A model generated the notes under the pieces. It made no database searches, was not told where the DNA came from, and was given only the letters and a program-made list of their open reading frames with translations. DNA of 64,000 nucleotides from Ignavibacteriota bacterium (GTDB taxonomy: Bacteria > Bacteroidota > Ignavibacteria > UBA10030): positions 214,402 through 278,401 of the forward strand of contig PMZI01000023.1 of the NCBI GenBank assembly GCA_003170475.1, given 5' to 3'. Both the position numbers and the translations under genes were made by a program. This document shows, piece after piece, positions 1-64,000 of this stretch (positions within the stretch are counted from its first letter, which is position 1; each line of letters opens with the position of its first letter).

Positions 1-1002
1 CGTGCCGGGAACACCAACCATTCCCATCCCGCGCAACGTTAGTAACGCTATTTCGTCCACAGAAGTTATTCCCTTTGCAGCCCCTTCCCAGTTTTCAACA
101 CCTTCCGAAATGAGTGTGCCCGGTGCCTCGGGATGAAATGTGTTCTTGATGAGGATCGGAATCTTCTTTGCGACGGCCGGCGCAATGGTTGCCGGATGAA
201 GGACCTTTGCACCAAAATAGGAAAGCTCCATTGCCTCTTCGTATGACATTTGGGGAAGGACGAACGCGGTCGGAACAGAGCGCGGATCGGCGCTGAGGAT
301 ACCGTCGACATCTGTCCAGATCTCGATCTCGGAAGCTTTGAGTGCAGCCCCCAGGATTGCCGCAGTGTAATCCGAACCGTTGCGACCAATCGTTGTTGTA
401 CGACCGTCCTCTGTCGACCCGATGAACCCGGTCACCACGGGAATAACCTGTTGGCGGCTCTTTTTGTGCAAGCGGTTGAAGTATGATCGGATCTTACGGT
501 TTGTCCGGTCAAACAAAACAGAAGCATGAGTAAACTGATCGTCAGTGACGATGAACTGGCGAGCATCAACAGCTTCCGTGCGATGCAACTGTTGGAGGTA
601 GGCGGCGATAATCATGGTGGAGAGTCGTTCGCCGAAACTCGCGGCTAGATCCAACGCGCGTGGCGGGCAGTCGCGAAGGAGCGACATGCCGTGAAGAACA
701 TCCTCAAGTTCTTTCAGCCGTTCATCAAGGGTTGCAAGCGCCTGTCGGCGGTTTTGTTTCTTGAGCAGCTTGCCGATGGCATCGCGATGCTTTTCTGCAA
801 TCTGGGTGAACAGCGTTTGGTATTCGGCACTCCCCTTTTCTGCAAGGTGAGCGCACTGAAGCAATTGATTTGTGATCCCCTGAAAAGCTGACACCACCAC
901 AACAACACGGTCCTTCTTGGCCGCGGCTAACACAATGGTCGCCACACTGCGAATGCGCTCAGGGTCGGCGACCGACGAGCCGCCAAATTTCAGAATTTTC
1001 AT
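1..1002 (-). CDS. aspartate kinase, ThrA-type, C-terminal part missing (window edge)
   Basis: Phosphorylates aspartate, the first step towards threonine, methionine and lysine. The reverse strand reads without a stop from ATG at 1002 to the window edge, giving 334 residues. It starts with KILKFGGSSV, the amino-acid kinase nucleotide-binding motif, and continues with VVVSAF, TIGRNGSDYTA, EIWTDVDGILSADPR, SYEEAMELSYFGAKVLHP and IKNTFHPEAPGT, all characteristic of aspartokinase. The sequence after GT (GMVGVPGT) begins the ACT regulatory part. The pattern resembles the kinase half of bifunctional aspartokinase/homoserine dehydrogenase (ThrA) more than a Bacillus-type LysC, but the part that would decide lies outside the window. 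It is the last gene of the minus-strand purN-purH-mreB-mreC run, 47 bases after mreC. Confidence 0.95.
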   Translation of the reverse strand, partial: MKILKFGGSSVADPERIRSVATIVLAAAKKDRVVVVVSAFQGITNQLLQCAHLAEKGSAEYQTLFTQIAEKHRDAIGKLLKKQNRRQALATLDERLKELEDVLHGMSLLRDCPPRALDLAASFGERLSTMIIAAYLQQLHRTEAVDARQFIVTDDQFTHASVLFDRTNRKIRSYFNRLHKKSRQQVIPVVTGFIGSTEDGRTTTIGRNGSDYTAAILGAALKASEIEIWTDVDGILSADPRSVPTAFVLPQMSYEEAMELSYFGAKVLHPATIAPAVAKKIPILIKNTFHPEAPGTLISEGVENWEGAAKGITSVDEIALLTLRGMGMVGVPGT

Positions 1003-1049
1003 TGTTTCCTACGTGCCTTTCAAAAGAGGTGCGAGGCCGGTCGCCGAGG

Positions 1050-1889
1050 TTACCGTCTCGACTTCTGTTGCAGAGATTGTTCTAAGTCCATTCGCTCCGA
1101 ATCGGGAACAAAGGAGACGATAAAAACTTCTTCAAGCTTCACGAAATCCACCCCCGGTAAAACGAGAACCCGTTTGAACAACGATCCTTGCTGCTCGGCA
1201 ACCCCGCTGACGGTGCCGATGCGGATATTCGGTGGGTAGGTGCTGCTGTAATCAGAGGTGACCAGCGTGTCCCCCACAACAACATCGAGATTCTTGGCCA
1301 CGTTGGTCAGGAGTAAGTCATCCCCGTCCCAGGCAAGAATACCATCGACGCGAGCACGTTGGTTCTTGGCGCTCGCCCGGAAGTCGGCGTTGTAAAGAAT
1401 TCGCACGACGGAATAATGATCGCTGACATTGGAGACAACCCCAACAAGTCCACCGTCACCGACGACGGGCATGCGGGGCATGACCCCATCTAATTTTCCT
1501 GCGTTGAGTGTAAGCGTATTTCGGAGAAGCGTCAGGTTCTTCCCAACAACTTTTGCCGCCACCAGAGGGTAGCGAGAGGTCTCTTTGACTCCAAGGAGTC
1601 GCCGTAGCCGATCATTTTCCAGTTTGGCCTCGCGGAGTTGGCTTGCTTCATCGGCAAGATCAACATTCGTGCGGCGAAGGAGATCGTTCTCCCTGCGCAA
1701 CGAGAAGTACCGTGGAACAAACGCCAGTTGATTCTGGGCAATGCCAAACGCAACAGTCGCTACACCCCGAACATGCCGGATTTGCGTGTTGTCGTTGAGA
1801 GCCATGAGGACGAGCGACACCACAAGGAGAAGGGAGAACACAGCGTACTCCTTGAAGAGCAGCACGAAATTATAGATGCGTTTGAACAT
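1050..1889 (-). CDS. mreC: rod shape-determining protein MreC
   Basis: MreC is the periplasmic bitopic scaffold of the elongasome; it joins MreB to the peptidoglycan synthases. The 279-residue product has a short cytoplasmic N-terminus, one membrane segment at about residues 13-31 (YAVFSLLLVVSLVLMAL), a probable coiled coil around 60-100 rich in Leu, Arg and Glu, and the C-terminal beta-domain with the LNAGKLDGV and VVGDGGLVGVV motifs typical of MreC. Length matches the family. It follows mreB by 89 bases on the same strand, the usual order. Neither mreD nor mrdA follows; an aspartokinase gene comes next, so any other elongasome genes are elsewhere. Confidence 0.95.
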   Translation of the reverse strand: MFKRIYNFVLLFKEYAVFSLLLVVSLVLMALNDNTQIRHVRGVATVAFGIAQNQLAFVPRYFSLRRENDLLRRTNVDLADEASQLREAKLENDRLRRLLGVKETSRYPLVAAKVVGKNLTLLRNTLTLNAGKLDGVMPRMPVVGDGGLVGVVSNVSDHYSVVRILYNADFRASAKNQRARVDGILAWDGDDLLLTNVAKNLDVVVGDTLVTSDYSSTYPPNIRIGTVSGVAEQQGSLFKRVLVLPGVDFVKLEEVFIVSFVPDSERMDLEQSLQQKSRR

Positions 1890-1978
1890 GCTGGTGACTG
1901 TGCGTTCTGTCAGAGAGGAATGTCATTGTTGGCGGGGTCGGTTCGCATGCCTCTATCAGCGAACCGCTTGTATGCTGC

Positions 1979-3004
1979 CTAGTATCGCTTACTCTTGATA
2001 AGCACTTTGGAAAAATGCCTGAGATCTTCCAGAACACGCCCTGTTCCCCGCACAACAGCAGTCAGTGGATCTTCTGCAACGTGGACCGGAAGATTTGTTT
2101 CGAGCCTGATGCGTTCATCGAGCCCCTTGAGTAGGGCCCCACCGCCCGTCAGCATGATGCCGCGGTCAAGGATGTCGGCCGAAAGTTCGGGGGGGGTGCG
2201 CTCGAGGGTGACCTTGACCGCTTCAACGATTTGCGAGATGGGCTCATTGAGCGCCTCACGAATCTCGACGGAGCTCACCTCGGTTGTCTTTGGAACACCG
2301 TTGACGAGATCCCGGCCCTTGACCTGGATCGTAATTTCCTCTCGGAGAGGCATCGCCGATCCAACCTCACACTTGATCGCTTCCGCCGTCCGCTCTCCAA
2401 TAAGAATGTTGTGATTTCGTTTGAAGAACTGAATGATGGCGTTGTTCTTTTCGTCACCGGCAACACGAATCGATTCTTCTGTCACAATTCCCGAAAGTGC
2501 AATCACCGCGATCTCGGTCGTTCCTCCGCCGATGTCAACAACCATGTTGCCGACAGGGGCATCCACATCGAGACCGATGCCGATAGCCGAAGCCATCGGT
2601 TCTGCAAGAAGATGAACTTCTTTTGCCCCGGCGTGTTCGGCGGCATCACGGACTGCACGCTTTTCCACCTCGGTAATGCCGGAAGGAACGGAGACAACGA
2701 TGCGCCGGCTCGGAACCCACCCAACGCTCGTCTTGCGGATGAACTCCCGCAACATTCCCTCGGCGATTTCAAAATCAGCGATCACCCCATCTTTCATGGG
2801 CCGGATGGTGCGAATGTCCCGATGTGTTCGACCCAGCATCTCGCGAGCTTCGTGTCCAATGGCAATAATCTTTTTCGTGTTCCGGTCGAACGCAACAATG
2901 GAGGGTTCATTGAGGACGATCCCCTTGCCCTTCATCCAAATAACGGTGTTTGCTGTCCCGAGATCGACAGCGATGTCTGCAGAAAAAAGAGAAAAGAGGC
3001 TCAT
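1979..3004 (-). CDS. mreB: rod shape-determining protein MreB (actin homologue)
   Basis: MreB forms membrane-associated actin-like filaments that direct lateral wall synthesis. The 341-residue protein carries the actin-fold signatures: phosphate-1 IAVDLGTANTVIWMKGKGIV near the N-terminus, phosphate-2 VVDIGGGTTEIAVIALSGIV around residue 160, and the adenosine motif MLTGGGALLKGLDERI near residue 285. Length and motif spacing are those of canonical MreB, and the hydrophobic N-terminus (MSLFSLFSADIAVD) is normal for membrane binding. It sits 32 bases downstream of purH and upstream of mreC. A rod-shaped cell is the natural reading. Confidence 0.98.
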   Translation of the reverse strand: MSLFSLFSADIAVDLGTANTVIWMKGKGIVLNEPSIVAFDRNTKKIIAIGHEAREMLGRTHRDIRTIRPMKDGVIADFEIAEGMLREFIRKTSVGWVPSRRIVVSVPSGITEVEKRAVRDAAEHAGAKEVHLLAEPMASAIGIGLDVDAPVGNMVVDIGGGTTEIAVIALSGIVTEESIRVAGDEKNNAIIQFFKRNHNILIGERTAEAIKCEVGSAMPLREEITIQVKGRDLVNGVPKTTEVSSVEIREALNEPISQIVEAVKVTLERTPPELSADILDRGIMLTGGGALLKGLDERIRLETNLPVHVAEDPLTAVVRGTGRVLEDLRHFSKVLIKSKRY

Positions 3005-3036
3005 TGCCAGGTTGTGCTCTTAATAGTGGGAGATCG

Positions 3037-4647
3037 TTAGTGTCTGAAATGTCTTATGCCGGTGAAAACCATTGCAACATTGTGTTCGTCGGCCGCTCTG
3101 ATCGCTTCGTCATCGCGGACAGAGCCGCCGGGTTGAATCACGGATGTCGCGCCCCCCCTCACAGCCTCAAGCAATCCATCAGCGAAAGGGAAAAAAGCAT
3201 CTGACGCAACCGCACAACCCGCAAGATCAAGGCCTGCTTCCGTCGCCTTCATGACGGCGATCTTCGCCGAGTCTACCCGCGACATCTGGCCCGCGCCGAT
3301 ACCTAGTGTGCGGTCCTTGCGCGTGTAGACGATCGCATTGGATTTAACGTGTTTTGCCACGCGCCATGCAAACATCAACGCTTCAAGCTCTTCTTCTGTG
3401 GGCTTGCGCTTTGTGACGACGCTCAAACCTTCACGACTGATTCTGTGCTGGTCATGGTCCTGAAGGAGGAGCCCGCCAATGACGCCCCGAACATCAAAAG
3501 CCTTGGCAGACCGTATATCAATCACCTGCTGAATGAGGCGCCGGTCGCGCTTTTTCATCAAAAGGTCAAGAACGCCATCAGCATAGCTCGGAGCTACAAT
3601 AACCTCAGTGAAAATCTCGTTGATAGCACCCGCCGTTGCCGCGTCCAGAGATCGGTTTACACAGACGATGCCGCCAAAGGCAGATTTCGTGTCGGTCGCC
3701 AATGCTCTCTTGTATGCATCAATGAGCGTTTCGCCGGAACCCACACCGCAGGGATTGTTATGTTTTACTATGACGGCTGTGGGCTTCTCAAACTCCGCAC
3801 AGAGAAGCGCTGCGGCGTTGATATCGAGAATGTTGTTATACGAAAGTTCTTTTCCGTGAAGCTTCTTGAAATAGGTGTTGAACTTTCCGTACAGGGCCGC
3901 TGATTGATGAGGATTCTCACCATAACGGAGCGTGTCAGACTTCTTCATCGAAAGGGTAACGACGTCGGGCAACGCGGTGTCCGACTGAAGACCGCTGAAG
4001 TACGAAGCAATCATGGTATCGTACGTCGCCGTGTGTTGGAACGCTTCGCGGGCAAGCTCGAAACGTGTTTGAAATGACACGGCTCCGTTGTTCTTCGCCA
4101 GTTCTTCTGTGAGAGATTGATAACGATCGGGATTGACGACCACTACCGTATGGCGATGGTTCTTTGCTGCGGCGCGGACCATGGTCGGTCCGCCGACATC
4201 GATGTGTTCAATAGCCTCTTCAAGAGTGGTGTTTTCACGCGCGATTGTCTGTTCAAAAGGATAGAGATTGACGACGACCAAATCGATCGGTTCAATGTGA
4301 TGCTCGTGCAGCTGTTTCAGATGCAGTGGGTTGTCTGTGGCGGCGAGGATGCCGGCATGAATTGCCGGATGAAGCGTTTTGACGCGCCCATCGAGAATCT
4401 CCGGAAACCCAGTCACCTCAGAAACGGATTTGACGGCAACGCCTGCGTCTTTGAGTGCCTGGTGTGTTCCGCCGGTCGAGATAATTTCTATGCCGAATTG
4501 TCGGAGAACTTTCGCCAGCTCAACGATTCCGCGCTTGTCAGACACACTGATGAGCGCACGCCGGATATGTAACAGAACCTCCTCCTTGGTTTCGCGAGTT
4601 GAAGTGTGATTTGCCGCCGGTGTCTTCAATTGTGTTAAGGTATCCAC
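3037..4647 (-). CDS. purH: bifunctional AICAR transformylase / IMP cyclohydrolase PurH
   Basis: Catalyses the last two steps of de novo IMP synthesis. The N-terminal MGS-like cyclohydrolase domain begins at RRALISVSDKRGIVELAKVL (about residue 29) and contains FPEILDGRVKTLHP. The transformylase domain has the KHNNPCGVGSG motif (about residue 295) and SAFGGIVCVNR, and it ends in the conserved GGSVRDDEAIRAADEHNVAMVFTG region with a terminal RHFRH. The 536-residue reading frame uses a GTG start at 4647 with AAAGG upstream, giving a tail of about 28 residues before the usual start. A much stronger Shine-Dalgarno (AAGGAGGAGG) lies inside this tail, so the start is uncertain. It is 9 bases after purN, so the two are probably co-transcribed. 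Confidence 0.97.
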   Translation of the reverse strand: MDTLTQLKTPAANHTSTRETKEEVLLHIRRALISVSDKRGIVELAKVLRQFGIEIISTGGTHQALKDAGVAVKSVSEVTGFPEILDGRVKTLHPAIHAGILAATDNPLHLKQLHEHHIEPIDLVVVNLYPFEQTIARENTTLEEAIEHIDVGGPTMVRAAAKNHRHTVVVVNPDRYQSLTEELAKNNGAVSFQTRFELAREAFQHTATYDTMIASYFSGLQSDTALPDVVTLSMKKSDTLRYGENPHQSAALYGKFNTYFKKLHGKELSYNNILDINAAALLCAEFEKPTAVIVKHNNPCGVGSGETLIDAYKRALATDTKSAFGGIVCVNRSLDAATAGAINEIFTEVIVAPSYADGVLDLLMKKRDRRLIQQVIDIRSAKAFDVRGVIGGLLLQDHDQHRISREGLSVVTKRKPTEEELEALMFAWRVAKHVKSNAIVYTRKDRTLGIGAGQMSRVDSAKIAVMKATEAGLDLAGCAVASDAFFPFADGLLEAVRGGATSVIQPGGSVRDDEAIRAADEHNVAMVFTGIRHFRH

Positions 4648-4656
4648 ACAGACCTT

Positions 4657-5253
4657 TCATACAACATTGTTTTCTTTTTCAGCAAACGCTTTCAGCGCGA
4701 GGGGGAAAATCTCATGCTCGACTTTCAGCACCTTCGCCGCGAGTGATTCGGGGGTGTCGTGCTCATCGACAGCAACGGTCTTCTGAAGAACGATGGGACC
4801 GCGATCGTATTCCTCGTCGACAAGGTGCACCGTTGCGCCGCTCAATTTTGCGCCAGACGCAAGAACAGCTTCGTGAACATGATGCCCATACATACCCTGG
4901 CCGCCGAACGACGGAAGGAGCGCAGGGTGAATGTTCAGAATGCGGTGCCGAAATTCCCGCACAACGATCGTTGGAATCTTCTTGAGATAGCCGGCAAGCG
5001 CAATAAGCTCTACGTGGTGATTCCTCAAGACTTCAAGCATCGCAGTCGCGTACAATGCCTCGTCGGCGAATTGCTTCTGGCTCAGATGGACGGTGGGGAT
5101 GGAATATGCCTTGGCGATCTCGAACGCGCCCGCATCGCTCTTGTTGCTCAACAAAAGCGTCACGTTCGCAGAGAGAACTCCACGTTCGATTGCGCTGAGA
5201 ATAGCTTGGAAATTTGACCCCCGTCCGGAAGCAAAAACCCCAATGTTCATCAA
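4657..5253 (-). CDS. purN: phosphoribosylglycinamide formyltransferase PurN
   Basis: Transfers a formyl group from 10-formyltetrahydrofolate to GAR, the third step of purine synthesis. The 198-residue protein shows the phosphate-binding start MNIGVFASGRGSNFQAI and the catalytic region ILNIHPALLPSFGG with the Asn and His of the active site. It also has ATVHLVDEEYDRGPIV with the conserved Asp. Length is normal for the family. The next gene is purH, a neighbour in the same pathway using the same cofactor. Confidence 0.97.
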   Translation of the reverse strand: MMNIGVFASGRGSNFQAILSAIERGVLSANVTLLLSNKSDAGAFEIAKAYSIPTVHLSQKQFADEALYATAMLEVLRNHHVELIALAGYLKKIPTIVVREFRHRILNIHPALLPSFGGQGMYGHHVHEAVLASGAKLSGATVHLVDEEYDRGPIVLQKTVAVDEHDTPESLAAKVLKVEHEIFPLALKAFAEKENNVV

Positions 5254-5356
5254 GCGAGAATGACGTCGCGATGTTCAAGGATGGAGAAAATGTAACGATA
5301 AGTTGAAGGATAGTCAATGAAGTACAACGACGATGGGCCCACAGAGAGTTCTTTGG

Positions 5357-6298
5357 TTAGCGGACCGCCCCCTCGGACACGTTGAGAGACCCGGTTCGAG
5401 TATCAAGGGTTGCCCGCACGCCGAACGGAATCGTGAGCTTCTTCGCGATGTGACCGTACTGGAGGTTCGTCAGGACGGGGCAGCCAACAGCGGCGACTGC
5501 CTCCTGAAGAACTTGTTCAATCGTGAGGTGTGGTTTTGAAGGGTCGCCCGGAACACAGTCGGTGAACTTTCCGAGAACCAAGCCGGCAATGTTTTTGAGA
5601 ACGCCGGCATGCCGAAGCTGGGCGAACATCCGGTCGATACGATGGGGAGCCTCGTCGACATCTTCGAGGACAAGAATCGTCTTACGCAAGTTGGGCAAGT
5701 AGGGGGTACCCATGAGCGAGGCGAGCAAAGAGAAATTTCCACCCACAAGGATTCCCGAAGCTCTCCCTTTGTTGTGTGCCCGCAGCGGCTCATCGTCGGG
5801 ATTCTGGAGACCGCCGACGCGGGATGCCGATGTGATAACCCGCCAGAAATTCTCTTCGGTGAAGGGATCAATGTTGTCCCACATCTCCACCGCGACCATT
5901 GGACCGGAGAATGTTACCAGCCCGGCCTTTCGAAGTAACGCAAGCTGCAAACCGGTGATGTCGCTGTATCCGACAAGGATCTTTGGATCCCGCCGAGCGG
6001 CTCTGTAGTCGACTAAATCAAGAATCCGAGGAGTTCCATAGCCGCCACGGAGAGCAAACACAGCCCTTACAGCTGGATCGCGCAACATGTCGTTCAAGTC
6101 AGTAGCGCGCTCTTTGTCCGTGCCGGCAAGATAGCCATACTGTGCCATCACGTGGCGTCCGATTTTGACGCGGTATCCGAGACCTTCAAGATAACGAACA
6201 CCCTTGTCGACTTTCTCCTGAGCCGAAGGCGTACTGGCGGGCGATACAATTCCGATAACATCGCCCTTGCGGAGGCGCGGGGGTTTGAGAGTCTTCAT
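5357..6298 (-). CDS. LD-carboxypeptidase (peptidase family S66)
   Basis: S66 peptidases such as LdcA remove the terminal D-alanine from the tetrapeptide of recycled murein; the related MccF cleaves microcin C-type compounds. The 313-residue product has the N-terminal LRKGDVIGIVSPAS motif, ALRGGYGTPRILD, and the nucleophile motif GYSDIT with the predicted catalytic Ser at residue 112. The predicted Glu is in LEDVDEAPHRIDRM (about 205) and the His in YGHIAKKLTIPFG (about 283), completing the Ser-Glu-His triad. There is no signal peptide, so it should be cytosolic. It lies 103 bases upstream of purN on the same strand and may share its transcript. LdcA-like recycling is likeliest, given the generic length and the mre genes nearby. 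Confidence 0.93.
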   Translation of the reverse strand: MKTLKPPRLRKGDVIGIVSPASTPSAQEKVDKGVRYLEGLGYRVKIGRHVMAQYGYLAGTDKERATDLNDMLRDPAVRAVFALRGGYGTPRILDLVDYRAARRDPKILVGYSDITGLQLALLRKAGLVTFSGPMVAVEMWDNIDPFTEENFWRVITSASRVGGLQNPDDEPLRAHNKGRASGILVGGNFSLLASLMGTPYLPNLRKTILVLEDVDEAPHRIDRMFAQLRHAGVLKNIAGLVLGKFTDCVPGDPSKPHLTIEQVLQEAVAAVGCPVLTNLQYGHIAKKLTIPFGVRATLDTRTGSLNVSEGAVR

Positions 6299-6584
6299 GC
6301 TGTACCGTTCCGGTTTGTGAAATGTCGATCGCGTCGGAAAGATAAGAAGATAATGACAGAAAGCAACGCATCCCCCTGAATTCGCAGATCCCCGGATCCG
6401 ATAAAAAGACTGGGTATACTCGCCCTTTTCTTGTCAGCGGGCGAAGACTGCAACTTTCTTGCGGGAAGAGACGTCTCAGAGAGAGGCCACCATCCCCCCA
6501 TGACCCACGGGCACTCGGAAGAAACAAAGAAATGCTTTGCTTCGCAGACGAGTTGACATCGATCATCACAGAAAGAGTTCACGC
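6299..6584. other. intergenic region between divergent genes
   Basis: This 286-base gap separates the minus-strand LD-carboxypeptidase gene from the plus-strand response regulator, so it must hold promoters for both. A TATACT hexamer is at 6415-6420 on the plus strand, but the -35 position 17 bases upstream (CCGGAT) does not match. I see no terminator, RNA gene or convincing small reading frame. Confidence 0.5.
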
Positions 6585-7364
6585 ATGGCCGCAACGAAGC
6601 CAATAAAGGCAATCATCGTTGACGATGAACAGCCGGCGAGAAACAAGATCCGGGAACTCCTGAAAACCGATCCCGACGTTGAGGTCATCGATGAATGCTC
6701 GAACGGGCGCGAGGCAGTGCAAACAATCACGGCAAAGACTCCCGATCTCATGTTTCTCGACATCCAAATGCCGGAGCTGGATGGTTTTGGGGTGATCGAA
6801 GCCATTGGGTTGGACCAACTCCCCGCCGTGATCTTCGCGACAGCCCATGATCACTATGCAGTTCGGGCATTTGAAGTTCACGCCGTTGATTATCTGCTGA
6901 AGCCCTTCGATCGTCAGCGGTTTCAAACGGCCCTCGATCGCGCCAAGACGCACCTCCAACTCGATCACCGGAAAGAATTGAATCAATGGTGGAACTCAAT
7001 TCTTCGCGAGCTCAAAGCGCCTGTCAGGCGCGACGAACGATTCGTCGTCAAATCCGGCGGTCGCGTATTCTTTCTGAAGAACGATGAAATCGATTGGGTA
7101 GAAGCTTCCGGGAATTATGTGCGCGTTCATGCCGGGAAGGAGACACACCTCCTTCGGGAAACGATGAACGCTATCGCCAAAAAGCTTGACCCGGCGCTTT
7201 TCATCCGCATTCATCGGTCCACGTTTGTGAACATCGAGAAGATCAAAGAATTGCAGCCCTGGTTCCACGGTGAATATGTCGTCATTCTTCGCGACGGGAC
7301 GCAGCTGACCATGAGCAGAAGTTATCGCAATAACTTGCCAGAACTCCTGGGCACAAGCCTCTAA
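6585..7364 (+). CDS. LytTR-family response regulator
   Basis: A 259-residue two-domain regulator. Residues 8-125 form a receiver domain: acidic pair VDDE at 12-15, phospho-acceptor Asp59 in MFLDIQMPELDGFG, conserved Thr in FATAHDHYAVRAFEVHAVDYLLKPF and Lys in LKPF. Residues about 150-255 are a LytTR DNA-binding domain (FFLKNDEIDWVEASGNYVRVH, FIRIHRSTFVNIEKI, LTMSRSYRNNLPELL). The frame is open from 6537, but the ATG at 6585 gives the family-normal N-terminus. No histidine kinase is adjacent, so it is an orphan here. LytTR regulators in this group often work with 5TM or LytS-like kinases; the targets cannot be read from this sequence. Confidence 0.95.
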   Translation: MAATKPIKAIIVDDEQPARNKIRELLKTDPDVEVIDECSNGREAVQTITAKTPDLMFLDIQMPELDGFGVIEAIGLDQLPAVIFATAHDHYAVRAFEVHAVDYLLKPFDRQRFQTALDRAKTHLQLDHRKELNQWWNSILRELKAPVRRDERFVVKSGGRVFFLKNDEIDWVEASGNYVRVHAGKETHLLRETMNAIAKKLDPALFIRIHRSTFVNIEKIKELQPWFHGEYVVILRDGTQLTMSRSYRNNLPELLGTSL

Positions 7365-7514
7365 ATCCAATGAATCACAGGCGGGAAGTCATTGGAGTTG
7401 ATTGATTTTCAGACTTCAATTTCGTTAATTCTCACTGAGAAGACCTAATACACAAAGGATGTTCCAACCTGCTCATTGGATAAAACACTGGTGTCGCCCG
7501 TCGTTTGAACAGCA

Positions 7515-7538
7515 GGGCCCGCGAGGTTTCTCGAGGGC
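7515..7538 (+). terminator. GC-rich hairpin, possible terminator of the LytTR gene
   Basis: GGCCCGCGAG and CTCGAGGGCC pair with one mismatch around a GTTT loop. The bases after it (TTGTTGCTTTT) are only moderately T-rich, so it is a weak terminator candidate. The rest of the 7365-7578 gap shows nothing certain. Confidence 0.45.
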
Positions 7539-7578
7539 CTTGTTGCTTTTGGCGGCGAACAGCCCAAAAGGACATACC

Positions 7579-8499
7579 ATGAAAACAACAATCTACCTCA
7601 GCACACTCTTCATGATGACGATGTTGTGCTTCGGCCAATCAAAACCGGAAAACCCTGCTCTCACATCGTTGGTGGAAGCGGAGCGAGCCTTTGCGCGCAC
7701 CAGCCTCGAGATCGGCGCCCGCCCGTCATTCATGAAATTCTTTGCCGACGATGCAGTGGTGTTCCGACCGGGTCCGGTCAGGTACAAAGAGGCGATGAAA
7801 GATATTCCGCTTCCCGCCAATCCACTCGAGACCAGCCTCCAATGGGAACCACTGTTCGCCGATGTGGCCGCGAGCGGCGATCTCGGGTACACCACGGGAC
7901 CTTCGGTCTGGACGGATCATTCTCCAGCCACGCGCCCCCCATACTACGGATTCTATTTTTCCGTTTGGAAGAAACAGTCGACGGGAGAATGGAAAGTCGC
8001 ATTCGACATTGGAACCGAGCAACCGGGACCCTACACAGGGTCGCGAACATTTCATGCGTCCACAGTGATTGAGCGGAAAGAACCGACGCCGGCATCAACC
8101 CCCGAGGAACATATTGTCAGTCTGATGAACGCGGAGCGGGAATTTCTTGAGGCGGTGCAAAAAGATGGTGCGCTCAACGCCTTCACGCGCTATGCGGGAA
8201 AAGAAGCGCGCGTGTATCGCGAAGGAAAAACTCCCATCATCGGCATTGATTCACTCCGCGCACACTTTTCCGCCAAACCATATATGTCACAATGGAACCC
8301 GATGTTCTGTGATGTTGCACTTTCAGGCGATTTGGGTTATGCGTATGGGGGCTACGAAGTGGCTGCCCCCGCAACCGCGCCCGACCAGGTTGAGCACGGA
8401 TTTTACCTACGCGTGTGGAAACGCGATGGGATCAATGCATGGAAGTTCGTCGCCGATGTGACAAGCGTTCTTCCGCCTCCCCCCCCGCCGCCCAAATAA
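7579..8499 (+). CDS. secreted protein with two DUF4440/SnoaL-like domains
   Basis: A 306-residue product with a cleavable signal peptide (about residues 1-20, MKTTIYLSTLFMMTMLCFGQ) and two homologous NTF2/SnoaL-fold units of about 130 residues. Each unit opens with LVEAERAFARTS or LMNAEREFLEAVQKDG and has a segment on exposure and activity (DDAVVFRPG, KEARVYREG). Each closes with SGDLGYTTG or SGDLGYAYGGYEV followed by GFYxxVWK. It ends in a proline run (PPPPPPPK). The start is the ATG at 7579 after AAAAGGAC; the frame is open further upstream but only this start gives a signal peptide. DUF4440 proteins are usually binding or ketosteroid-isomerase-fold proteins of unknown role; no catalytic function can be assigned. 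Confidence 0.85.
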   Translation: MKTTIYLSTLFMMTMLCFGQSKPENPALTSLVEAERAFARTSLEIGARPSFMKFFADDAVVFRPGPVRYKEAMKDIPLPANPLETSLQWEPLFADVAASGDLGYTTGPSVWTDHSPATRPPYYGFYFSVWKKQSTGEWKVAFDIGTEQPGPYTGSRTFHASTVIERKEPTPASTPEEHIVSLMNAEREFLEAVQKDGALNAFTRYAGKEARVYREGKTPIIGIDSLRAHFSAKPYMSQWNPMFCDVALSGDLGYAYGGYEVAAPATAPDQVEHGFYLRVWKRDGINAWKFVADVTSVLPPPPPPPK

Positions 8500-8541
8500 C
8501 GCGGGAATATTCAAACAGCAGGTGCACCAATTCTCTTTTTC

Positions 8542-10038
8542 ATGAAGAAGAAAGGTCCTCCCGTGGATCATGAGGTCAATGCAGGCGTCAACGTTTCCGT
8601 CGGTGATATGCCACCGGAAGAATTTCGGAAGTACGGTCATCAATTGGTGGATTGGGTTGCCGACTATCTGCAGAATATTGAACGCTACCCGGTGTTGCCG
8701 AACGTTCTGCCGGGTGATGTTCGACGTTCTCTTCCCGCTTCACCACCCGAGGACGGTGAAACGATGGACAAAATTTTGGCCGATGTCGACCGGCTCATCA
8801 TACCCGGAATGACGCACTGGAACCATCCGCGATTCCACGCGTACTTCAATTCGTCCGCCAGTAGTCCCGGCATCCTCGCCGAGTTCCTCAGCGCTGCGCT
8901 CAACGGCAACGCGATGGTATGGCAATCGGGACCCGCCGTGACGGAACTGGAAGAGGTGACCGTTGATTGGCTTCGGCAGATGCTTGGTCTTCCCGCCGAT
9001 TTCTGGGGAATGATTCTGGATACGGCATCGACCAGCACCCTGCACGCGGTCGTTGCTGCCCGCGAGTCACTCGCTGATTTGAATATGCGTGAACAAGGTT
9101 TGACGGGTCGTAAAGATATTCCACGGTTGAGACTCTACACTTCCGAATTTGCCCACTCGTCGGTTGAGAAAGCAATGATGACGCTTGGCCTCGGCCTGGG
9201 GAGTGTGTGCAAGATACCGGTGGATGAGCAATTTCGTATGCGACCCGACGCCCTTGCGGAAGCCATCGCACGGGATCGGCACAGTGGAATGCGGCCGTTT
9301 TGCGTGGTCGCGACGGTCGGTACAACGTCGGTTACGAGCATCGATCCCATTCCGGCTATTGCCGATATCTGCGAGCGGGAGGGACTCTGGCTCCATGTTG
9401 ATGCCGCCTATGGCGGAACGGCAGCGATCATACCGGAGATGCGCTCCATCCTCGCGGGCTGTGAACGTGCGGATTCGCTTGTCGTGAATCCCCACAAATG
9501 GATGTTTGTTCCGGTTGATCTCAGCATACTCTACACACGAAGGCCCAAGATTCTGCGACAGGCATTCTCCCTTGTGCCGGAATACCTTCGCACAGCACAT
9601 GATGATGTTGCACGCAATCTGATGGATTATGGAGTACCTCTTGGTCGAAGATTCCGCGCGCTGAAGCTCTGGTTTGTCCTCCGCTACTTTGGAGTGAACG
9701 GCCTCGCCAACCGGCTCCGCGAACACCTGCGTATAGCACAAAGCTTCAAGAGCTGGATTGAAGCGGATCCTGAGTTTGAACTCCTGGCCCCCGTTCATTT
9801 TGGGGCGATATGTTTCCGGGCACATCCTCCGGGAGTTGACGACGAGAATCAGCTTGACTCGCTGAACGAGAGACTTCTGAACGCGGTCAATGAAAGGCGA
9901 GACATGTTTCTCTCGCACACAAAACTCGGCAGAACGTACGCGCTTCGCATGGTCATTGGTCACCTGCGCACAGAAGAGGTGCACGCGAAAAAAGCGTGGG
10001 AACTCATTTTGCAGGAACTGAAACGCCTTCGTGTGTAG
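8542..10038 (+). CDS. pyridoxal-dependent decarboxylase, group II (aromatic-L-amino-acid type)
   Basis: A 498-residue fold-type I PLP enzyme of the AADC/tryptophan/glutamate decarboxylase family, which decarboxylates L-amino acids to amines. Family features are the N-terminal FRKYGHQLVDWVADYL, the GMTHWNHPRFHAYFNSSAS stretch, and HVDAAYGG with Asp287, which binds the pyridinium N. The VVNPHKWMFVPVDLS motif carries the Schiff-base Lys319. Its length is typical of aromatic-amino-acid decarboxylases (about 470-500). The substrate cannot be decided from sequence; tyrosine, tryptophan, DOPA or phenylalanine are the usual ones. No transporter or amine-processing gene is adjacent. A strong terminator follows it, so it is probably transcribed apart from the protease gene downstream. 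Confidence 0.93.
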   Translation: MKKKGPPVDHEVNAGVNVSVGDMPPEEFRKYGHQLVDWVADYLQNIERYPVLPNVLPGDVRRSLPASPPEDGETMDKILADVDRLIIPGMTHWNHPRFHAYFNSSASSPGILAEFLSAALNGNAMVWQSGPAVTELEEVTVDWLRQMLGLPADFWGMILDTASTSTLHAVVAARESLADLNMREQGLTGRKDIPRLRLYTSEFAHSSVEKAMMTLGLGLGSVCKIPVDEQFRMRPDALAEAIARDRHSGMRPFCVVATVGTTSVTSIDPIPAIADICEREGLWLHVDAAYGGTAAIIPEMRSILAGCERADSLVVNPHKWMFVPVDLSILYTRRPKILRQAFSLVPEYLRTAHDDVARNLMDYGVPLGRRFRALKLWFVLRYFGVNGLANRLREHLRIAQSFKSWIEADPEFELLAPVHFGAICFRAHPPGVDDENQLDSLNERLLNAVNERRDMFLSHTKLGRTYALRMVIGHLRTEEVHAKKAWELILQELKRLRV

Positions 10039-10072
10039 ACAAACGACCACCGATCGAACTCCTTGACAACAC

Positions 10073-10109
10073 CACGAGTCTCCGGCGGCAAACCGGAGAT
10101 TCGTGTTTT
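10073..10109 (+). terminator. intrinsic terminator after the PLP decarboxylase gene
   Basis: CACGAGTCTCCGG pairs with CCGGAGATTCGTG over 13 positions (one G-T), loop CGGCAAA, followed by TTTT. It lies 35 bases after the stop codon. The remaining bases to 10274 hold the promoter of the protease gene, not identified with confidence. Confidence 0.85.
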
Positions 10110-10274
10110 AGGGGAACGCACTCCTCAATCTCCGCTTTTCTCTTGTCGTTCTTATCGCTATCTTACATCATTGAGAGCGCAGCGGTGCCTGTTCGATGCT
10201 GGCAAGGAACCGCCTGGGGTGATTCTTCGTTCTATTATAGAGGCAGTTGCTTTCCAATAACAAGAGGCAGGTGA

Positions 10275-11909
10275 ATGAAAAAGAAGTTTTCAGCATGGAT
10301 GATTGCAGCGGTAATGGTTGCGGGAATGATTCTCGGATTTCAGGGAAAGGACCTCATCTCTGCGGACAATATCTATGAACAATATGGGAAGTTTCGGGAC
10401 ATCCTGTCCCTGACCGACAAGTTCTATGTCGATCCCGTGGACACCAAGAAGTTGACGGAGGGAGCCATCACCGGAATGCTGGAAAAGCTCGACCCGCACT
10501 CGGTCTATTTTCCCCCGAAGATCTTTGAGAAGGCTTCAGAGGAAATGCAGGGCAACTACCAGGGTGTTGGATTGACGATTCGGGCATTGAACGACACCAT
10601 CATTGTCATCGAACCGATGGGCGGCGGACCCGCAGCGAAGCTTGGCATCCTTGCCAACGACCGAATTGTAAAGATCAACGATAGCACGGCTGTGGGCTTC
10701 ACGTCAGAGCAGGCATCAAAGCGTCTGCGCGGGCCAAAGAGTACAAAGGTCAGAGTCTCGATTGCCCGCCCCGGGGTCAAAGAGTTACAGCTCTATGAGA
10801 TTACCAGAGCGGAGATTTCCATTGTCAGCATTGATGTAGCGATGATGGTGAACAAGGATGTTGGTTACATTGCGGTCAACAAGTTTTCCCAGAAGACCAG
10901 CGAAGAAATTCTTGCGGCACTGAGGGACCTGCGCGGCCAGGGGATGAAGAGACTCATTCTCGACCTCCGTTGGAATCCGGGCGGGGTGTTGGATGAAGCT
11001 GTTCACGTAGCGGATCTGTTTCTTGATGGCGGGACGAAAGAGAAACCCAAAAAGATCGTCTATACAAAAGCCCGTGCCGCCGAGTTGGAAGAAACCTTTT
11101 ACGCCAGCGATGGGCAGGAATTCGAAAAGCTGCCCATTATCGTGTTGGTCAACCATGCCTCGGCCAGCGCAAGTGAAATTGTAGCGGGAGCTATTCAGGA
11201 TTGGGATCGGGGACTCATTGTGGGGGAAACAAGTTTTGGCAAGGGGCTTGTCCAGCGGCAGTGGGCGTTCGCTGATGGCTCCGCCTTCCGGCTAACGATC
11301 GCGCGGTACTACACACCAAGCGGTCGACTCATTCAGCGGTCGTACGAAGGAAAGGCGAAAGAGGACTACGAGCGGGAAGCCTTCGAGCGCGATGAGACGG
11401 AGGGAGACAACCTCGCTCATACGAAAGATATCAAAGCCAAGGGTGATTCACTGCATCCGGTGTTCCACACAAATAGCGGCCGGGTTGTGTACGGAGGCGG
11501 CGGCATTTCTCCGGACTACATCGTGAAGCCTCCGTCAGCCTCAGAGTTCATGCAGAACCTTGTGCGGCGAGACATGTTCTTCCAGTTCGCGACAAGTTAT
11601 CTGGACTCCCGCAGCCAGGCAATCAAGGCAACGTATGGTGACGATCTGCACCGATTCGTCAGCTCCTATGCCATTTCCGACGAGATGATGCAGGAATTTC
11701 GGACATTCGCCAAGACGAAAGGGATGACGATTGAGGACAAAGATCTGGAAAAGGATGTCATCTATGTCAAAGCAAGGATCAAGGCAGAGATTGCATCCGT
11801 CTTCTGGGGAAACAGCGGGCGATACCGCGTCATTCTTGAAGTTGATCCGCAATTCCAGAAAGCAATGGTGCTTGTTCCAGAAGCAGTGAAGTTTGCGAAG
11901 CTGAACTAG
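10275..11909 (+). CDS. ctpA: S41-family C-terminal processing peptidase
   Basis: A 544-residue periplasmic serine protease of the CtpA/Prc family, which trims or degrades proteins recognised by their C-termini. It has an N-terminal signal/anchor segment (residues about 6-22), then DPHSVYFPP and a PDZ domain (about 85-175, GVGLTIRALNDTIIVIEPMGGGPAAKLGI). The catalytic core has LDLRWNPGGVLDEAV, the nucleophile Ser within SASASE (296-300), and the general-base Lys323 in GETSFGKGLVQ. A further C-terminal region of about 120 residues lacks known motifs. The ATG follows GAGGCAGGTGA. Its stop codon lies inside the first bases of a dispersed repeat. Confidence 0.96.
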   Translation: MKKKFSAWMIAAVMVAGMILGFQGKDLISADNIYEQYGKFRDILSLTDKFYVDPVDTKKLTEGAITGMLEKLDPHSVYFPPKIFEKASEEMQGNYQGVGLTIRALNDTIIVIEPMGGGPAAKLGILANDRIVKINDSTAVGFTSEQASKRLRGPKSTKVRVSIARPGVKELQLYEITRAEISIVSIDVAMMVNKDVGYIAVNKFSQKTSEEILAALRDLRGQGMKRLILDLRWNPGGVLDEAVHVADLFLDGGTKEKPKKIVYTKARAAELEETFYASDGQEFEKLPIIVLVNHASASASEIVAGAIQDWDRGLIVGETSFGKGLVQRQWAFADGSAFRLTIARYYTPSGRLIQRSYEGKAKEDYEREAFERDETEGDNLAHTKDIKAKGDSLHPVFHTNSGRVVYGGGGISPDYIVKPPSASEFMQNLVRRDMFFQFATSYLDSRSQAIKATYGDDLHRFVSSYAISDEMMQEFRTFAKTKGMTIEDKDLEKDVIYVKARIKAEIASVFWGNSGRYRVILEVDPQFQKAMVLVPEAVKFAKLN

Positions 11910-12187
11910 AAGCCATCTCAAAAACCAACAATACAAAGAAAAAATGTCACGCCCGCCTCACCGCATTTCACGAGGCGGGCAGGCAAAGGCGCAGCGCAAC
12001 GACAAACGAAACGCTGTCATTCCCGAATGTTTCTATCGGGAATCTAGGACCGAGCTTTACAATTGCACATAGCCGATGCAGTCCACGTTCTGCCTGCCCG
12101 CCAAACCAGTTCAACTGAGGCAGGCGAGGATCCCCCGCCAGACCGCGTGGCGGGCTGGCCGCTTAAAATCTGCGGGGATGACAAAAG
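11906..12187 (+). repeat. dispersed MITE-like palindromic repeat, long degenerate copy
   Basis: It begins CTAGAAGCCATCTCAAAAA, nearly the same terminal sequence as the copies at 33665 and 46212. The core (12015-12050) has TCATTCCCGAATG and ATCGGGAATC, and the copy ends near GCGGGGATGACAAA like the others. Inside are extra palindromic modules: GCCCGCCTC (11951-11959) pairing with GAGGCGGGC (11972-11980), and CTGCCTGCCCGCC and GGCGGGCTGG pieces at 12090-12160. The first bases overlap the TAG stop of the protease gene. The gap 11910-12547 contains this repeat, the inverted repeat at 12200 and a promoter region; no gene is visible. Confidence 0.7.
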
Positions 12188-12199
12188 AAGTCACTTCCC

Positions 12200-12234
12200 G
12201 TAAAGGTTCATCGGATATCTCGGTGAACCTTTAC
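12200..12234. promoter_or_regulatory. perfect 11-bp inverted repeat, possible operator or hairpin
   Basis: GTAAAGGTTCA (12200-12210) and TGAACCTTTAC (12224-12234) are exact reverse complements 13 bases apart. No T-run follows (TCTTATATAGAG), so a terminator is unlikely. It lies upstream of the candidate promoter of the gene at 12548 and could bind a dimeric regulator. Confidence 0.45.
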
Positions 12235-12350
12235 TCTTATATAGAGGGGGCGCCGACTTCCGGAATTGAGAACAATTCCCACAATATTTCGAGAATTCAC
12301 ACATCACGTCCTCAAGACCTTCGAAGGATTGCCGATTTGTCATTGAAGGC

Positions 12351-12397
12351 TTGACTTCATTCCCAGAGTTGTATAACTTCGATCTGCATCCTATAAG
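12351..12397 (+). promoter_or_regulatory. candidate promoter region for the T9SS-exported protein
   Basis: Two overlapping candidates are visible: TTGACT (12351) with TATAAC (12372), spaced 15 bases, and TTGTAT (12369) with TATAAG (12392), spaced 17 bases. Either would give a leader of about 140-170 bases before the ATG at 12548. Confidence 0.4.
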
Positions 12398-12547
12398 TAC
12401 CGTGTGTGTTAGTGCCTACACGGCAGCAAGCCTTCAAACACACAGTTTTCCCCTTAAAAGCACTCAAACGAAGAATTCTTTAGTACCCCAGGGTCGGAGA
12501 TCTCCCCCCGGCCCAATCTTTTTCACGCACAAATAGTGGAGGCTTCC

Positions 12548-13972
12548 ATGAAACGTTTGGTTCTCATTCTCACGTTGGTGTTGCTCGTTGTTGCAGTCTC
12601 GTTGGCGCAACAAGCACAGATGACGTCGGTGACAACGATCGCCGGAGATTCGGTGAAACTCTATCAGTTTAGATCCGTTGAATACCTGCCATCCGGCGTC
12701 ATTTGGCTCCAAGCCGCGCCCATTGCGTACACGGGTGCTAACTATGTCTTTGTTTCGTCAGACAACGGCGTAACCTGGTTTAAGAGACTGGTGTATACAA
12801 ATTCCGGTCTTGGCAGCCCGGGCATCAGCATGATCGCGGCGAAAGACGCGAACACCGCATTCGTTGCCACCACCACTGGTGAAATCTTTCGGACGACCAA
12901 CGGAGGTGTGAAGTGGGATACGGTAACCAAGTACTCAACGCCCGATGTGGCCTTTGCCGATGGAATAAAGTATGTCGGACAAGATTCGCTCGTGGCCTAC
13001 GGAGACGCAGCTGACGCACAGGGTGTATTCGTGACCCGAAGTTTTGACGGTGGGAACACGTGGACGCGATTTACGAATTTTTCGAATGATTCGTTGAAAA
13101 CTGATGGAATTTATGCGGGCTCTGTGTCGTACGGGGGCGCCATGGATGCATATGGCAAGACTGCATGGCTCTCACTCTACAATACTGCAAACGATCCACC
13201 GTCCCTCTTAAAGTCAACAGATGGCGGCACAACATGGTCGTGGTTCAGGGTTACGCTTCCGAGTGGCCCGGCGAACAATTATTCCATTTTGTCTCTCACC
13301 TTTAAGGATAATAATGTAGGTTTTGTGGTTTCAAGGCGAGCCTACGCATCGGCAACCACCAACAGCAACTATCTCACCCGGACAACCGATGGCGGAAAAA
13401 CGTGGAGTGACACAATCAGTGTCGAGCCCGGCAAAGCGCATCCGGACGCAAAACCGATGACAGTAAAAGGAATTCGTGGAACAAACACCGTCATCGCTGT
13501 CGGATTTGGGAGTTCGGGCTCCAAAGCTTGGATGTCAACCGACAATGGGCTGACGTTTTCGGCCCTCAATCCGCCCTCCCCGAATTCGGGTTCTGATCTG
13601 AGAAATCTTGCTTTTGGCTCTGCCACGCAGGGCATCATGGTCGGCTATCAAAATATTGTGAGAATTACCCTGCCGACAGCCGTCGAGAACGAACACAGCA
13701 CCATTCCAACCGGTTTTGCGCTTGAACAGAATTATCCCAACCCCTTCAACCCCACTACGAAGATCAGCTACTCGGTTCCGAAGACCTCGGTTGTCGAACT
13801 AAAGGTCTATGATCTTCTTGGTCGAACGGTCGCCACGCTTGTCAACAGCGAACAGACGGTTGGCACGCACACGGTTAGTTTCGACGCGAAGGGACTTTCG
13901 TCAGGCGTTTACTTGTATACCATGAAAGCAGGCGATTTCACAGCAACGAAATCGCTTTTGCTGATAAAGTAG
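12548..13972 (+). CDS. secreted BNR/Ycf48-like beta-propeller protein with T9SS sorting domain
   Basis: A 474-residue protein with a signal peptide (about 1-19, ending LAQQ). It has repeated blade-like units with the pattern TxDGGxTW (FVSSDNGVTWFKR, FRTTNGGVKWDTV, RSFDGGNTWTRF, KSTDGGTTWSWF, RTTDGGKTWSDT, MSTDNGLTFSAL), typical of BNR/sialidase-like or Ycf48-like propellers. The last 80 residues are a type A T9SS C-terminal domain: FALEQNYPNPFNPTTKI, VYDLLGRTVATLV, SSGVYLYTMKAGDF and a terminal KSLLLIK. It should cross the inner membrane by Sec and be exported or surface-anchored by T9SS. The ATG follows GTGGAGG. No enzyme residues are recognised; a structural or binding role is possible. Confidence 0.9.
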   Translation: MKRLVLILTLVLLVVAVSLAQQAQMTSVTTIAGDSVKLYQFRSVEYLPSGVIWLQAAPIAYTGANYVFVSSDNGVTWFKRLVYTNSGLGSPGISMIAAKDANTAFVATTTGEIFRTTNGGVKWDTVTKYSTPDVAFADGIKYVGQDSLVAYGDAADAQGVFVTRSFDGGNTWTRFTNFSNDSLKTDGIYAGSVSYGGAMDAYGKTAWLSLYNTANDPPSLLKSTDGGTTWSWFRVTLPSGPANNYSILSLTFKDNNVGFVVSRRAYASATTNSNYLTRTTDGGKTWSDTISVEPGKAHPDAKPMTVKGIRGTNTVIAVGFGSSGSKAWMSTDNGLTFSALNPPSPNSGSDLRNLAFGSATQGIMVGYQNIVRITLPTAVENEHSTIPTGFALEQNYPNPFNPTTKISYSVPKTSVVELKVYDLLGRTVATLVNSEQTVGTHTVSFDAKGLSSGVYLYTMKAGDFTATKSLLLIK

Positions 13973-14004
13973 CGTAGCAGCTGTCATTCGAATCACGTTG
14001 TTCC

Positions 14005-14036
14005 GCGCAGGGTGACCCCCGTGGGCCATCCTGCGC
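14005..14036 (+). terminator. hairpin after the T9SS-exported protein gene
   Basis: GCGCAGG (14005-14011) pairs with CCTGCGC (14030-14036), with GACCC/GGG pairing possible inside. Downstream GCTGTTGTGTT is weakly T-rich, so termination is uncertain. Confidence 0.4.
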
Positions 14037-14154
14037 GCTGTTGTGTTACCAGACAGGATCGGATGGAGCTGCCCGTGCGGCCTCTCCGCGTCAAGACAGC
14101 ACTACCATCCCCCCTTCTCCTCGACTCTCTCAGATCCTACTGTATGAGGATACT

Positions 14155-16908
14155 ATGAAAAGGTACTTGTGTCTTCTCCTTCTTGCGTCCCAAGTAGTAT
14201 TGGCAGGAACAACGGGAAAAATTGCCGGAAGGGTCATCGACGCTGCAACAAAGCAGCCGCTTCCCATGGTGAACATCCAGATTTCGGGAACAACCTACGG
14301 AGCCGCAACGGATGTCGATGGAAACTACTTCATCATCAACGTACCGGTCGGCACATATTCCCTGCGCGCGTCGATTATCGGCTATGCGCCGAGGAGCACG
14401 TCGAACGTCAAGGTGATGCTGGACATGACGACGACGATCGACTTCGCGCTTCAGTCTGCGGACGTCGAGATGAATGAGGTGGTTGTCGTAGCAACCCGGC
14501 CCCCCATTCAGGCCGACCTGACGTCGACAAAGCATATCATTGAATCCGACGCGATCAACGCTCTGCCCGTTGACGACTTTCGCGAGGTGGTGTTTATGCA
14601 GGCCGGCGTGAACGGAAGCCATTTCCGCGGCGGCCGATTCAATGAAGCGCTCTTTCTGGTCGACGGGATGGCGGTGAAAAGCGCCATCAACAGCTACAGC
14701 GGAACAACGACCGCGGGATTTTCAACGAACCTCCCCGAGTTCAGCGTATCAGAAATTCAGGTGACGACAGGAGGATTCGAAGCAGAGTACGGTAATGCGC
14801 AGTCGGGCATTGTGAACACGATTACGCGTGACCAGACCCGGTTCGGCGCAAAGTTTCGTGTTCGCACCTCAGATTTTCCCTGGTCGAAGATGCAATGGAC
14901 TCCCTACACATATGGCACCGGTCAGCCGGACTGGAAGGACTACGAGGCATATGTCAGCGCTCCGTCCGTGGCCATGGCGGGCATCAATTTCTTCCTGAAC
15001 GGATCGGCAAACATTGCGCTGCAGAACCGCGATTTTCTGCCCCACGAGGACTTCTATTCTCAATCATATCAGGCAAAACTGAGAGCGGTCACCCAGAATA
15101 CCCGCGTGACGTTGAGCGGACTCTATTCCTGGGACAGAACGAACTCCTATTATCACTCATCCTCGAAGTACGGTCCATTGAGCGAAGGATACGAGACGAA
15201 CCTGTTCCAGCAAGTCGCCACCGTCAACGGAGTGAAGACACTGCAGCAATACATCTTTGTGTCGGATCCGCAGAACTACCACAATGCGAAAAAGCCTGAC
15301 TCTGCGCTCTATGCTGGTGACGGCTTGTGGTATAAGAGCGTACAAAATATCTATCAGGCGGGAATGCAGCAACACATCTCTCTGCCGATTAATAAAAGTT
15401 ACAATATCGGTTTGTCTGTCAATCAGACCATCAACAACCAATCGTTCATCGACATCAAGATCTCGCAGTTCTGGACAAACTTCCGGGAGATCGTGCGCGA
15501 CGTGGACGATCGGAACCTCGATGGCAGCACCTCAGACGAACTGCACTGGCAGTTGAACGGCAGCACCGGCGGGTACCTGAGCCATCTCAGCACAGGCGGC
15601 TATTGGTACTATACCGGCGATGAAGGCTGGTATCTGAACCAGATCTCGCGTACAACGAATCTGCGAGCCGACTATTCGAACCAACTCAACTCCTCGAATT
15701 TGTTGAAGACGGGCATCGAAGCAGATTATATCAAGGGTGATGTGGAGAAGGTGACATTTGAATCGCCATCCAATCCCCGCTTTGATCTCTGGAACCAGGA
15801 CCTTGTTGATTTTGCCGTCTACGCGCAGGACAAGATTGAAGTTCGCGATGGATTCATCGTCAACGCCGGCATTCGATTCGATTACTACAATCCCAACGGG
15901 CTTACGGGTGATGTGCTCTATCCCGGCGATCCCACAACCCTGCCGCAGCACAAAGATGGCACGGGTTTGACGTCGGCTGACATGGTGCCGGCGCGATGGC
16001 AGATCAGTCCGCGTATCGGTATTTCGCATCCGATTACCGAGCGGGACAAGATCCACTTCTACTACGGTCACTTCTTCCAGCGTCCGGATCTGCGGTTCTT
16101 GTATGAAAACATTGCGCTGAACTTCCGTTATACCACGAACGTTGATGTCGGCAATCCGCGGCTTCTCCCGGAGAAAACTGTTTCCTACGAACTCGGATGG
16201 GATCATCTGTTCTCGGATTTCCTGCGGATGAATACCACGCTCTACTTTAAAGACATCACGAACCTCATCGGTGCGACGGATTACGTCATCACGGGATCTC
16301 CGGATTCGTATCAGGCGTACACGAACATGGATTACGCGAATGTGCGCGGCCTCGAGATGACACTGGAGACCATGGGCACCCGGGGTATCGGCGGGAGCGT
16401 GAATGTGAGCTATGCGTTTGCGAACGGAAGATCGTCTTCCGTCTTCCGTTCCAACGGCGAGATTGTGCCGCGTCGCCTCGATCCACTCGACTGGGATGTA
16501 CGGTGGAGAATTAATGCGAACCTGTTATTCACATCGACAGGTGCAATTCACGACTTGATTGGCGATGCCGAGGTGGCCTTTGTGTTTGTTGCGCACTCGG
16601 GCTATCCGTATTCGTCGAATACACGTGACGCCTTCCCGTTGTTCGTTCTCCGGAACGATGCGCGCTTGCCGTGGGCGAGCAACGTTGATATGCGGGCGCG
16701 AAAAACGTTTCTCGTCGCCAATCTCGAGTTTTCGGCGCTGGCGGAGGTGAAAAACCTGTTCAACTCGCATAATGTGTCGTACATCTCCGGCGGACGTGAC
16801 GGCCTCGTCGAATATGAAGCCACGGGTAATCCGACCGGTCCCTATAACGATCCCCAAGCCTATAGTCCTCCCCGTGTGTACCGCCTCGGGTTGCAGGTCC
16901 AATTTTAA
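14155..16908 (+). CDS. TonB-dependent receptor with carboxypeptidase-regulatory domain (module 1)
   Basis: A 917-residue outer-membrane receptor. After a signal peptide (about 1-19) comes a CarboxypepD_reg-like beta-sandwich at about 20-105 (GKIAGRVIDAATKQPLPMVNIQ, GTTYGAATDVDGNYFIINVPVG). The plug is at about 120-235 (VDDFREVVFMQAGV, LFLVDGMAVKS, ISEIQVTTGGFEAEYGNAQSGIVNTIT). The long barrel has many aromatic-rich strands and ends in LGLQVQF with the terminal Phe used by the BAM machinery. The ATG at 14155 follows TGAGGA; upstream in-frame sequence does not look coding. It is the first of three tightly spaced genes with a large secreted protein and a PorV/PorQ protein, the same order as at 26.7-33.4 kb. 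The ligand is unknown. Confidence 0.93.
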   Translation: MKRYLCLLLLASQVVLAGTTGKIAGRVIDAATKQPLPMVNIQISGTTYGAATDVDGNYFIINVPVGTYSLRASIIGYAPRSTSNVKVMLDMTTTIDFALQSADVEMNEVVVVATRPPIQADLTSTKHIIESDAINALPVDDFREVVFMQAGVNGSHFRGGRFNEALFLVDGMAVKSAINSYSGTTTAGFSTNLPEFSVSEIQVTTGGFEAEYGNAQSGIVNTITRDQTRFGAKFRVRTSDFPWSKMQWTPYTYGTGQPDWKDYEAYVSAPSVAMAGINFFLNGSANIALQNRDFLPHEDFYSQSYQAKLRAVTQNTRVTLSGLYSWDRTNSYYHSSSKYGPLSEGYETNLFQQVATVNGVKTLQQYIFVSDPQNYHNAKKPDSALYAGDGLWYKSVQNIYQAGMQQHISLPINKSYNIGLSVNQTINNQSFIDIKISQFWTNFREIVRDVDDRNLDGSTSDELHWQLNGSTGGYLSHLSTGGYWYYTGDEGWYLNQISRTTNLRADYSNQLNSSNLLKTGIEADYIKGDVEKVTFESPSNPRFDLWNQDLVDFAVYAQDKIEVRDGFIVNAGIRFDYYNPNGLTGDVLYPGDPTTLPQHKDGTGLTSADMVPARWQISPRIGISHPITERDKIHFYYGHFFQRPDLRFLYENIALNFRYTTNVDVGNPRLLPEKTVSYELGWDHLFSDFLRMNTTLYFKDITNLIGATDYVITGSPDSYQAYTNMDYANVRGLEMTLETMGTRGIGGSVNVSYAFANGRSSSVFRSNGEIVPRRLDPLDWDVRWRINANLLFTSTGAIHDLIGDAEVAFVFVAHSGYPYSSNTRDAFPLFVLRNDARLPWASNVDMRARKTFLVANLEFSALAEVKNLFNSHNVSYISGGRDGLVEYEATGNPTGPYNDPQAYSPPRVYRLGLQVQF

Positions 16909-16917
16909 GGTGACGCC

Positions 16918-18861
16918 ATGAAGAAAACAATCATACGCATCTCACTCTTGAGCATTCTCTTCATCGCGGTGACATGGGCCCAGGATGGTCCCAAGCCCCG
17001 AGAGAAAATGTTGATGAAAACATCCTCCATCAACGCCGTGAATCCGATGGGCTTCAGTCACAAGATGGGAAGGTTGTGGACCCAGATCACAAACTACGGA
17101 TTTTACGGTGACCGTAATTACGAAGAGCCGAATTTCGAGTGGCCCGGGGGCAGCGGCAATATCTACGGGTGGCTCACCTCCATTTGGATTGGCGGTATTC
17201 TTGATTCCCTGGGCTACATGTCCTCCGGGGAGAACAACCACTTCCGTCCTCTTGATTCCATCTATGTGAAACATGCCGCCGAAGGATCGCTTTCAGCGGA
17301 AGACACATACACGAGATACACGGATGTCGATCCGGCCAGCCCGTCGGGAGTTCACGTTAACCTTGGTGTTGAGGTCACCGAACGGACGTACGTCTGGGAT
17401 CAGTCGTACAATGAAGACTTTATCATTTGCGACTACTGGATCAAGTATGTGGCATTTGACCGAAATAAGAACGGCGTCATTGATGATGCCGAGAAAAAAC
17501 TCACCGGTGTCTATGTCGGCTTCCGCATGGATGCCGATGTGTCCGGGTTCATCGGTACCAGCACCCCATCAACATTGTGGGACACCGATGACCTCGCGGG
17601 ATATGATTCGACGAACAAACTTACGTTCATTTACGATTCGGACAGTCCAAGCGTTGCGGGAGATGACACCGGTAATCCGGATCCTGTGACAGGGATTCTC
17701 AGATCGCCCGGGTATATCGGCGCACGGTTGTTGTATGCCGATAGTGCCCATTTCGTCGGCAAGTACACCGGTAAGCCAACGATGGCAACGCCGTCGTACA
17801 GGAATTTTGAGCCACTGACTGCGCAAGCTCAATATGAATTTGTCGCCGCGGGCACGATCACGTCGAACATAACCGTCATCCGAGATTACCGGGCCATCTT
17901 GGGCATCGGGCCGTACACCATCAATGGAGGGGATTCGATTCACATCGTGGTCGCGTGGGTTATTGGTCCTGGCCGCCAAGGAATCATCAAGAATTCACAG
18001 GTCGCGCAGTCCATGTTTGACGGCAACTATCAGAGAGCCCCATCCGCGCCCGATGTGCCAACGTTCACGATAACACCGACGACATCCAGCAGCGTGCCGG
18101 CTCTGGCTATTCGCTGGAAGCGCAATGCAGAGTCGAGCCGCGATCCACTGACTGGTGCACAGGATTTCGCGGGCTATGGAATCTATCGAACATCACGCCA
18201 GGACGCCGGCGGTAACGCCATCTGGGATACGTTGGGGATCTATGTGAAGAACAATGCGGTGGATAAAGTGAAGGACTCACTGTGGTATGGACGTCCTTTC
18301 CTGAAGTCCTGGCCGCCACCCACGGTTGTGCAGGGGACGGATACACTCTATCAGCTGATCGACCCGAACACACCGAATGGACTCATCTACACGTATGCAG
18401 TCACTGCTTTTGATTCTGGCGATTCCACCTTGGGGATCGGAAGACTTGAGAATCAAATCGGCCGGGGCAAACTGTCCACGAAAGTCTTTATGCCGAACGC
18501 TCCTGCGACGGCGAGCACCTCAAACATCCGCGTGGTGCCAAACCCCTTCATGGGTTCAAGCCGATTCAATAATCCGAACCCGGTGGATACGAATCCGTGG
18601 GTGAACCGATTGCGTTTCATTAACCTGCCGCCCAATGCGAAGATCTCGATCTTTACACTCGCCGGAGACCTCATCAAAACCATCAACAGCGGTGACGTGG
18701 TGTACCAAAGCCGCGACGTAAAGATCACCGGAGATTTTACGGGCGTTGCAGAGTGGGACCTTACCACCAGGAACAACCAGGAAACCGTGAGCGGTCTCTA
18801 TATCTATGTCGTGGAGTCTTCCGCCGGAACCTTCACGGGTAAATTTGTCATCATGCGCTAG
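16918..18861 (+). CDS. large secreted protein with fibronectin-like region and FlgD/T9SS-type C-terminus (module 1)
   Basis: A 647-residue exported protein of unknown function. Its signal peptide ends near residue 21 (VTWAQ). The middle contains acidic, calcium-site-like stretches (DRNKNGVIDDAEKK) and a fibronectin-like segment around 385-420 (IRWKRNAESSRDPLTGAQDFAGYGIYRTS). The C-terminal 110 residues (NIRVVPNPFMGSS, LPPNAKISIFTLAGDLIKTI, SGLYIYVVESSAGTFTGKFVIMR) look like the FlgD-Ig/T9SS C-terminal domain. The protein at 29775 has the same layout, including a matching DFAGYxIY segment. It starts 9 bases after the TonB receptor gene, with AAGGTG before the ATG. By analogy it may be a surface protein working with the receptor; this is inference. 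Confidence 0.85.
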   Translation: MKKTIIRISLLSILFIAVTWAQDGPKPREKMLMKTSSINAVNPMGFSHKMGRLWTQITNYGFYGDRNYEEPNFEWPGGSGNIYGWLTSIWIGGILDSLGYMSSGENNHFRPLDSIYVKHAAEGSLSAEDTYTRYTDVDPASPSGVHVNLGVEVTERTYVWDQSYNEDFIICDYWIKYVAFDRNKNGVIDDAEKKLTGVYVGFRMDADVSGFIGTSTPSTLWDTDDLAGYDSTNKLTFIYDSDSPSVAGDDTGNPDPVTGILRSPGYIGARLLYADSAHFVGKYTGKPTMATPSYRNFEPLTAQAQYEFVAAGTITSNITVIRDYRAILGIGPYTINGGDSIHIVVAWVIGPGRQGIIKNSQVAQSMFDGNYQRAPSAPDVPTFTITPTTSSSVPALAIRWKRNAESSRDPLTGAQDFAGYGIYRTSRQDAGGNAIWDTLGIYVKNNAVDKVKDSLWYGRPFLKSWPPPTVVQGTDTLYQLIDPNTPNGLIYTYAVTAFDSGDSTLGIGRLENQIGRGKLSTKVFMPNAPATASTSNIRVVPNPFMGSSRFNNPNPVDTNPWVNRLRFINLPPNAKISIFTLAGDLIKTINSGDVVYQSRDVKITGDFTGVAEWDLTTRNNQETVSGLYIYVVESSAGTFTGKFVIMR

Positions 18862-18870
18862 AGGTGCCCC

Positions 18871-19830
18871 ATGAAAAAAATCATTCTGCTTCTGCTTGTT
18901 GCTGTCCCTCTTGCTGCTCAGCAGTTTGGGCAGGTTGGCACCAGCGGTGCGCAGCTCCTCAAGATCAACTTTGATCCGCGTGCCTCCGGGTTGGGGAACG
19001 CCGCGTCATCCATTGTGAACAATGCTGCGGCGGTGTACACCAATGTCGCTGGACTCGAGGGTGTTCAAAATGGGGAAATTGCGTTCACCTATGCTCCGTG
19101 GTTTGCCGGTATCGATATGGTCTCCATCGTCGGAGCGTATCGGCTCGAAAATATCGGGGTGATCGGCCTGCAGGCGACAGGATTCAGTACGCATGAGGAA
19201 ATCACAACGATCGAAATGGAAAATGGGACGGGCCAAACCTACACCATTCAGAACGTCATCCTTGGCCTCTCCTTTGCCCGGCACATTACAGAGAAACTCG
19301 TGATCGGAGCACAAGCAAAGTATATCCGTGAATCATATTTTGATCATTCGACGTCAGGGCTTGCCTTTGATCTCGGCAGCAACTATGATCTCGGCTTTTC
19401 GGGAGCACGCCTGGCGATGACGCTGCAGAACTTCGGACCCGACCTTGATCCCCTTTCGGGCAATTACAATGATTACAGCGACGGCAACAACCAAAAGGGA
19501 TTTCTGCGGACGCCGCTGCCCGTGACGTTCCGGGCGTCATTCTCGCTCGAGCCGGTGGTCGCGGAAGCATATCGCGTCCGGGTCATTGCGGATCTCATCC
19601 ATCCCAATGACAATGTCGAGCACTACTGTCTTGGGAGCGAGGTGCTTCTGTATAATTTCATCGCCATTCGTGGGGGTTTAAAATTGAACTACGATGACGA
19701 AAAATTTGCCTTCGGCATAGGACTCAAAGGTTCACAATTCCTTGGTCAGGACGTCCGGTTCGACTATTCGTATGAGCAGTTCAAAACACTCCCCTCAATC
19801 CAGAAACTCTCCCTCGGAATCGGTTTCTAG
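18871..19830 (+). CDS. PorV/PorQ-family outer-membrane protein (module 1)
   Basis: A 319-residue beta-barrel protein of the PorV/PorQ (UPF0164-like) family, FadL-related barrels that include the T9SS shuttle PorV. The signal peptide ends at about residue 17 (LAAQQ). The family opening follows: QLLKINFDPRASGLGNAASSIVNNAAAVYTNVAGLEGVQNGEIAFTY is the hallmark stretch with its early Asn and Ala-Gly residues. Later strands include VGAYRLENIGVIG, KLVIGAQAKYIRE and FDLGSNYDLG. The protein ends in Phe. Its gene starts 9 bases after the secreted-protein gene, within the same transcription unit closed by the terminator at 19879. It may help dock the adjacent T9SS-type substrate; whether it is the general PorV cannot be told here. 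Confidence 0.92.
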   Translation: MKKIILLLLVAVPLAAQQFGQVGTSGAQLLKINFDPRASGLGNAASSIVNNAAAVYTNVAGLEGVQNGEIAFTYAPWFAGIDMVSIVGAYRLENIGVIGLQATGFSTHEEITTIEMENGTGQTYTIQNVILGLSFARHITEKLVIGAQAKYIRESYFDHSTSGLAFDLGSNYDLGFSGARLAMTLQNFGPDLDPLSGNYNDYSDGNNQKGFLRTPLPVTFRASFSLEPVVAEAYRVRVIADLIHPNDNVEHYCLGSEVLLYNFIAIRGGLKLNYDDEKFAFGIGLKGSQFLGQDVRFDYSYEQFKTLPSIQKLSLGIGF

Positions 19831-19878
19831 GGGGTTCACAGAGGGAAGCGGGGAAGCGAGAAATCCGCATCTGTGTCC

Positions 19879-19913
19879 AAAACCCGATGGTGCAGACAGC
19901 CATCGGGTTTTTT
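19879..19913 (+). terminator. intrinsic terminator of TonB/PorV module 1
   Basis: AAAACCCGATGG pairs with CCATCGGGTTTT around loop TGCAGACAG and runs straight into six T residues. It lies 49 bases after the PorV/PorQ stop codon and just before the M19 dipeptidase gene. Confidence 0.92.
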
Positions 19914-19931
19914 AACATCATTGAAGGATCC

Positions 19932-21587
19932 ATGAGCAAGAGCATTATCATCGTTATCACCGTCGTCGTCATGTTCCAGTCGCTCCGGGCGGACGGTCCC
20001 ACACTTCTTGGAACCGTGCGCGACCGGCATACCGGTAAGGTTGTGTCTTTGGCGACGGTTCAGATCGTTGACCGGCGCGGGGTGCAGCTTGGGATTACCT
20101 CGTCGAACTCTCTGGGTCAATGGCGATTTACGATACCACTGACGGGAGTAAACGAAGCGGATGTCCCCCGGACGTTTTCCATCGATCAAAACTACCCCAA
20201 CCCTTTCAATCCATCGACGAAGATTCCGTTTTCGGTGGGACACGAAGGCACCGTGCGCATCAGTGTGCACAACGTTCTCGGACAACAGCTTGATGCCCGG
20301 GAGTTTTTGCTGAAGCCCGGAAGCTATACCGTCGATTGGAATTCCAAGGGAAGCGCCGGGGTTCTCTTCTATTCCATAGAGATGGACAACATCCGCTTCA
20401 CAAGAAAAATGGTTCAGCTTGACGGCGGCAATAAGAACGGGCTGGGGAACATCCTGCAGATGACACGAGCTTCGCTCTCACGCGTGTCAGCAGAAGTGCT
20501 GGCTGATTCCTGTCTGGTCATTACGTCGTCTCTCGTATACGAGACAGATACAACCACCGTCGCCCTGGTCGACTCCGCCACTGTGAACATCCTTCTGGAC
20601 AGCATCCATGATCGAGCGTTTGTGATCGATCTTCACAATGATTTGATGGAAATGATCTCGGGGGGCGGTTTCAAGTACCAATTGGCCGATCGTCACACAC
20701 CCCCGAATGGCCAGACGGACATTCCCCGGCTTCGCGATGGTGGTGTGGATGCCCAGATCTTCGCGATATGGATCAGCCCAACAACGTACGCGTCATCAAC
20801 GTGGTTCTCAACGTCGGTACGGTTCCTCGATACCTTGAAGGCGCAAGTCGGGCGGAACTCCGCAGACATTGGGTTGGTGACCCGAGCAGATTCTGTCGAT
20901 GCTCTCAACCAGCGGAAAAAGATTGCCGGAATCGTTGTGGTTGAAGGAGGGCATTCCATTGAAGACAAAATTGAAAACCTCAAATTCTTCTACAATGCCG
21001 GCGTCAGGGTCATGACGATCACATGGAACAACAGTACCTCGTGGGCTGTTTCCGCACAAGACGAATCTCAGAAGGGGATCAAGACCGGCCTGAACGAATT
21101 CGGCAAACAGGTGGTGAGAACAATGGACTCTCTGGGGATGATTATTGATGTTTCCCACGTTGGCCCATCAACGGTTGACTCCATCCTGGCAACATCGAAG
21201 AATCCGATCATTGCGTCACACTCTGGAGCTTACGCGCTCCGAAGCCATTACCGCAATCTGACGGACGCTCAAATTCGTGCAATTGCTGCACGCGGCGGCG
21301 TTATAGGGGTGGTCTTCTATCCTACGTTTCTTGTGTCATCGGGTACCGCGAGGCTGTCGGACGTGGTTCGGCATATCGACTATATCAAGAACCTTGTCGG
21401 CGTTGACTATGTCGCATACGGATCTGATTTTGATGGGATGGACGGGGACTCTCCGGTGGGACTCGAAGATGTTTCACATTTTCCCGCACTCACCGAGGCA
21501 TTGCTTCAAAAGGGATACACCAGACAGGAAGTTCGGAAGATCCTTGGGGAAAACTTCATGCGGGTCTTCCGAACAGTCTGCAAGTAG
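19932..21587 (+). CDS. membrane dipeptidase (family M19) preceded by an internal T9SS-type sorting domain
   Basis: A 551-residue exported protein with an unusual domain order. After the signal peptide (about 1-20) come a short carboxypeptidase-regulatory-like unit (GTVRDRHTGKVVSLATVQI) and then a type A T9SS domain at about 75-160 (FSIDQNYPNPFNPSTKI, VHNVLGQQL, LFYSIEMDNIRFTRKMVQL). A full M19 renal-dipeptidase domain follows at about 230-550. M19 landmarks are the metal motif VIDLHNDLMEM, the Glu in VVVEGGHSIED, the His in ASHSGAYAL, RGGVIGVVFYP, and YGSDFDGMDG with the closing GENFMRVFR. M19 enzymes hydrolyse dipeptides with two zinc ions. The ATG follows GAAGGA; the frame upstream overlaps the terminator and is not coding. 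The C-terminus lacks a sorting domain of its own. Confidence 0.9.
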   Translation: MSKSIIIVITVVVMFQSLRADGPTLLGTVRDRHTGKVVSLATVQIVDRRGVQLGITSSNSLGQWRFTIPLTGVNEADVPRTFSIDQNYPNPFNPSTKIPFSVGHEGTVRISVHNVLGQQLDAREFLLKPGSYTVDWNSKGSAGVLFYSIEMDNIRFTRKMVQLDGGNKNGLGNILQMTRASLSRVSAEVLADSCLVITSSLVYETDTTTVALVDSATVNILLDSIHDRAFVIDLHNDLMEMISGGGFKYQLADRHTPPNGQTDIPRLRDGGVDAQIFAIWISPTTYASSTWFSTSVRFLDTLKAQVGRNSADIGLVTRADSVDALNQRKKIAGIVVVEGGHSIEDKIENLKFFYNAGVRVMTITWNNSTSWAVSAQDESQKGIKTGLNEFGKQVVRTMDSLGMIIDVSHVGPSTVDSILATSKNPIIASHSGAYALRSHYRNLTDAQIRAIAARGGVIGVVFYPTFLVSSGTARLSDVVRHIDYIKNLVGVDYVAYGSDFDGMDGDSPVGLEDVSHFPALTEALLQKGYTRQEVRKILGENFMRVFRTVCK

Positions 21588-21589
21588 TC

Positions 21590-21622
21590 AAAAAAGAGGT
21601 CCCGAACAGAAACATTCGGGAC
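21590..21622 (-). terminator. intrinsic terminator of the repeat-protein gene, minus strand
   Basis: Read on the minus strand, GTCCCGAA pairs with TTCGGGAC around TGTTTCTG and is followed by CTCTTTTTTG. It sits between convergent genes. The same CCCGAA/TTCGGG core recurs in the dispersed repeats at 37.1 and 46.5 kb. Confidence 0.8.
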
Positions 21623-21669
21623 GACGGTCTCCTTGAATTATCGTGATATTTTTCTTCCGTTTTTCCCCT

Positions 21670-23391
21670 CTAGCGACGCCCGCTCTTTCCGAGAGAAATC
21701 GTGATTCCCCAACCCTCAGGGTCATCAGGCGGTGTGTCGTTCCAGTCGTCATAGGCATGCGTGCCGTCCGTTTCGTAGAAGACGGTGTACCGGCCGGCGG
21801 GCAACGTAATCGTTCCTTCAAAGAGTCTGTTCTTCTCTGCTCCACCGGCATGTTCGGTCTTTCGGTACTTCATTTCCCACATCGTCTTCCCCGTGTTGGA
21901 ATCTTCAATCCATCCGTAGTCGAACATCTCGCCGCCGCGCCCTTCACCGACAGCATAGATGTGAACGTCGCCTTCCCGGGAAAGAGAGAATTCTTTCCGC
22001 CGCCGCTCATCATTCCCGACGCGCACGATGCTCGCCAGTGCGGAAGGATTTTCCCGATCCTCATATGCGCCCACATCCTTTGGATCGAACTGCTCACCGG
22101 AAGCCGCGATCGTGATCCCCCAACGCTCGGGCTCGTAGGGAGGGGCAGAGTTCCAATTATGGTATGAATGCGAACCGTCGGTAACGAAGTGCACAATGTA
22201 GCTGCCCCGGTCCAGACGAACGATCTGATCAACCATGCGATTCTTCTTGTCTCCTCCGGCATAGCCCGTTTCATTATAGCGCATGGTCCAGACCTTCTTG
22301 CGTGAGGAAGCGTCCACAATCCAGCCGTAATCATCCATCTCGCCATCACGTCCCTCGCCGACAGCATGAATATGCACATCCATCGCTTTTTTCAAAGTGA
22401 AGGATTTTGATCGAGACTCGTCGTCGCGCATGCGAGTGAGGTCAACGATAATATTTTTCTCATCAATGGGCTTGTATTCATAGATCTTTGCAAATTTCTT
22501 CATGGATTCGTCCTTGACCCACACGGTCACCCCCCAGAAAGATGGATCGTAGGGGGGAGGGGCGTTCCACTCTTTATAAGAGTGTGAATCGTCAGTGACG
22601 AAGAATGCTGCATACTGTCCGGCGGGCAAGGAAATGGTTTCACGGGTGTATCTGTTCTTGCTTGCGCCGCCCGCGTATTGGGTTCCAGTCTCGGTCATTT
22701 CCCAGACCCGAGCCCCGGTTTTCGTATTTACAATCCAACCATAGTCGTAGAGGACATCATCGCGACCCTCACCGATGGCGTACACAACCACGTCAGCGGG
22801 TTTTTCGAGTATGAATCCCTGGTGTTGATATTCGTGATCCCAGAGGGCCGAAAGAGAGAGAACCGCGTTCTTTTTGAGATCCAGCTGCCATCGGTCGACC
22901 CCCTCCTTTCCGACGTGCTGCCCGCGCCCATGAATCGTGAACTCCAAATCACGGTATTCGCGTGTGTGCCGGCCACCACTGAAAATCTTTCCCGCAATGA
23001 AATCCATGAGCTCCCCAAAACTCTCGATCCCATCAGTCGGCTCAGGATATGCGGCGTAGTATGCTTCGTACGATCCCTTGGGGAGCGGAATCACTTCTTC
23101 GTAGTCTGCGAGACCCCGGCTGCGCGTGCGTCGCGGAGATTGTTTCAATTTCCAAACCACCTCGCGGGAATCCTTGTCCAGAATCCACAAGGCTGTCCCC
23201 ACTCCCCGGAATCGATCGCTTGCCGCGACCGCGTTGATGGTAACATCCTGTTTGGCATCGAGCGCAAAACCGTCGCTCTTGACCTCATAGGAACCGACGT
23301 TGCGAATGTCTGTGAGGAGATCTTGCTGGGCGTGCGAGACGGAGAGACACAAAAGGAACAGACACGAGAAAGTGAAAGCGATACGTTTCAT
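21670..23391 (-). CDS. secreted repeat protein of unknown function
   Basis: A 573-residue protein with a signal peptide (about 1-21, ending SHAQQ) and tandem units of about 100-120 residues. Three are clear (roughly 190-295, 320-420, 450-565), with a diverged one nearer the N-terminus. Each clear unit has DVxIYAVGEGR, a DYGWI segment, Wx-M followed by TxxAGGxxKNR, a LPxGxYxxxFxTDxSHSY stretch and WNxxPPxxPxxWGxTI. I do not recognise this family. Conserved Asp, Gly and Trp suggest beta-sandwich units, perhaps carbohydrate- or calcium-binding. There is no T9SS C-terminal domain and no catalytic motif. It may follow or be co-transcribed with the TonB receptor gene 163 bases upstream. A nested palindrome lies just before the start. 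Confidence 0.85.
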   Translation of the reverse strand: MKRIAFTFSCLFLLCLSVSHAQQDLLTDIRNVGSYEVKSDGFALDAKQDVTINAVAASDRFRGVGTALWILDKDSREVVWKLKQSPRRTRSRGLADYEEVIPLPKGSYEAYYAAYPEPTDGIESFGELMDFIAGKIFSGGRHTREYRDLEFTIHGRGQHVGKEGVDRWQLDLKKNAVLSLSALWDHEYQHQGFILEKPADVVVYAIGEGRDDVLYDYGWIVNTKTGARVWEMTETGTQYAGGASKNRYTRETISLPAGQYAAFFVTDDSHSYKEWNAPPPYDPSFWGVTVWVKDESMKKFAKIYEYKPIDEKNIIVDLTRMRDDESRSKSFTLKKAMDVHIHAVGEGRDGEMDDYGWIVDASSRKKVWTMRYNETGYAGGDKKNRMVDQIVRLDRGSYIVHFVTDGSHSYHNWNSAPPYEPERWGITIAASGEQFDPKDVGAYEDRENPSALASIVRVGNDERRRKEFSLSREGDVHIYAVGEGRGGEMFDYGWIEDSNTGKTMWEMKYRKTEHAGGAEKNRLFEGTITLPAGRYTVFYETDGTHAYDDWNDTPPDDPEGWGITISLGKSGRR

Positions 23392-23407
23392 CGGCGGACC
23401 TCCATTG

Positions 23408-23446
23408 AAGGAACAAGAGCTGTTCTAGAACAATGCGCTGTTCCTT
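23408..23446. promoter_or_regulatory. nested palindrome upstream of the repeat-protein gene
   Basis: An exact 12-bp palindrome TGTTCTAGAACA (23421-23432) lies inside a second inverted pair, AAGGAACA (23408-23415) and TGTTCCTT (23439-23446), almost concentric. It is 17-55 bases upstream of the minus-strand ATG, in the 163-base gap, where a repressor or an mRNA hairpin could act. Confidence 0.5.
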
Positions 23447-23554
23447 GTTACGGCAAACGGAGGCCTTTTGTTTCTGCAAATCGTTCTCAAAAAACACTTG
23501 AAACAAGGGAATTGTCTCAAGCCAGGCGCCAAGGGCAAACTTTTCTTGTGATAA

Positions 23555-25996
23555 TCAAAACTTCACAGTCATCCCCACGGTGGGTAAGATCGGCCAGAGG
23601 GTCACTTGCTCGACGTACGGATTTCCATTGCTGTTGAACCGGTAGCGGTACGACTGAACATTGGTGAAATTGAACAGATTGCTGACATCGAAATAAGCGA
23701 GTGCAGAAAGTTTCCACAACTCGAATTGTCTGCTGACCCGAATGTCTACGCGGCGATAGGGGGGAAGCGTCCCGCTGTTCTTGTTACCCTGGACCCAAGA
23801 CCATTGCCGAGTTTGCGAGTTGTAGACGGCGGTGGAGGGAGTGTAGGCGTAGCCGCTTCCATATTGAGCTCGCACGTTCGTTCCCCAGGAACTTCCCAGG
23901 TTCCAGTCGCCGACGAGCGAGACGGTATGTCGTTGATCCGTGTAGCGCGGGTATTCTCCGATCTTATCATTTAATAGGTCTTCCCGACTTTCGAGGAATC
24001 CATAACTCAGCCATCCGTAGAAGCTGGAAAGATTCAAGGCGATGTAGAGGTCAAAGCCCCGCGCCCAACCGGTCGCATCATTCTTGCGCGAGTAGGTAAT
24101 GCGTCCGCTGCTTGTACGGGCGGATGAGATCAGTTGATCGTAGAGCTTCTCATAGGCTTCAATTTTCAGAGTGAGGGAAGAAGCTGACAACGGATCGAAC
24201 GGGATCACGCGCTCCAAGCCGAGAATGTAGTGCGTTGCCTTTTCGCCTTTGGTGTTGGAATCGGATGCCACGGAATAGGCGAGTTCGCTGTAGATCGGTG
24301 ATTGGTAGAAGAATCCCCAGGCCGCCCGGAGTGTTGTCTGATCGGGGAACCGATAGGAAAGATTGAAACGGGGGCTGGCAGACCAGTCTTTATTGAAATC
24401 GAAGTAATCGACCCTCCCGCCGACATTCAGGATCAAATCGTCATTGAGTTGGAAGACATGCTCAAGGTATGATGCGAACTTGAAAGAGCGGGCAGAGACG
24501 AATTCGTTTGCAGCATCAACGGAACTATCGACGCGATAGGTGTGCGTTGTGTCCGGATATTGGATGGTATTTGTTGTCTCCGTGAACGGGCGGCGATCGA
24601 GAAGCTGCTGGTCGTAGAAAATCGTTTGGTAGCTGAGTCCGAAATTGAGCTCATACCATGGAGTTGCCTGGAGGCTAAGAGCACTCTTGGCTTCCAGGGT
24701 CCGAATCTTCAAATCGTTGGAGTACAGGTGCTCCTGCTTCGATCGATAGAAATAGTTTGGCGTCGAGGTGATATCCCGCGAGTAATCCGTGGAGTTGTAA
24801 CTGTACTCTTCTTCGATCTGCTCATAGTAGGATAATTCACCCTTCAAGAAGGCGGTGGAACTGAGGATGTTCGAGCTCTGAATGTCAAAAAGATTACTGA
24901 TGTAGCGGGCGTGTTCCTCTTCGTAGGAGCTGGAAAACTCGTGAAAGTTAGCGGGCGTTCCTTTGTATTGTCCCGTGTAATCAAACGGCCCGCTCGGACT
25001 TGTGCTTGGATCAAGCAGGAACGTATCACCGGAATGGATGAATTCGAGTTGAAGTTTGTCGCGCGGCGTTATCGTGTAGGTCACAACGCCCTGCACATCA
25101 TAGAAGGAGGGGTGAACATCCTGATCGATGTGCAGGAAGGACATCGCATACTCCACATAGCTCTTGCGCCCACCGAGGATAAAGGTAATATCTGAAGTGA
25201 GCGGGCCTTCTATCAGAGCGTCGACATTGGTCATGCTGACGGTTGCAATTCCCTTGAACCGATCGCGGTCCCCTTCCCGATACTGAATGTCCATGACGGA
25301 ACTCATCCGGTCGCCGTACTTCGCGCTGAAGCCGCCGGTCACCAGAGTCACCTTCTGCATCATATCGATGTTGAAAATACTGATGCTAGCGTTGGGAGCT
25401 TCCTTGACGTGAAAGGGTTCGTACACCTGTGCGCCGTTGACCAGCACAAGATTCTCGTCGTACGTTCCGCCGCGCACGCTGAACTTCGCACTGAACTCGT
25501 TGTCAGCAGAAATTCCGGGGAGAGATTGAATGGACCGGAAGACATCCGGAATCACGCTGGTGACCTCCACCAGCCGTTCGCTGGGAAGAGACAGGGAACT
25601 CACCTCCGTCTGTAGCGCTTGTCCGGGCGAGCTTGAGTAGACAGTAACCTCCTGAAGCAAGATGTCGGTCGGAAAGAGTCTCACGTGAAGTGTCCGGTCG
25701 ACTCCCTCCATCTGAATCTGTTTTGTCTCGGTCCTGTAGCCGACGAAACTGATGACGAGTTCACAAGAGCCGGGCTTCAAGGGAAGCCGGTACGATCCGT
25801 GTGCGTCTGATACCGTCCCGGTATTCTGTCCTTTCACCGAAATATTTGCAAACGGCAAGAGTTCGTTTGTTGACCCGTCGCGAACAGTACCGGAAAGCAC
25901 ATTCTGCTGCGAAAACGACGTTTGGAAAAAGCCCAGCGAGAGTAGGAGAACCCATGCGAGCAAGGTGCGATGAGAGGATCGTTTGTTCACGCTCAT
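23555..25996 (-). CDS. TonB-dependent receptor with carboxypeptidase-regulatory domain
   Basis: An 813-residue outer-membrane receptor unrelated in context to the two modules. From the ATG at 25996 it has a signal peptide (about 10-30, ending FSQQ) and a CarboxypepD_reg-like domain (LSGTVRDGSTNELLPFANI, GTVSDAHGSYRLPLKPG). The plug follows (DVFRSIQSLPGI, SVRGGTYDENLVLVNGAQVYEP, KVTLVTGGFSAKYGDRMSSVMDI), then a beta-barrel ending in GMTVKF. The frame remains open to 26146 with ATGs at 26074 and 26146; the chosen start is the one that places the signal peptide normally. Alternating GYGSGYAYTP- and DVSNLFNF-type motifs near the end are typical of Bacteroidota receptors. The ligand is unknown. 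A secreted repeat protein follows on the same strand. Confidence 0.92.
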   Translation of the reverse strand: MSVNKRSSHRTLLAWVLLLSLGFFQTSFSQQNVLSGTVRDGSTNELLPFANISVKGQNTGTVSDAHGSYRLPLKPGSCELVISFVGYRTETKQIQMEGVDRTLHVRLFPTDILLQEVTVYSSSPGQALQTEVSSLSLPSERLVEVTSVIPDVFRSIQSLPGISADNEFSAKFSVRGGTYDENLVLVNGAQVYEPFHVKEAPNASISIFNIDMMQKVTLVTGGFSAKYGDRMSSVMDIQYREGDRDRFKGIATVSMTNVDALIEGPLTSDITFILGGRKSYVEYAMSFLHIDQDVHPSFYDVQGVVTYTITPRDKLQLEFIHSGDTFLLDPSTSPSGPFDYTGQYKGTPANFHEFSSSYEEEHARYISNLFDIQSSNILSSTAFLKGELSYYEQIEEEYSYNSTDYSRDITSTPNYFYRSKQEHLYSNDLKIRTLEAKSALSLQATPWYELNFGLSYQTIFYDQQLLDRRPFTETTNTIQYPDTTHTYRVDSSVDAANEFVSARSFKFASYLEHVFQLNDDLILNVGGRVDYFDFNKDWSASPRFNLSYRFPDQTTLRAAWGFFYQSPIYSELAYSVASDSNTKGEKATHYILGLERVIPFDPLSASSLTLKIEAYEKLYDQLISSARTSSGRITYSRKNDATGWARGFDLYIALNLSSFYGWLSYGFLESREDLLNDKIGEYPRYTDQRHTVSLVGDWNLGSSWGTNVRAQYGSGYAYTPSTAVYNSQTRQWSWVQGNKNSGTLPPYRRVDIRVSRQFELWKLSALAYFDVSNLFNFTNVQSYRYRFNSNGNPYVEQVTLWPILPTVGMTVKF

Positions 25997-26269
25997 TCCG
26001 GATGCCTGCGAAAAAGCAGTAATACTTCGTAAGAACGCCGGGAGATAGCTCGGAATCTGAGAATTGCGGTTCATGCGCGTACAAACTCTTCTCATTAGCA
26101 TAGATAGGACGAACAGCGATGAGGCGGGGAACCTCACGACATCCACAAATTAACGGCTTTTTGCCAAAGATTCTTCTGTTCTTCCGGGATTGATGCTCTG
26201 ACATTTGAGAAAGTGGAAAAATTGCAGAGAATTGTCGATACTCCAATCGGAGGAGTCGAACCAATCACC
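25997..26269. other. intergenic region between divergent TonB receptor genes, upstream part
   Basis: No gene is supported here. It must carry the promoter of the minus-strand receptor, but I see no convincing hexamers. A short inverted repeat, ACTCC/GGAGT, is at about 26240-26256. Overlapping open frames on both strands look like chance readings. Confidence 0.4.
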
Positions 26270-26298
26270 TTGACATTCCCTCCAAAAAGTTTTATACT
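26270..26298 (+). promoter_or_regulatory. consensus-like promoter for TonB/PorV module 2
   Basis: TTGACA (26270-26275), a 17-base spacer and TATACT (26293-26298). The -35 is the exact sigma-70 consensus and the -10 differs at one position. The expected start near 26305 gives a leader of about 380 bases before the receptor ATG at 26684. Confidence 0.75.
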
Positions 26299-26683
26299 GG
26301 GCCAGGTGAAACTCGGTTTCACTAATGAAATCAAGGGTTTCTCTCCTCCTGCCCACCGCGGCCGCACCGTTCTTGGGTCCGCGAATGCAAGAGACCTCGA
26401 ACGTAATCGCAAAACCATCATGGCGCTGTCCGTTCTCCCGCTGGATCAATTTCGCACTGTGGGTGCAGGCAACGCGCGAGTTTTGATCTCATCGCCCATC
26501 ACTCATTAAAATAATAGAGACCACGAAGGGAGGTGTTGAGACAGACCAAAGTGCTACAAGGTGCTTGCGGTATCTCTCTAGTACCATCTATACCGCTTTC
26601 TCCTTTCTCTTCAGAGCTCCTCTTGTATTTCTCTGACCATATTCTAAACCACTGATATATTTCTACATCCAAGGAGCAACATC
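26299..26683 (+). other. long 5' leader of TonB/PorV module 2
   Basis: The leader opens with a perfect hairpin, GTGAAAC (26306-26312) and GTTTCAC (26316-26322), then a 53-codon open frame (26325-26486) without a Shine-Dalgarno. The rest shows no terminator, and no riboswitch class I recognise. AAGGAG at its end serves the receptor ATG. Leader length and the 5' hairpin make RNA-level control possible. Confidence 0.4.
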
Positions 26684-29600
26684 ATGAGATCCTCTTGGTT
26701 CAAAGTTCTCCTGATTCTCTTGATTAGCCTGTTGCCCGTTACGCTCCTGTTTGCCGGGAACGGAAAAATCTCCGGTGTCGTGAAAGATGCCACGGGGAAA
26801 GAAGTCGTTCCGGGCGCGAACGTGGTGATTGTTGGAACAACCATGGGCGCAGCGACAGACGAGCAAGGGCGATACTTTATTCTGAACGTTCCGCCTGGAA
26901 CGTACACCATCCGGGTAACGTGCGTAGGATATGCACGCACAGAGATCGGAGCGGTTCAGGTGCGCGCTGATCAGACGACAGACCTCAACATCAACGTGCA
27001 GCAGGAAAGTATCGAGTTGAAAGAAGTCGTCGTGCAGGCACAGGCTCGAGTTGTCGATAAGTCCCAGACCTCATCAAAGGCCATGGTGACAAAAGATGAA
27101 CTGGCCAACAAACTGCCTATCACCTCCGTCATCGAGATCTTGAACACGACCCCCGGTGCATTCAAAGGGTTCATCCGGGGAGGTAAAATAACAGAATCAA
27201 AGACCATCGTGGACGGCGTCGATGTGAGCGACCAGTACTACGCTATCGGCGGCGACCAGGCGAACCAGAATATTCTTTCCACCTCCGGCGGCTTGGTGCG
27301 ATACAGACAGTATCAACTGAGCAGCAATGCCTCCGTTAACTTTAACTCTATCGAGCAACTCTCTGTCAATACCGGAGCAGTCGGAGCTGACAATGTGTCG
27401 TCCAGCGCCGGTCTCATCAACTACTCCCTCCGTGAAGGACGCGGAAACATGACAGGGAGCTTCTCTGCAAAAACGAGCCAGATGGACGGTCTCAAATACG
27501 TCGGACCGGATCTCTACTGGAATGACTCGGTCTACTTCGCCGAGCAAACAGTAACAACGACTCGTCTCGCAGCCAACAAGGCTTTGCAGGCCACGTCCCC
27601 AACGGCCGCCCGACAGCTTCTGATTACGCCGGATAGCATCAAAGCCCTCAAGTACACCTACTACAAAGGAAAATACCTGAACCAGGACAAGCCGCAAATG
27701 GACATTGACGGTATGATCAGCGGCAGCATCACGGATAGCTGGGGATATTTGATCAGCGGCCGGTTCTTTGATTCCCATGAACGACTTCCCAACGAGCATG
27801 AGCGGGAAGCCGACGTGACAGTGAAATCGACCTACAACCTGGGGAGCGCATTTAAACTCACCGCTTTCGGAATCCTCAATGATAGAGGCCGACTGTTCGG
27901 TTGGAAGAACACATATTACAACGACCAATGGCGGTATTTCCTTGAAGGCGTACCGAAGAATGACGGTGTTACTGCCACAGGGAGCCTCAAGGCAACACAC
28001 GTGCTTTCCCCGAGTACTTTTTATGAAGTGCAGTTGAGCTCAACCTACGCCAATCAGCGTTACGGCTATTCCGATGATAACGGCGACGGTTTCTGTGCAC
28101 TGAATGAAAATGGTGAGTTCCTGACTTTGGAAAAAACGGCCGATATTGATAAATACATATCACGCTCGGGCATTGACCTGTACAAGTTCTTCCGTATTGG
28201 CGACGAAGCAGGTCCGAGTTTTATCACTCAGCCAATGACTTCCGGCAACACACAAGTCGGGATTACACGCCCGCAATTCATCTATGAGAATACCAGAACC
28301 TTGACCAGCACAGCGAAGGCCGACATTACCAGTCAGATTGACTATAACAATCAGCTCAAGGCCGGTCTCTCCTTCCAGTTCAACGATATCAGCAAGATCG
28401 AGAGAAACTCCGGACTCGGTGCTGACGCGACGGACGTACGAAGAAGACTGCTCGTTGAGGATTGGGATTTCCATCCGACCCTGTTTGGTGGTTACCTACA
28501 AGATCGCATGGAATATGCTGGTCTCGTGATCAACCTCGGTGCGCGTATCGACCGATGGGATCCTAAGGCAGCGGACTGGGCAAGCTACTACAACCTGTTT
28601 ATCAACCAGCCGGCGATGGTGGATGATAGCTTACGCCAAGATCTCATTCCACTTCGAAGCTCGAACAACGTGAAAGCGTACTGGTTCTTCTCACCGAGCA
28701 TCGGCGTGTCACATCCGATTTCGGATGAAGCGGCGATGTATTTCTCTTATAAACGCAGCTACACTCCGCCGCCCTACTCCCGCCTCTATGGGAGTTACGC
28801 AGAAGTGCTCGGTGCAGCTGGCGGGCTTCCACAGTTTGCCAGCCTGAATCAGCAACCGACCTCATCATCCAACTATGAAATCGGTGCGCAGTGGGAATTT
28901 GTCCCACGGAAGTTCGGTTTGACGTTCTCCGCGTACATGCGCGATATCCAAAACTACAGCTATCAGGGAATAACCCTGAACCTGGCCAATGGATCAAACA
29001 ATATGTGGATTACCGCTCAGTATGCCGACGCCCGTGGTGTTGAATTTGGACTCCAGGCGTTGCGCCAGACCTACTTTGATTTCGTCACCCTCTACGGACG
29101 CCTGAACTACTCGTACAGCTACATCAAAGCAACGGGCTGGACAGGAAACGATCCGCTGCAACAGACCACCTTCTCACGCCCCGATACGTTGAAGTACGGT
29201 CAATCTCTGCCGTTCGATGATTTCTGGTCGTACAACAAGGTTGAGAACAACGTGACAGGCGGAAACAATCTGTTGACGGGCGGTTATGACCGCGCTCACA
29301 GGATTACGTACGTGCTGTTCCTGGAATTCCCATATCAGATCATGCTTTCATCGATTGGTACATTCCAGAGTGGATTCTATTATCCGTTGTCTCTGACAGC
29401 TGATCCACGTGTTGCGGGCCGCGCTTTTGGTCAGGCCCCATGGAACAAGCAGGTGGACATTCGGATTGAGAAAGGATTCACGATCGAAAAGATCAAGTTC
29501 GCAGTGTACTTCGATATGAAGAACGTACTCAATGCGGTGAATATCCTCGGGTATGACAACACGGCATCCGGTGCGGCACTTTGGGAATACTCCAACGCCG

Positions 29601-29728
29601 GCATGAAGACGTTGAATGACGGGACTCCTGATCCTACGGGCACCTACAAACGCGCTGTGTCCCTGAACGGAAGCCCCTTTTACGATATCCCGCGTGAGTA
29701 TTACTTTGGCGTGAGGATCGATTTCTAA
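26684..29728 (+). CDS. TonB-dependent receptor with carboxypeptidase-regulatory domain (module 2)
   Basis: A 1014-residue outer-membrane receptor. The signal peptide is about 1-24 (ending LLFAG) and the CarboxypepD_reg-like domain about 25-110 (GKISGVVKDATGKEVVPGANVVI, GTTMGAATDEQGRYFILNVPPG). The plug is at about 130-250 (VIEILNTTPGAFKGFIRGGKITESKTIVDGVDVSDQYY, IEQLSVNTGAVGADNVSSSAGLINYS). The barrel ends FGVRIDF with a terminal Phe. Its N-terminal domain closely resembles that of the module 1 receptor, so the two are paralogues, but the barrel is longer. The ATG follows AAGGAG. The gene leads a unit with a secreted protein and a PorV/PorQ protein. Confidence 0.95.
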   Translation: MRSSWFKVLLILLISLLPVTLLFAGNGKISGVVKDATGKEVVPGANVVIVGTTMGAATDEQGRYFILNVPPGTYTIRVTCVGYARTEIGAVQVRADQTTDLNINVQQESIELKEVVVQAQARVVDKSQTSSKAMVTKDELANKLPITSVIEILNTTPGAFKGFIRGGKITESKTIVDGVDVSDQYYAIGGDQANQNILSTSGGLVRYRQYQLSSNASVNFNSIEQLSVNTGAVGADNVSSSAGLINYSLREGRGNMTGSFSAKTSQMDGLKYVGPDLYWNDSVYFAEQTVTTTRLAANKALQATSPTAARQLLITPDSIKALKYTYYKGKYLNQDKPQMDIDGMISGSITDSWGYLISGRFFDSHERLPNEHEREADVTVKSTYNLGSAFKLTAFGILNDRGRLFGWKNTYYNDQWRYFLEGVPKNDGVTATGSLKATHVLSPSTFYEVQLSSTYANQRYGYSDDNGDGFCALNENGEFLTLEKTADIDKYISRSGIDLYKFFRIGDEAGPSFITQPMTSGNTQVGITRPQFIYENTRTLTSTAKADITSQIDYNNQLKAGLSFQFNDISKIERNSGLGADATDVRRRLLVEDWDFHPTLFGGYLQDRMEYAGLVINLGARIDRWDPKAADWASYYNLFINQPAMVDDSLRQDLIPLRSSNNVKAYWFFSPSIGVSHPISDEAAMYFSYKRSYTPPPYSRLYGSYAEVLGAAGGLPQFASLNQQPTSSSNYEIGAQWEFVPRKFGLTFSAYMRDIQNYSYQGITLNLANGSNNMWITAQYADARGVEFGLQALRQTYFDFVTLYGRLNYSYSYIKATGWTGNDPLQQTTFSRPDTLKYGQSLPFDDFWSYNKVENNVTGGNNLLTGGYDRAHRITYVLFLEFPYQIMLSSIGTFQSGFYYPLSLTADPRVAGRAFGQAPWNKQVDIRIEKGFTIEKIKFAVYFDMKNVLNAVNILGYDNTASGAALWEYSNAGMKTLNDGTPDPTGTYKRAVSLNGSPFYDIPREYYFGVRIDF

Positions 29729-29774
29729 GAGAACGACAATAGTTGTGAACAATACTATTATTGGGAGTAACACT

Positions 29775-32339
29775 ATGAACATGACAAGACAAAAAGAATT
29801 GCTTCTTGCGATTCTTGCTTTATTGCTCGTTGTCGTTCCGGTTTCATTGTTCGCCCAGACCGCATCCGCGACCTCGACGGTAAACTATCCTGGTGGCGGT
29901 GTGATTCAGGCGGGCGATGCGTGGGAATCATTCCTGCCGATGAGCTTTACACCGAGCTACAGCGACGCCGGAACGTACCTAACACAAGGCTACAAAAACT
30001 TCATACGCCTGGGTAATTTTGACAGAGCATGGTCAACCCCGGCCACACACTGGCCTGCTGCGTGGTTCTATACGAACTACTGGTACAAGAACGCATGGGT
30101 CGGAGCGTTTGATCCAGATCCAACATTCTGTCCGACAACCATTGGCGGCAAAACCAATCCAAGCTACTTCTCCGCCACGGCTGGAGGCAACAACTACGCG
30201 CAGATACAGTTTATGCCGACAGTGAACGGCGCAACGGACGCCACCCGCCACTATACCATTGAGCCATACTGGGTTGACGGCGCACGGCGGCAACATGCGG
30301 TGTACGAAGCGGCCTGGCCAACCAACCTGGGTATCGATGTGAAGATACGCGCCCACGGTTTCCAGGGACCAAACTGGGATAACCTGAACGACTTCGTCAT
30401 GCTAGAGGTCGAGTTGAAGAACACCGGAAATCTCGACATGAATATGGATGGTGTCGCGGAGAAGGTGAACAACACGATCAAAGCGCTGGCGTTTAGCTTC
30501 TCGGAAGAGAGATATATGTCCGTGAGCAGCTATTTGGGTGGTGGTCGTAACGCGAATGATGTTACACTGACACCGCTCGTCGCTCAGGGAGCATGGATAG
30601 ATGATGCCGATGCCAATGGTGCCCCGTGGGCATTTGCCACGATGTACCCCGGTGCGTCGGTGTTGAACCCCGCGCCCGGAACTGTCGACATCGGAAACAA
30701 TACCGGTGCACAGAAAAGGTACACCGATGTCTGGTCCGGCTTTGTCATCATCGATGCAAAGCAGGGTGGTTTGCCGGCCGATCGTTCGAAGACGGTTGTC
30801 GGTAATGCTGCGAAGAAAACTATCTATGGAACAGATCCTGTTGGTGTTGGCTCACAGCGGGGGTGGTATCTCTCCTCTGGTAGCCAGGCGCAGATCTGGG
30901 GCTCCAGTAACCCGAAGGCACAGTTCCTTACAGCGACCGGGACATGGTTCCTGGATGCCGGGAAGAGCCGACAAACGGACGCGCAGAATTTCAATCTTAA
31001 TCCGAATCCGAAGTTTTTCGCAAGTGGAACAACGGGTGATATGACAACGTTTGTTCCGTTGGCGAGCCCCGCACGCCCGGATGGAGATTTCAAAGCGTCG
31101 GGCATTTTTGACAATCCATCGTATGAAGATGGTACAGCCTCCGCCGGAGTTCCCTACCCAACCGGCTGGGGAAAATGGACCAAAGGAAGCAGCAACACGG
31201 AGAACTTCAATGGTGATATGTTCACCGGCATTGGCCCATTCAGCCTTGCCCCGAACGAATCTATGACAATCGTCATGGCAACCGTTGCAGGATTTCGCCT
31301 CGAAGGTATCCAGAAGGCCGTTCGTGCAGCACGCTGGGCGTATTCACAGAACTACGCCATCCCCGTGTTGCCGAATTTGCCCAACATGAAAGTCACCAAC
31401 ACCCTGACAAAATCTGTCGCGGTGGAGTGGGACAAGACTGCAGAATCAGACGCTGATTTTGCTGGATACAAGATCTACAAATCCTCGCAGTACGTGAAGA
31501 AGTACTGGCTGCAAGAAGGTATGCGTGTCGTCGACCGGTATCAGGAAAACATGACGCCCGGACCGATTCCGGATGCCCTCAAGAAGCCAGTCAACCCGAA
31601 GTTCGACGCATTTGGTGTCTTTGCCGCGACTTCAACACAGCATTCCTATCAGCCTGATACATGGGGCACATGGGATCTGATCGCAGTAGTTCCGAAGGCA
31701 TCGCTTGCCAGTTATCCGACATCCTCGACTACCGGGTATAATTACAGATACGAAGATAAAGATGTAGTCCTCGGCTTCTCGTACTGGTACTATGTTGCTG
31801 CCTACAAGGAAGGAACGTATACCGGACCCGATGGCGAGACGACCAATCGTATCGAGACGCACTCAACCAATCGAAATGGTGCTACCGGATTGTGGCAACT
31901 CACATTCCCGTTTGCAACCAATAACGCCAACTTTGGAAAACTCGCGCCGACTGACGCCGCAGCAAGCTCTGCAGGATTGAAGGGCATTGGCGCAGTGCAG
32001 ATCGTGTACTCTGCGCTGGCTCCGGCCGGAAGCGTTGCCACCGTTGGAGTTCGCCCGAACCCGTATAAGAAAGCTGCACTGCATGATAACAGGGCGAACG
32101 TGTATGATCACAAGTTGTTGTTCTACAATCTGCCCCCAGCGTGCAAGATTACAATCACGGATGTCGCGGGTCAGGTGATCGATGTGATCAACTTCACTTC
32201 TGCCGACGCGAACAAAGGAAGCACATTCTGGGATATGTTCTCCAAGGATGGCCTCGAGTGCGCTAGCGGACTCTACCTCTATATCGTCGAGTCGCCAACT
32301 GGTGACAAGAAGATAGGTCAATTCTCGATACTACGATAA
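29775..32339 (+). CDS. large secreted protein with FlgD/T9SS-type C-terminus (module 2)
   Basis: An 854-residue exported protein of unknown function, positional counterpart of the 16918 protein. The signal peptide ends at about residue 31 (LFAQTASA). The long middle region is rich in Gly, Asn and aromatics with no recognised enzyme motif. At about 550-580 is a fibronectin-like segment (VAVEWDKTAESDADFAGYKIYKS) matching the one in module 1. The C-terminal 100 residues (VGVRPNPYKKAALHDN, LPPACKITITDVAGQVIDVI, SGLYLYIVESPTGDKKIGQFSILR) form the FlgD/T9SS-type domain. The ATG at 29775 follows GGGAG. It is 46 bases after the receptor gene and probably co-transcribed. Confidence 0.85.
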   Translation: MNMTRQKELLLAILALLLVVVPVSLFAQTASATSTVNYPGGGVIQAGDAWESFLPMSFTPSYSDAGTYLTQGYKNFIRLGNFDRAWSTPATHWPAAWFYTNYWYKNAWVGAFDPDPTFCPTTIGGKTNPSYFSATAGGNNYAQIQFMPTVNGATDATRHYTIEPYWVDGARRQHAVYEAAWPTNLGIDVKIRAHGFQGPNWDNLNDFVMLEVELKNTGNLDMNMDGVAEKVNNTIKALAFSFSEERYMSVSSYLGGGRNANDVTLTPLVAQGAWIDDADANGAPWAFATMYPGASVLNPAPGTVDIGNNTGAQKRYTDVWSGFVIIDAKQGGLPADRSKTVVGNAAKKTIYGTDPVGVGSQRGWYLSSGSQAQIWGSSNPKAQFLTATGTWFLDAGKSRQTDAQNFNLNPNPKFFASGTTGDMTTFVPLASPARPDGDFKASGIFDNPSYEDGTASAGVPYPTGWGKWTKGSSNTENFNGDMFTGIGPFSLAPNESMTIVMATVAGFRLEGIQKAVRAARWAYSQNYAIPVLPNLPNMKVTNTLTKSVAVEWDKTAESDADFAGYKIYKSSQYVKKYWLQEGMRVVDRYQENMTPGPIPDALKKPVNPKFDAFGVFAATSTQHSYQPDTWGTWDLIAVVPKASLASYPTSSTTGYNYRYEDKDVVLGFSYWYYVAAYKEGTYTGPDGETTNRIETHSTNRNGATGLWQLTFPFATNNANFGKLAPTDAAASSAGLKGIGAVQIVYSALAPAGSVATVGVRPNPYKKAALHDNRANVYDHKLLFYNLPPACKITITDVAGQVIDVINFTSADANKGSTFWDMFSKDGLECASGLYLYIVESPTGDKKIGQFSILR

Positions 32340-32364
32340 CAAAATAACTATGAGGGCAAGATCT

Positions 32365-33405
32365 ATGAAAAAGATCTCTTCAATATCTATTGCGGCTTTG
32401 CTCCTCGTGGTTTTTGCCACCGGGATCGTGACCGCTCAGACGCGCAAGGCGGGTATCAACGCCGCTGCGTTTCTGAAGGTCGGCGTAGGGGCGCGGCAGA
32501 TCGGCATGGGATCGGCCGTCACATCCACGAATGGGGACGTGACGAACATGTTCTGGAATCCCGCCGGTGTTGCGCTTCACGATGAGAAAGCCCAAGTGTC
32601 ATTTACCTACAACTCGTGGATCGGCGGACTTACACAGAACGCTGTGGCCGCGAGCTACAATATGGAAAATATCGGCACCCTTGGTATTGGCGTGATGACG
32701 TTCGGGATGAGTGGTATCCCGGCCGACCGTGACGTCTATCCGGGGAATGCCGTATTGCAAGGACTCCAGATTGACCAGGCAACATCAGACACGTACGACT
32801 ATATGGACATGCTCGCTCAGGTGACATATTCGACGTATGTGATGAACCGGTTGGCACTGGGTGCGTCGGTAAAGTTCATTCATGAGAAGATCGACGATCA
32901 GGCTGCCACGGCCATTGGGTTTGACCTGGGATCAGTCTACAATATCGGCCTCTTAGACTGGAACATCGGAGCCCGAGTGAGCAATCTGGGTAGCGACATG
33001 AAGTTCTATGACTACCCCTCCCCGATTCCGTTGACGTTCGCCATGGGAACATCCATGGTTCCGGTACGTATCGGATCGAGTTCGGTGATGGTTGCAGTCG
33101 ATCTCGTGAAGCCCCAGGATGGTCAACAGTACTACTACAGCGGCCTGGAGTACAACTACAATAACACCATATTCCTCCGCGGCGGCTGGAAGTTTAACTA
33201 CAGCTACCTTGGACTCGCCGGCGACGGCATTGACGAAGGAACGACACTGCGTCAAGGAGTCCAGACGAGCCTGGAAAAAGGATCGTTGGGTGCGGGCGTA
33301 CGCGTCCCCATGGCAGAGTATATGCTCGCCCTGGATTATTCGTACACCGTATTCACATCCTTCTCCGACGTACACCGCTTAACGCTTCGCGTTTCCATGA
33401 AATAA
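32365..33405 (+). CDS. PorV/PorQ-family outer-membrane protein (module 2)
   Basis: A 346-residue paralogue of the 18871 product. The signal peptide is about 1-25 (ending VTAQT). The family opening AAFLKVGVGARQIGMGSAVTS, with the DVTNMFWNPAGVALHDEKAQVSFTYNSWIGG stretch, is followed by barrel strands such as NIGTLGIGVMTFGMSG, LALGASVKFIHEKIDD and GFDLGSVYNIGLLDWNIGARVSNLG. The gene is 25 bases after the secreted-protein gene. The upstream ATG at 32350 lacks a Shine-Dalgarno, so the ATG at 32365 after GAGGG is preferred. The unit ends at the terminator at 33535. As in module 1 the protein could dock or export its neighbour; this is inference. Confidence 0.92.
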   Translation: MKKISSISIAALLLVVFATGIVTAQTRKAGINAAAFLKVGVGARQIGMGSAVTSTNGDVTNMFWNPAGVALHDEKAQVSFTYNSWIGGLTQNAVAASYNMENIGTLGIGVMTFGMSGIPADRDVYPGNAVLQGLQIDQATSDTYDYMDMLAQVTYSTYVMNRLALGASVKFIHEKIDDQAATAIGFDLGSVYNIGLLDWNIGARVSNLGSDMKFYDYPSPIPLTFAMGTSMVPVRIGSSSVMVAVDLVKPQDGQQYYYSGLEYNYNNTIFLRGGWKFNYSYLGLAGDGIDEGTTLRQGVQTSLEKGSLGAGVRVPMAEYMLALDYSYTVFTSFSDVHRLTLRVSMK

Positions 33406-33416
33406 GAAGAGTCTGC

Positions 33417-33461
33417 CGAATCGCCCATCCTGCGTAGCGGGATGGGCGGGCAGGCGAATCG
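33417..33461. repeat. small GC-rich palindrome flanked by 7-bp direct repeats
   Basis: CGAATCG occurs at 33417-33423 and again at 33455-33461. Between them is a 31-base hairpin unit, GCCCATCC/GGATGGGC, ending GGGCGGGCAGG. The arrangement looks like a small palindromic insertion with duplicated target. Related GGGCGGGCAGG pieces occur near 11980, 12090 and 63810. Confidence 0.5.
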
Positions 33462-33534
33462 AAAAAGGGGTGCGGGCATACCTTTGCCGCACGACTCTAT
33501 GGCGGCGCACGTGTGAACCGCGGCAAAAAGAATT

Positions 33535-33609
33535 GGGGTAATCTCCTCTTCAGGGTCTCCCCCGATGGTCGGGGGCAGTCACCCGGATAGGGATTACCCC
33601 TCTTTTTTT
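33535..33609 (+). terminator. strong intrinsic terminator of TonB/PorV module 2
   Basis: GGGGTAATC (33535) pairs with GATTACCCC (ending 33600), an inner CCCCCGATGGTCGGGGG hairpin forms the loop, and TCTTTTTTT follows. A further TTTGCCGC/GCGGCAAA inverted repeat lies just upstream (33483-33527). The rest of the 33406-33892 gap holds repeats and no visible gene. Confidence 0.9.
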
Positions 33610-33664
33610 CCGGGTTGTTTGAAACAGCACATGAGGGCAAATCCGAAATCCTAATGTCGAAATA

Positions 33665-33800
33665 CAAGAACTGGTCTCAAAAACCGGTGTCACTCCCGAA
33701 TGTTTCAATCGGGAGTCCAGAACGCGCTGTCTGGATTCCCGCCTAAGACGTGCGGGAATGACAACCATGCTCATGGAAGGATTCTGAGATGGCTTCTGAG
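33665..33800 (+). repeat. dispersed MITE-like palindromic repeat, 136-bp copy
   Basis: The left end is CAAGAACTGGTCTCAAAAA and the right end is the imperfect reverse complement (CTGAGATGGCTTCTG). The core contains GTCACTCCCGAATG, TCGGGAGTCCAGAA, TCTGGATTCCCGCC and GCGGGAATGACAA, shared almost base for base with the copy at 46212. Confidence 0.8.
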
Positions 33801-33892
33801 CAAATCCTAGATCAGAATCCTCAAACCGCCGCCTTCGATTTGATCTTAGATTTTCGAATTTCCCAAACATCGCTAACCGAAAGGACCATCGT

Positions 33893-34927
33893 TTGAGTAC
33901 GCAAAATCTACCCCTCCTTCCAACAAGCGTCATTGGGAGTTATTCATTTCCACGCTGGCTTGATCAGGTCCGTGACCTTGGAACCAAGGGTGTTTTGACA
34001 CACGACCAGGTTGAAGAAGCCCACGACAACGCAGTGAAATCTGTTATCAAGGATCACGAACTCGCGGGCGTCGACATTATTACCGACGGCGAGATTCGCC
34101 GGGAAACGATGGTGTACTTCTTCTCGAAACGCATCCACGGCTTTGACTTCGAACACACGAAGTTGCATGCTATCGGAAACCTGGACCCATCGATTCAAAT
34201 GCCGGATCCCGTTATCCGGGACAGAGTGAAGTGGCAGCAAAGCCTCACCATGGACGAGCATTTCAAGTTCCTGAAGGAACATGCTGTTGCGCACACCAAG
34301 GTGTGTGTGACGGGTCCCCAAATGCTTGCCAAGCGAGCGACGAACGAGTACTATAAAGATGAGAAAGAACTCATTTTCGACCTTGCGGGAATTCTGAACA
34401 GGGAGCTCAAAGGGCTCGTTGCGGTCGGTTGCGACTTCATCCAGATTGACGAACCGGTCTGGGTGGGGTATCCACAGGACATGCCGTGGCTGGTTCAGAC
34501 GTTCAACAAGCTTGTTGAGGGGGTGAATGCAAAGATTGCTCTTCATGTATGTTACGGCAACTATCAGCTCAAGAAACTCTTCACGGGACAATATGCAGAG
34601 CTCTTTCCCGCGATCCTTGAAACGCATACGCAACAACTCTGTTTGGAGTTCGCCGTTTCGGATGGTGTCGGGCTCGAGCTCTTTCAACAGTACAAGACCG
34701 ACAAGGAAATAGCGATTGGGGTCATCGATGTGAAGGATGATACGGTCGAATCGCCGGAGGTGGTCGCTCAACGGATCCGGCATGCGTTGAAGTATATTCC
34801 CGCGGAGAAAATGTCCATTGTTCCGGACTGCGGGATGAAGTTCATGCCGCAGGCGCGAGCCTTTGGAAAGCTGAAGGCTATGGTGGAGGGGGCGCGGATC
34901 GTGAGAAAAGAACTGGGTGTAGCATAG
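33893..34927 (+). CDS. cobalamin-independent methionine synthase (MetE C-terminal domain)-like protein
   Basis: A 344-residue single-domain protein of the UroD/MetE-like superfamily, corresponding to the C-terminal catalytic barrel of MetE without the N-terminal barrel. It opens LPTSVIGSYSFPRWL, has GVDIITDGEIRRETMVYFF and IQIDEPVW, and keeps the zinc ligands as His218 and Cys220 (LHVCYGN), probable Glu252 and Cys313 (VPDCGMKF). So it is likely a Zn-dependent methyltransferase acting on a thiol, though methionine synthesis itself is not proven. The start is TTG at 33893 after AAAGGA. It is the first gene of the long plus-strand carbohydrate locus; another UroD-superfamily gene follows at 37214. 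Confidence 0.9.
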   Translation: MSTQNLPLLPTSVIGSYSFPRWLDQVRDLGTKGVLTHDQVEEAHDNAVKSVIKDHELAGVDIITDGEIRRETMVYFFSKRIHGFDFEHTKLHAIGNLDPSIQMPDPVIRDRVKWQQSLTMDEHFKFLKEHAVAHTKVCVTGPQMLAKRATNEYYKDEKELIFDLAGILNRELKGLVAVGCDFIQIDEPVWVGYPQDMPWLVQTFNKLVEGVNAKIALHVCYGNYQLKKLFTGQYAELFPAILETHTQQLCLEFAVSDGVGLELFQQYKTDKEIAIGVIDVKDDTVESPEVVAQRIRHALKYIPAEKMSIVPDCGMKFMPQARAFGKLKAMVEGARIVRKELGVA

Positions 34928-34954
34928 ACAAAATTCGAATACCAAACCACGAAG

Positions 34955-35101
34955 GAAATCCGAAATGCTTAATATCGAAACCCTAAACAAATCCAAAACT
35001 TTAAATACCAAATTCTAAACCGCGATGCCCGTTTGTGATTTGCGAGCTTAGGATGTAAGGTTTGCGTTTTCTTTGAGATTTCGATATTCGGATTTAGGAT
35101 T
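34955..35101. repeat. AT-rich imperfect inverted repeat
   Basis: AAATCCGAAAT and AATATCGAAACCCTAAA on the left match the reverse complement of GATTTCGATATTCGGATTT on the right, with AAAC/TTTG-rich sequence between. It differs sharply in composition from its neighbours and abuts the apparent 5' end of the next gene. Confidence 0.6.
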
Positions 35102-35128
35102 TAAGAGTGGTTTCTTAAGAGGTACACC

Positions 35129-36985
35129 ATTTCAACCTTTCCGTGGTTACGAAATCTCAGCGATTTTTTCGTAGGAAGCCTGCGAAGTGCGAAACATTTC
35201 GATCGGGAAGCATACATCCGACAATTGGCAAACCAAGGCTTCACGCATGTGAGCATCAATGGTCTCGGTGTTGATCGGCCGTTTGAGTCCGGACCACCGG
35301 GAGATGTGTACTCGTGGTTCTACGACTACAGCCCGGACCTGGACCAGTTCGTGACGAGTAAGCTGATCGAGGGATTCTATCCAGCGGAATACCTCCGGAA
35401 GAACCTCGAATTCCTGAAAGCGGGTGCCGATCTTGCATTGAACAACGGACTGGTGCCCGGGCTGCATATCAACTCGCCCCGATCGATGCCCGACGCATTC
35501 TGGGGGAAGTATCCCTTTCTTCGTGGAGCACGCATTGACCACCCCCGGGAAAGCTTCCAACCCCGCTATACTCTCGCCATGGCTCACCCGGTTGTTCAGC
35601 AACACTATCGGGAGCTCATCCAGAACATTCTGAGGGAAGTGCCGCATCTGGGCTTCATTCACATTTGGTCGAACGACAGCGGGTCGGGATTTGAGTTTGT
35701 GACGTCGTTGTATGCGGGTCGGAACGGAGGGCCTTATCTGATTCGCGAATGGAAGAGTGACGATGACATTGCGCGCAAGGCTGCGGAGAACGTACTCACA
35801 TACTATCGCCTGCTGAGGGATGAAGCAAGAAAGGTGAATCCAGAATTTCGCGTGATTTGCGATCTCGGGCCGTTCTACGCCGAACGTAAGTATATCGCCC
35901 CCAATCTTGGCGGAGGTCTTGATGCGGGAGCTTTCGGCTCTTTCGAGGGATCGGAGAGCATGGATGAACGCGAACAGTTGAATGGCGTTGGTGCGATTGT
36001 TCATCAGAAACTGGATCTTGGGGACAACAACATCCTGGGGGTGCCGTGTCCAAAACTCACACTCGAGCGCCTGCAACTGGCAGCAAACGCCGGTGCAACA
36101 TCCGTGCTCGTGGGAGCGACGCCACGCTCGCTGGCTCCCTATGATATCAACGGGGATGTTCTCCAGGCATTTCAACGGGATTCCCAGACGCCCCTGGAGG
36201 ATGTTCTCAACGCAAAGGCAGAGCAATGGGTCGGTTCAGCGCATGTGGAGATTTTGAGGCAGCTCTGGGATTTGTCGGACACGGCAGTGCGCTCATATCC
36301 AGTCGGGGTTCCGTACAGCACTTTTGCGTTTCCATGGTTTCGGCTGTGGGTCCGACCGTTCGTACCCAACATCGAGGCCATCCCGGAATTAGACCGTTTC
36401 TATTACGAGCGTGATCTTCTTGCCACGTTCAACAACCCTGCACGCATCGACTTGAACAACGACATGATGTGGAACTTTCTGACGGTGCAAGAGGCTGGAG
36501 AAAAGAAACGAGCTATCGACCGGTCGGTGCTTCCGCCTCTTCGTCAAGCACTTACGAGTTTGACAACGATACTTCAGCGCATCGATCACACCACTCCGGC
36601 GGGAAAAGTATTTCAGGATCTCCACGACCGCCTTTGGGCCGCGCAGTGCTACTATCGGACAATGAGAAACAGCGTTGCATGGACAGAATCGGTACATGGC
36701 GCCATGGAGGCGCGGACGCAGTCCGAGAAGCATGCCTTTCAGCAAATGTGTCGTGACATGGTTGCGAACGAACTGCAAAACGCGAACAACCTTCTGAAGC
36801 TCTGGAAAGAAAGCAAGGTTGATTGGGTGCCGATTTCTTCCATTGGTGAATCACTTCATATGTATGGAGAAAACTTCGGCGATCACCTCCAGCGCAAAAT
36901 CAAGCTCATGGCAGAGCACATCGATGACGAACCGTACATCGATCCGAACTACATGTGGAGAATGCCGAACGGAAACTCCAATTGA
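35129..36985 (+). CDS. TIM-barrel glycosidase-like hypothetical protein, 5' end doubtful
   Basis: A large conserved protein I do not assign to a family with certainty. Stretches such as REAYIRQLANQGFTHVSING, GLHINSPRSMP, HIWSNDSGSGFEFV, YAGRNGGPYLIREW and LLRDEARKVNPEFRVICDLGPF suggest a glycoside-hydrolase-like barrel. A lone TTG start at 35225 would cut into conserved-looking sequence. The same frame is open back to 35105, and PWLRNLSDFFVGSLRSAKHFDREAYIRQL upstream looks coding. The only start-like codon with a Shine-Dalgarno (AAGAGG) there is ATT at 35129, giving 618 residues. The gene may use ATT, or may have lost its 5' end next to the AT-rich inverted repeat. There is no signal peptide. 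It lies between the MetE-like and UroD-like genes. Confidence 0.65.
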   Translation: MSTFPWLRNLSDFFVGSLRSAKHFDREAYIRQLANQGFTHVSINGLGVDRPFESGPPGDVYSWFYDYSPDLDQFVTSKLIEGFYPAEYLRKNLEFLKAGADLALNNGLVPGLHINSPRSMPDAFWGKYPFLRGARIDHPRESFQPRYTLAMAHPVVQQHYRELIQNILREVPHLGFIHIWSNDSGSGFEFVTSLYAGRNGGPYLIREWKSDDDIARKAAENVLTYYRLLRDEARKVNPEFRVICDLGPFYAERKYIAPNLGGGLDAGAFGSFEGSESMDEREQLNGVGAIVHQKLDLGDNNILGVPCPKLTLERLQLAANAGATSVLVGATPRSLAPYDINGDVLQAFQRDSQTPLEDVLNAKAEQWVGSAHVEILRQLWDLSDTAVRSYPVGVPYSTFAFPWFRLWVRPFVPNIEAIPELDRFYYERDLLATFNNPARIDLNNDMMWNFLTVQEAGEKKRAIDRSVLPPLRQALTSLTTILQRIDHTTPAGKVFQDLHDRLWAAQCYYRTMRNSVAWTESVHGAMEARTQSEKHAFQQMCRDMVANELQNANNLLKLWKESKVDWVPISSIGESLHMYGENFGDHLQRKIKLMAEHIDDEPYIDPNYMWRMPNGNSN

Positions 36986-37050
36986 AGCTCTGCGTCGACT
37001 GAAACTGACAGAAATGAAAGAACGAAATCATTCGTGGCAACACCACCGCT

Positions 37051-37122
37051 GTGTCGCCCCGACACGCTTCTGGTTGGGACCTCGTTGTTGAGACCCCGAA
37101 CAAAGGCACTTCGGGGTGACAT
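37051..37122 (-). repeat. dispersed CCCGA/TCGGG repeat, minus orientation
   Basis: Read on the minus strand it gives TGTCACCCCGAAGTG, TTCGGGGTCTCAA, CGAGGTCCC and GTCGGGGCGAC, matching in order the copy at 46429. The remaining part of the 36986-37213 gap holds nothing else I can identify. Confidence 0.6.
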
Positions 37123-37213
37123 GTAAATTTCAAGCCAGCGAGGCAATGGCGTCGACCAAAGTCGGCGCCCACAATCGAGGACAACGGGCCAGGATACGAC
37201 AAGAAGAGATATC

Positions 37214-38365
37214 ATGCTGCACTCGATCAACATACAATACCCACTTCACGAAATGGAGCTCAGCAAGAGAAGGTGGGAAGCGGCATACAGATTCGGATGG
37301 ATGGACCGAGCACCGGTGTTTCTCGGCATTGAAGCTCGCTATCTGCTTCGTGAACGCCACGTGACGTTCGCCGAGTATTTCAGTGATCCGAAGACGCAGT
37401 TCATTCAGCAACTTGAAAATCTGAAATGGCGCATTGAGAATATTCCGGACGATTGGTTTACGAAACCGACCCTCACGGTCTTGCCTGATTTTCAGAATGT
37501 CGCCAATGCCAGCGGGTGCGGCTGCGAGATCCTTTGGCAGGAGAATGAAACGCCTCAAGCAATTGACCGGATCCTTACGATCGATGAGATGATTCATCAC
37601 GAGCTTCCCGACTGGCATGACACGCTGTGGGGAAAGCGGCTGGCGTGGTATCAGGAGATGAAGAGACTCGCGGAGGAAGTCGATGTGCGGCTGAACGGTG
37701 AGCGAACCCCCGTCACCGTGACACTTGGGATCAATGCCGATAGTCCGTTTATGACAGCCGTGGACCTGGCTGCTGGGAATTTCTATAACTGGCTCCTTGA
37801 AGCTCCCGAGGAATGTAAAACATTTCTGCAGAAGATCACGAATCGCTATATTGAAGTCGAGACCGAGTTTCGTCGCGTGTCGGAAAGGCCGCTTGATGAT
37901 GGGTTGATGTACTCCGATGATTCGGCACAGATCATTTCACCCGAGCAATATCGGGAGTTTTGTGTCCCCGTTGGTCGCCAACTCTATGGCATATTTGGCA
38001 ACGGCAGGCACGACGGCAGGATGATGCATCTTTGCGGAAGAAATGTCCATCTCCACGAATCTCTTCTCAACGATCTTCACATCACGATGTTGACAGGCTA
38101 TGGTTCCGAGAATGCGCCGGACGAAATGCGTCTCCTGGCAGGCAAAATGCTCCTTCATGGAAATATCAATCCCATGACGCTGTTGAGGGGGACACCCCAT
38201 GGTGTTGCAGAGGAAACGATGATCCTCTTGAACACCCTCGCGCCGTTTGGCGGTATTATTGTTGGAGATGGGTACAATGTTGCGCCGGACTCGCCGCTCG
38301 AGAACCTGGGGAGCGTCCGGAAAGCGTGCGAGCAGTATGGAATGCCGCCGACAGTGCATCAATGA
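37214..38365 (+). CDS. uroporphyrinogen decarboxylase (UroD/MtaA)-family protein
   Basis: A 383-residue protein of the UroD-like superfamily, not the heme enzyme itself. It shows DDGLMYSDDSAQIISPEQYREFCVPVGRQLYGIF, the MMHLCGRN motif with His and Cys resembling the zinc site of MtaA-type methyltransferases, LTGYGSENAPDE, LLHGNINPMTLLRG and GGIIVGDGYNVAPDSPLENL. UroD-like proteins of this kind are common in carbohydrate loci and are mostly uncharacterised; corrinoid or thiol methyl transfer is the best-known activity of the relatives. No corrinoid protein is encoded nearby. The ATG follows AGAAGAG. Neighbours are the glycosidase-like genes on either side. Confidence 0.85.
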   Translation: MLHSINIQYPLHEMELSKRRWEAAYRFGWMDRAPVFLGIEARYLLRERHVTFAEYFSDPKTQFIQQLENLKWRIENIPDDWFTKPTLTVLPDFQNVANASGCGCEILWQENETPQAIDRILTIDEMIHHELPDWHDTLWGKRLAWYQEMKRLAEEVDVRLNGERTPVTVTLGINADSPFMTAVDLAAGNFYNWLLEAPEECKTFLQKITNRYIEVETEFRRVSERPLDDGLMYSDDSAQIISPEQYREFCVPVGRQLYGIFGNGRHDGRMMHLCGRNVHLHESLLNDLHITMLTGYGSENAPDEMRLLAGKMLLHGNINPMTLLRGTPHGVAEETMILLNTLAPFGGIIVGDGYNVAPDSPLENLGSVRKACEQYGMPPTVHQ

Positions 38366-38424
38366 AAATTCCGTGTTCGCTGGTCGGTAGTTTTCCTCTG
38401 AACAAACAGTGTTTGGAAAAGTGA
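38362..38424 (+). CDS. 20-codon reading frame, possible remnant of a MetE/UroD-like gene
   Basis: The ATG at 38362 overlaps the TGA stop of the UroD-like gene (ATGA). The frame encodes MKIPCSLVGSFPLNKQCLEK and then a stop. SLVGSFP resembles the first strand of MetE-like proteins (compare SVIGSYSFPRW at 33.9 kb). It may be the leftover 5' end of a deleted gene, or chance. Confidence 0.3.
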   Translation: MKIPCSLVGSFPLNKQCLEK

Positions 38425-38428
38425 ATCA

Positions 38429-40024
38429 ATGAAAGAAACCTCTTTCCACTGCGGTCACGACAAACTCGATGCTCTCTATCCCCGCATCAAGAATTTCCTC
38501 ATGAAGGATGTCACCGAATACAACATGTTCGGTGCGAAAGTCCGCGGTTACCGCACTCCGGATACCCCGAGCCTGTGGATTCGCGATTACTCGGACATGA
38601 TGCGAGGCTTTCGGTATTGGGAAAGTGACATGAAGAGTCTCGTGGACCACTTCGCTGAAATGCAGTCGGCGAAAGGATGGTTGTTTGATTACTTCACGAT
38701 GACTCCGGAGAAAGTCCCCTGCGAAAAGGAAAATTGGGCCAAGTATGTACGCGTCCCGGTCGAAGCGGACGTCGAATACCGTTTCATCAAGGCGATTTAC
38801 CTGGCATGGCAGGCGACGGGGGACGACCGGTGGGTGAAGAACCTGCTGCCGCGGATGGAAAGGGCGCTCAACTATATTCTGACGGACGAATGGAGATGGG
38901 ACAAGAAAACCAAACTCGTCAAGCGAGGTTATACCATCGATACATGGGATTTTGATTACACGGCTGGACGCCATTCATGGCTCAACTTTCAGGTGAATGA
39001 CGATACCTACTGGGGTATCATGCACGGTGATAACTCCGGGTACTATGAAGCGTTCAACCAGATGGCGACGCTGTATGCTCATCTTGACATGAAGAGCCGC
39101 GCCCGACATTGGAGCTCGTATGCGGAAGCATTCCAGCGGCGAGCAAATAAAGTCTGCTTCAACGGAACATTCTATACACATCATGTTCATCTCGTACCGG
39201 TCTCCATTGATGGAGTAGACGAAAGCAGGCAGTTGAGTCTCAGCAATCCGATGAATATTAATCGAGGTCTTGCGACGCACGCAATGGCCGTGAGTATTCT
39301 TCGGGAATATCAACAGCGAGGTAAAGCGCAGGGAGCCTTTGCTGACTGGTTTAGTCTCGACCCCCCGATGCCGGATGGAATCTATGGTGATGATAAGCTT
39401 GTCGCCGGAGCATATTGCAATGGCGGTTTGCTGCCTCTTGTCGGCGGAGAATTGGCGCGGGCGGCATTTGATCATGGATTCGAAGAGTATGGAGTCGCAC
39501 AACTCCTCAAGTATGAGCAACTCACTGCCAACAACGAAACGTATCTCTGGTACTTTCCGGACGGCAGAAAATCGACCGTGGAAACGAGCACGAGTCCGGA
39601 TGCATCGCCGACCGACGGGTGGGGCTCCTCGGCAATGCTCTATGCGCTGTTTGAAGGGCTGGCGGGGATTGTCGATGAAGGCAAACTCTTTCAGAGTGTG
39701 CGCCTCTCTCCGCGATGGCTTGCTGCAGGAAGAAGTGAAGCGTCAGTCTGCGTGACGTACGGAGCTTCGGGGGCATCGTTTGGGTACAGTTTTGAACACA
39801 ATGCATCCTCCAAAACTATTGAGATCAAGATAACGGGAAAAGCCGTAACGCGTCTTCACGTCCTTCTCCCCCGGGGAACAAAATCGACGCAAGTTACTCT
39901 AGGGACAAGAAAACTGAAGTTTCGCAATACAAAGATGGAAGAAAGTTCTTATGTTGATGCAGATGTCGACGTAAAAAAGAACGCCGTTGTTCTTATCCGA
40001 TACCAAGAAGAAGTCAACTCATGA
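38429..40024 (+). CDS. six-hairpin glycosidase-like protein, cytoplasmic
   Basis: A 531-residue protein with the look of an (alpha/alpha)6 glycosidase: PSLWIRDYSDMMRGFRYW near residue 50 (an aromatic-Arg-Asp motif as in GH15/GH63 relatives), EADVEYRFIKAIYLAWQATGDDRWV, YYEAFNQMATLYAHLDMKSRA, and DGWGSSAMLYALFEGLAGI with SVRLSPRWLAAG before a C-terminal beta-domain (about 430-531). No signal peptide is visible, unlike the two Tat-type relatives downstream, so it should act in the cytoplasm on an imported oligosaccharide. The GH family cannot be named safely. It overlaps the next gene by ATGA, indicating translational coupling. Confidence 0.75.
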   Translation: MKETSFHCGHDKLDALYPRIKNFLMKDVTEYNMFGAKVRGYRTPDTPSLWIRDYSDMMRGFRYWESDMKSLVDHFAEMQSAKGWLFDYFTMTPEKVPCEKENWAKYVRVPVEADVEYRFIKAIYLAWQATGDDRWVKNLLPRMERALNYILTDEWRWDKKTKLVKRGYTIDTWDFDYTAGRHSWLNFQVNDDTYWGIMHGDNSGYYEAFNQMATLYAHLDMKSRARHWSSYAEAFQRRANKVCFNGTFYTHHVHLVPVSIDGVDESRQLSLSNPMNINRGLATHAMAVSILREYQQRGKAQGAFADWFSLDPPMPDGIYGDDKLVAGAYCNGGLLPLVGGELARAAFDHGFEEYGVAQLLKYEQLTANNETYLWYFPDGRKSTVETSTSPDASPTDGWGSSAMLYALFEGLAGIVDEGKLFQSVRLSPRWLAAGRSEASVCVTYGASGASFGYSFEHNASSKTIEIKITGKAVTRLHVLLPRGTKSTQVTLGTRKLKFRNTKMEESSYVDADVDVKKNAVVLIRYQEEVNS

Positions 40025-42297
40025 AAAGAAGAGATTTTCTCAAAGCGCCAGCAGCCGGAATGCTCCTCGCCCCAGGATTCAGTTTTGCGGAAGGGTCCCC
40101 CCGAACGCAACAGGCGCAAGAGCAAGTGAGCTCCGGCCAGCAAATGGTTGAACAGAAAATGCACCCGGATTTTATCACCTTCTTTCCCGGGATTGAATAC
40201 TTTCTTCTGGGCAACGGCGACATCATGGGCGCGGTTCAGTATTCACCTCTTGATGCGCAGGCATCGTATTTTGGATTCACCCTAATGAATGCTGAGCGTT
40301 TTTGCCGCAAGTGGAGCACCTTCTTGTATCATCCCGAGCGGGGTTTTGGCGCAACTCGCATGGGAGTAACGATTGACGAAGAAAGTCCCGCCACTGACAC
40401 AAAATCCGGTATGTATACAGGGGTCAAGGGTTACGCGGTAGCGCCCGACAACTTCAAATCCATTCAACGCAAGTATCCCGACCACGTCCCTGTAGTATCG
40501 ATGGTCTGGATGGCGGGGGAGTGTGAGGTGGAGGAAGAATTCTTTGTACCCAGTGAGGGTTCGATACTCTTCCGTCGTGCGACCGTGAAGAATCTTTCCG
40601 TGAAGACGTTCAAAGCCGGAGTGAGCCTTTCGCTTTACGCAAATTTTGGTCTGTTCGACGAAATCGCGGTCGACGAAAAAGAAAAGACCGCTCATGCGTA
40701 TGGCATAGAGAAAATGAAACTGGCTTCTCTCGACAAGGAAGTTACGGTGGCTGGTCGGTACGATGTCAGGGTAAATATCGGCACTTTGAAGCCGGGAGAG
40801 TCCAAACAAGCGACCTACGTCTACTCGATCCGGGATGGAGCCGCGATTCTGAAGAAAAAGTCTTTTAGTGCTCTCTGGAAGGAAACAGCAGCGTACTGGT
40901 CCAACAAGAGTTTCATCGAAACCAAGAACGAAACCGCCGATCATTTTCTAAACACCTCCAAGGCATGCATGAAAGCCGTGGTGGCGCGCAGCGGCAAGAT
41001 GGATGCCGGTCCGTGGATGTACAACATGGAATGGGTTTCCGACCATGCTCTGGCCGTTGAAGCATTGCTTCATTGCGGTATGTTCGACGAAGCGAAAACG
41101 ATGATCGAACGCAACCTGGCGCATGCAATCGGGCCTGACGGACGAACGATTGAATCCAGTCGATGGTTCGGATACGACTATACCGAACTGAATCAGAATG
41201 GTATGCTGCTCTATGGGTTGTGGGTATATCTCTGTTGGACGGGCGATCTCGAACTGGCGAGAAAGTATTGGAAGAAGATAGAACTCTGTGCGAATTTTCC
41301 GCTGCTGGAGAAGTTTCGCGATAAGCAAACGAAGATGGTCAAGAACAAAAGGGAGTTCTGGGAGCGGAGCGACACGCACGGGATTGAAGAAGGGTATGAG
41401 ATGGCGTACCAGTTTTGGGTCGCCTTCGGCCTGGAGAAAGCCGCCGTCATCGCCGAGTCGCTCGGCAAGAAAGCCGCTGCGAAACAATGGTCAACCGCTG
41501 CGGCAGAGACGAAAAACACAATGCTCAATGATCCAAAATGGAGGTTGATCGAGGACGGTCATTTCATCAAACGGCGGAAGGTAACGGGTGAATGGCAACA
41601 GGTGACGATTCCCCCCGATCGGAAACGGATGCCCCCGGGTTCACAGCTCGCACTCAATGAAAAGCCCTCGCTTGAACCAGATGCCGTTGAAATATATCCG
41701 AGCATCTATCGATTTGTTGATCCCAGGGGCGAACTGTCGATCAACACGCTCAAGTGGGTGGAACAGACGTGGAACCAACAATGGGAGGGAGGGGGCTATC
41801 CCCGCTATAACAGCACCGGAGATGATAATCCCCCATCACCCTGGCCGTTGGCTTCGATGCTGATTGCCCGTGCATACGCCGAGGCCGGGAATGACGAAAA
41901 AGTGTGGAGAGTTCTGGAGTGGCTGCGGAGTATTGGCGGCGGGAAGTCCGGTGGGTGGTTTGAGCGAATCGGCCAGAGCATAACGCCGCCCATGCCGCCG
42001 GTCGCAGTTGTCAATTGGACCTGGTATGAAATTCTGGCCCTCTTCATTCTTGATGTCATTGGATTCAGGCCGCAGCTTGACCATCTTGAGATAAAGCCGA
42101 GACTCCTGAGCGGCCTTGACGAGATTCACTCGCAGTTCAAAATCCGTGGTGCCCGCATCGACCTAACGCTGAGAAGGTCCAAAGACACCAACAGTGCACG
42201 AGTCAACGGAAAAGAAGTGACCATCAAGGACGGATCTCTTTCGATTCCGTATCCCGCCAGGGGGACAACAATCATTGATTTCACAATTGCAGGATAA
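40021..42297 (+). CDS. Tat-exported GH15-like six-hairpin glycosidase (paralogue A)
   Basis: A 758-residue protein with a Tat signal (KRRDFLK, then a hydrophobic stretch ending FSFAEG). An N-terminal beta-domain (about 40-290, VEEEFFVPSEGSILFRRATVKNL) precedes an (alpha/alpha)6 barrel (about 300-690, WMYNMEWVSDHALAVEALLHCGMF, SRWFGYDYTELNQNGMLLYGLWV, NKREFWERS, EAGNDEKVWRVLEWLRSIGGGKSGGWFE) and a short C-terminal beta-domain. It is clearly paralogous to the protein at 54411. The GH15-type WVRD motif reads WVSD here, so Arg is replaced by Ser; activity may be altered. It should act in the periplasm or at the surface. The start overlaps the previous stop (ATGA). Confidence 0.85.
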   Translation: MKRRDFLKAPAAGMLLAPGFSFAEGSPRTQQAQEQVSSGQQMVEQKMHPDFITFFPGIEYFLLGNGDIMGAVQYSPLDAQASYFGFTLMNAERFCRKWSTFLYHPERGFGATRMGVTIDEESPATDTKSGMYTGVKGYAVAPDNFKSIQRKYPDHVPVVSMVWMAGECEVEEEFFVPSEGSILFRRATVKNLSVKTFKAGVSLSLYANFGLFDEIAVDEKEKTAHAYGIEKMKLASLDKEVTVAGRYDVRVNIGTLKPGESKQATYVYSIRDGAAILKKKSFSALWKETAAYWSNKSFIETKNETADHFLNTSKACMKAVVARSGKMDAGPWMYNMEWVSDHALAVEALLHCGMFDEAKTMIERNLAHAIGPDGRTIESSRWFGYDYTELNQNGMLLYGLWVYLCWTGDLELARKYWKKIELCANFPLLEKFRDKQTKMVKNKREFWERSDTHGIEEGYEMAYQFWVAFGLEKAAVIAESLGKKAAAKQWSTAAAETKNTMLNDPKWRLIEDGHFIKRRKVTGEWQQVTIPPDRKRMPPGSQLALNEKPSLEPDAVEIYPSIYRFVDPRGELSINTLKWVEQTWNQQWEGGGYPRYNSTGDDNPPSPWPLASMLIARAYAEAGNDEKVWRVLEWLRSIGGGKSGGWFERIGQSITPPMPPVAVVNWTWYEILALFILDVIGFRPQLDHLEIKPRLLSGLDEIHSQFKIRGARIDLTLRRSKDTNSARVNGKEVTIKDGSLSIPYPARGTTIIDFTIAG

Positions 42298-42300
42298 CAG

Positions 42301-43584
42301 ATGAGACGAAGCGATTTTTTTAAAACCGCGCTTGGTGCAGCCGCCGTCGCAGGGCTTTCCGGGTTCACACGGAGGGACAACAAAGCAATTCGCCCGGCAG
42401 AAGTCTGGCCGGCAATCGACCCAGAAGACGAACAATTCTGGAAATTCGTCCGGACGCAGTTTCCACTGACCGATGAACGCGCGTACCTGAACACCGGCGG
42501 CCTTGGTGCATCACCCTACGCCGTCATCGATGCTGTCAAAGCAAAGATGGACGAGCTGGAAAAAGTTGCAGAGACCGGACATTCAGAAGAACTCTGGAAA
42601 GAAGTCAAAACCGACGCGGCGCAGTTGTTCGGGTGTGATCCGACGGAACTTGCATTCACCCGGAACGCGACCGAAGGTATTAATATCGTGTGTAATGGAT
42701 TGCCGCTCAAACGCGGCGATGAAATGATCACTACGACGCACGAGCATGTCGGGAACGCCGTTCCATGGCTGGCGCTGCTGAAGCGGGAAGGGATTATCAT
42801 CAACCTCTTTGAGCCATCAACGCTCTCGGCCCAGGAAAATGTGGACCGGATCGAGAAGTTGATCACGAAGAGAACCCGGCTCATCAGCGTTCCGCACGCA
42901 ACGACGACGACAGGGCAGGTTCTTCCGATCAAGGCCATCGCTGCACTCACGAAAACAAAGGGGATTTGGCTGTTTGTTGACGGCGCTCAAACGGCGGGAA
43001 TGTTTCCATTCAGTCTCCATGATCTCGGATGCGATGCGTATGCGACGAGCGGACACAAGTGGATGCTCGGACCAAAAGAAACAGGCTTCCTGTACGTTCG
43101 GAAAGACATGCTGGATGTCGTTCAGCCAAAAACGGTCGGCGCTTACTCGGGGAACGGATTTGATCTGGAAAAGAGGACATTCGATTTCACTCCAAGCGCA
43201 CAACGTTATGAGTACGGGACCGTGAGCATTCCACTTCGGTTCGGCCTTGGTGCCGCAATCAGGTTCCTTCAGAAAATTGGAATGGAAAACGTGTGGAAGC
43301 GGGACCAGTCGCTTTCCACAAGACTTTTTACGGGGTTGAAGTCGATTCCGTATGTGACTGTCCTTTCTCCTGAAAGCAAAACGGAGAGAAGCGCGCTCGT
43401 TACGTTCAAGCACGAAAAAGTCCCGTACGGCGATCTTCAACGTCATCTCGACACATATAAACTCCGAACGCGTGGTGTGGGCGAAGGCGGAGTCAACGCT
43501 CTTCGAATCTCCACACATCTCTATAATATGCCGGAGGAGGTTGACCGCGCGTTGGAAGCAATAAAATCTGCCTACAAGGGGTAA
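42301..43584 (+). CDS. aminotransferase class V-fold PLP enzyme with Tat-like N-terminus
   Basis: A 427-residue fold-type I PLP protein related to cysteine desulfurases and isopenicillin N epimerase (CefD-like). Landmarks are AYLNTGGLGASP, FTRNATEGINIV, TTHEHVGNAVPW, FVDGAQTAGMFPF and SGHKWMLGPKETGFLYV with the Schiff-base Lys. Its first residues MRRSDFFKTALGAAAVAGLSGF resemble a twin-arginine signal, but the RR is followed by SDFF rather than xFLK, so export is uncertain. Tat can carry cofactor-loaded proteins, so export of a PLP enzyme is possible. The substrate is unknown; epimerase, desulfurase or C-S/C-N lyase chemistry are all possible. It starts 3 bases after the glycosidase gene. Confidence 0.85.
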   Translation: MRRSDFFKTALGAAAVAGLSGFTRRDNKAIRPAEVWPAIDPEDEQFWKFVRTQFPLTDERAYLNTGGLGASPYAVIDAVKAKMDELEKVAETGHSEELWKEVKTDAAQLFGCDPTELAFTRNATEGINIVCNGLPLKRGDEMITTTHEHVGNAVPWLALLKREGIIINLFEPSTLSAQENVDRIEKLITKRTRLISVPHATTTTGQVLPIKAIAALTKTKGIWLFVDGAQTAGMFPFSLHDLGCDAYATSGHKWMLGPKETGFLYVRKDMLDVVQPKTVGAYSGNGFDLEKRTFDFTPSAQRYEYGTVSIPLRFGLGAAIRFLQKIGMENVWKRDQSLSTRLFTGLKSIPYVTVLSPESKTERSALVTFKHEKVPYGDLQRHLDTYKLRTRGVGEGGVNALRISTHLYNMPEEVDRALEAIKSAYKG

Positions 43585-43589
43585 AAGTC

Positions 43590-45077
43590 ATGTATACATT
43601 AGGTTATGACATCGGAAGCTCATTCATCAAGGCGAGCATCGTGGATGTTGAAAAGGGGACCGTGGTTGCGAAGGCGAGCTATCCCGAGAAGGAAATGCTC
43701 ATCAATTCCCCGAGGAGCGGGTGGGCAGAACAGGATCCTGCAGCCTGGTGGAAAGCCGTCAAAGGTGTGACCGACCTGCTGGCCGCCCAGGCAACGGTGT
43801 CGCTGCAGGATGTGCGGGCGATCGGGATCTCCTATCAGATGCACGGCCTTGTGCTTGTCGACAAAGACGGTTCGCCTTTACGGCCTTCAATTATCTGGTG
43901 CGACAGCCGCGCGACGGAAATCGGCAGGAAGGCGTTTTCGGCGATTGGTGAAACAGAGTGCCTTCACGAGATGCTGAATTCTCCGGGCAATTTCACGGCA
44001 TCGAAACTCTGTTGGGTCAGACAGAACGAACCTTCAGTGTATGAGAAGACCTACAAAATGCTTCTCCCTGGAGACTACGTTGCGCTCCGTTTGACAGGAG
44101 AATACAGGACAACGATTTCCGGATTGTCGGAAGGCATCCTTTGGAATTTCCCCGGTGCAACCGTTGCAGAAAAAGTTTTGACCTACTACCAGTTGCGGCG
44201 AGATCTGCTGGCTGATCTTGTGCCGTCGATTGGATTTCAGGGATATGTCTCCGCTACGGCCGCCGGTGAGTTGGGCCTGAAGGCCGGAATCCCGGTTTCG
44301 TACCGCGCCGGCGACCAACCGAACAACGCGCTCTCTTTAAATGTGCTGGAGCCGGGGGAAATTGCAGCCACCGCCGGAACATCAGGCGTTGTCTATGCCG
44401 TCAGTGGTAACCTGAACTGTGATCCACAGTCACGCATCAATGCATTCGCGCACGTGAATCACCGGCCTGAGGCACCACGCGTCGGAATTCTTCTCTGTAT
44501 CAATGGAACGGGGATTTCCAACAGCTGGATTCGAAAACTTATCGGTGAATCCAATCTCACCTACGATGAAATGAATCAAACAGCAGCGCTGTCTCCGGTC
44601 GGTTCCAGGGGGCTTTCCGTTCTTCCGTTTGGCAACGGAGCGGAACGCATGCTGGGCGACAAAGAAATTGGAGCACAGATGCACCATCTGAACTTCAATA
44701 TCCATGCAAAGCCGGAGGTGTTGCGGGCTGTTCAGGAGGGTGTGGCGTTCTCCTTCAAATATGGAATTGAAATCATGCAGTCGTTGAAAATTCAACCGAG
44801 TGTCTTGAAGGCTGGAGCGGCAAACATGTTTCTGAGCCCGGTCTTCTGCAAGACACTGGCGTCGGCGGCCGGAGTAACCATTGAGCTCTATAACACGGAT
44901 GGAGCACAGGGCGCGGCGCGTGCTGCTGCGGTCGGCGCCGGGATCGTCCCTCGTCTGCAAGATGCATTCAAAGGGTTGGCGGCTCTTCGAAGTATTGAAC
45001 CTGCGCCGAATAGAGACGACTATCTCGAAGCATACAACCGGTGGATTACACCGCTAAAAGACAGTCTTCATTCTTAA
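43590..45077 (+). CDS. xylB: xylulokinase-like FGGY carbohydrate kinase
   Basis: A 495-residue FGGY kinase that phosphorylates a ketose or polyol with ATP. It opens YTLGYDIGSSFIKASIVD (phosphate-binding), has the substrate segment GISYQMHGLVLVDKDG with the MHG motif of xylulokinases, IIWCDSRA, the catalytic-base region AGDQPNNALSLNVLEPGEIAATAGTSGVV, and a C-terminal KAGAANMFLSPVF plus GAARAAAVG. Length and motifs match XylB (about 485-500). No xylose isomerase is in the window, so the substrate may be another pentulose. The ATG at 43590 follows AAGGGG. It precedes the xylFHG-type transporter genes. Confidence 0.92.
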   Translation: MYTLGYDIGSSFIKASIVDVEKGTVVAKASYPEKEMLINSPRSGWAEQDPAAWWKAVKGVTDLLAAQATVSLQDVRAIGISYQMHGLVLVDKDGSPLRPSIIWCDSRATEIGRKAFSAIGETECLHEMLNSPGNFTASKLCWVRQNEPSVYEKTYKMLLPGDYVALRLTGEYRTTISGLSEGILWNFPGATVAEKVLTYYQLRRDLLADLVPSIGFQGYVSATAAGELGLKAGIPVSYRAGDQPNNALSLNVLEPGEIAATAGTSGVVYAVSGNLNCDPQSRINAFAHVNHRPEAPRVGILLCINGTGISNSWIRKLIGESNLTYDEMNQTAALSPVGSRGLSVLPFGNGAERMLGDKEIGAQMHHLNFNIHAKPEVLRAVQEGVAFSFKYGIEIMQSLKIQPSVLKAGAANMFLSPVFCKTLASAAGVTIELYNTDGAQGAARAAAVGAGIVPRLQDAFKGLAALRSIEPAPNRDDYLEAYNRWITPLKDSLHS

Positions 45078-45100
45078 GCAACCTCTTCTGTGAGGAACAT

Positions 45101-46198
45101 ATGAACAGAGTCTTTCTCCTGTGTCTCTCTGCCGTTGCAATCCTCGTGGTTTTTGGGTGTCGTGGAAAAGATCAAAAGGGGGCGTCATCCGCGGGTGGAA
45201 CTACGTATACCGTTGGCTTCCTCATGGAGACCTATGATCTTGATCGTTGGAAACGGGATGAGGAATACTTCAGGGAAAAATCCAATTCGCTCGGTGTGAC
45301 GGTGTTGCGGGCTGTTGCGGACGGTGACCAGGATCGGCAGAACAAACAAGCTGAGACATTCCTGACGCAGGGAGTTGACGTGCTCGTCGTGGTGCCGAAA
45401 AACCTCAACACCGCTGCTCGCATCGTCAAGAGCGCACACGAGAAGAACATACCCGTGCTTGCCTACGATAGGCTGATGCTGGATTGCGATTTGGACATCT
45501 ACATTACCTTTGACAATGAGAAGGTTGGCTATCTCCAGGCGTATGGAATCTTGCAGAAGGTGCCTGAGGGGAACTTCATTCTTCTCGGCGGGGCAGCATC
45601 CGATAACAATGCGAAGCTGCTGCGTGCGGGCCAGCTGCGGGCAATCAATGAGCATGAGTTGCAGACGAAGAAGAAGGTCACCATTCTTGCCGATCCATTT
45701 CTCGACGATTGGGATCGCGAAGAAGCACGACGACGCATCGGGAATCTGATCACCAAGTTCAACGCAGAAGGAAAGAAAATCGACGCAATCATTGCTTCGA
45801 ACGATGCAACTGCCGGTGGAGTTATTGCTGCGCTGCAGGCGGAAAAGATGGCGGGAAAAATCGCTGTCTCAGGGCAGGACGCGGAACTGCAGGCATGCCA
45901 GCGTATCGTTGAAGGAACGCAAGCGGTCACGGTGTACAAGCCGGTTCGGCTCCTTGCCGAGGTTTCGGCTCAAGTTGTCCAGCGACTTGCGAAAAAGGAG
46001 AAACCCGAGGAGATTATCAAAGCGCTTGGATTTACTGTTCATTATCTTGATAACGGCTTCAAAAAAGTGCCGTCAATTTTCCTTGAGCCGGTGTTTGTGA
46101 CGAAAGAGAACATGGCGAAGACGGTGATCGCCGACAACTGGCATCCGCTGGAAAAAGTTTTCGCGAACGTGCCAAAAGAATTCTGGCCTAAACAGTAA
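45101..46198 (+). CDS. xylF: xylose-type ABC transporter substrate-binding lipoprotein
   Basis: A 365-residue periplasmic binding protein, type I fold, of the XylF family. The lipobox (VFGC, Cys20) predicts membrane anchoring. Family features are GFLMETYDLDRWKRDEEYF, ETFLTQGVDVLVVVPKN, IPVLAYDRLMLDCDLDIYITFDNEKVG, PFLDDWDREEARRRI, IIASNDATAGGVIAALQAEKM and SGQDAELQACQRIVEGTQAVTVYKP, all close to XylF of Proteobacteria. The ATG follows GAGGA. The usual order xylF-xylH-xylG is kept, but 409 bases of dispersed repeats separate it from the permease gene. Xylose is the textbook ligand, but a related sugar is possible. Confidence 0.92.
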   Translation: MNRVFLLCLSAVAILVVFGCRGKDQKGASSAGGTTYTVGFLMETYDLDRWKRDEEYFREKSNSLGVTVLRAVADGDQDRQNKQAETFLTQGVDVLVVVPKNLNTAARIVKSAHEKNIPVLAYDRLMLDCDLDIYITFDNEKVGYLQAYGILQKVPEGNFILLGGAASDNNAKLLRAGQLRAINEHELQTKKKVTILADPFLDDWDREEARRRIGNLITKFNAEGKKIDAIIASNDATAGGVIAALQAEKMAGKIAVSGQDAELQACQRIVEGTQAVTVYKPVRLLAEVSAQVVQRLAKKEKPEEIIKALGFTVHYLDNGFKKVPSIFLEPVFVTKENMAKTVIADNWHPLEKVFANVPKEFWPKQ

Positions 46199-46211
46199 AC
46201 CGCGCATGTCC

Positions 46212-46379
46212 CTAGAAGCTATCTCAAAAATGGATGTCACTCCCGAATGCTTCTGTCGGGAGTCCAGAAGAGAGCATAATATTTGCCCAAAGCCGCCACA
46301 ATCTATGTTCTGGATTCCCGCCTAAGACATGCGGGAATGACAATCCGTCCTTTGGGGGTATTTTTGGGATGAGTTCTAG
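46212..46379 (+). repeat. dispersed MITE-like palindromic repeat, 168-bp copy
   Basis: It begins CTAGAAGCTATCTCAAAAA (46212-46230) and ends TTTTTGGGATGAGTTCTAG (46361-46379); 15 of 19 terminal positions are inverted-complementary. Inside are GTCACTCCCGAATG/TCGGGAGTC and GGATTCCCGCC/GCGGGAATGAC palindromes, shared with 33665 and partly with 11906. It separates xylF from xylH. Confidence 0.85.
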
Positions 46380-46428
46380 AGACGCGGTTGATGCGCAAAC
46401 GCTTGCTGCAGAGGCACCAAGGCCACTA

Positions 46429-46548
46429 TGTCACCCCGAGACTCTTCTGCTCGGGGTTCCCAAAGCGAGGTCCCGAACAAGAGTACCGCTATTGGATTCT
46501 GCTTGTAGGCGGGATTCCAGAGAGCGGAACATTTCGGGACGACAACGT
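46429..46548 (+). repeat. dispersed CCCGA/TCGGG repeat
   Basis: TGTCACCCCGAGACTC, CTCGGGGTTCCCAAA, CGAGGTCCCGAACAAG and ATTTCGGGACGACAACG form two nested hairpins. It matches the minus-strand copy at 37051, and its GGTCCCGAACA and TTCGGGACGAC parts match the terminator at 21590. With the MITE-like element it fills the 46199-46607 gap; no gene is seen there. Confidence 0.7.
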
Positions 46549-46607
46549 CTTTTTGGTGTTGCTTTTCGGCATCGGCCCCCAGAAACAACCATTGTATCGA
46601 TTGTCCG

Positions 46608-47825
46608 ATGAAAGAACCCAGATTCGGCATACGAGTGAACTTCCGCGTCATGTCGATGATCCTTATCCTCGCCGTGATGTGGATCTTCTTTCGACTCCAG
46701 GTCGGGGACTTCTACTTCAGCGGAGAGAGCATCGCGAAGTTGAGCCGCGACATGGTCAGTTGGACCATCCTGGCTGCAGGGATGACGCTTGTCATCATCT
46801 CGGGGAACATCGATCTTTCCGTCGGCTCACTTCTCTCTGTGGTTGCTGCATCTGCCGCGTTGATGATGAATCCGGAATATGGTCCCGGATGGTCTGCGAA
46901 TGTTGCCGTTCCCATCGCATTGTCGATCGGTACCGCTCTTGGACTTCTGCAAGGAACGCTTGTTGCGTACTTTCGGATTCCCTCGTTCATTGTTACGCTT
47001 GGCGGCCTCTTTATTTTTCGCGGGATTACACAGAAGATCAGCGAGTTCGACCCCCGGGTTCCAGCGGGGAACTGGGTTGTGTCGCTGGGGTTTGACTATG
47101 TTCCGCACGAAACAGCTTACCTCGTCATCGCTGCGTTCGTACTCCTTCTCGCCGTGGTTCTGATCATCAGCCGGAGAAATCGCCTCCAGATGAACCTGCC
47201 GTCGTGGAATATCCCGGCACTCACCGGCATACTCTTCGTCGCCGCCGCGGTGCTTGCACTGCTTGTGATGAAGATGAACGAGTACAAAGGGATTCCTAAT
47301 CAAACGGTGGTGATGGTGATTGTCCTCATCGTGCTTCATGTAATTTCGAAACAGACAACCTTTGGCAGGCACCTGTACGCGATCGGAGGGAACACCGAAG
47401 CGGCACGGATTTCCGGAATCAAAGTTGAACGCAAGGTTGTCGCCGTCTTTGCTCTGATGGGGTTTCTGGCCGGCGTTGCCGGCATTGTCTGGATGGCTCA
47501 AAATCAGGGCTCGACAAAGAACGGCGGTCAATACTATGAGCTGTACGCCATCGCAGCCGCCATCATCGGCGGCACAAGTCTCATGGGGGGACGCGGAACA
47601 ATCTTCGGAACGTTCCTGGGAGGCCTCGTGATGGCAACGGTGATCCAGGGAATGGACTATACGAATCTGGAGAATTGGCTGCAGCTTGTTGTGCGTGGCA
47701 GCGTTCTCGTGTTGGCTGTTGGGCTGGACATCATGGCGAAGAATCCGCCATTGTGGGCTCGTCGGCTCCAACACAAAGTGTGGAAACAATCGCCCCCGAC
47801 GCCTTCAACCGCTGAGAAGCATTGA
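46608..47825 (+). CDS. xylH: xylose-type sugar ABC transporter permease
   Basis: A 405-residue integral membrane permease of the BPD_transp_2 family (XylH/RbsC type), with about 10 membrane segments. Motifs include AAGMTLVIISGNIDLSVGSLLSV, FIVTLGGLFIFRGI, RHLYAIGGNTEAARISGIKV and GGTSLMGGRGTIFGTFLGGLV, which are typical of sugar permeases. It forms the membrane channel for the XylF-like binding protein and XylG-like ATPase. The ATG at 46608 lacks a good Shine-Dalgarno; the frame is open upstream only in repeat sequence, so this start is probable. Confidence 0.93.
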   Translation: MKEPRFGIRVNFRVMSMILILAVMWIFFRLQVGDFYFSGESIAKLSRDMVSWTILAAGMTLVIISGNIDLSVGSLLSVVAASAALMMNPEYGPGWSANVAVPIALSIGTALGLLQGTLVAYFRIPSFIVTLGGLFIFRGITQKISEFDPRVPAGNWVVSLGFDYVPHETAYLVIAAFVLLLAVVLIISRRNRLQMNLPSWNIPALTGILFVAAAVLALLVMKMNEYKGIPNQTVVMVIVLIVLHVISKQTTFGRHLYAIGGNTEAARISGIKVERKVVAVFALMGFLAGVAGIVWMAQNQGSTKNGGQYYELYAIAAAIIGGTSLMGGRGTIFGTFLGGLVMATVIQGMDYTNLENWLQLVVRGSVLVLAVGLDIMAKNPPLWARRLQHKVWKQSPPTPSTAEKH

Positions 47826-47827
47826 CC

Positions 47828-49345
47828 ATGGCTGAAATCGTTCAATTTGATAGAGTTTCAAAGCGGTTTGGCGGAACCATTGCTCTGAACGGAGTCAGTT
47901 TCTCCATTCGGGAAGGGGAAGTGCACGCCGTGATAGGAGAGAACGGTGCCGGCAAATCAACGCTGATGAAAATTCTCGCTGGCGTTCTGCAGAAGGATTC
48001 GGGAAAAATCTTTGTCGGCGGTTCGGAAACGGTGTTTCGCCTGGCAGGTGATGCGCAGAGAGAGGGGATCAGTACGGTGTATCAGGAACCCCACCTCGTC
48101 CCGCATATGACCGTTGCGGAAAACGTGTTCCTCGGGCGCGAACCTATCAAGAAACTTGGGTGGATAGACTTCAATACCCTGAATGCCCGAACACAAGAGA
48201 TCCTCGCTCAATTGGAGCTGGCAATATCCCCAACGACAACACTTGCGGACCTGAGCTCCGCTGACATACAACTCGTTCAGATCGCGAGGGCAATAGCGTT
48301 CTCGACAAAAATTCTCATCCTCGACGAGCCGACCGCCTCGATCACCGGGCGGGAAACGGAAATTCTCTTCAGCCTCCTCAAGAAGCTGAACGCCAAGGGC
48401 CTGACGATCGTCTATGTCTCTCACCGGCTCAAGGAGATCTTTGAGCTTTGTCATCGTGCGACAGTGCTTCGGGATGGCAAATATGTTGCAACCGTTGATG
48501 TTGAGAAGACCAACGAGCGTGAAATTATCAGCATGATGGTGGGGCGGGAGGTGGAGGAGACTCTCGCTGTTCCGAACGAGAAGAGAAACACAGCGGTGAG
48601 CCTCGAGCTTCGCGACATCAGCGTTTCAGAATCGGCGATTCCAGTACGCAATGTCTCTCTGAAGGTCCGGAAGGGGGAAATCGTTGCTCTCGCAGGGCTG
48701 GTTGGCTCTGGTCGGAGCGATGTGGCAAAAGCAGTGTTTGGGCTGAACAGAATCAGTGCAGGCAGCATCCATGTTCACGGCGAACGCGTTAACATCAAGA
48801 GCCCGGGGGATGCTATACGGCGGGGGATCTCTTTCGTGCCGGAGGACCGCAAGAGTGAGGGCCTGATTCCCATTCAATCGATCAAACACAATATCTCGCT
48901 GACGGGGTTGAAGCTGCTCGCGCGATTGGGATTCATCAACGGTTCCTCGGAGACAAACCTCGCGCGCACAAGTTCTGCGCAGCTCTCCATCAAATCCTCG
49001 TCCGAAGAGGCCGAGGTCTCGACACTGAGCGGCGGCAACCAGCAGAAAGTCGTTCTGGCGAAATGGTTGTGGCTGAAACCGACGATCTTGATTCTTGATG
49101 AGCCGACCCGGGGCATTGATGTCGGCGCAAAATCCGAAATCCACAGCTTGATCACGAATCTCGCAAAGAACGATGTCGCGGTTCTTCTCATTTCGTCTGA
49201 ATTGCCGGAAGTTCTCCGGCTCGCGGACCGAATTTATGTTATGCGCGACGGAACAATCACCGGAGAGCTTCAGAGATCCGAAGCAAGCCAGGAATCCATT
49301 ATGCACCTGGCAGCACTTGGTAAACAAGAAACGGGAGGTATATGA
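47828..49345 (+). CDS. xylG: xylose-type sugar ABC transporter ATP-binding protein
   Basis: A 505-residue double-ATPase subunit. Domain 1 has the Walker A GENGAGKSTLMKIL (about 37-50), VYQEPHLVPHMTVAENVFLGR, a degenerate signature LSSADIQLVQIARAI and Walker B ILILDEPTASI. Domain 2 has the altered P-loop GLVGSGRSDVAK (about 290), VPEDRKSEGL, the signature LSGGNQQKVVLAKW (about 400) and ILDEPTRGIDVGAKSEI. The altered second P-loop is normal for XylG/RbsA/MglA proteins. The ATG at 47828 comes 2 bases after the xylH stop. It overlaps the next gene by ATGA. Confidence 0.95.
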   Translation: MAEIVQFDRVSKRFGGTIALNGVSFSIREGEVHAVIGENGAGKSTLMKILAGVLQKDSGKIFVGGSETVFRLAGDAQREGISTVYQEPHLVPHMTVAENVFLGREPIKKLGWIDFNTLNARTQEILAQLELAISPTTTLADLSSADIQLVQIARAIAFSTKILILDEPTASITGRETEILFSLLKKLNAKGLTIVYVSHRLKEIFELCHRATVLRDGKYVATVDVEKTNEREIISMMVGREVEETLAVPNEKRNTAVSLELRDISVSESAIPVRNVSLKVRKGEIVALAGLVGSGRSDVAKAVFGLNRISAGSIHVHGERVNIKSPGDAIRRGISFVPEDRKSEGLIPIQSIKHNISLTGLKLLARLGFINGSSETNLARTSSAQLSIKSSSEEAEVSTLSGGNQQKVVLAKWLWLKPTILILDEPTRGIDVGAKSEIHSLITNLAKNDVAVLLISSELPEVLRLADRIYVMRDGTITGELQRSEASQESIMHLAALGKQETGGI

Positions 49346-51255
49346 AATCGGTTAATACGTTTGATCTTGTCGTCGTCTTCACCTATTTCCTCATCATCAT
49401 GGGCATTGGTCTCTTTTTCATGCGTGTCAACAAAGGAGGCAAAGAGTTCTTTACCGGCGGGAGCATGATACCGTGGTGGATGTCCGGCATCTCCCTCTAC
49501 ATGGGAAACTTCAGCGCGTGGCTGTTCACCGGTGCCGCCGGCTTCGCCTATACCACCGGTTGGTTCGCAACGCTCTATTTCGCGGGCAGCCCGATTGCGT
49601 ATCTGATCGGCTCGAGTCTTACAGCGGCGAAATGGCGAAGAACGCGCTCAATTTCTCCGCTCGAATATACTGTGACGCGTTTCAATATCACGACGCAACA
49701 ATTCTTGAGTTGGGTGATCGCCACAAATTTCACGCTCTCTGCCGGAGTTCAACTCGCGTCGACCTGCAAACTGTTTGCACCAATCATCGGCATCGATCTG
49801 ACGGCCATTGTGCTTATGATCGGGTTCATTGTGATGCTTCACAATTTTCTCGGCGGACTCTGGGGTGACATGGCTATGGATGTGGTGCAGGGGGTGATCC
49901 TCGTTGGAATTACCTTCATTGTGATGCCGCTGAGCCTGAATCTTATCGGTGGCATTGGGACACTGTTCGACAAACTGCCTCCATTGTCGTTTGATCACAC
50001 TTACAACAACGTGCACTATACGGAACACTGGCTCCTGTCGATCCTCATCATTACAACCATCGGGTTTGCATCCGGAGGAGCGCAGCGGTTCTACTCCGTG
50101 AAGGATGAAAAGAGCGCCAAGCGTGTTGGCAAAATGGCGGCAGCGCTTGCTCTCTGTACGCCTCTGGTCTTTGGAATCCCTCCGCTGGTTGCGAAAATCT
50201 ACTGGCCCGATCTGAGTCAGGTTGAGTTCTTCAAGCCCTATCTTGCCACCAACCCCCAAGATCTCGTCATGGTCGGTCTTGTGCTGAAACTTCTTCCCCA
50301 TGGATTGATAGGTGTCTTCATCGCAGCGATGCTGGCGGCGACGATGACGACCCTGAGCACAGTCTACAATATGGTCTCATCCATCGTGTCGCACGATATC
50401 TACAAAGGCGTGTTCCGACCGAACCTTACGGACAAGCAGTTGTTGAAAGCGGGTCGCATCACGGCCATGACGATTGGTATGATCGTGATGACACTGGCGG
50501 TCTTTTTTGTCAAGAGCAAATTCGGGATTTTCAATCTCATGCAGGCATTCTTCACGCTCTTCAATGTTCCGGTGATCGTGCCCCTTGCGTTCGGCCTCAT
50601 TTTCCGGAGAGTTCCAAAGTGGTCAGCAGTTGGGGCAATCACCTGGGGATTGATCGTGGGCGTGACGACGCGATACGGCCTCGGGTGGGATATCGGCCCG
50701 CAGGTGTATTTGGCGTTCGCAATGACATTTGGAATTTTCAGCACATCGCATTGGACAGCGAAACTGTATCGTGAGAACAAATTTGCCCTTACCTCCATTG
50801 CGGCATTCATTTCGATCGCCATGGCAGCTCTCTTCTATCTAACGCCCGTTGGGCAGATTGAAGACTGGCAGAAAATGTTGGCGTTCGTGAGTGCTGTTGC
50901 TTTGGGTGCGAGCCTCTATGGCTTTTCGAAATTGTTTGCCATTGAGAAAGAGGAAGAGAGGAAAGTTCTTGATGCGTTCTTCAAGAAGCTCGACACTCCG
51001 ATCGATGTGGCGAAAGAGGTCTATGCCGGTGGACGGAAGCAGGTCTCAACGATGCCGCTGGTTGGCCGGACGGTTATCTTCCTGGGTATTCTTGTTTCGA
51101 TGTCGTTTTTCACCAAGCTCGAAGGTCTTGAGATCTATGCTGTGGTAGCGATGGTGGCGATCCTTCTGGGTTTTGGCGGGACACTCTGGATTATGGGGAA
51201 ACGCACCGAATGGAAAGAGGAGCAGGAACGGATAAGGCTTACTCAAGCAACATAA
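49342..51255 (+). CDS. sodium:solute symporter (SSS family)
   Basis: A 637-residue membrane protein with about 14 predicted segments. It shows the SSS-family layout: N-terminal VVVFTYFLIIMGIGLFFM, KGGKEFFTGGSMIPWWMSGISLYMGNFSAWLFTGAAGFAYTTGW (TM2 and the sodium-site region), FASGGAQRFYSVKDEKSAKR, and AAMLAATMTTLSTVYNMVSSIVSHDIY in TM8. SSS proteins co-transport Na+ with sugars, polyols, amino acids or organic acids. Here it shares the ABC transporter operon, starting within the xylG stop (ATGA) after a good GGGAGGT. A second uptake route for a product of the same substrate is a reasonable inference. The soluble C-terminal tail of about 100 residues is longer than in many relatives. Confidence 0.93.
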   Translation: MKSVNTFDLVVVFTYFLIIMGIGLFFMRVNKGGKEFFTGGSMIPWWMSGISLYMGNFSAWLFTGAAGFAYTTGWFATLYFAGSPIAYLIGSSLTAAKWRRTRSISPLEYTVTRFNITTQQFLSWVIATNFTLSAGVQLASTCKLFAPIIGIDLTAIVLMIGFIVMLHNFLGGLWGDMAMDVVQGVILVGITFIVMPLSLNLIGGIGTLFDKLPPLSFDHTYNNVHYTEHWLLSILIITTIGFASGGAQRFYSVKDEKSAKRVGKMAAALALCTPLVFGIPPLVAKIYWPDLSQVEFFKPYLATNPQDLVMVGLVLKLLPHGLIGVFIAAMLAATMTTLSTVYNMVSSIVSHDIYKGVFRPNLTDKQLLKAGRITAMTIGMIVMTLAVFFVKSKFGIFNLMQAFFTLFNVPVIVPLAFGLIFRRVPKWSAVGAITWGLIVGVTTRYGLGWDIGPQVYLAFAMTFGIFSTSHWTAKLYRENKFALTSIAAFISIAMAALFYLTPVGQIEDWQKMLAFVSAVALGASLYGFSKLFAIEKEEERKVLDAFFKKLDTPIDVAKEVYAGGRKQVSTMPLVGRTVIFLGILVSMSFFTKLEGLEIYAVVAMVAILLGFGGTLWIMGKRTEWKEEQERIRLTQAT

Positions 51256-51312
51256 TGCGCCTGGCACCTTGGTACAGACAGGAATTGACGGAGAATGTAT
51301 GAGAGAGGTCAC

Positions 51313-52593
51313 ATGAAGATTCGCCTGGCCTACGGGAAAGAAGGACTTGAGGTGGAGGTGCCGGAGAAGAATCTGGCCAAGATCCTGACAATGAAATCAA
51401 CACCGCCTCTTGCTGAACCGCTCCGCGCAGTGAAAGAGTCGCTGCTGCGTCCGATCGGCTGTCCGCCGCTAGGCGACATTGTTCGCACAGCAAAGAGTGC
51501 GTGCATTGTTGTGTGCGATTTCACGCGACCCGTACCGAATCGACTGCTCTTGCCTCCCATCCTCGAGATCCTTGAGACGAACGGTCTCCAGAGGCAGAAC
51601 ATTATGATACTCATTGCCACAGGACTTCATCGGCGGAGCACACCGACTGAACTGGACACAATGTTCGGTCCGGACATCCTCCGCCGATACACCGTGGTCG
51701 ATCATCGGGCGTCGATTCTTGAGGAACAGCGCTATGTTGGCCGGACCAGGCGGGACACGCCGGTCTATATCGACGAGCGGTATTGCTCGGCCGATCTGAA
51801 GATCACTGTCGGGTTCATTGAGCCTCATCTTATGGCAGGATTCTCCGGCGCGCGTAAAATTGTTGCCATTGGGTGCGCCGGGGAAGAGACCATCAAAACA
51901 CTGCACAGTCCGGCGTTTCTGGATGATCCGTTGTGTCGAGAGGGATCGATCGACAAGAATCCCCTCCACCACGAACTGCTGGAAATCGCTTTCATGGTAG
52001 GGCACGATTTCACCATCGATGTTGCACTCGATGCAAACAAGTCTATCACTGGAGTTTTTGCAGGGCATCCGCAACTCGCCCACGCATCTGGCATAGAAGC
52101 AGTGAGGAAATCTGTAGGGGCGACACTCCCACTACCGGCTGATATTGTTCTGACGACGTGCGCTGGATTTCCCCTGGACCTGACGTACTACCAGGCGATC
52201 AAGGGAATGACGGCAGCTCTTCCCGTCTTGAAACAGGGGGGCGTCCTAATTCTCGCTGCAGAATGTGCAGAGGGATTGGGAAGCGAACGCTTTGTTTCTA
52301 TGGCTACCCGCTTTCGCACCTCGGCAGAATTCGAACAGTGGATTCACAGTCATCCGGTTGAGGTCGACCAATGGCAGCTTCAGGAATGTGCGAAAGCCAC
52401 GCAACGCGGCGAGGTTGTCGTCGTCTCAAGCGGCATTCGGCGTGAGCAACAAGAGAAACTTTTCGTACAGACGGCAGTCAGTGTTGAAGAGGCTCTTCAG
52501 CAGGCACTTCAAAAGGTTGGGCCAAATGCGTCGATTGCTGTAATTCCCAAAGGTCCCTACACCCTTGTTGACATTGATTCCGGTGCGATTTAG
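51313..52593 (+). CDS. LarA-family (lactate racemase-like) racemase/epimerase
   Basis: A 426-residue protein of the nickel-pincer-nucleotide racemase/epimerase family. LarA racemises lactate, and relatives act on other alpha-hydroxy acids. It keeps CDFTRPVPN, the base motif ATGLHRRST, IEPHLMAGFSGARKIVAIG with the His and the Lys that binds the pincer cofactor, and a C-terminal HPQLAHASGIEAVRKSVG and LTTCAGFPLDLTYYQAIKGM. LarA itself has SGGRK; here SGARK keeps the Lys. The cofactor needs LarB, LarC and LarE, none in this window. The ATG at 51313 follows GAGAGG. In this context it may act on an aldonic or uronic acid derivative (inference). Confidence 0.9.
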   Translation: MKIRLAYGKEGLEVEVPEKNLAKILTMKSTPPLAEPLRAVKESLLRPIGCPPLGDIVRTAKSACIVVCDFTRPVPNRLLLPPILEILETNGLQRQNIMILIATGLHRRSTPTELDTMFGPDILRRYTVVDHRASILEEQRYVGRTRRDTPVYIDERYCSADLKITVGFIEPHLMAGFSGARKIVAIGCAGEETIKTLHSPAFLDDPLCREGSIDKNPLHHELLEIAFMVGHDFTIDVALDANKSITGVFAGHPQLAHASGIEAVRKSVGATLPLPADIVLTTCAGFPLDLTYYQAIKGMTAALPVLKQGGVLILAAECAEGLGSERFVSMATRFRTSAEFEQWIHSHPVEVDQWQLQECAKATQRGEVVVVSSGIRREQQEKLFVQTAVSVEEALQQALQKVGPNASIAVIPKGPYTLVDIDSGAI

Positions 52594-52686
52594 CAGGCAC
52601 CCGCAGAACTTTCAAAAATAGGAAAACAGCAACACCCTTCTGGCTTACCAGTATCACCCCGGCGAGCGGCGCAGAGGCCGCGATTC
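52594..52686. other. gap after the LarA-like gene, upstream of the IclR promoter
   Basis: I see no clear terminator or small gene. A GCGAGCGGCGC stretch could form a weak stem. Confidence 0.3.
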
Positions 52687-52715
52687 TTGACATCCGATTC
52701 ATTAACCGTTATACT
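52687..52715 (+). promoter_or_regulatory. consensus-like promoter of the IclR-led operon
   Basis: TTGACA (52687-52692), a 17-base spacer and TATACT (52710-52715), the same hexamers and spacing as at 26270. Transcription should start near 52722. The leader to 52763 is AT-rich with a TTAATTAA palindrome that may belong to an operator. Confidence 0.8.
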
Positions 52716-52762
52716 CACATATACCTTAATTAAACGTCATTCAATTAGCAAAACATCACCCT

Positions 52763-53551
52763 ATGGCACTCAACTATACGGTACCCGCCGTCGATCGTGC
52801 AATCAGGGTTCTCGAACTCCTTTCCGCCGCGCGGAACGGTTTGTCGCTTGCTCAATTGGCATCGCAGACAAAAGTCCCCAAGAGCACAATGTTTCGCATT
52901 CTCCACACACTGCGGGAGCATCAGATCATTCTGGAGGATAATGAACGCAAGTTGTTCACCTTGGGCATGAGGGTTCTTGGCTGGGGAAATGCTGCGCTGG
53001 AGCGAATGGACTACAAGGCGATCGCACACCCCTATCTTGTCAAACTCGCGGAGGAAACACGCGAAAGTTTCTACCTGGCTCTTCTGGATCACGACGAGGT
53101 TATTCTCGTGGACCGGGTGGACACCCCGGAAGTGTGGAAAATGGTCACTCGGCTTGGCCAGCGTTCGCCGTTTCATTGCACAGCAACGGGCTTGATTATT
53201 GCGGCGGCAATGAGCGATGACGACATTGATGAAATGATCGATCGTCACGGACTCAGGAAGTTTACTCCGAAGACCATCACAAATGTCGTACGGCTCAAAC
53301 GCCGGTTGAAAGAAGTCGATCGGCTTGGCTATGCTGTGGCTGATGGAGAATACAAGCCCGAGCTGTGCGCCGTGGCTGTTCCTATCTGGGACCACGCCGG
53401 CGCTGTTGTGGCGTCGCTCATGACCGCTGTTCCGTCTGCGCGCAGCCGCAAGGACAAAAAGCTCGTGGTCAATTTGATTTCGGTTCTGAAACGCGAAGCG
53501 GCGCAGATTTCTAAAAGAATCGGATATGAAAAAGGATCTTTCGGCAACTGA
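52763..53551 (+). CDS. IclR-family transcriptional regulator
   Basis: A 262-residue regulator. The N-terminal winged-helix domain (about 8-75) reads VPAVDRAIRVLELLSAARNGLSLAQLASQTKVPKSTMFRILHTL, and the C-terminal IclR effector domain (about 85-250) contains AHPYLVKLAEETRESFYLALLDHDEVILVDRV, SPFHCTATGLIIAAAM, YAVADGEYKPELCAVAVPIWDHAGAVVASL. IclR proteins respond to small organic acids, sugars or aromatic compounds. It heads a plus-strand unit that continues to 63654 and is preceded by a sigma-70-like promoter, so it probably controls the locus, including itself. No Shine-Dalgarno precedes the ATG. Confidence 0.95.
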   Translation: MALNYTVPAVDRAIRVLELLSAARNGLSLAQLASQTKVPKSTMFRILHTLREHQIILEDNERKLFTLGMRVLGWGNAALERMDYKAIAHPYLVKLAEETRESFYLALLDHDEVILVDRVDTPEVWKMVTRLGQRSPFHCTATGLIIAAAMSDDDIDEMIDRHGLRKFTPKTITNVVRLKRRLKEVDRLGYAVADGEYKPELCAVAVPIWDHAGAVVASLMTAVPSARSRKDKKLVVNLISVLKREAAQISKRIGYEKGSFGN

Positions 53552-53586
53552 GTTGCCCTTCCCTCAAGAAACAATACAGGAGCCGT

Positions 53587-54414
53587 ATGCGCCGTCTTGA
53601 ATTTGGCATAGTGAGCGATGAGATCTCGCCGGATTTCGATGAAGCTGCACGATATGGGGGTGAATGGGGCATCTCGATTTTCGAGTTGCGCGTCCTGAGA
53701 ACCGGGCGCATTCCCGCGGTTGACCAGGCTGAGCTCCGGGAAGTCCAGGCGTTGGTGAAAGACAATGGGCTGAAGATCACGGCATTGTCGCCGGGCATCT
53801 TCAAGCTGCCGTTGTCGCAAATGGCGAAGCTTGAAGAGGAGCTTGCAACAACACTGCCCAAAACACTGGCGCTGGCGCGCGAGTTTGGAGCCTCTCTCGT
53901 CATCGCTTTCGGTTTTCAGCGAGAGCAGAACGAAAAGCCGGAAATGTTTTCGCGGGCAGTCGATTTTATGAGCCGCGCAGCCGAAAGAGCGGGAAAAGAA
54001 GGAATCAAAATCATCATCGAAAACGAGCCGGGGTTCTGGTGTGATTCGGGCGCCAATACAGCGAAATTGATTCAAGCAGTGAACTCATCATACCTGAGAG
54101 CCAACTGGGATCCGTGCAACGGCTACGGCACGGCAGAGCGCCCGTTTCCGGAAGGGTACGACGCGGTCAAACAGTACATTGCCAACGTTCATGTGAAAGA
54201 TACCAAAGAGGGATCGCTGATTCGTTGCGTTCCCGTTGGTGAAGGAGCGCTCAACTGGAAAGGACAGCTTGCAGCGTTAGTGCGGGATGAATTGGTACAC
54301 CACGTCACGATAGAAACGCATTGTTTGCCACTGGTGGAGAATTCGAAACAAAACGTGGAAACACTGAAAAACTACCTCGCTGATATCTATCTCCAACAGG
54401 AGACTGCATCATGA
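53587..54414 (+). CDS. sugar phosphate isomerase/epimerase-like protein (AP endonuclease 2 fold)
   Basis: A 275-residue TIM-barrel protein of the xylose-isomerase-like/AP endonuclease 2 superfamily. It opens LEFGIVSDEISPDFDEAARYGGEWGISIFELR and keeps metal-site-like stretches IKIIIENEPGFWCDSGAN (Glu), LRANWDPCN (Asp), ANVHVKD (His) and VTIETHC (Glu). Members isomerise or epimerise sugars or cyclitols; the exact substrate is unknown. The ATG follows AGGAG. The gene overlaps the next by ATGA (TGA at 54412). Confidence 0.9.
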   Translation: MRRLEFGIVSDEISPDFDEAARYGGEWGISIFELRVLRTGRIPAVDQAELREVQALVKDNGLKITALSPGIFKLPLSQMAKLEEELATTLPKTLALAREFGASLVIAFGFQREQNEKPEMFSRAVDFMSRAAERAGKEGIKIIIENEPGFWCDSGANTAKLIQAVNSSYLRANWDPCNGYGTAERPFPEGYDAVKQYIANVHVKDTKEGSLIRCVPVGEGALNWKGQLAALVRDELVHHVTIETHCLPLVENSKQNVETLKNYLADIYLQQETAS

Positions 54415-56600
54415 GTCTTGAACGACGCGACTTCTTGAAATATGTCGGCGTAGGAGCCATTGCGACAACCATCCGTCCTCACCTCGATTCTCCGCAGGAC
54501 GTCCCACTCGTGAACGAACAGAAAATTCATCCGGATTTTCGTTCAAACAACCACGGGGTGGAATATTACATGCTTGGCAACGGTCTGATCCTCACAGCCC
54601 TTCAGGTCTCGCCGAAGCCCGAATCCGGAACACATTGTGGACTGCTCGTGAGTTCCTCGGAACACTTCTGTCGAAAACTCAGCACGTACCTCTTTCATCC
54701 GGAACGCGGACTTCAGAACACTCGGTTCACTGTCAATATCGATGGAAAAGGATACAGTCCGGAGTATGACAAAACCGCTCTCCGGTGGGAATATCCCGAC
54801 AAGGTACCGACTATTGTCATAGAGTGGACTGCGGGGGAATGCGCTGTTCGGGAAGAATTGATGTGTCCTATCAACGACTCCGCCCTTGTTCGGACTGTGA
54901 CGATTCAAAATAGGTCTTCCGTTGGCGTAAAAGGAACCGGCGCGATCCTTTTGTATCCCAATCTTATGTTCTTCGATGAATATCATGTCGATCGTGATAA
55001 GGGAACCCTGGCGGCCACGGGATATGCTTCCATGGAGATGTTTTGTCTCAACGAAGCAACTCCCGGTGATCGACATCTGAATGTGATGTTCGGGGAAATC
55101 CCTGCCGGCGGTACGAAGACTTCCACCGTCGTTCTTACGGTGAACCTGACGCGAGCGAAGTTTGAAAACAAGGGTCTGGCCGCCATGGAAAAGGAAACGC
55201 AGCGGTACTGGAGCCAACGTGCGACCTGCGAGACGAACCACGACGGACTCAATCATCTTTTTCACAGTGCCGTAACGGGCATGCGCTCTGCGGTCTCTCA
55301 AACAGGAAAGATGGATTCAGGCATCTGGCAGTACAATTTCGAATGGGTGCGGGACCAAAGCATGATGGCGGCCGCGAGCTCCTTGTGCGGTTATGCCGAT
55401 ATCGCCGAGACATCGCTGCTTCGCATGCTCGATCGTTCCATTGATGATGAGGGGCGAGCCCGGGACGCAAGCCGTCACAGGCCGCCGGAGACAATTGAGC
55501 TCGACCAAAACGGGGAATTCCTCTACGCAGTCTGGACGCACTGGATGTGGACGGGCAACGACACCATCATCAAACAATTTTGGCCGAAGATCAAAGCCGT
55601 CGCGGACTTTGTGCTCCGTCCGGAGTTTCTGGATTCTGCGACGGGCCTCGTGAAGAACTCACGTGAGTTCTGGGAACGTGATGCGGGGTTTGGAGTCAAA
55701 GAAGGGTATGAGCACACCTATCAGGTCTGGAACATCGTCGGCCTTGAGTTTGCGGCTGACCTTGCACACCATATGAAAGAGCCGGCAAGTGCACAGAGAT
55801 GGATGGACGCTTCGCGGAAGATGAAGAACTCCTTCCTCAATGATCCCAAATTCTCTTTCATTGACAATGGTGTGTTCATCAAGCGCCGACTGCTCAATGG
55901 TGAAGTCCAGCGCACTTTCGAACCGCCGAATCGAAAATCCATGGCCCCGGGCGTGCCGCTGAACGTCGAAAAAGTCTCCTACGTAGATCCCGATGCCGGT
56001 GATGTCTACCCGATCATGCTGGGACTGATTGATCCAAAAAGTCCTGTCGCTCTCAAGACGCTTGAGTCAATGGAGTTGTTGTGGAATCAACGGTGGACGA
56101 CGGGCGGATACGCCCGCTATAACGTAACGTCGGAACCCGATTCGCCGGGCTCGTGGCCGTTTGCGACGATGTTCCTGGCGCGCGCGTACTTCGAAGCCGG
56201 AAACGACGAAAAGGTGTGGCGCGCGCTCAATTGGCTGCTGCATTGTCCCGGAGGCAAGGCTGGTTCATGGTTTGAATGTCACGCTGATCGACCCGTACCG
56301 CCGTTGCCGCCGTTGGGCATTGTGCCGTGGACGTGGGCAGAACTGGCAGTCTTCTTTGTTCATCATCTCCTCGGCGTTCGTCCAAACAAGAATGAACTTG
56401 TCATCCGGCCGAGGCTGTTGACCGGACTCGACAAAGCAAAAGCATCCCTTACTCTTCGCGGTCAGCAAATCGACCTGACTGTTACCCGCGCTGAGAAGGA
56501 AGCGGTGGCTGTTGTGAACGGAAAACAGGTTGCACTGGTCAATGGGGAACTCAAACTGGCGATCCCGACGAAGGCGCAAACCATCGAAATGAAAATCTAG
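54411..56600 (+). CDS. Tat-exported GH15-like six-hairpin glycosidase (paralogue B)
   Basis: A 729-residue relative of the 40021 protein. A Tat signal (ERRDFLK) begins the protein. The N-terminal beta-domain (about 35-270) and (alpha/alpha)6 barrel (about 280-660) follow, with WQYNFEWVRDQSMMAA (GH15-type WVRD kept), TIELDQNGEFLYAVWTHWMWTGND, NSREFWERDAGFGVKEGYEHTYQVW and RAYFEAGNDEKVWRALNWLL. The C-terminal beta-domain ends in AIPTKAQTIEMKI. Compared with paralogue A it keeps the Arg of the WVRD motif and so is the better candidate for an active enzyme. It should be exported to the periplasm. The start overlaps the previous stop (ATGA). Confidence 0.87.
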   Translation: MSLERRDFLKYVGVGAIATTIRPHLDSPQDVPLVNEQKIHPDFRSNNHGVEYYMLGNGLILTALQVSPKPESGTHCGLLVSSSEHFCRKLSTYLFHPERGLQNTRFTVNIDGKGYSPEYDKTALRWEYPDKVPTIVIEWTAGECAVREELMCPINDSALVRTVTIQNRSSVGVKGTGAILLYPNLMFFDEYHVDRDKGTLAATGYASMEMFCLNEATPGDRHLNVMFGEIPAGGTKTSTVVLTVNLTRAKFENKGLAAMEKETQRYWSQRATCETNHDGLNHLFHSAVTGMRSAVSQTGKMDSGIWQYNFEWVRDQSMMAAASSLCGYADIAETSLLRMLDRSIDDEGRARDASRHRPPETIELDQNGEFLYAVWTHWMWTGNDTIIKQFWPKIKAVADFVLRPEFLDSATGLVKNSREFWERDAGFGVKEGYEHTYQVWNIVGLEFAADLAHHMKEPASAQRWMDASRKMKNSFLNDPKFSFIDNGVFIKRRLLNGEVQRTFEPPNRKSMAPGVPLNVEKVSYVDPDAGDVYPIMLGLIDPKSPVALKTLESMELLWNQRWTTGGYARYNVTSEPDSPGSWPFATMFLARAYFEAGNDEKVWRALNWLLHCPGGKAGSWFECHADRPVPPLPPLGIVPWTWAELAVFFVHHLLGVRPNKNELVIRPRLLTGLDKAKASLTLRGQQIDLTVTRAEKEAVAVVNGKQVALVNGELKLAIPTKAQTIEMKI

Positions 56601-56621
56601 GAAGAACTCTCCGGGCGGACC

Positions 56622-57692
56622 ATGGCAACATTGTTTGGCAAGAACTACAGCCGTCGCGAGCTGGAACAACGCGTTGGTCACCTTTCACAGATCGCGGGCG
56701 TGAGATTGATGCAGTTGCTGGAGGGGAAGGAAACCGATGTTCGCACCGCAGATGTCCGGAGTGGATCGGGACTGCGGTTTCAGATATCGCTCGATCGAGG
56801 AATGGATATTTCTGTTGCGGAATACAAGAGTATGTCGCTCGCCTGGCGGTCACCTCAAGGGGATGTCCACCCGAGTCACTTCGATCCGAAAGGGATGGGA
56901 TGGTTGAAATCGTTTCCCGGTGGATTGATGACGGGATGCGGATTGACATCAGCAGGTGCGCCATGCTCTGATGCCGGTGAAGAGCTGGGAATCCACGGTC
57001 GCTTGTCGAACCTCCCTGCCTCCGACATTCAGGCGAAAACAGAATGGAATGGCGACCAGTGCGTTTTCAAGATCAGCGGAGTCATCCGAGAAAATGTCAT
57101 CTTCAAAGAGAACCTGGCTCTCTACAGAACAATCGAAGTTGAGCTTGGGAAATCTATTATCACCGTGCGTGACAAAGTAGTGAATGAAGGATTTCGGCAG
57201 GCACCGCTGATGATGTTGTATCATATCAATCTGGGGTGGCCGCTGCTCGACGACGGAGCCGGGGTGCATCTCAATGCCCGATCAATGAAGCCGAGAGATG
57301 CCGAGGCTGAGAAAGGGGCAGCGTCGGCGGCCAGGATGCCGACCCCCATGGCAGGATACAAGGAACAAGTTTTCTACCACGACCTGATTGCTGAAGACAA
57401 CGGCTTCGCCTCGGCGGTGCTTGAAAATAGAAAACTGGGACTTGGCCTGTTTGTGCGCTATAGACAGGAGGAACTGCCGAAGTTTATTCAGTGGAAAATG
57501 GCAGCTGAAGGAGAGTACGTCCTCGGATTCGAGCCAGCGAACTGTCTGGTCGAGGGACGGGCGAAGGAACGCGAGCGGGGAACACTGCAATTCCTCGAAC
57601 CGGGCGAAACGCGGGAGTTTCTCGTTCACATCGGCGTGCTTGACGGCAACACTCAGATCGATCAATTCAAAAGCGAAAACAAACTCCAATGA
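56622..57692 (+). CDS. DUF4432 (aldose 1-epimerase-like) protein
   Basis: A 356-residue galactose-mutarotase-fold protein of the DUF4432 family. Indicators are LRFQISLDRGMDISVAEYKSMSLAWRSPQGDVHPSHFDP, WLKSFPGGLMTGCGLTSAGAPCSDAGEELGIHGRLSNLPA, MMLYHINLGWPLLDDGA and LGFEPANCLVEGRAKERERGTLQFLEPGETREFLVHIGVL. Members bind sugars and are proposed aldose or ketose epimerases; activity is not established. The ATG follows a weak GGGCGGACC. It overlaps the next gene by ATGA, so translation is probably coupled. Confidence 0.9.
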   Translation: MATLFGKNYSRRELEQRVGHLSQIAGVRLMQLLEGKETDVRTADVRSGSGLRFQISLDRGMDISVAEYKSMSLAWRSPQGDVHPSHFDPKGMGWLKSFPGGLMTGCGLTSAGAPCSDAGEELGIHGRLSNLPASDIQAKTEWNGDQCVFKISGVIRENVIFKENLALYRTIEVELGKSIITVRDKVVNEGFRQAPLMMLYHINLGWPLLDDGAGVHLNARSMKPRDAEAEKGAASAARMPTPMAGYKEQVFYHDLIAEDNGFASAVLENRKLGLGLFVRYRQEELPKFIQWKMAAEGEYVLGFEPANCLVEGRAKERERGTLQFLEPGETREFLVHIGVLDGNTQIDQFKSENKLQ

Positions 57693-58711
57693 CTGAAAAA
57701 AAAGTACGAATTGCGCAAGCAGGCATAGCGAATCACGGACGGACGATTGTGAACGCGACCCGCGATGCCGGAAATCTCCAACTCATTTCGTGTTTCGACA
57801 TCAACACGGTTGCGAACGAATCGGTGGCGAAGGAGTTTGGTGCGACGGCGGCCACAGGATATGATCAACTTGTTCAGGATCCGACTGTCGACGCGGTTTC
57901 GTTGGTAACTCCGAACCATCTTCACCTCGAACAGATACAAAAGGCTGTCGAGGCAAAGAAACACATTTTCGTGGACAAACCAATCACCAATACCGTTGCC
58001 GAAGCACAGCAGGCGATTAACCTGGTAAAAAGAGCAGGCCTGATCCTGATGGTGGGGCACAACACCAGACGCCGCCAGGTCTTCCGGCGCGCAAAAGCAC
58101 TTTTGACGGAGCAAAGAATCGGCGACATTGTAGCGGTCGAAGCGAATCTTTCCCGTCCCGCCGGCCTGCAAGCAGGGCTGCCGGCATGGAAAGCCGATCG
58201 TCGCACCTGCGCGCTCCTGCCGATGATGCAGCTCGGAATTCACTTTGTTGATACTGTGGAGTACCTGATCGGCCCCATCGAGCGGGTCAGTTGTTTTGCT
58301 GGCAATATCGCAATGCCCAATCAGGTTCTCGACTCAACGGCAGCAATTCTCCAGTTGAAATCAGGCATTCCCGTCTCTCTTACATCCTACTACGTTTCTG
58401 CTGACGCCTACTTTCTACGTATCTATGGCACAAAAGGGACAATTCATTGTTCTCCCCTGAAACTCCGTCTGGACATTCTGCACAATGGAGAATTGAAAGA
58501 TACAATAGAAGAGGACTTCAGCTCTGAAGGAGCGGGAAGTTATATCCTGCAGATGCGGGAATTCGGGGATTGTGTTCTGCGAGGGGTTCAGCCGGAAACA
58601 GGCGGCAACCAGGGCTTAAAAGCGTTGGCTGTCATCGAGGCGATGGTCAAGTCAGTTGAAAATCATTCGGTTGTTGAACTCAGCGACATCTTAAAAGAGG
58701 AGCACCCATGA
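57689..58711 (+). CDS. Gfo/Idh/MocA-family oxidoreductase
   Basis: A 340-residue NAD(P)-dependent dehydrogenase of the glucose-fructose oxidoreductase/inositol dehydrogenase family. The Rossmann domain has AGIANHGRTIVNATRD, ISCFDIN and AVSLVTPNHLHLEQIQKAVEAKKHIFVDKPITN, where DKP is the family's active-site Lys-Pro motif. The C-terminal domain has GHNTRRRQVFRRAK, MMQLGIHFVDTVEYLIGPIERVS and FLRIYGTKGTIHC. The first Rossmann glycine motif is slightly altered (GIANHG). The role is probably oxidation or epimerisation of a sugar derivative. It overlaps the following gene by ATGA. Confidence 0.93.
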   Translation: MTEKKVRIAQAGIANHGRTIVNATRDAGNLQLISCFDINTVANESVAKEFGATAATGYDQLVQDPTVDAVSLVTPNHLHLEQIQKAVEAKKHIFVDKPITNTVAEAQQAINLVKRAGLILMVGHNTRRRQVFRRAKALLTEQRIGDIVAVEANLSRPAGLQAGLPAWKADRRTCALLPMMQLGIHFVDTVEYLIGPIERVSCFAGNIAMPNQVLDSTAAILQLKSGIPVSLTSYYVSADAYFLRIYGTKGTIHCSPLKLRLDILHNGELKDTIEEDFSSEGAGSYILQMREFGDCVLRGVQPETGGNQGLKALAVIEAMVKSVENHSVVELSDILKEEHP

Positions 58712-60732
58712 TACCATCTCGGAGGAAGTTTCTCAATACAGCTGCCTTGACAATGGCGGGCGTTGCCCTTGCCCCACGAAGGACACTTGCGGCGTACGTG
58801 CCGGATGATCCAATACTGAAGAAATCAAACACGCTTCTCTTCGATCAAAGCGACATCGCGCGCATACAAGCGACCCAAAAACTTCCGCGTTTTGCTTCGT
58901 ATTGGAAAACAATGATGACGGCAGATTTAGCAGCGGACACAAAATTTCTCCGCGCCGAACTGAGACTCAATAATCACGTTGCCGACTTGCTCCGTGCACG
59001 TCAGATTCTTGAAAGATCTTCCTTTGTCTATGCGATCAGCGGCGACAAGAATCATCTCGAGATTTCAAAACTCGCCATTGACCGTATCCTGGAATATAAA
59101 AAGTGGGATTACTTTTTAGAGGCGGGAGAATTTACCTTTGGCCTGCAACGCGCTCCGGAGACAACCATTGCCATGTGTTTTGCGCAGGAGTGGCTTGGCG
59201 ATGCGTTGAGCGACACTACGAAAAGGGAAATCGAAAAGCAGATCGGAGAAAAGGGAGCACCGGCGTGTTATCGCACGCTCTACGGAATGAAATATCCGGA
59301 TCGCGTTCGAGGATGGGGATTTGACCCGGAGAGCGACTATGCGTTTAAGATCGTCGACATGAGCCGTTGGCCGTTGATCCTCAACGCAACGAATCTCAAG
59401 GTTATTCCGATCGCCGGTCTTGGAGTCGCCGCTTGTCTGCTGTACAACAAGCATCCGCAAGCGGAACAATGGCTCAACCTTGCGCGACAGAGCGCCCGAG
59501 CCTTTGCTCCGATGTTCGGTTCTGACGGGTGCTATGACGAAGGGGTCAGCTATTGGGGATACACAGCGCTCTATTATACACTGTTCCTGGAGGTCATGTA
59601 TCGAACGTTGGGGATTGATGAGCGAAACCTCATCAACTACCCTGGAACCGTACGCTATGGACTCCAGATGTCGATGCCAACAGAAGGCACGCCGGATGAC
59701 TGTGTAAATTTCGGTGATGCGAGCACTGTGGGCGATGTCTCGGTCGCAGCTTGGGTTGCTCGACGGCACCGCGATCCAATCGCTCAATATGTTGTGACGT
59801 CAATCAGTGAAGTAAAGACCCATTACGGAATGGTGTGGTACGATCCGACGGTGGAGGTGAAGAAACCCGGCCCAGAGTTGTATGATGTGCGCTTCGACAA
59901 CGATATCGTTGTGTCCAGGACGGGATGGGACAAAAAGGACTCGGTGGTTGGTCTGCGCAGTGGGGGGCCGGCCAACCACGAGCATGCAGATCGGAACAGC
60001 ATAGTTTTCAAGGCGTATGGTGAGCGATTGCTTCACGATCCTTTGCACGCCGCCTATCCTTATACGCTTCCACACTGGATATTACGACTGACGGCAGCGC
60101 ACACGGCAGTCTTGATTAACGGCAAAGGTCATCAATATCATGATGGTCATGAAGGGACCAACGCTTCGTGGGCGGAGGCAAAAGTTGTTCGCTATCAGCC
60201 GTCGGAGAAGCAGCTCGTTGTCACGAGCGACGCAACGGACGCATATCGATTGGTAAATCCCGACGTCAAGTCGGTGCTGCGTACGTTGGTTTTCCTGAAA
60301 CCCGACATCTTGCTGGTCTTCGATAGGGTGACGTTGAAGTCAGTGAAGTCAAAAGTCCAGCTTCGCTTTCAAGTCTATAACGGCGATGGAAAGGGAGAGT
60401 CGGATGTCAACAAGGGCGGATTTGTCATAAAGCGTCCGCTGGCCTCTCTCCGCGGAACGATTGTCACCCCGGCGCCGTTTGAAGTCAAGTCGGGGACTCA
60501 TGCAGTCCCAAAAGATATCGGCGTCTATCCATTTGTTGAAGTTGCGGCAGATAAGTCTCTCGATCATCACATTCTGACCGTGTTTACTGCGCAGCAAGCA
60601 GGCAAAGAGCACGGAAAAGTAACCTCGACTTCCAAGGGTTCTGTGTGGACTGCAAGAATTGAGCACAACGGCCAGGTGAAGAGCGTGAGCATCAATGTTG
60701 ACGAAGATATTCCGGCGGTCAATATCGCATAG
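58708..60732 (+). CDS. Tat-exported heparinase II/III-like protein
   Basis: A 674-residue exported protein. Its Tat signal (SRRKFLNTAALTMAGVALAP) is typical. The N-terminal alpha-helical toroid (about 40-370, LLRARQILERSSFVYAISG, YDEGVSYWGYTALYYTLFLEVMYRTLG) and the C-terminal beta-sandwich domain (about 390-670, VVSRTGWDKKDSVVGLRSGGPANHEHADRNSIVFKAYGERLLHDP, AAHTAVLINGKGHQYHDG) match heparinase II/III and alginate-lyase-like families. The NHEHADRNS segment corresponds to the conserved His-Asp region. Members cleave uronic-acid-containing polysaccharides by beta-elimination; the substrate here is unknown. It starts inside the previous stop (ATGA). Confidence 0.88.
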   Translation: MIPSRRKFLNTAALTMAGVALAPRRTLAAYVPDDPILKKSNTLLFDQSDIARIQATQKLPRFASYWKTMMTADLAADTKFLRAELRLNNHVADLLRARQILERSSFVYAISGDKNHLEISKLAIDRILEYKKWDYFLEAGEFTFGLQRAPETTIAMCFAQEWLGDALSDTTKREIEKQIGEKGAPACYRTLYGMKYPDRVRGWGFDPESDYAFKIVDMSRWPLILNATNLKVIPIAGLGVAACLLYNKHPQAEQWLNLARQSARAFAPMFGSDGCYDEGVSYWGYTALYYTLFLEVMYRTLGIDERNLINYPGTVRYGLQMSMPTEGTPDDCVNFGDASTVGDVSVAAWVARRHRDPIAQYVVTSISEVKTHYGMVWYDPTVEVKKPGPELYDVRFDNDIVVSRTGWDKKDSVVGLRSGGPANHEHADRNSIVFKAYGERLLHDPLHAAYPYTLPHWILRLTAAHTAVLINGKGHQYHDGHEGTNASWAEAKVVRYQPSEKQLVVTSDATDAYRLVNPDVKSVLRTLVFLKPDILLVFDRVTLKSVKSKVQLRFQVYNGDGKGESDVNKGGFVIKRPLASLRGTIVTPAPFEVKSGTHAVPKDIGVYPFVEVAADKSLDHHILTVFTAQQAGKEHGKVTSTSKGSVWTARIEHNGQVKSVSINVDEDIPAVNIA

Positions 60733-62001
60733 ATGAAGAGCGAAGTGACAGACATGAAAATCTCTGACAGGCATTTTCAGGAAGCCTTGAAGTTAATTCC
60801 TTGGGGGACGCAAACGAATGCCAAGCGTCCATTTCCGCAGTTCGATGATGTCATGCCGAAGTTCATCGAACGCGGCAAGGGATGTCGCATGTGGGACATG
60901 GAGGGAAAAGAGTACATCGACTTCCGGTTGGCACTCGGCCCCATCACTCTGGGGTACTGCTATGATGAGGTGGACGATGCGGTCCGTGCCCAGATGAAGA
61001 AGGGTGTGCTCTTTAGTATGGCGAGTCCCCTGGAGCTTGAGTTGGCGCAGTTACTGCACGAGACCGTCCCGAACGCAGAAATGGTGCGGTTCATGAAGAC
61101 CGGCGAGGACGCTAATCTCTGCAACGTGCGCATTGCGAGGGCATACACGCAACGCGACATGGTTCTCACGAGCGGTTATCATGGCTATCCCGACTGGTTT
61201 GCCGTTGACGACAGCCCCAAGAACGGCGTGCCCGTGATCTTAAAGGACTACGTCAAGGTGATTCCGTGGGGAGACTGTGACGCCGCAGAAAAGCTCATTC
61301 GCCAGTACAATGAGCGCATCGCGTGTGTTGTGTCGATCCCGTACGACATGAATGAGGATGTCAGTGGAAGCTACATCAAGCATCTGCGGAAATTGACGAA
61401 GGAGTACGGAATCCTGCTTGTGCTCGATGAAGTGTGGACCGGCTTCCGTCTGGCGCTTGGTGGAGCGCAGGAGCTCTTCAATGTCGATGCGGACCTGGCA
61501 AGCTACGCAAAAGCAATGGCGAACGGATATCCAATATCGACATACCTTGGAAAGCAAAAGTATCTGGAAACGCTCAACACGTTTCGCATGACAACAACCT
61601 ATGCCGGCGAGACGCTTTCCATTGCCGCTGCCATTGCGACGCTGAAAATCATGAAGCGCGAAAAGGTCCATGACCATCTCTACGCCATGGGTCGCAGATT
61701 GATGGAGGGATTCAATCGAATTGCAGCCGAATGCGGCGTTAAGGCGTACGCGGCCGGTCTGCCGCCGTCATCCTATCTCAAGTTTAACACCCCGGACAAG
61801 GCGTACAATGAGCGGTTGGAGTACCTTTGGTTCAGAGAACTCTTCCGAGAGGGAGTCTTTGTCGTTCTTCGTTGGTTCATCTGCTATTCGCACAAGGCAG
61901 CAGACATTGATGAAGCTTTGGAAAAAGCAAAGACGGCTTTGAAGAGAGCTCTCGAGGCAGAACCAAAAGAGCGCGCAAGTATCAAACCATTCTATTGGTA
62001 A
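60733..62001 (+). CDS. class III aminotransferase, glutamate-1-semialdehyde aminomutase-like
   Basis: A 422-residue fold-type I PLP enzyme. Motifs are LIPWGTQTNAKRP, GKEYIDFRLALGPITLGYCYDEVDDAV, MVRFMKTGEDANLCNVRIARAYT, SGYHGYPDWF, LVLDEVWTGFRLALGGA with Asp232, and SYAKAMANGYPIS with the Schiff-base Lys260. It resembles glutamate-1-semialdehyde 2,1-aminomutase and related sugar aminotransferases, but HemL function is doubtful in this catabolic context. The ATG directly after the previous TAG lacks a Shine-Dalgarno; a second ATG is at 60754. With the class V enzyme at 42301 it gives two PLP proteins in the locus. Confidence 0.9.
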   Translation: MKSEVTDMKISDRHFQEALKLIPWGTQTNAKRPFPQFDDVMPKFIERGKGCRMWDMEGKEYIDFRLALGPITLGYCYDEVDDAVRAQMKKGVLFSMASPLELELAQLLHETVPNAEMVRFMKTGEDANLCNVRIARAYTQRDMVLTSGYHGYPDWFAVDDSPKNGVPVILKDYVKVIPWGDCDAAEKLIRQYNERIACVVSIPYDMNEDVSGSYIKHLRKLTKEYGILLVLDEVWTGFRLALGGAQELFNVDADLASYAKAMANGYPISTYLGKQKYLETLNTFRMTTTYAGETLSIAAAIATLKIMKREKVHDHLYAMGRRLMEGFNRIAAECGVKAYAAGLPPSSYLKFNTPDKAYNERLEYLWFRELFREGVFVVLRWFICYSHKAADIDEALEKAKTALKRALEAEPKERASIKPFYW

Positions 62002-62031
62002 CAAACAGCCACCCCCGAAGGAAGTGACGGT

Positions 62032-63654
62032 ATGAACAATCGCCTCTATATTGACTCGTACGCGATGATTGGAAGGCGCGGAGCGAAGGACATTGAAACA
62101 CGCTATGAAACAGAAGATCTCCTTGAGGAGATGGAGTGGTGTGGGATCCACGGCGCGTTCGTTGCACATGCCACCGCCAAGGAGTACGATCCGACGTTCG
62201 GCAACAAACTCCTTATGCGTGAGCTGAAGAAAAGCCCGAGGTTGTATGGCGTCTGGACCGTCATGCCGCATCACACGGGGGAAATGGCTGAGCCCAAAGA
62301 GCTCGTGAAGGAGATGCGCGACCATGGCATCCGAGTCGCGAAAATGCATCCGCGCATTCACCGGTATCCGTTTACCATGGATTACTGCGGTGCTCTTCTC
62401 AAAGAGCTGGAGCGAAACGAAATCCTCCTCATGCTCGAAGGAGGACACTTCTACAATCTTGATGTCCTCGAGTCGAGTAATCAGGTTCTCCTTTCAGAAC
62501 TTGATGTTGTCCTCACAAATTTTCCCAATCTGAAGGTTCTTCTCCAAGGATCACGCTGGGATTCGACGCGTTACACCCAACCGTTAATGAAGAAACACAA
62601 GAACCTCTACCTCGAGCTCTCAAGCCATCAAGGGAACCGGGCCATGGAGGTTTTTACCGAATGGTACGGTGCCGATCGCATCCTTTTTGGCACGGGGGCG
62701 TTGGACAAAGCGCCGGGTGCAGCCAAGGCGTTTGTCGACTACTGCACGCTCAATGATACAGACAAACAGTTAATAGCGGCCGGGAATATCTCGCGGCTCA
62801 CAAAGCTCGAGACTCCGCCCTACCCGTATAAAGAAGAGAAGAACTCGGATTGGATCGTCGAACGCGCAAAGGAAGGCAAGCCGTTGAGGGAAATCCTTGT
62901 GATCGATTCTCATGCTCACATTGCGCACGACGGGGCTGCCGGGGTGGGATTCATCCATATGCCCTACGGCGATGCCAAAAGCATGGTTGAGCGAGCTAAG
63001 TTGATGGGAATTCGAAAAATGTGCGTCAGCAGTTTTCTGGCGATCTGGGCGGACTTTGATGAGGGGAACGCAATTGTCTGGGAGGCCATGAAACGCTATC
63101 CCCGCTTCTACCACGGGTATGCGTCGCTCCAGCCGCAATATGTGAAGAACTGGAAAAAGGAGCTACAGAAAGTCCATGGCAAATGGAAAATGGGAGGATT
63201 GAAACCGTACCATCCTCGCACGAATATTCCTTACAACGACAAGCTCTGGGATCCATGGTACGAATATGGCAACCGCATCAATGCCTATGCGCTCATTCAT
63301 CCCTCACCCAATGTTGTTGAAGAGGTGAACGATATCGCTGCCCGCTATCCAAATATCACCTTCATCATCGCGCACTGTGGTGGTTCATACCCCGATGCGC
63401 GCAAGGGCATCGAGATCGCCAAAAAGAATCCCAATGTATACCTGGAAATTACGCTCACCGCCGTGACGTACCGAATCATCGAGTTCATGGTACAGCATGT
63501 CGGGGCCGACCGCGTTTTGTTCGGAACGGATCAACCGATGCGTGACCCCATTCCTCAGTTTGGCTGGATGGCGTACTCCCACTGCACGCCGGAAGAGAAA
63601 GAAAAGATGTTCGGTCTCAACATGCAAAAGATCCTGAAGAGAGTAAAACTCTAA
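62032..63654 (+). CDS. double amidohydrolase-2 protein, N-terminal half lacking metal ligands
   Basis: A 540-residue fusion of two amidohydrolase-2 TIM barrels (about 1-270 and 285-540). The second half has the full metal set: IDSHAHIAHD with His294 and His296, the His in FIIAHCGGSYPD and the Asp in VLFGTDQPMRDP. The first half aligns in outline (IDSYAMIG, VLLQGSRWDS, ILFGTGALDK), but the HxH is YxM, the later His is lost and the FGTD Asp is Gly, so it probably cannot bind metal. It may be a regulatory or scaffold half. Such proteins hydrolyse or decarboxylate carbonyl compounds; lactonase activity is possible here. The ATG follows AAGGAAGTG. It is the last gene of the locus. Confidence 0.88.
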   Translation: MNNRLYIDSYAMIGRRGAKDIETRYETEDLLEEMEWCGIHGAFVAHATAKEYDPTFGNKLLMRELKKSPRLYGVWTVMPHHTGEMAEPKELVKEMRDHGIRVAKMHPRIHRYPFTMDYCGALLKELERNEILLMLEGGHFYNLDVLESSNQVLLSELDVVLTNFPNLKVLLQGSRWDSTRYTQPLMKKHKNLYLELSSHQGNRAMEVFTEWYGADRILFGTGALDKAPGAAKAFVDYCTLNDTDKQLIAAGNISRLTKLETPPYPYKEEKNSDWIVERAKEGKPLREILVIDSHAHIAHDGAAGVGFIHMPYGDAKSMVERAKLMGIRKMCVSSFLAIWADFDEGNAIVWEAMKRYPRFYHGYASLQPQYVKNWKKELQKVHGKWKMGGLKPYHPRTNIPYNDKLWDPWYEYGNRINAYALIHPSPNVVEEVNDIAARYPNITFIIAHCGGSYPDARKGIEIAKKNPNVYLEITLTAVTYRIIEFMVQHVGADRVLFGTDQPMRDPIPQFGWMAYSHCTPEEKEKMFGLNMQKILKRVKL

Positions 63655-63705
63655 AACTGTCGCTAAACAGAGGAGAGGGATCCCCCTGTGTGATGCTTCT
63701 ATAAT

Positions 63706-63822
63706 TACACAGAGTTCCACGGAGAATCACAGAGTGCCACAGAGAAAATCTCTCTGTGTAACTCCGCGCTCACTCTGTGTTTCTCCCCGCCTGCCCCTGT
63801 TGATTCTCACGGGCGGGCAGGT
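63706..63822. repeat. CACAGAG inverted repeat array and GGGCGGGCAGG hairpin
   Basis: Four CACAGAG-like copies spaced about 14 bases (63706-63746) are followed by inverted copies (CTCTGTG, to 63785). Then CCTGCCC pairs with GGGCAGG around about 18 bases (63791-63822). The gap 63655-63901 contains no gene I can support. Confidence 0.6.
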
Positions 63823-63901
63823 GTGAAACGCTTCTCATCTGATGCGCATGACCGAACTCATCGTTCGGTGGGATTTTTGACAAGGACTCTAGTCTCTTCG
63901 A

Positions 63902-64000
63902 ATGAAATCTTCTTTTCCGCTCATACTGCTGTTGACCGTCGGTGTGCCGGCTCTTACTGCCGGCACCGTACAGGATCCTGATCGGACTGAAATTCAGAAC
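63902..64000 (+). CDS. exported protein, 5' end only (window edge)
   Basis: An ATG at 63902 opens a frame to the window edge beginning MKSSFPLILLLTVGVPALTA, a typical Sec signal peptide with a cleavage site after TAG, followed by TVQDPDRTEIQN. Only 33 residues are visible, so no function can be given. No clear Shine-Dalgarno is seen. Confidence 0.6.
   Translation, partial: MKSSFPLILLLTVGVPALTAGTVQDPDRTEIQN

Follow-up and report, generated by a model that had tools for sequence, protein, structure and literature searches.

In the 64,000-nucleotide stretch of Ignavibacteriota DNA analysed here (the window), a dipeptidase gene encodes a T9SS type A (T9SS-A) sorting domain in an internal position, followed by a linker and a complete M19 peptidase domain. 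T9SS signals are described as C-terminal. The architecture is real, conserved and little described, and it brings known parts into a new arrangement. A preliminary description of this DNA had recognised the order of the two domains but overlooked the nesting: the T9SS domain sits within a second domain and not merely ahead of M19. Judged from its sequence, the N-terminal region is probably a nested pair of beta-sandwich domains, with the T9SS-A fold occupying a loop of a CarboxypepD_reg domain. The features concerned are as follows.

19879..19911, + strand: terminator-like hairpin and U-run, between the PorV-family gene and the dipeptidase gene
19932..21587, + strand: whole dipeptidase gene, open frame, 551 aa
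19932..19991, + strand: predicted signal peptide, residues 1-20, MSKSIIIVITVVVMFQSLRA (from the sequence; Sec type judged by eye)
19992..20144, + strand: first half of CarboxypepD_reg (transthyretin-like), residues 21-71 (PF13620 profile 1-45 of 82)
20166..20423, + strand: embedded T9SS type A sorting domain (Ig-like), residues 79-164 (TIGR04183; 30/30 orthologs; tree)
20406..20408, + strand: Lys159 in the last strand, invariant in 30/30 embedded domains and aligned with the lysine of PDB 8glj_D
20421..20423, + strand: Asp164, at the site of the canonical terminal Lys/Arg (comparison with 96 canonical domains)
20424..20495, + strand: Gly-rich linker, residues 165-188 (sequence, alignment)
20496..20603, + strand: second half of CarboxypepD_reg, residues 189-224 (splice test in relatives)
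20607..21572, + strand: peptidase M19 (membrane dipeptidase) domain, residues 226-547 (Pfam; alignment with DPEP1)

The frame runs uninterrupted through 551 codons and a stop, and ortholog N-termini begin with a comparable hydrophobic stretch. The start at 19932 is preferred over a longer one at ATG 19887 because the latter falls within a strong hairpin and U-run (fold -20.3 kcal/mol, z -5.8 against shuffles). This terminator-like hairpin just upstream suggests that the dipeptidase gene is transcribed as a unit of its own; a terminator consensus scan did not pick it up. At 14041-19830 the window holds a row of three genes, for a TonB-dependent receptor, a T9SS-type protein devoid of Pfam matches and a PorV/PorQ-family protein (NF033709, 146.8 bits), the last lying upstream of the dipeptidase. 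The row is kept beside the dipeptidase gene only within family f1 of the class and was set aside as an indication of function; the PorV-like protein may be a partner specialised for the protein encoded next to it. On the minus strand at 21670-23391 lies a gene for a 573-aa protein with three repeat copies, spaced 411 and 414 in the DNA. It has no Pfam or NCBIfam match, and an ortholog occupies the same place in genome G029.

Residues 88-161 match the NCBIfam model of the T9SS type A sorting domain (TIGR04183) at 27.3 bits, above the cut-off of 23, and the same domain reaches 20.5 bits with Pfam Por_Secre_tail (PF18962), under its cut-off of 27. The domain ends at residue 164 of 551 and is followed by a linker of about 62 residues and then by M19. 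That such a domain normally forms the extreme C-terminus, as had been stated beforehand, is borne out by the host genome: among its T9SS-A domains (E < 1e-8), 96 of 98 end at most 14 residues before the stop, most of them at most three, and two are internal, the distance to the stop being measured in the DNA that surrounds each match of the query in this genome. The host has a T9SS (SprA, TIGR04189, 1102.8 bits), and about 96 proteins with a C-terminal T9SS-A domain in 4.1 Mb represent a heavy T9SS load.

The closest matches of the window's embedded domain are T9SS-A domains of its own genome, and the fold motifs, including NYPNPFNP and the Gly motifs, are invariant in 30/30 embedded domains. 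The one conserved surface residue of the C-terminal domain (CTD) is a lysine near the C-terminus, which contacts PorV (PMC10994853). The lysine of 8glj_D, with which Lys159 aligns, belongs to a type A CTD whose structure was solved within the T9SS translocon; this PorV-contact position is lysine in 100% of the embedded domains, against 68% lysine and 19% arginine in the host's canonical ones. The end of the domain is altered: where 98% of the 96 canonical domains have Lys or Arg as last residue, 27/30 embedded ones have Asp, and Gly comes next in 25/30. Two residues ahead of this position Leu has become Gln in 28/30, and other clade-wide changes include Asp for Ala and Lys/Arg for Leu.

The peptidase domain is complete: Pfam PF01244 covers residues 226-547 (E 9.9e-97, 324 bits, profile 3-318 of 319). 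All metal and active-site positions are present (H235, D237, E338, H409, H430, R441 and D499), align with residues of human DPEP1 and are conserved among the orthologs; we take the corresponding DPEP1 metal ligands and active-site residues to be H20, D22, E125, H198, H219, R230 and D288. By analogy with its family, the protein is predicted to be a Sec-exported M19 dipeptidase that cuts dipeptides in the periplasm or at the surface.

The evidence for nesting begins with Pfam CarboxypepD_reg (PF13620), which matches the window protein weakly, at residues 24-68, and with the first half of the profile only. This would be explained if the T9SS domain interrupts CarboxypepD_reg. When the T9SS domain was spliced out in five relatives, PF13620 scored 31.7-41.9 bits and the match extended up to profile position 74-82 of 82; four of the five exceeded the curated cut-off of 32.3. 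Controls in which the second half was reversed, in the same relatives, gave 18.6-26.9 bits and stopped at position 40-51. For each splice, the segment preceding the T9SS domain was joined to the one directly ahead of M19; the junctions were set by eye and did not differ between test and control. Among 16 orthologs spliced more loosely, CarboxypepD_reg was recognised in 15. In the spliced window protein the match ended at profile position 47-49, within the first half, so the second half there rests on homology with the relatives. AlphaFold models of the whole protein and of the cassette, built on shallow alignments, were acceptable for the first half and the T9SS domain and poor for the second half and much of M19; they place second-half strands at 195-198, 209-213 and 217-222 with low confidence, pLDDT being mostly around or below 50. 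A Foldseek search with the cassette returned weak Ig-like matches, none of them significant, including the NucA signal in the translocon (8glk_D, E 0.02), and a profile of the spliced domain found nothing convincing among PDB sequences.

Orthologs were sought with a profile of the linker and M19 in 294 genomes of the class Ignavibacteria. The matches fell into separate score groups: the 30 full places scored 444-642 bits and a single fragment 403, four more places reached 353-388, and the remainder stayed at or below 298. All 30 orthologs share the same order of signal peptide, half CarboxypepD_reg, T9SS-A domain, linker and M19, with 59-65 residues between the T9SS domain and M19. They are spread over eight families (f1, f2, f3, f13, f14, f16, f24 and f27), and some lie on single-contig genomes, e.g. 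G145 and G190. The embedded domain is 67-83% identical within the genus, less conserved than two canonical CTDs of neighbouring genes (85-93%). Its dN/dS is 0.10-0.13 within the genus and 0.16 against G018, with dN similar to that of M19, although, with dS close to saturation in several of the comparisons, these ratios are rough. Purifying selection acts on the embedded domain.

These data bear on the concern, raised at the outset, of a hidden stop or frameshift between the domains, and also on a misjoin of two genes. The host assembly is a draft of 85 contigs and the layout is rare in the genome (2/98), which would fit such an artefact. However, 29 of the 30 orthologs that repeat the layout are stop-free within the match, one (G038) having a single stop near its end, some stand on single contigs, and selection acts on either side of the junction. 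We regard the probability of an artefact as negligible and reject sequencing error or misjoin; the shared layout of the 30 orthologs excludes a stop or frameshift hidden between the domains. The preliminary description was thus right to place an internal T9SS-A domain (TIGR04183 at 88-161) ahead of a linker and a complete M19 domain (226-547), and its suggestion of gene fusion or re-use of the fold agrees with the domain order found in all 30 orthologs among the 294 class genomes.

In a tree of M19 domains the cassette-bearing ones form one clade (support 99), and the embedded T9SS domains likewise form one clade when compared with 96 canonical ones (support 92, from few columns). The fusion is therefore old and probably single, and the simplest history would be a single acquisition by an ancestor common to part of the class. 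The nearest M19 relatives (family f10; L251-L254) have an N-terminal hydrophobic membrane anchor and are devoid of a T9SS domain, and therefore the enzyme had no ancestral need of the T9SS. A phylum-wide motif search, with a motif that would miss variants and a few locus-less hits left uncounted, yielded no T9SS-A domain at any of the 27 loci read outside the class. Most motif matches in f41 belong to one unrelated conserved gene.

The second internal T9SS-A domain of the host genome belongs to a 645-aa GH30 enzyme (G000:C69:57668-59602; L134:9668-11602), where it stands ahead of the glycoside hydrolase within a similar N-terminus with a split CarboxypepD_reg frame. Its spliced flanks score 30.1 bits with PF13620 against 22.0 for the control, which gives partial support, and its insert scores 49.7 bits with FlgD_ig. 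In another genus and class family, L214:1453-3669 (G150:C4) encodes a signal peptide, a short N-terminal domain, an internal T9SS-A domain ending KKMVKLDGG and a GH20 hexosaminidase, while L215:2205-4478 (G216:C30) encodes a long protein with an internal T9SS-A domain near its N-terminus, ending KKMILLDGG. The flanks of the GH20 and L215 inserts gave no CarboxypepD_reg match better than controls. The GH30 and GH20 inserts fall outside the M19 insert group, which L215 joins weakly; internal placement therefore probably arose more than once.

It had also been proposed that the usual sorting mechanism should not work in this protein, a claim that is unproven since His-tag extensions of CTDs are tolerated (PMC11285876) and the PorV-contact lysine is kept in all embedded domains. 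C-terminal His tags on PorU, PorZ and PPAD did not block T9SS function or export, whereas replacement of the last CTD residues did; furthermore, some T9SS proteins keep their CTD, and those of PorU, PorZ and PorA are uncleaved (PMC11285876). A folded part of about 390 residues downstream is, however, a far bigger change than a tag. We give about even chances to the reading that the M19 protein is a Sec-exported dipeptidase whose insert was domesticated as an Ig-like module, having ceased to act as a terminal T9SS signal. The dipeptidase would leave the cytoplasm by Sec, and the insert, no longer cut by PorU, would serve as a structural or binding module that sets the catalytic domain on the outer-membrane or cell-surface side. 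Working in the periplasm or at the surface, M19 would then hydrolyse dipeptides that stem from peptidoglycan turnover or from external protein. The exchange of the terminal Lys/Arg for Asp (27/30) with Gly next to it (25/30), and the clade-wide changes elsewhere, would favour domestication, as would the membrane-anchored sister M19 proteins that do without a T9SS domain; the invariant lysine, NYPNPFNP and Gly motifs would rather fit a retained T9SS role.

That retained role could be a working internal signal, a lesser but serious possibility, in which the embedded domain, after Sec export, would dock in the SprA pore against PorV while its flanks stay periplasmic, the whole protein then being moved to the surface uncleaved by PorU, as for the CTDs of PorU, PorZ and PorA. 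The motifs and lysine invariant in 30/30 argue for it, together with the tolerated tags and retained CTDs (PMC11285876) and the recurrence of internal domains ahead of enzymes expected to work extracellularly (GH30, GH20). The altered end (Asp for the basic residue in 27/30, Gln for Leu two before it in 28/30) argues against it, and the open-access literature searched yielded no cargo whose CTD is followed by a large folded domain. SprA occurs in 34/34 genomes tested, including every holder of the architecture, but this co-occurrence does not discriminate because all holders have SprA and no SprA-negative holder was found. Domestication is somewhat more likely than a working internal signal. 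Only slightly less probable than such a signal is the more general proposition that the T9SS exports proteins by an internal, nested type A domain with the catalytic domain after the signal, an uncleaved N-terminal-tag route that evolved more than once (M19, GH30, GH20). Unlikely is an insert that shares only ancestry with T9SS signals and was selected, for binding and not for positioning, as an adhesive Ig-like module with peptidoglycan, glycans or a partner protein as its ligand. The Ig domains of T9SS-A and FlgD are alike, the A5 profile matches FlgD structures, the GH30 insert resembles FlgD_ig, and the residues peculiar to the clade (Asp for Ala, Lys/Arg for Leu) might form a new surface; against this, the ligand is only putative and the window's insert is nearest to the T9SS-A domains of its own genome.

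An internal domain with a fixed lysine and an altered end residue separates the fold, the lysine and the free end as requirements of the translocon, and the family thus offers a natural test of whether a T9SS tag must be terminal to work. A TIGR04183 match alone leads to the annotation 'T9SS type A sorting domain-containing protein', and tallies of T9SS cargo that rely on the model also count proteins built differently. The open-access literature searched, which misses most subscription papers, yielded no account of T9SS-A domains in an internal position.

Compared with known systems, the protein resembles peptidase family M19 (membrane or renal dipeptidase; DPEP1 and bacterial dipeptidases) in its complete domain with every metal and active-site residue, and differs in the nested N-terminal cassette, where its nearest relatives have only an N-terminal anchor. 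Its frame shares with CarboxypepD_reg both halves in order, giving a near-full profile once joined in relatives, but is split by an 85-residue insertion located behind the strand that comes next after the conserved G-x-W/F. The insert belongs to the sequence family of T9SS type A sorting domains (TIGR04183/PF18962), with the motifs NYPNPFNPST, LG, G-x-Y-x-V-x-W, GVxFY and KM, a score above the NCBIfam cut-off and the conserved lysine; unlike these domains, it is internal, about 390 residues from the C-terminus and nested in another domain, and its terminal Lys/Arg is now Asp-Gly. As in the uncleaved CTDs of PorU, PorZ and PorA (PMC11285876), a T9SS-A-like fold would stay on the mature protein, but those domains are C-terminal and carried by proven T9SS cargo.
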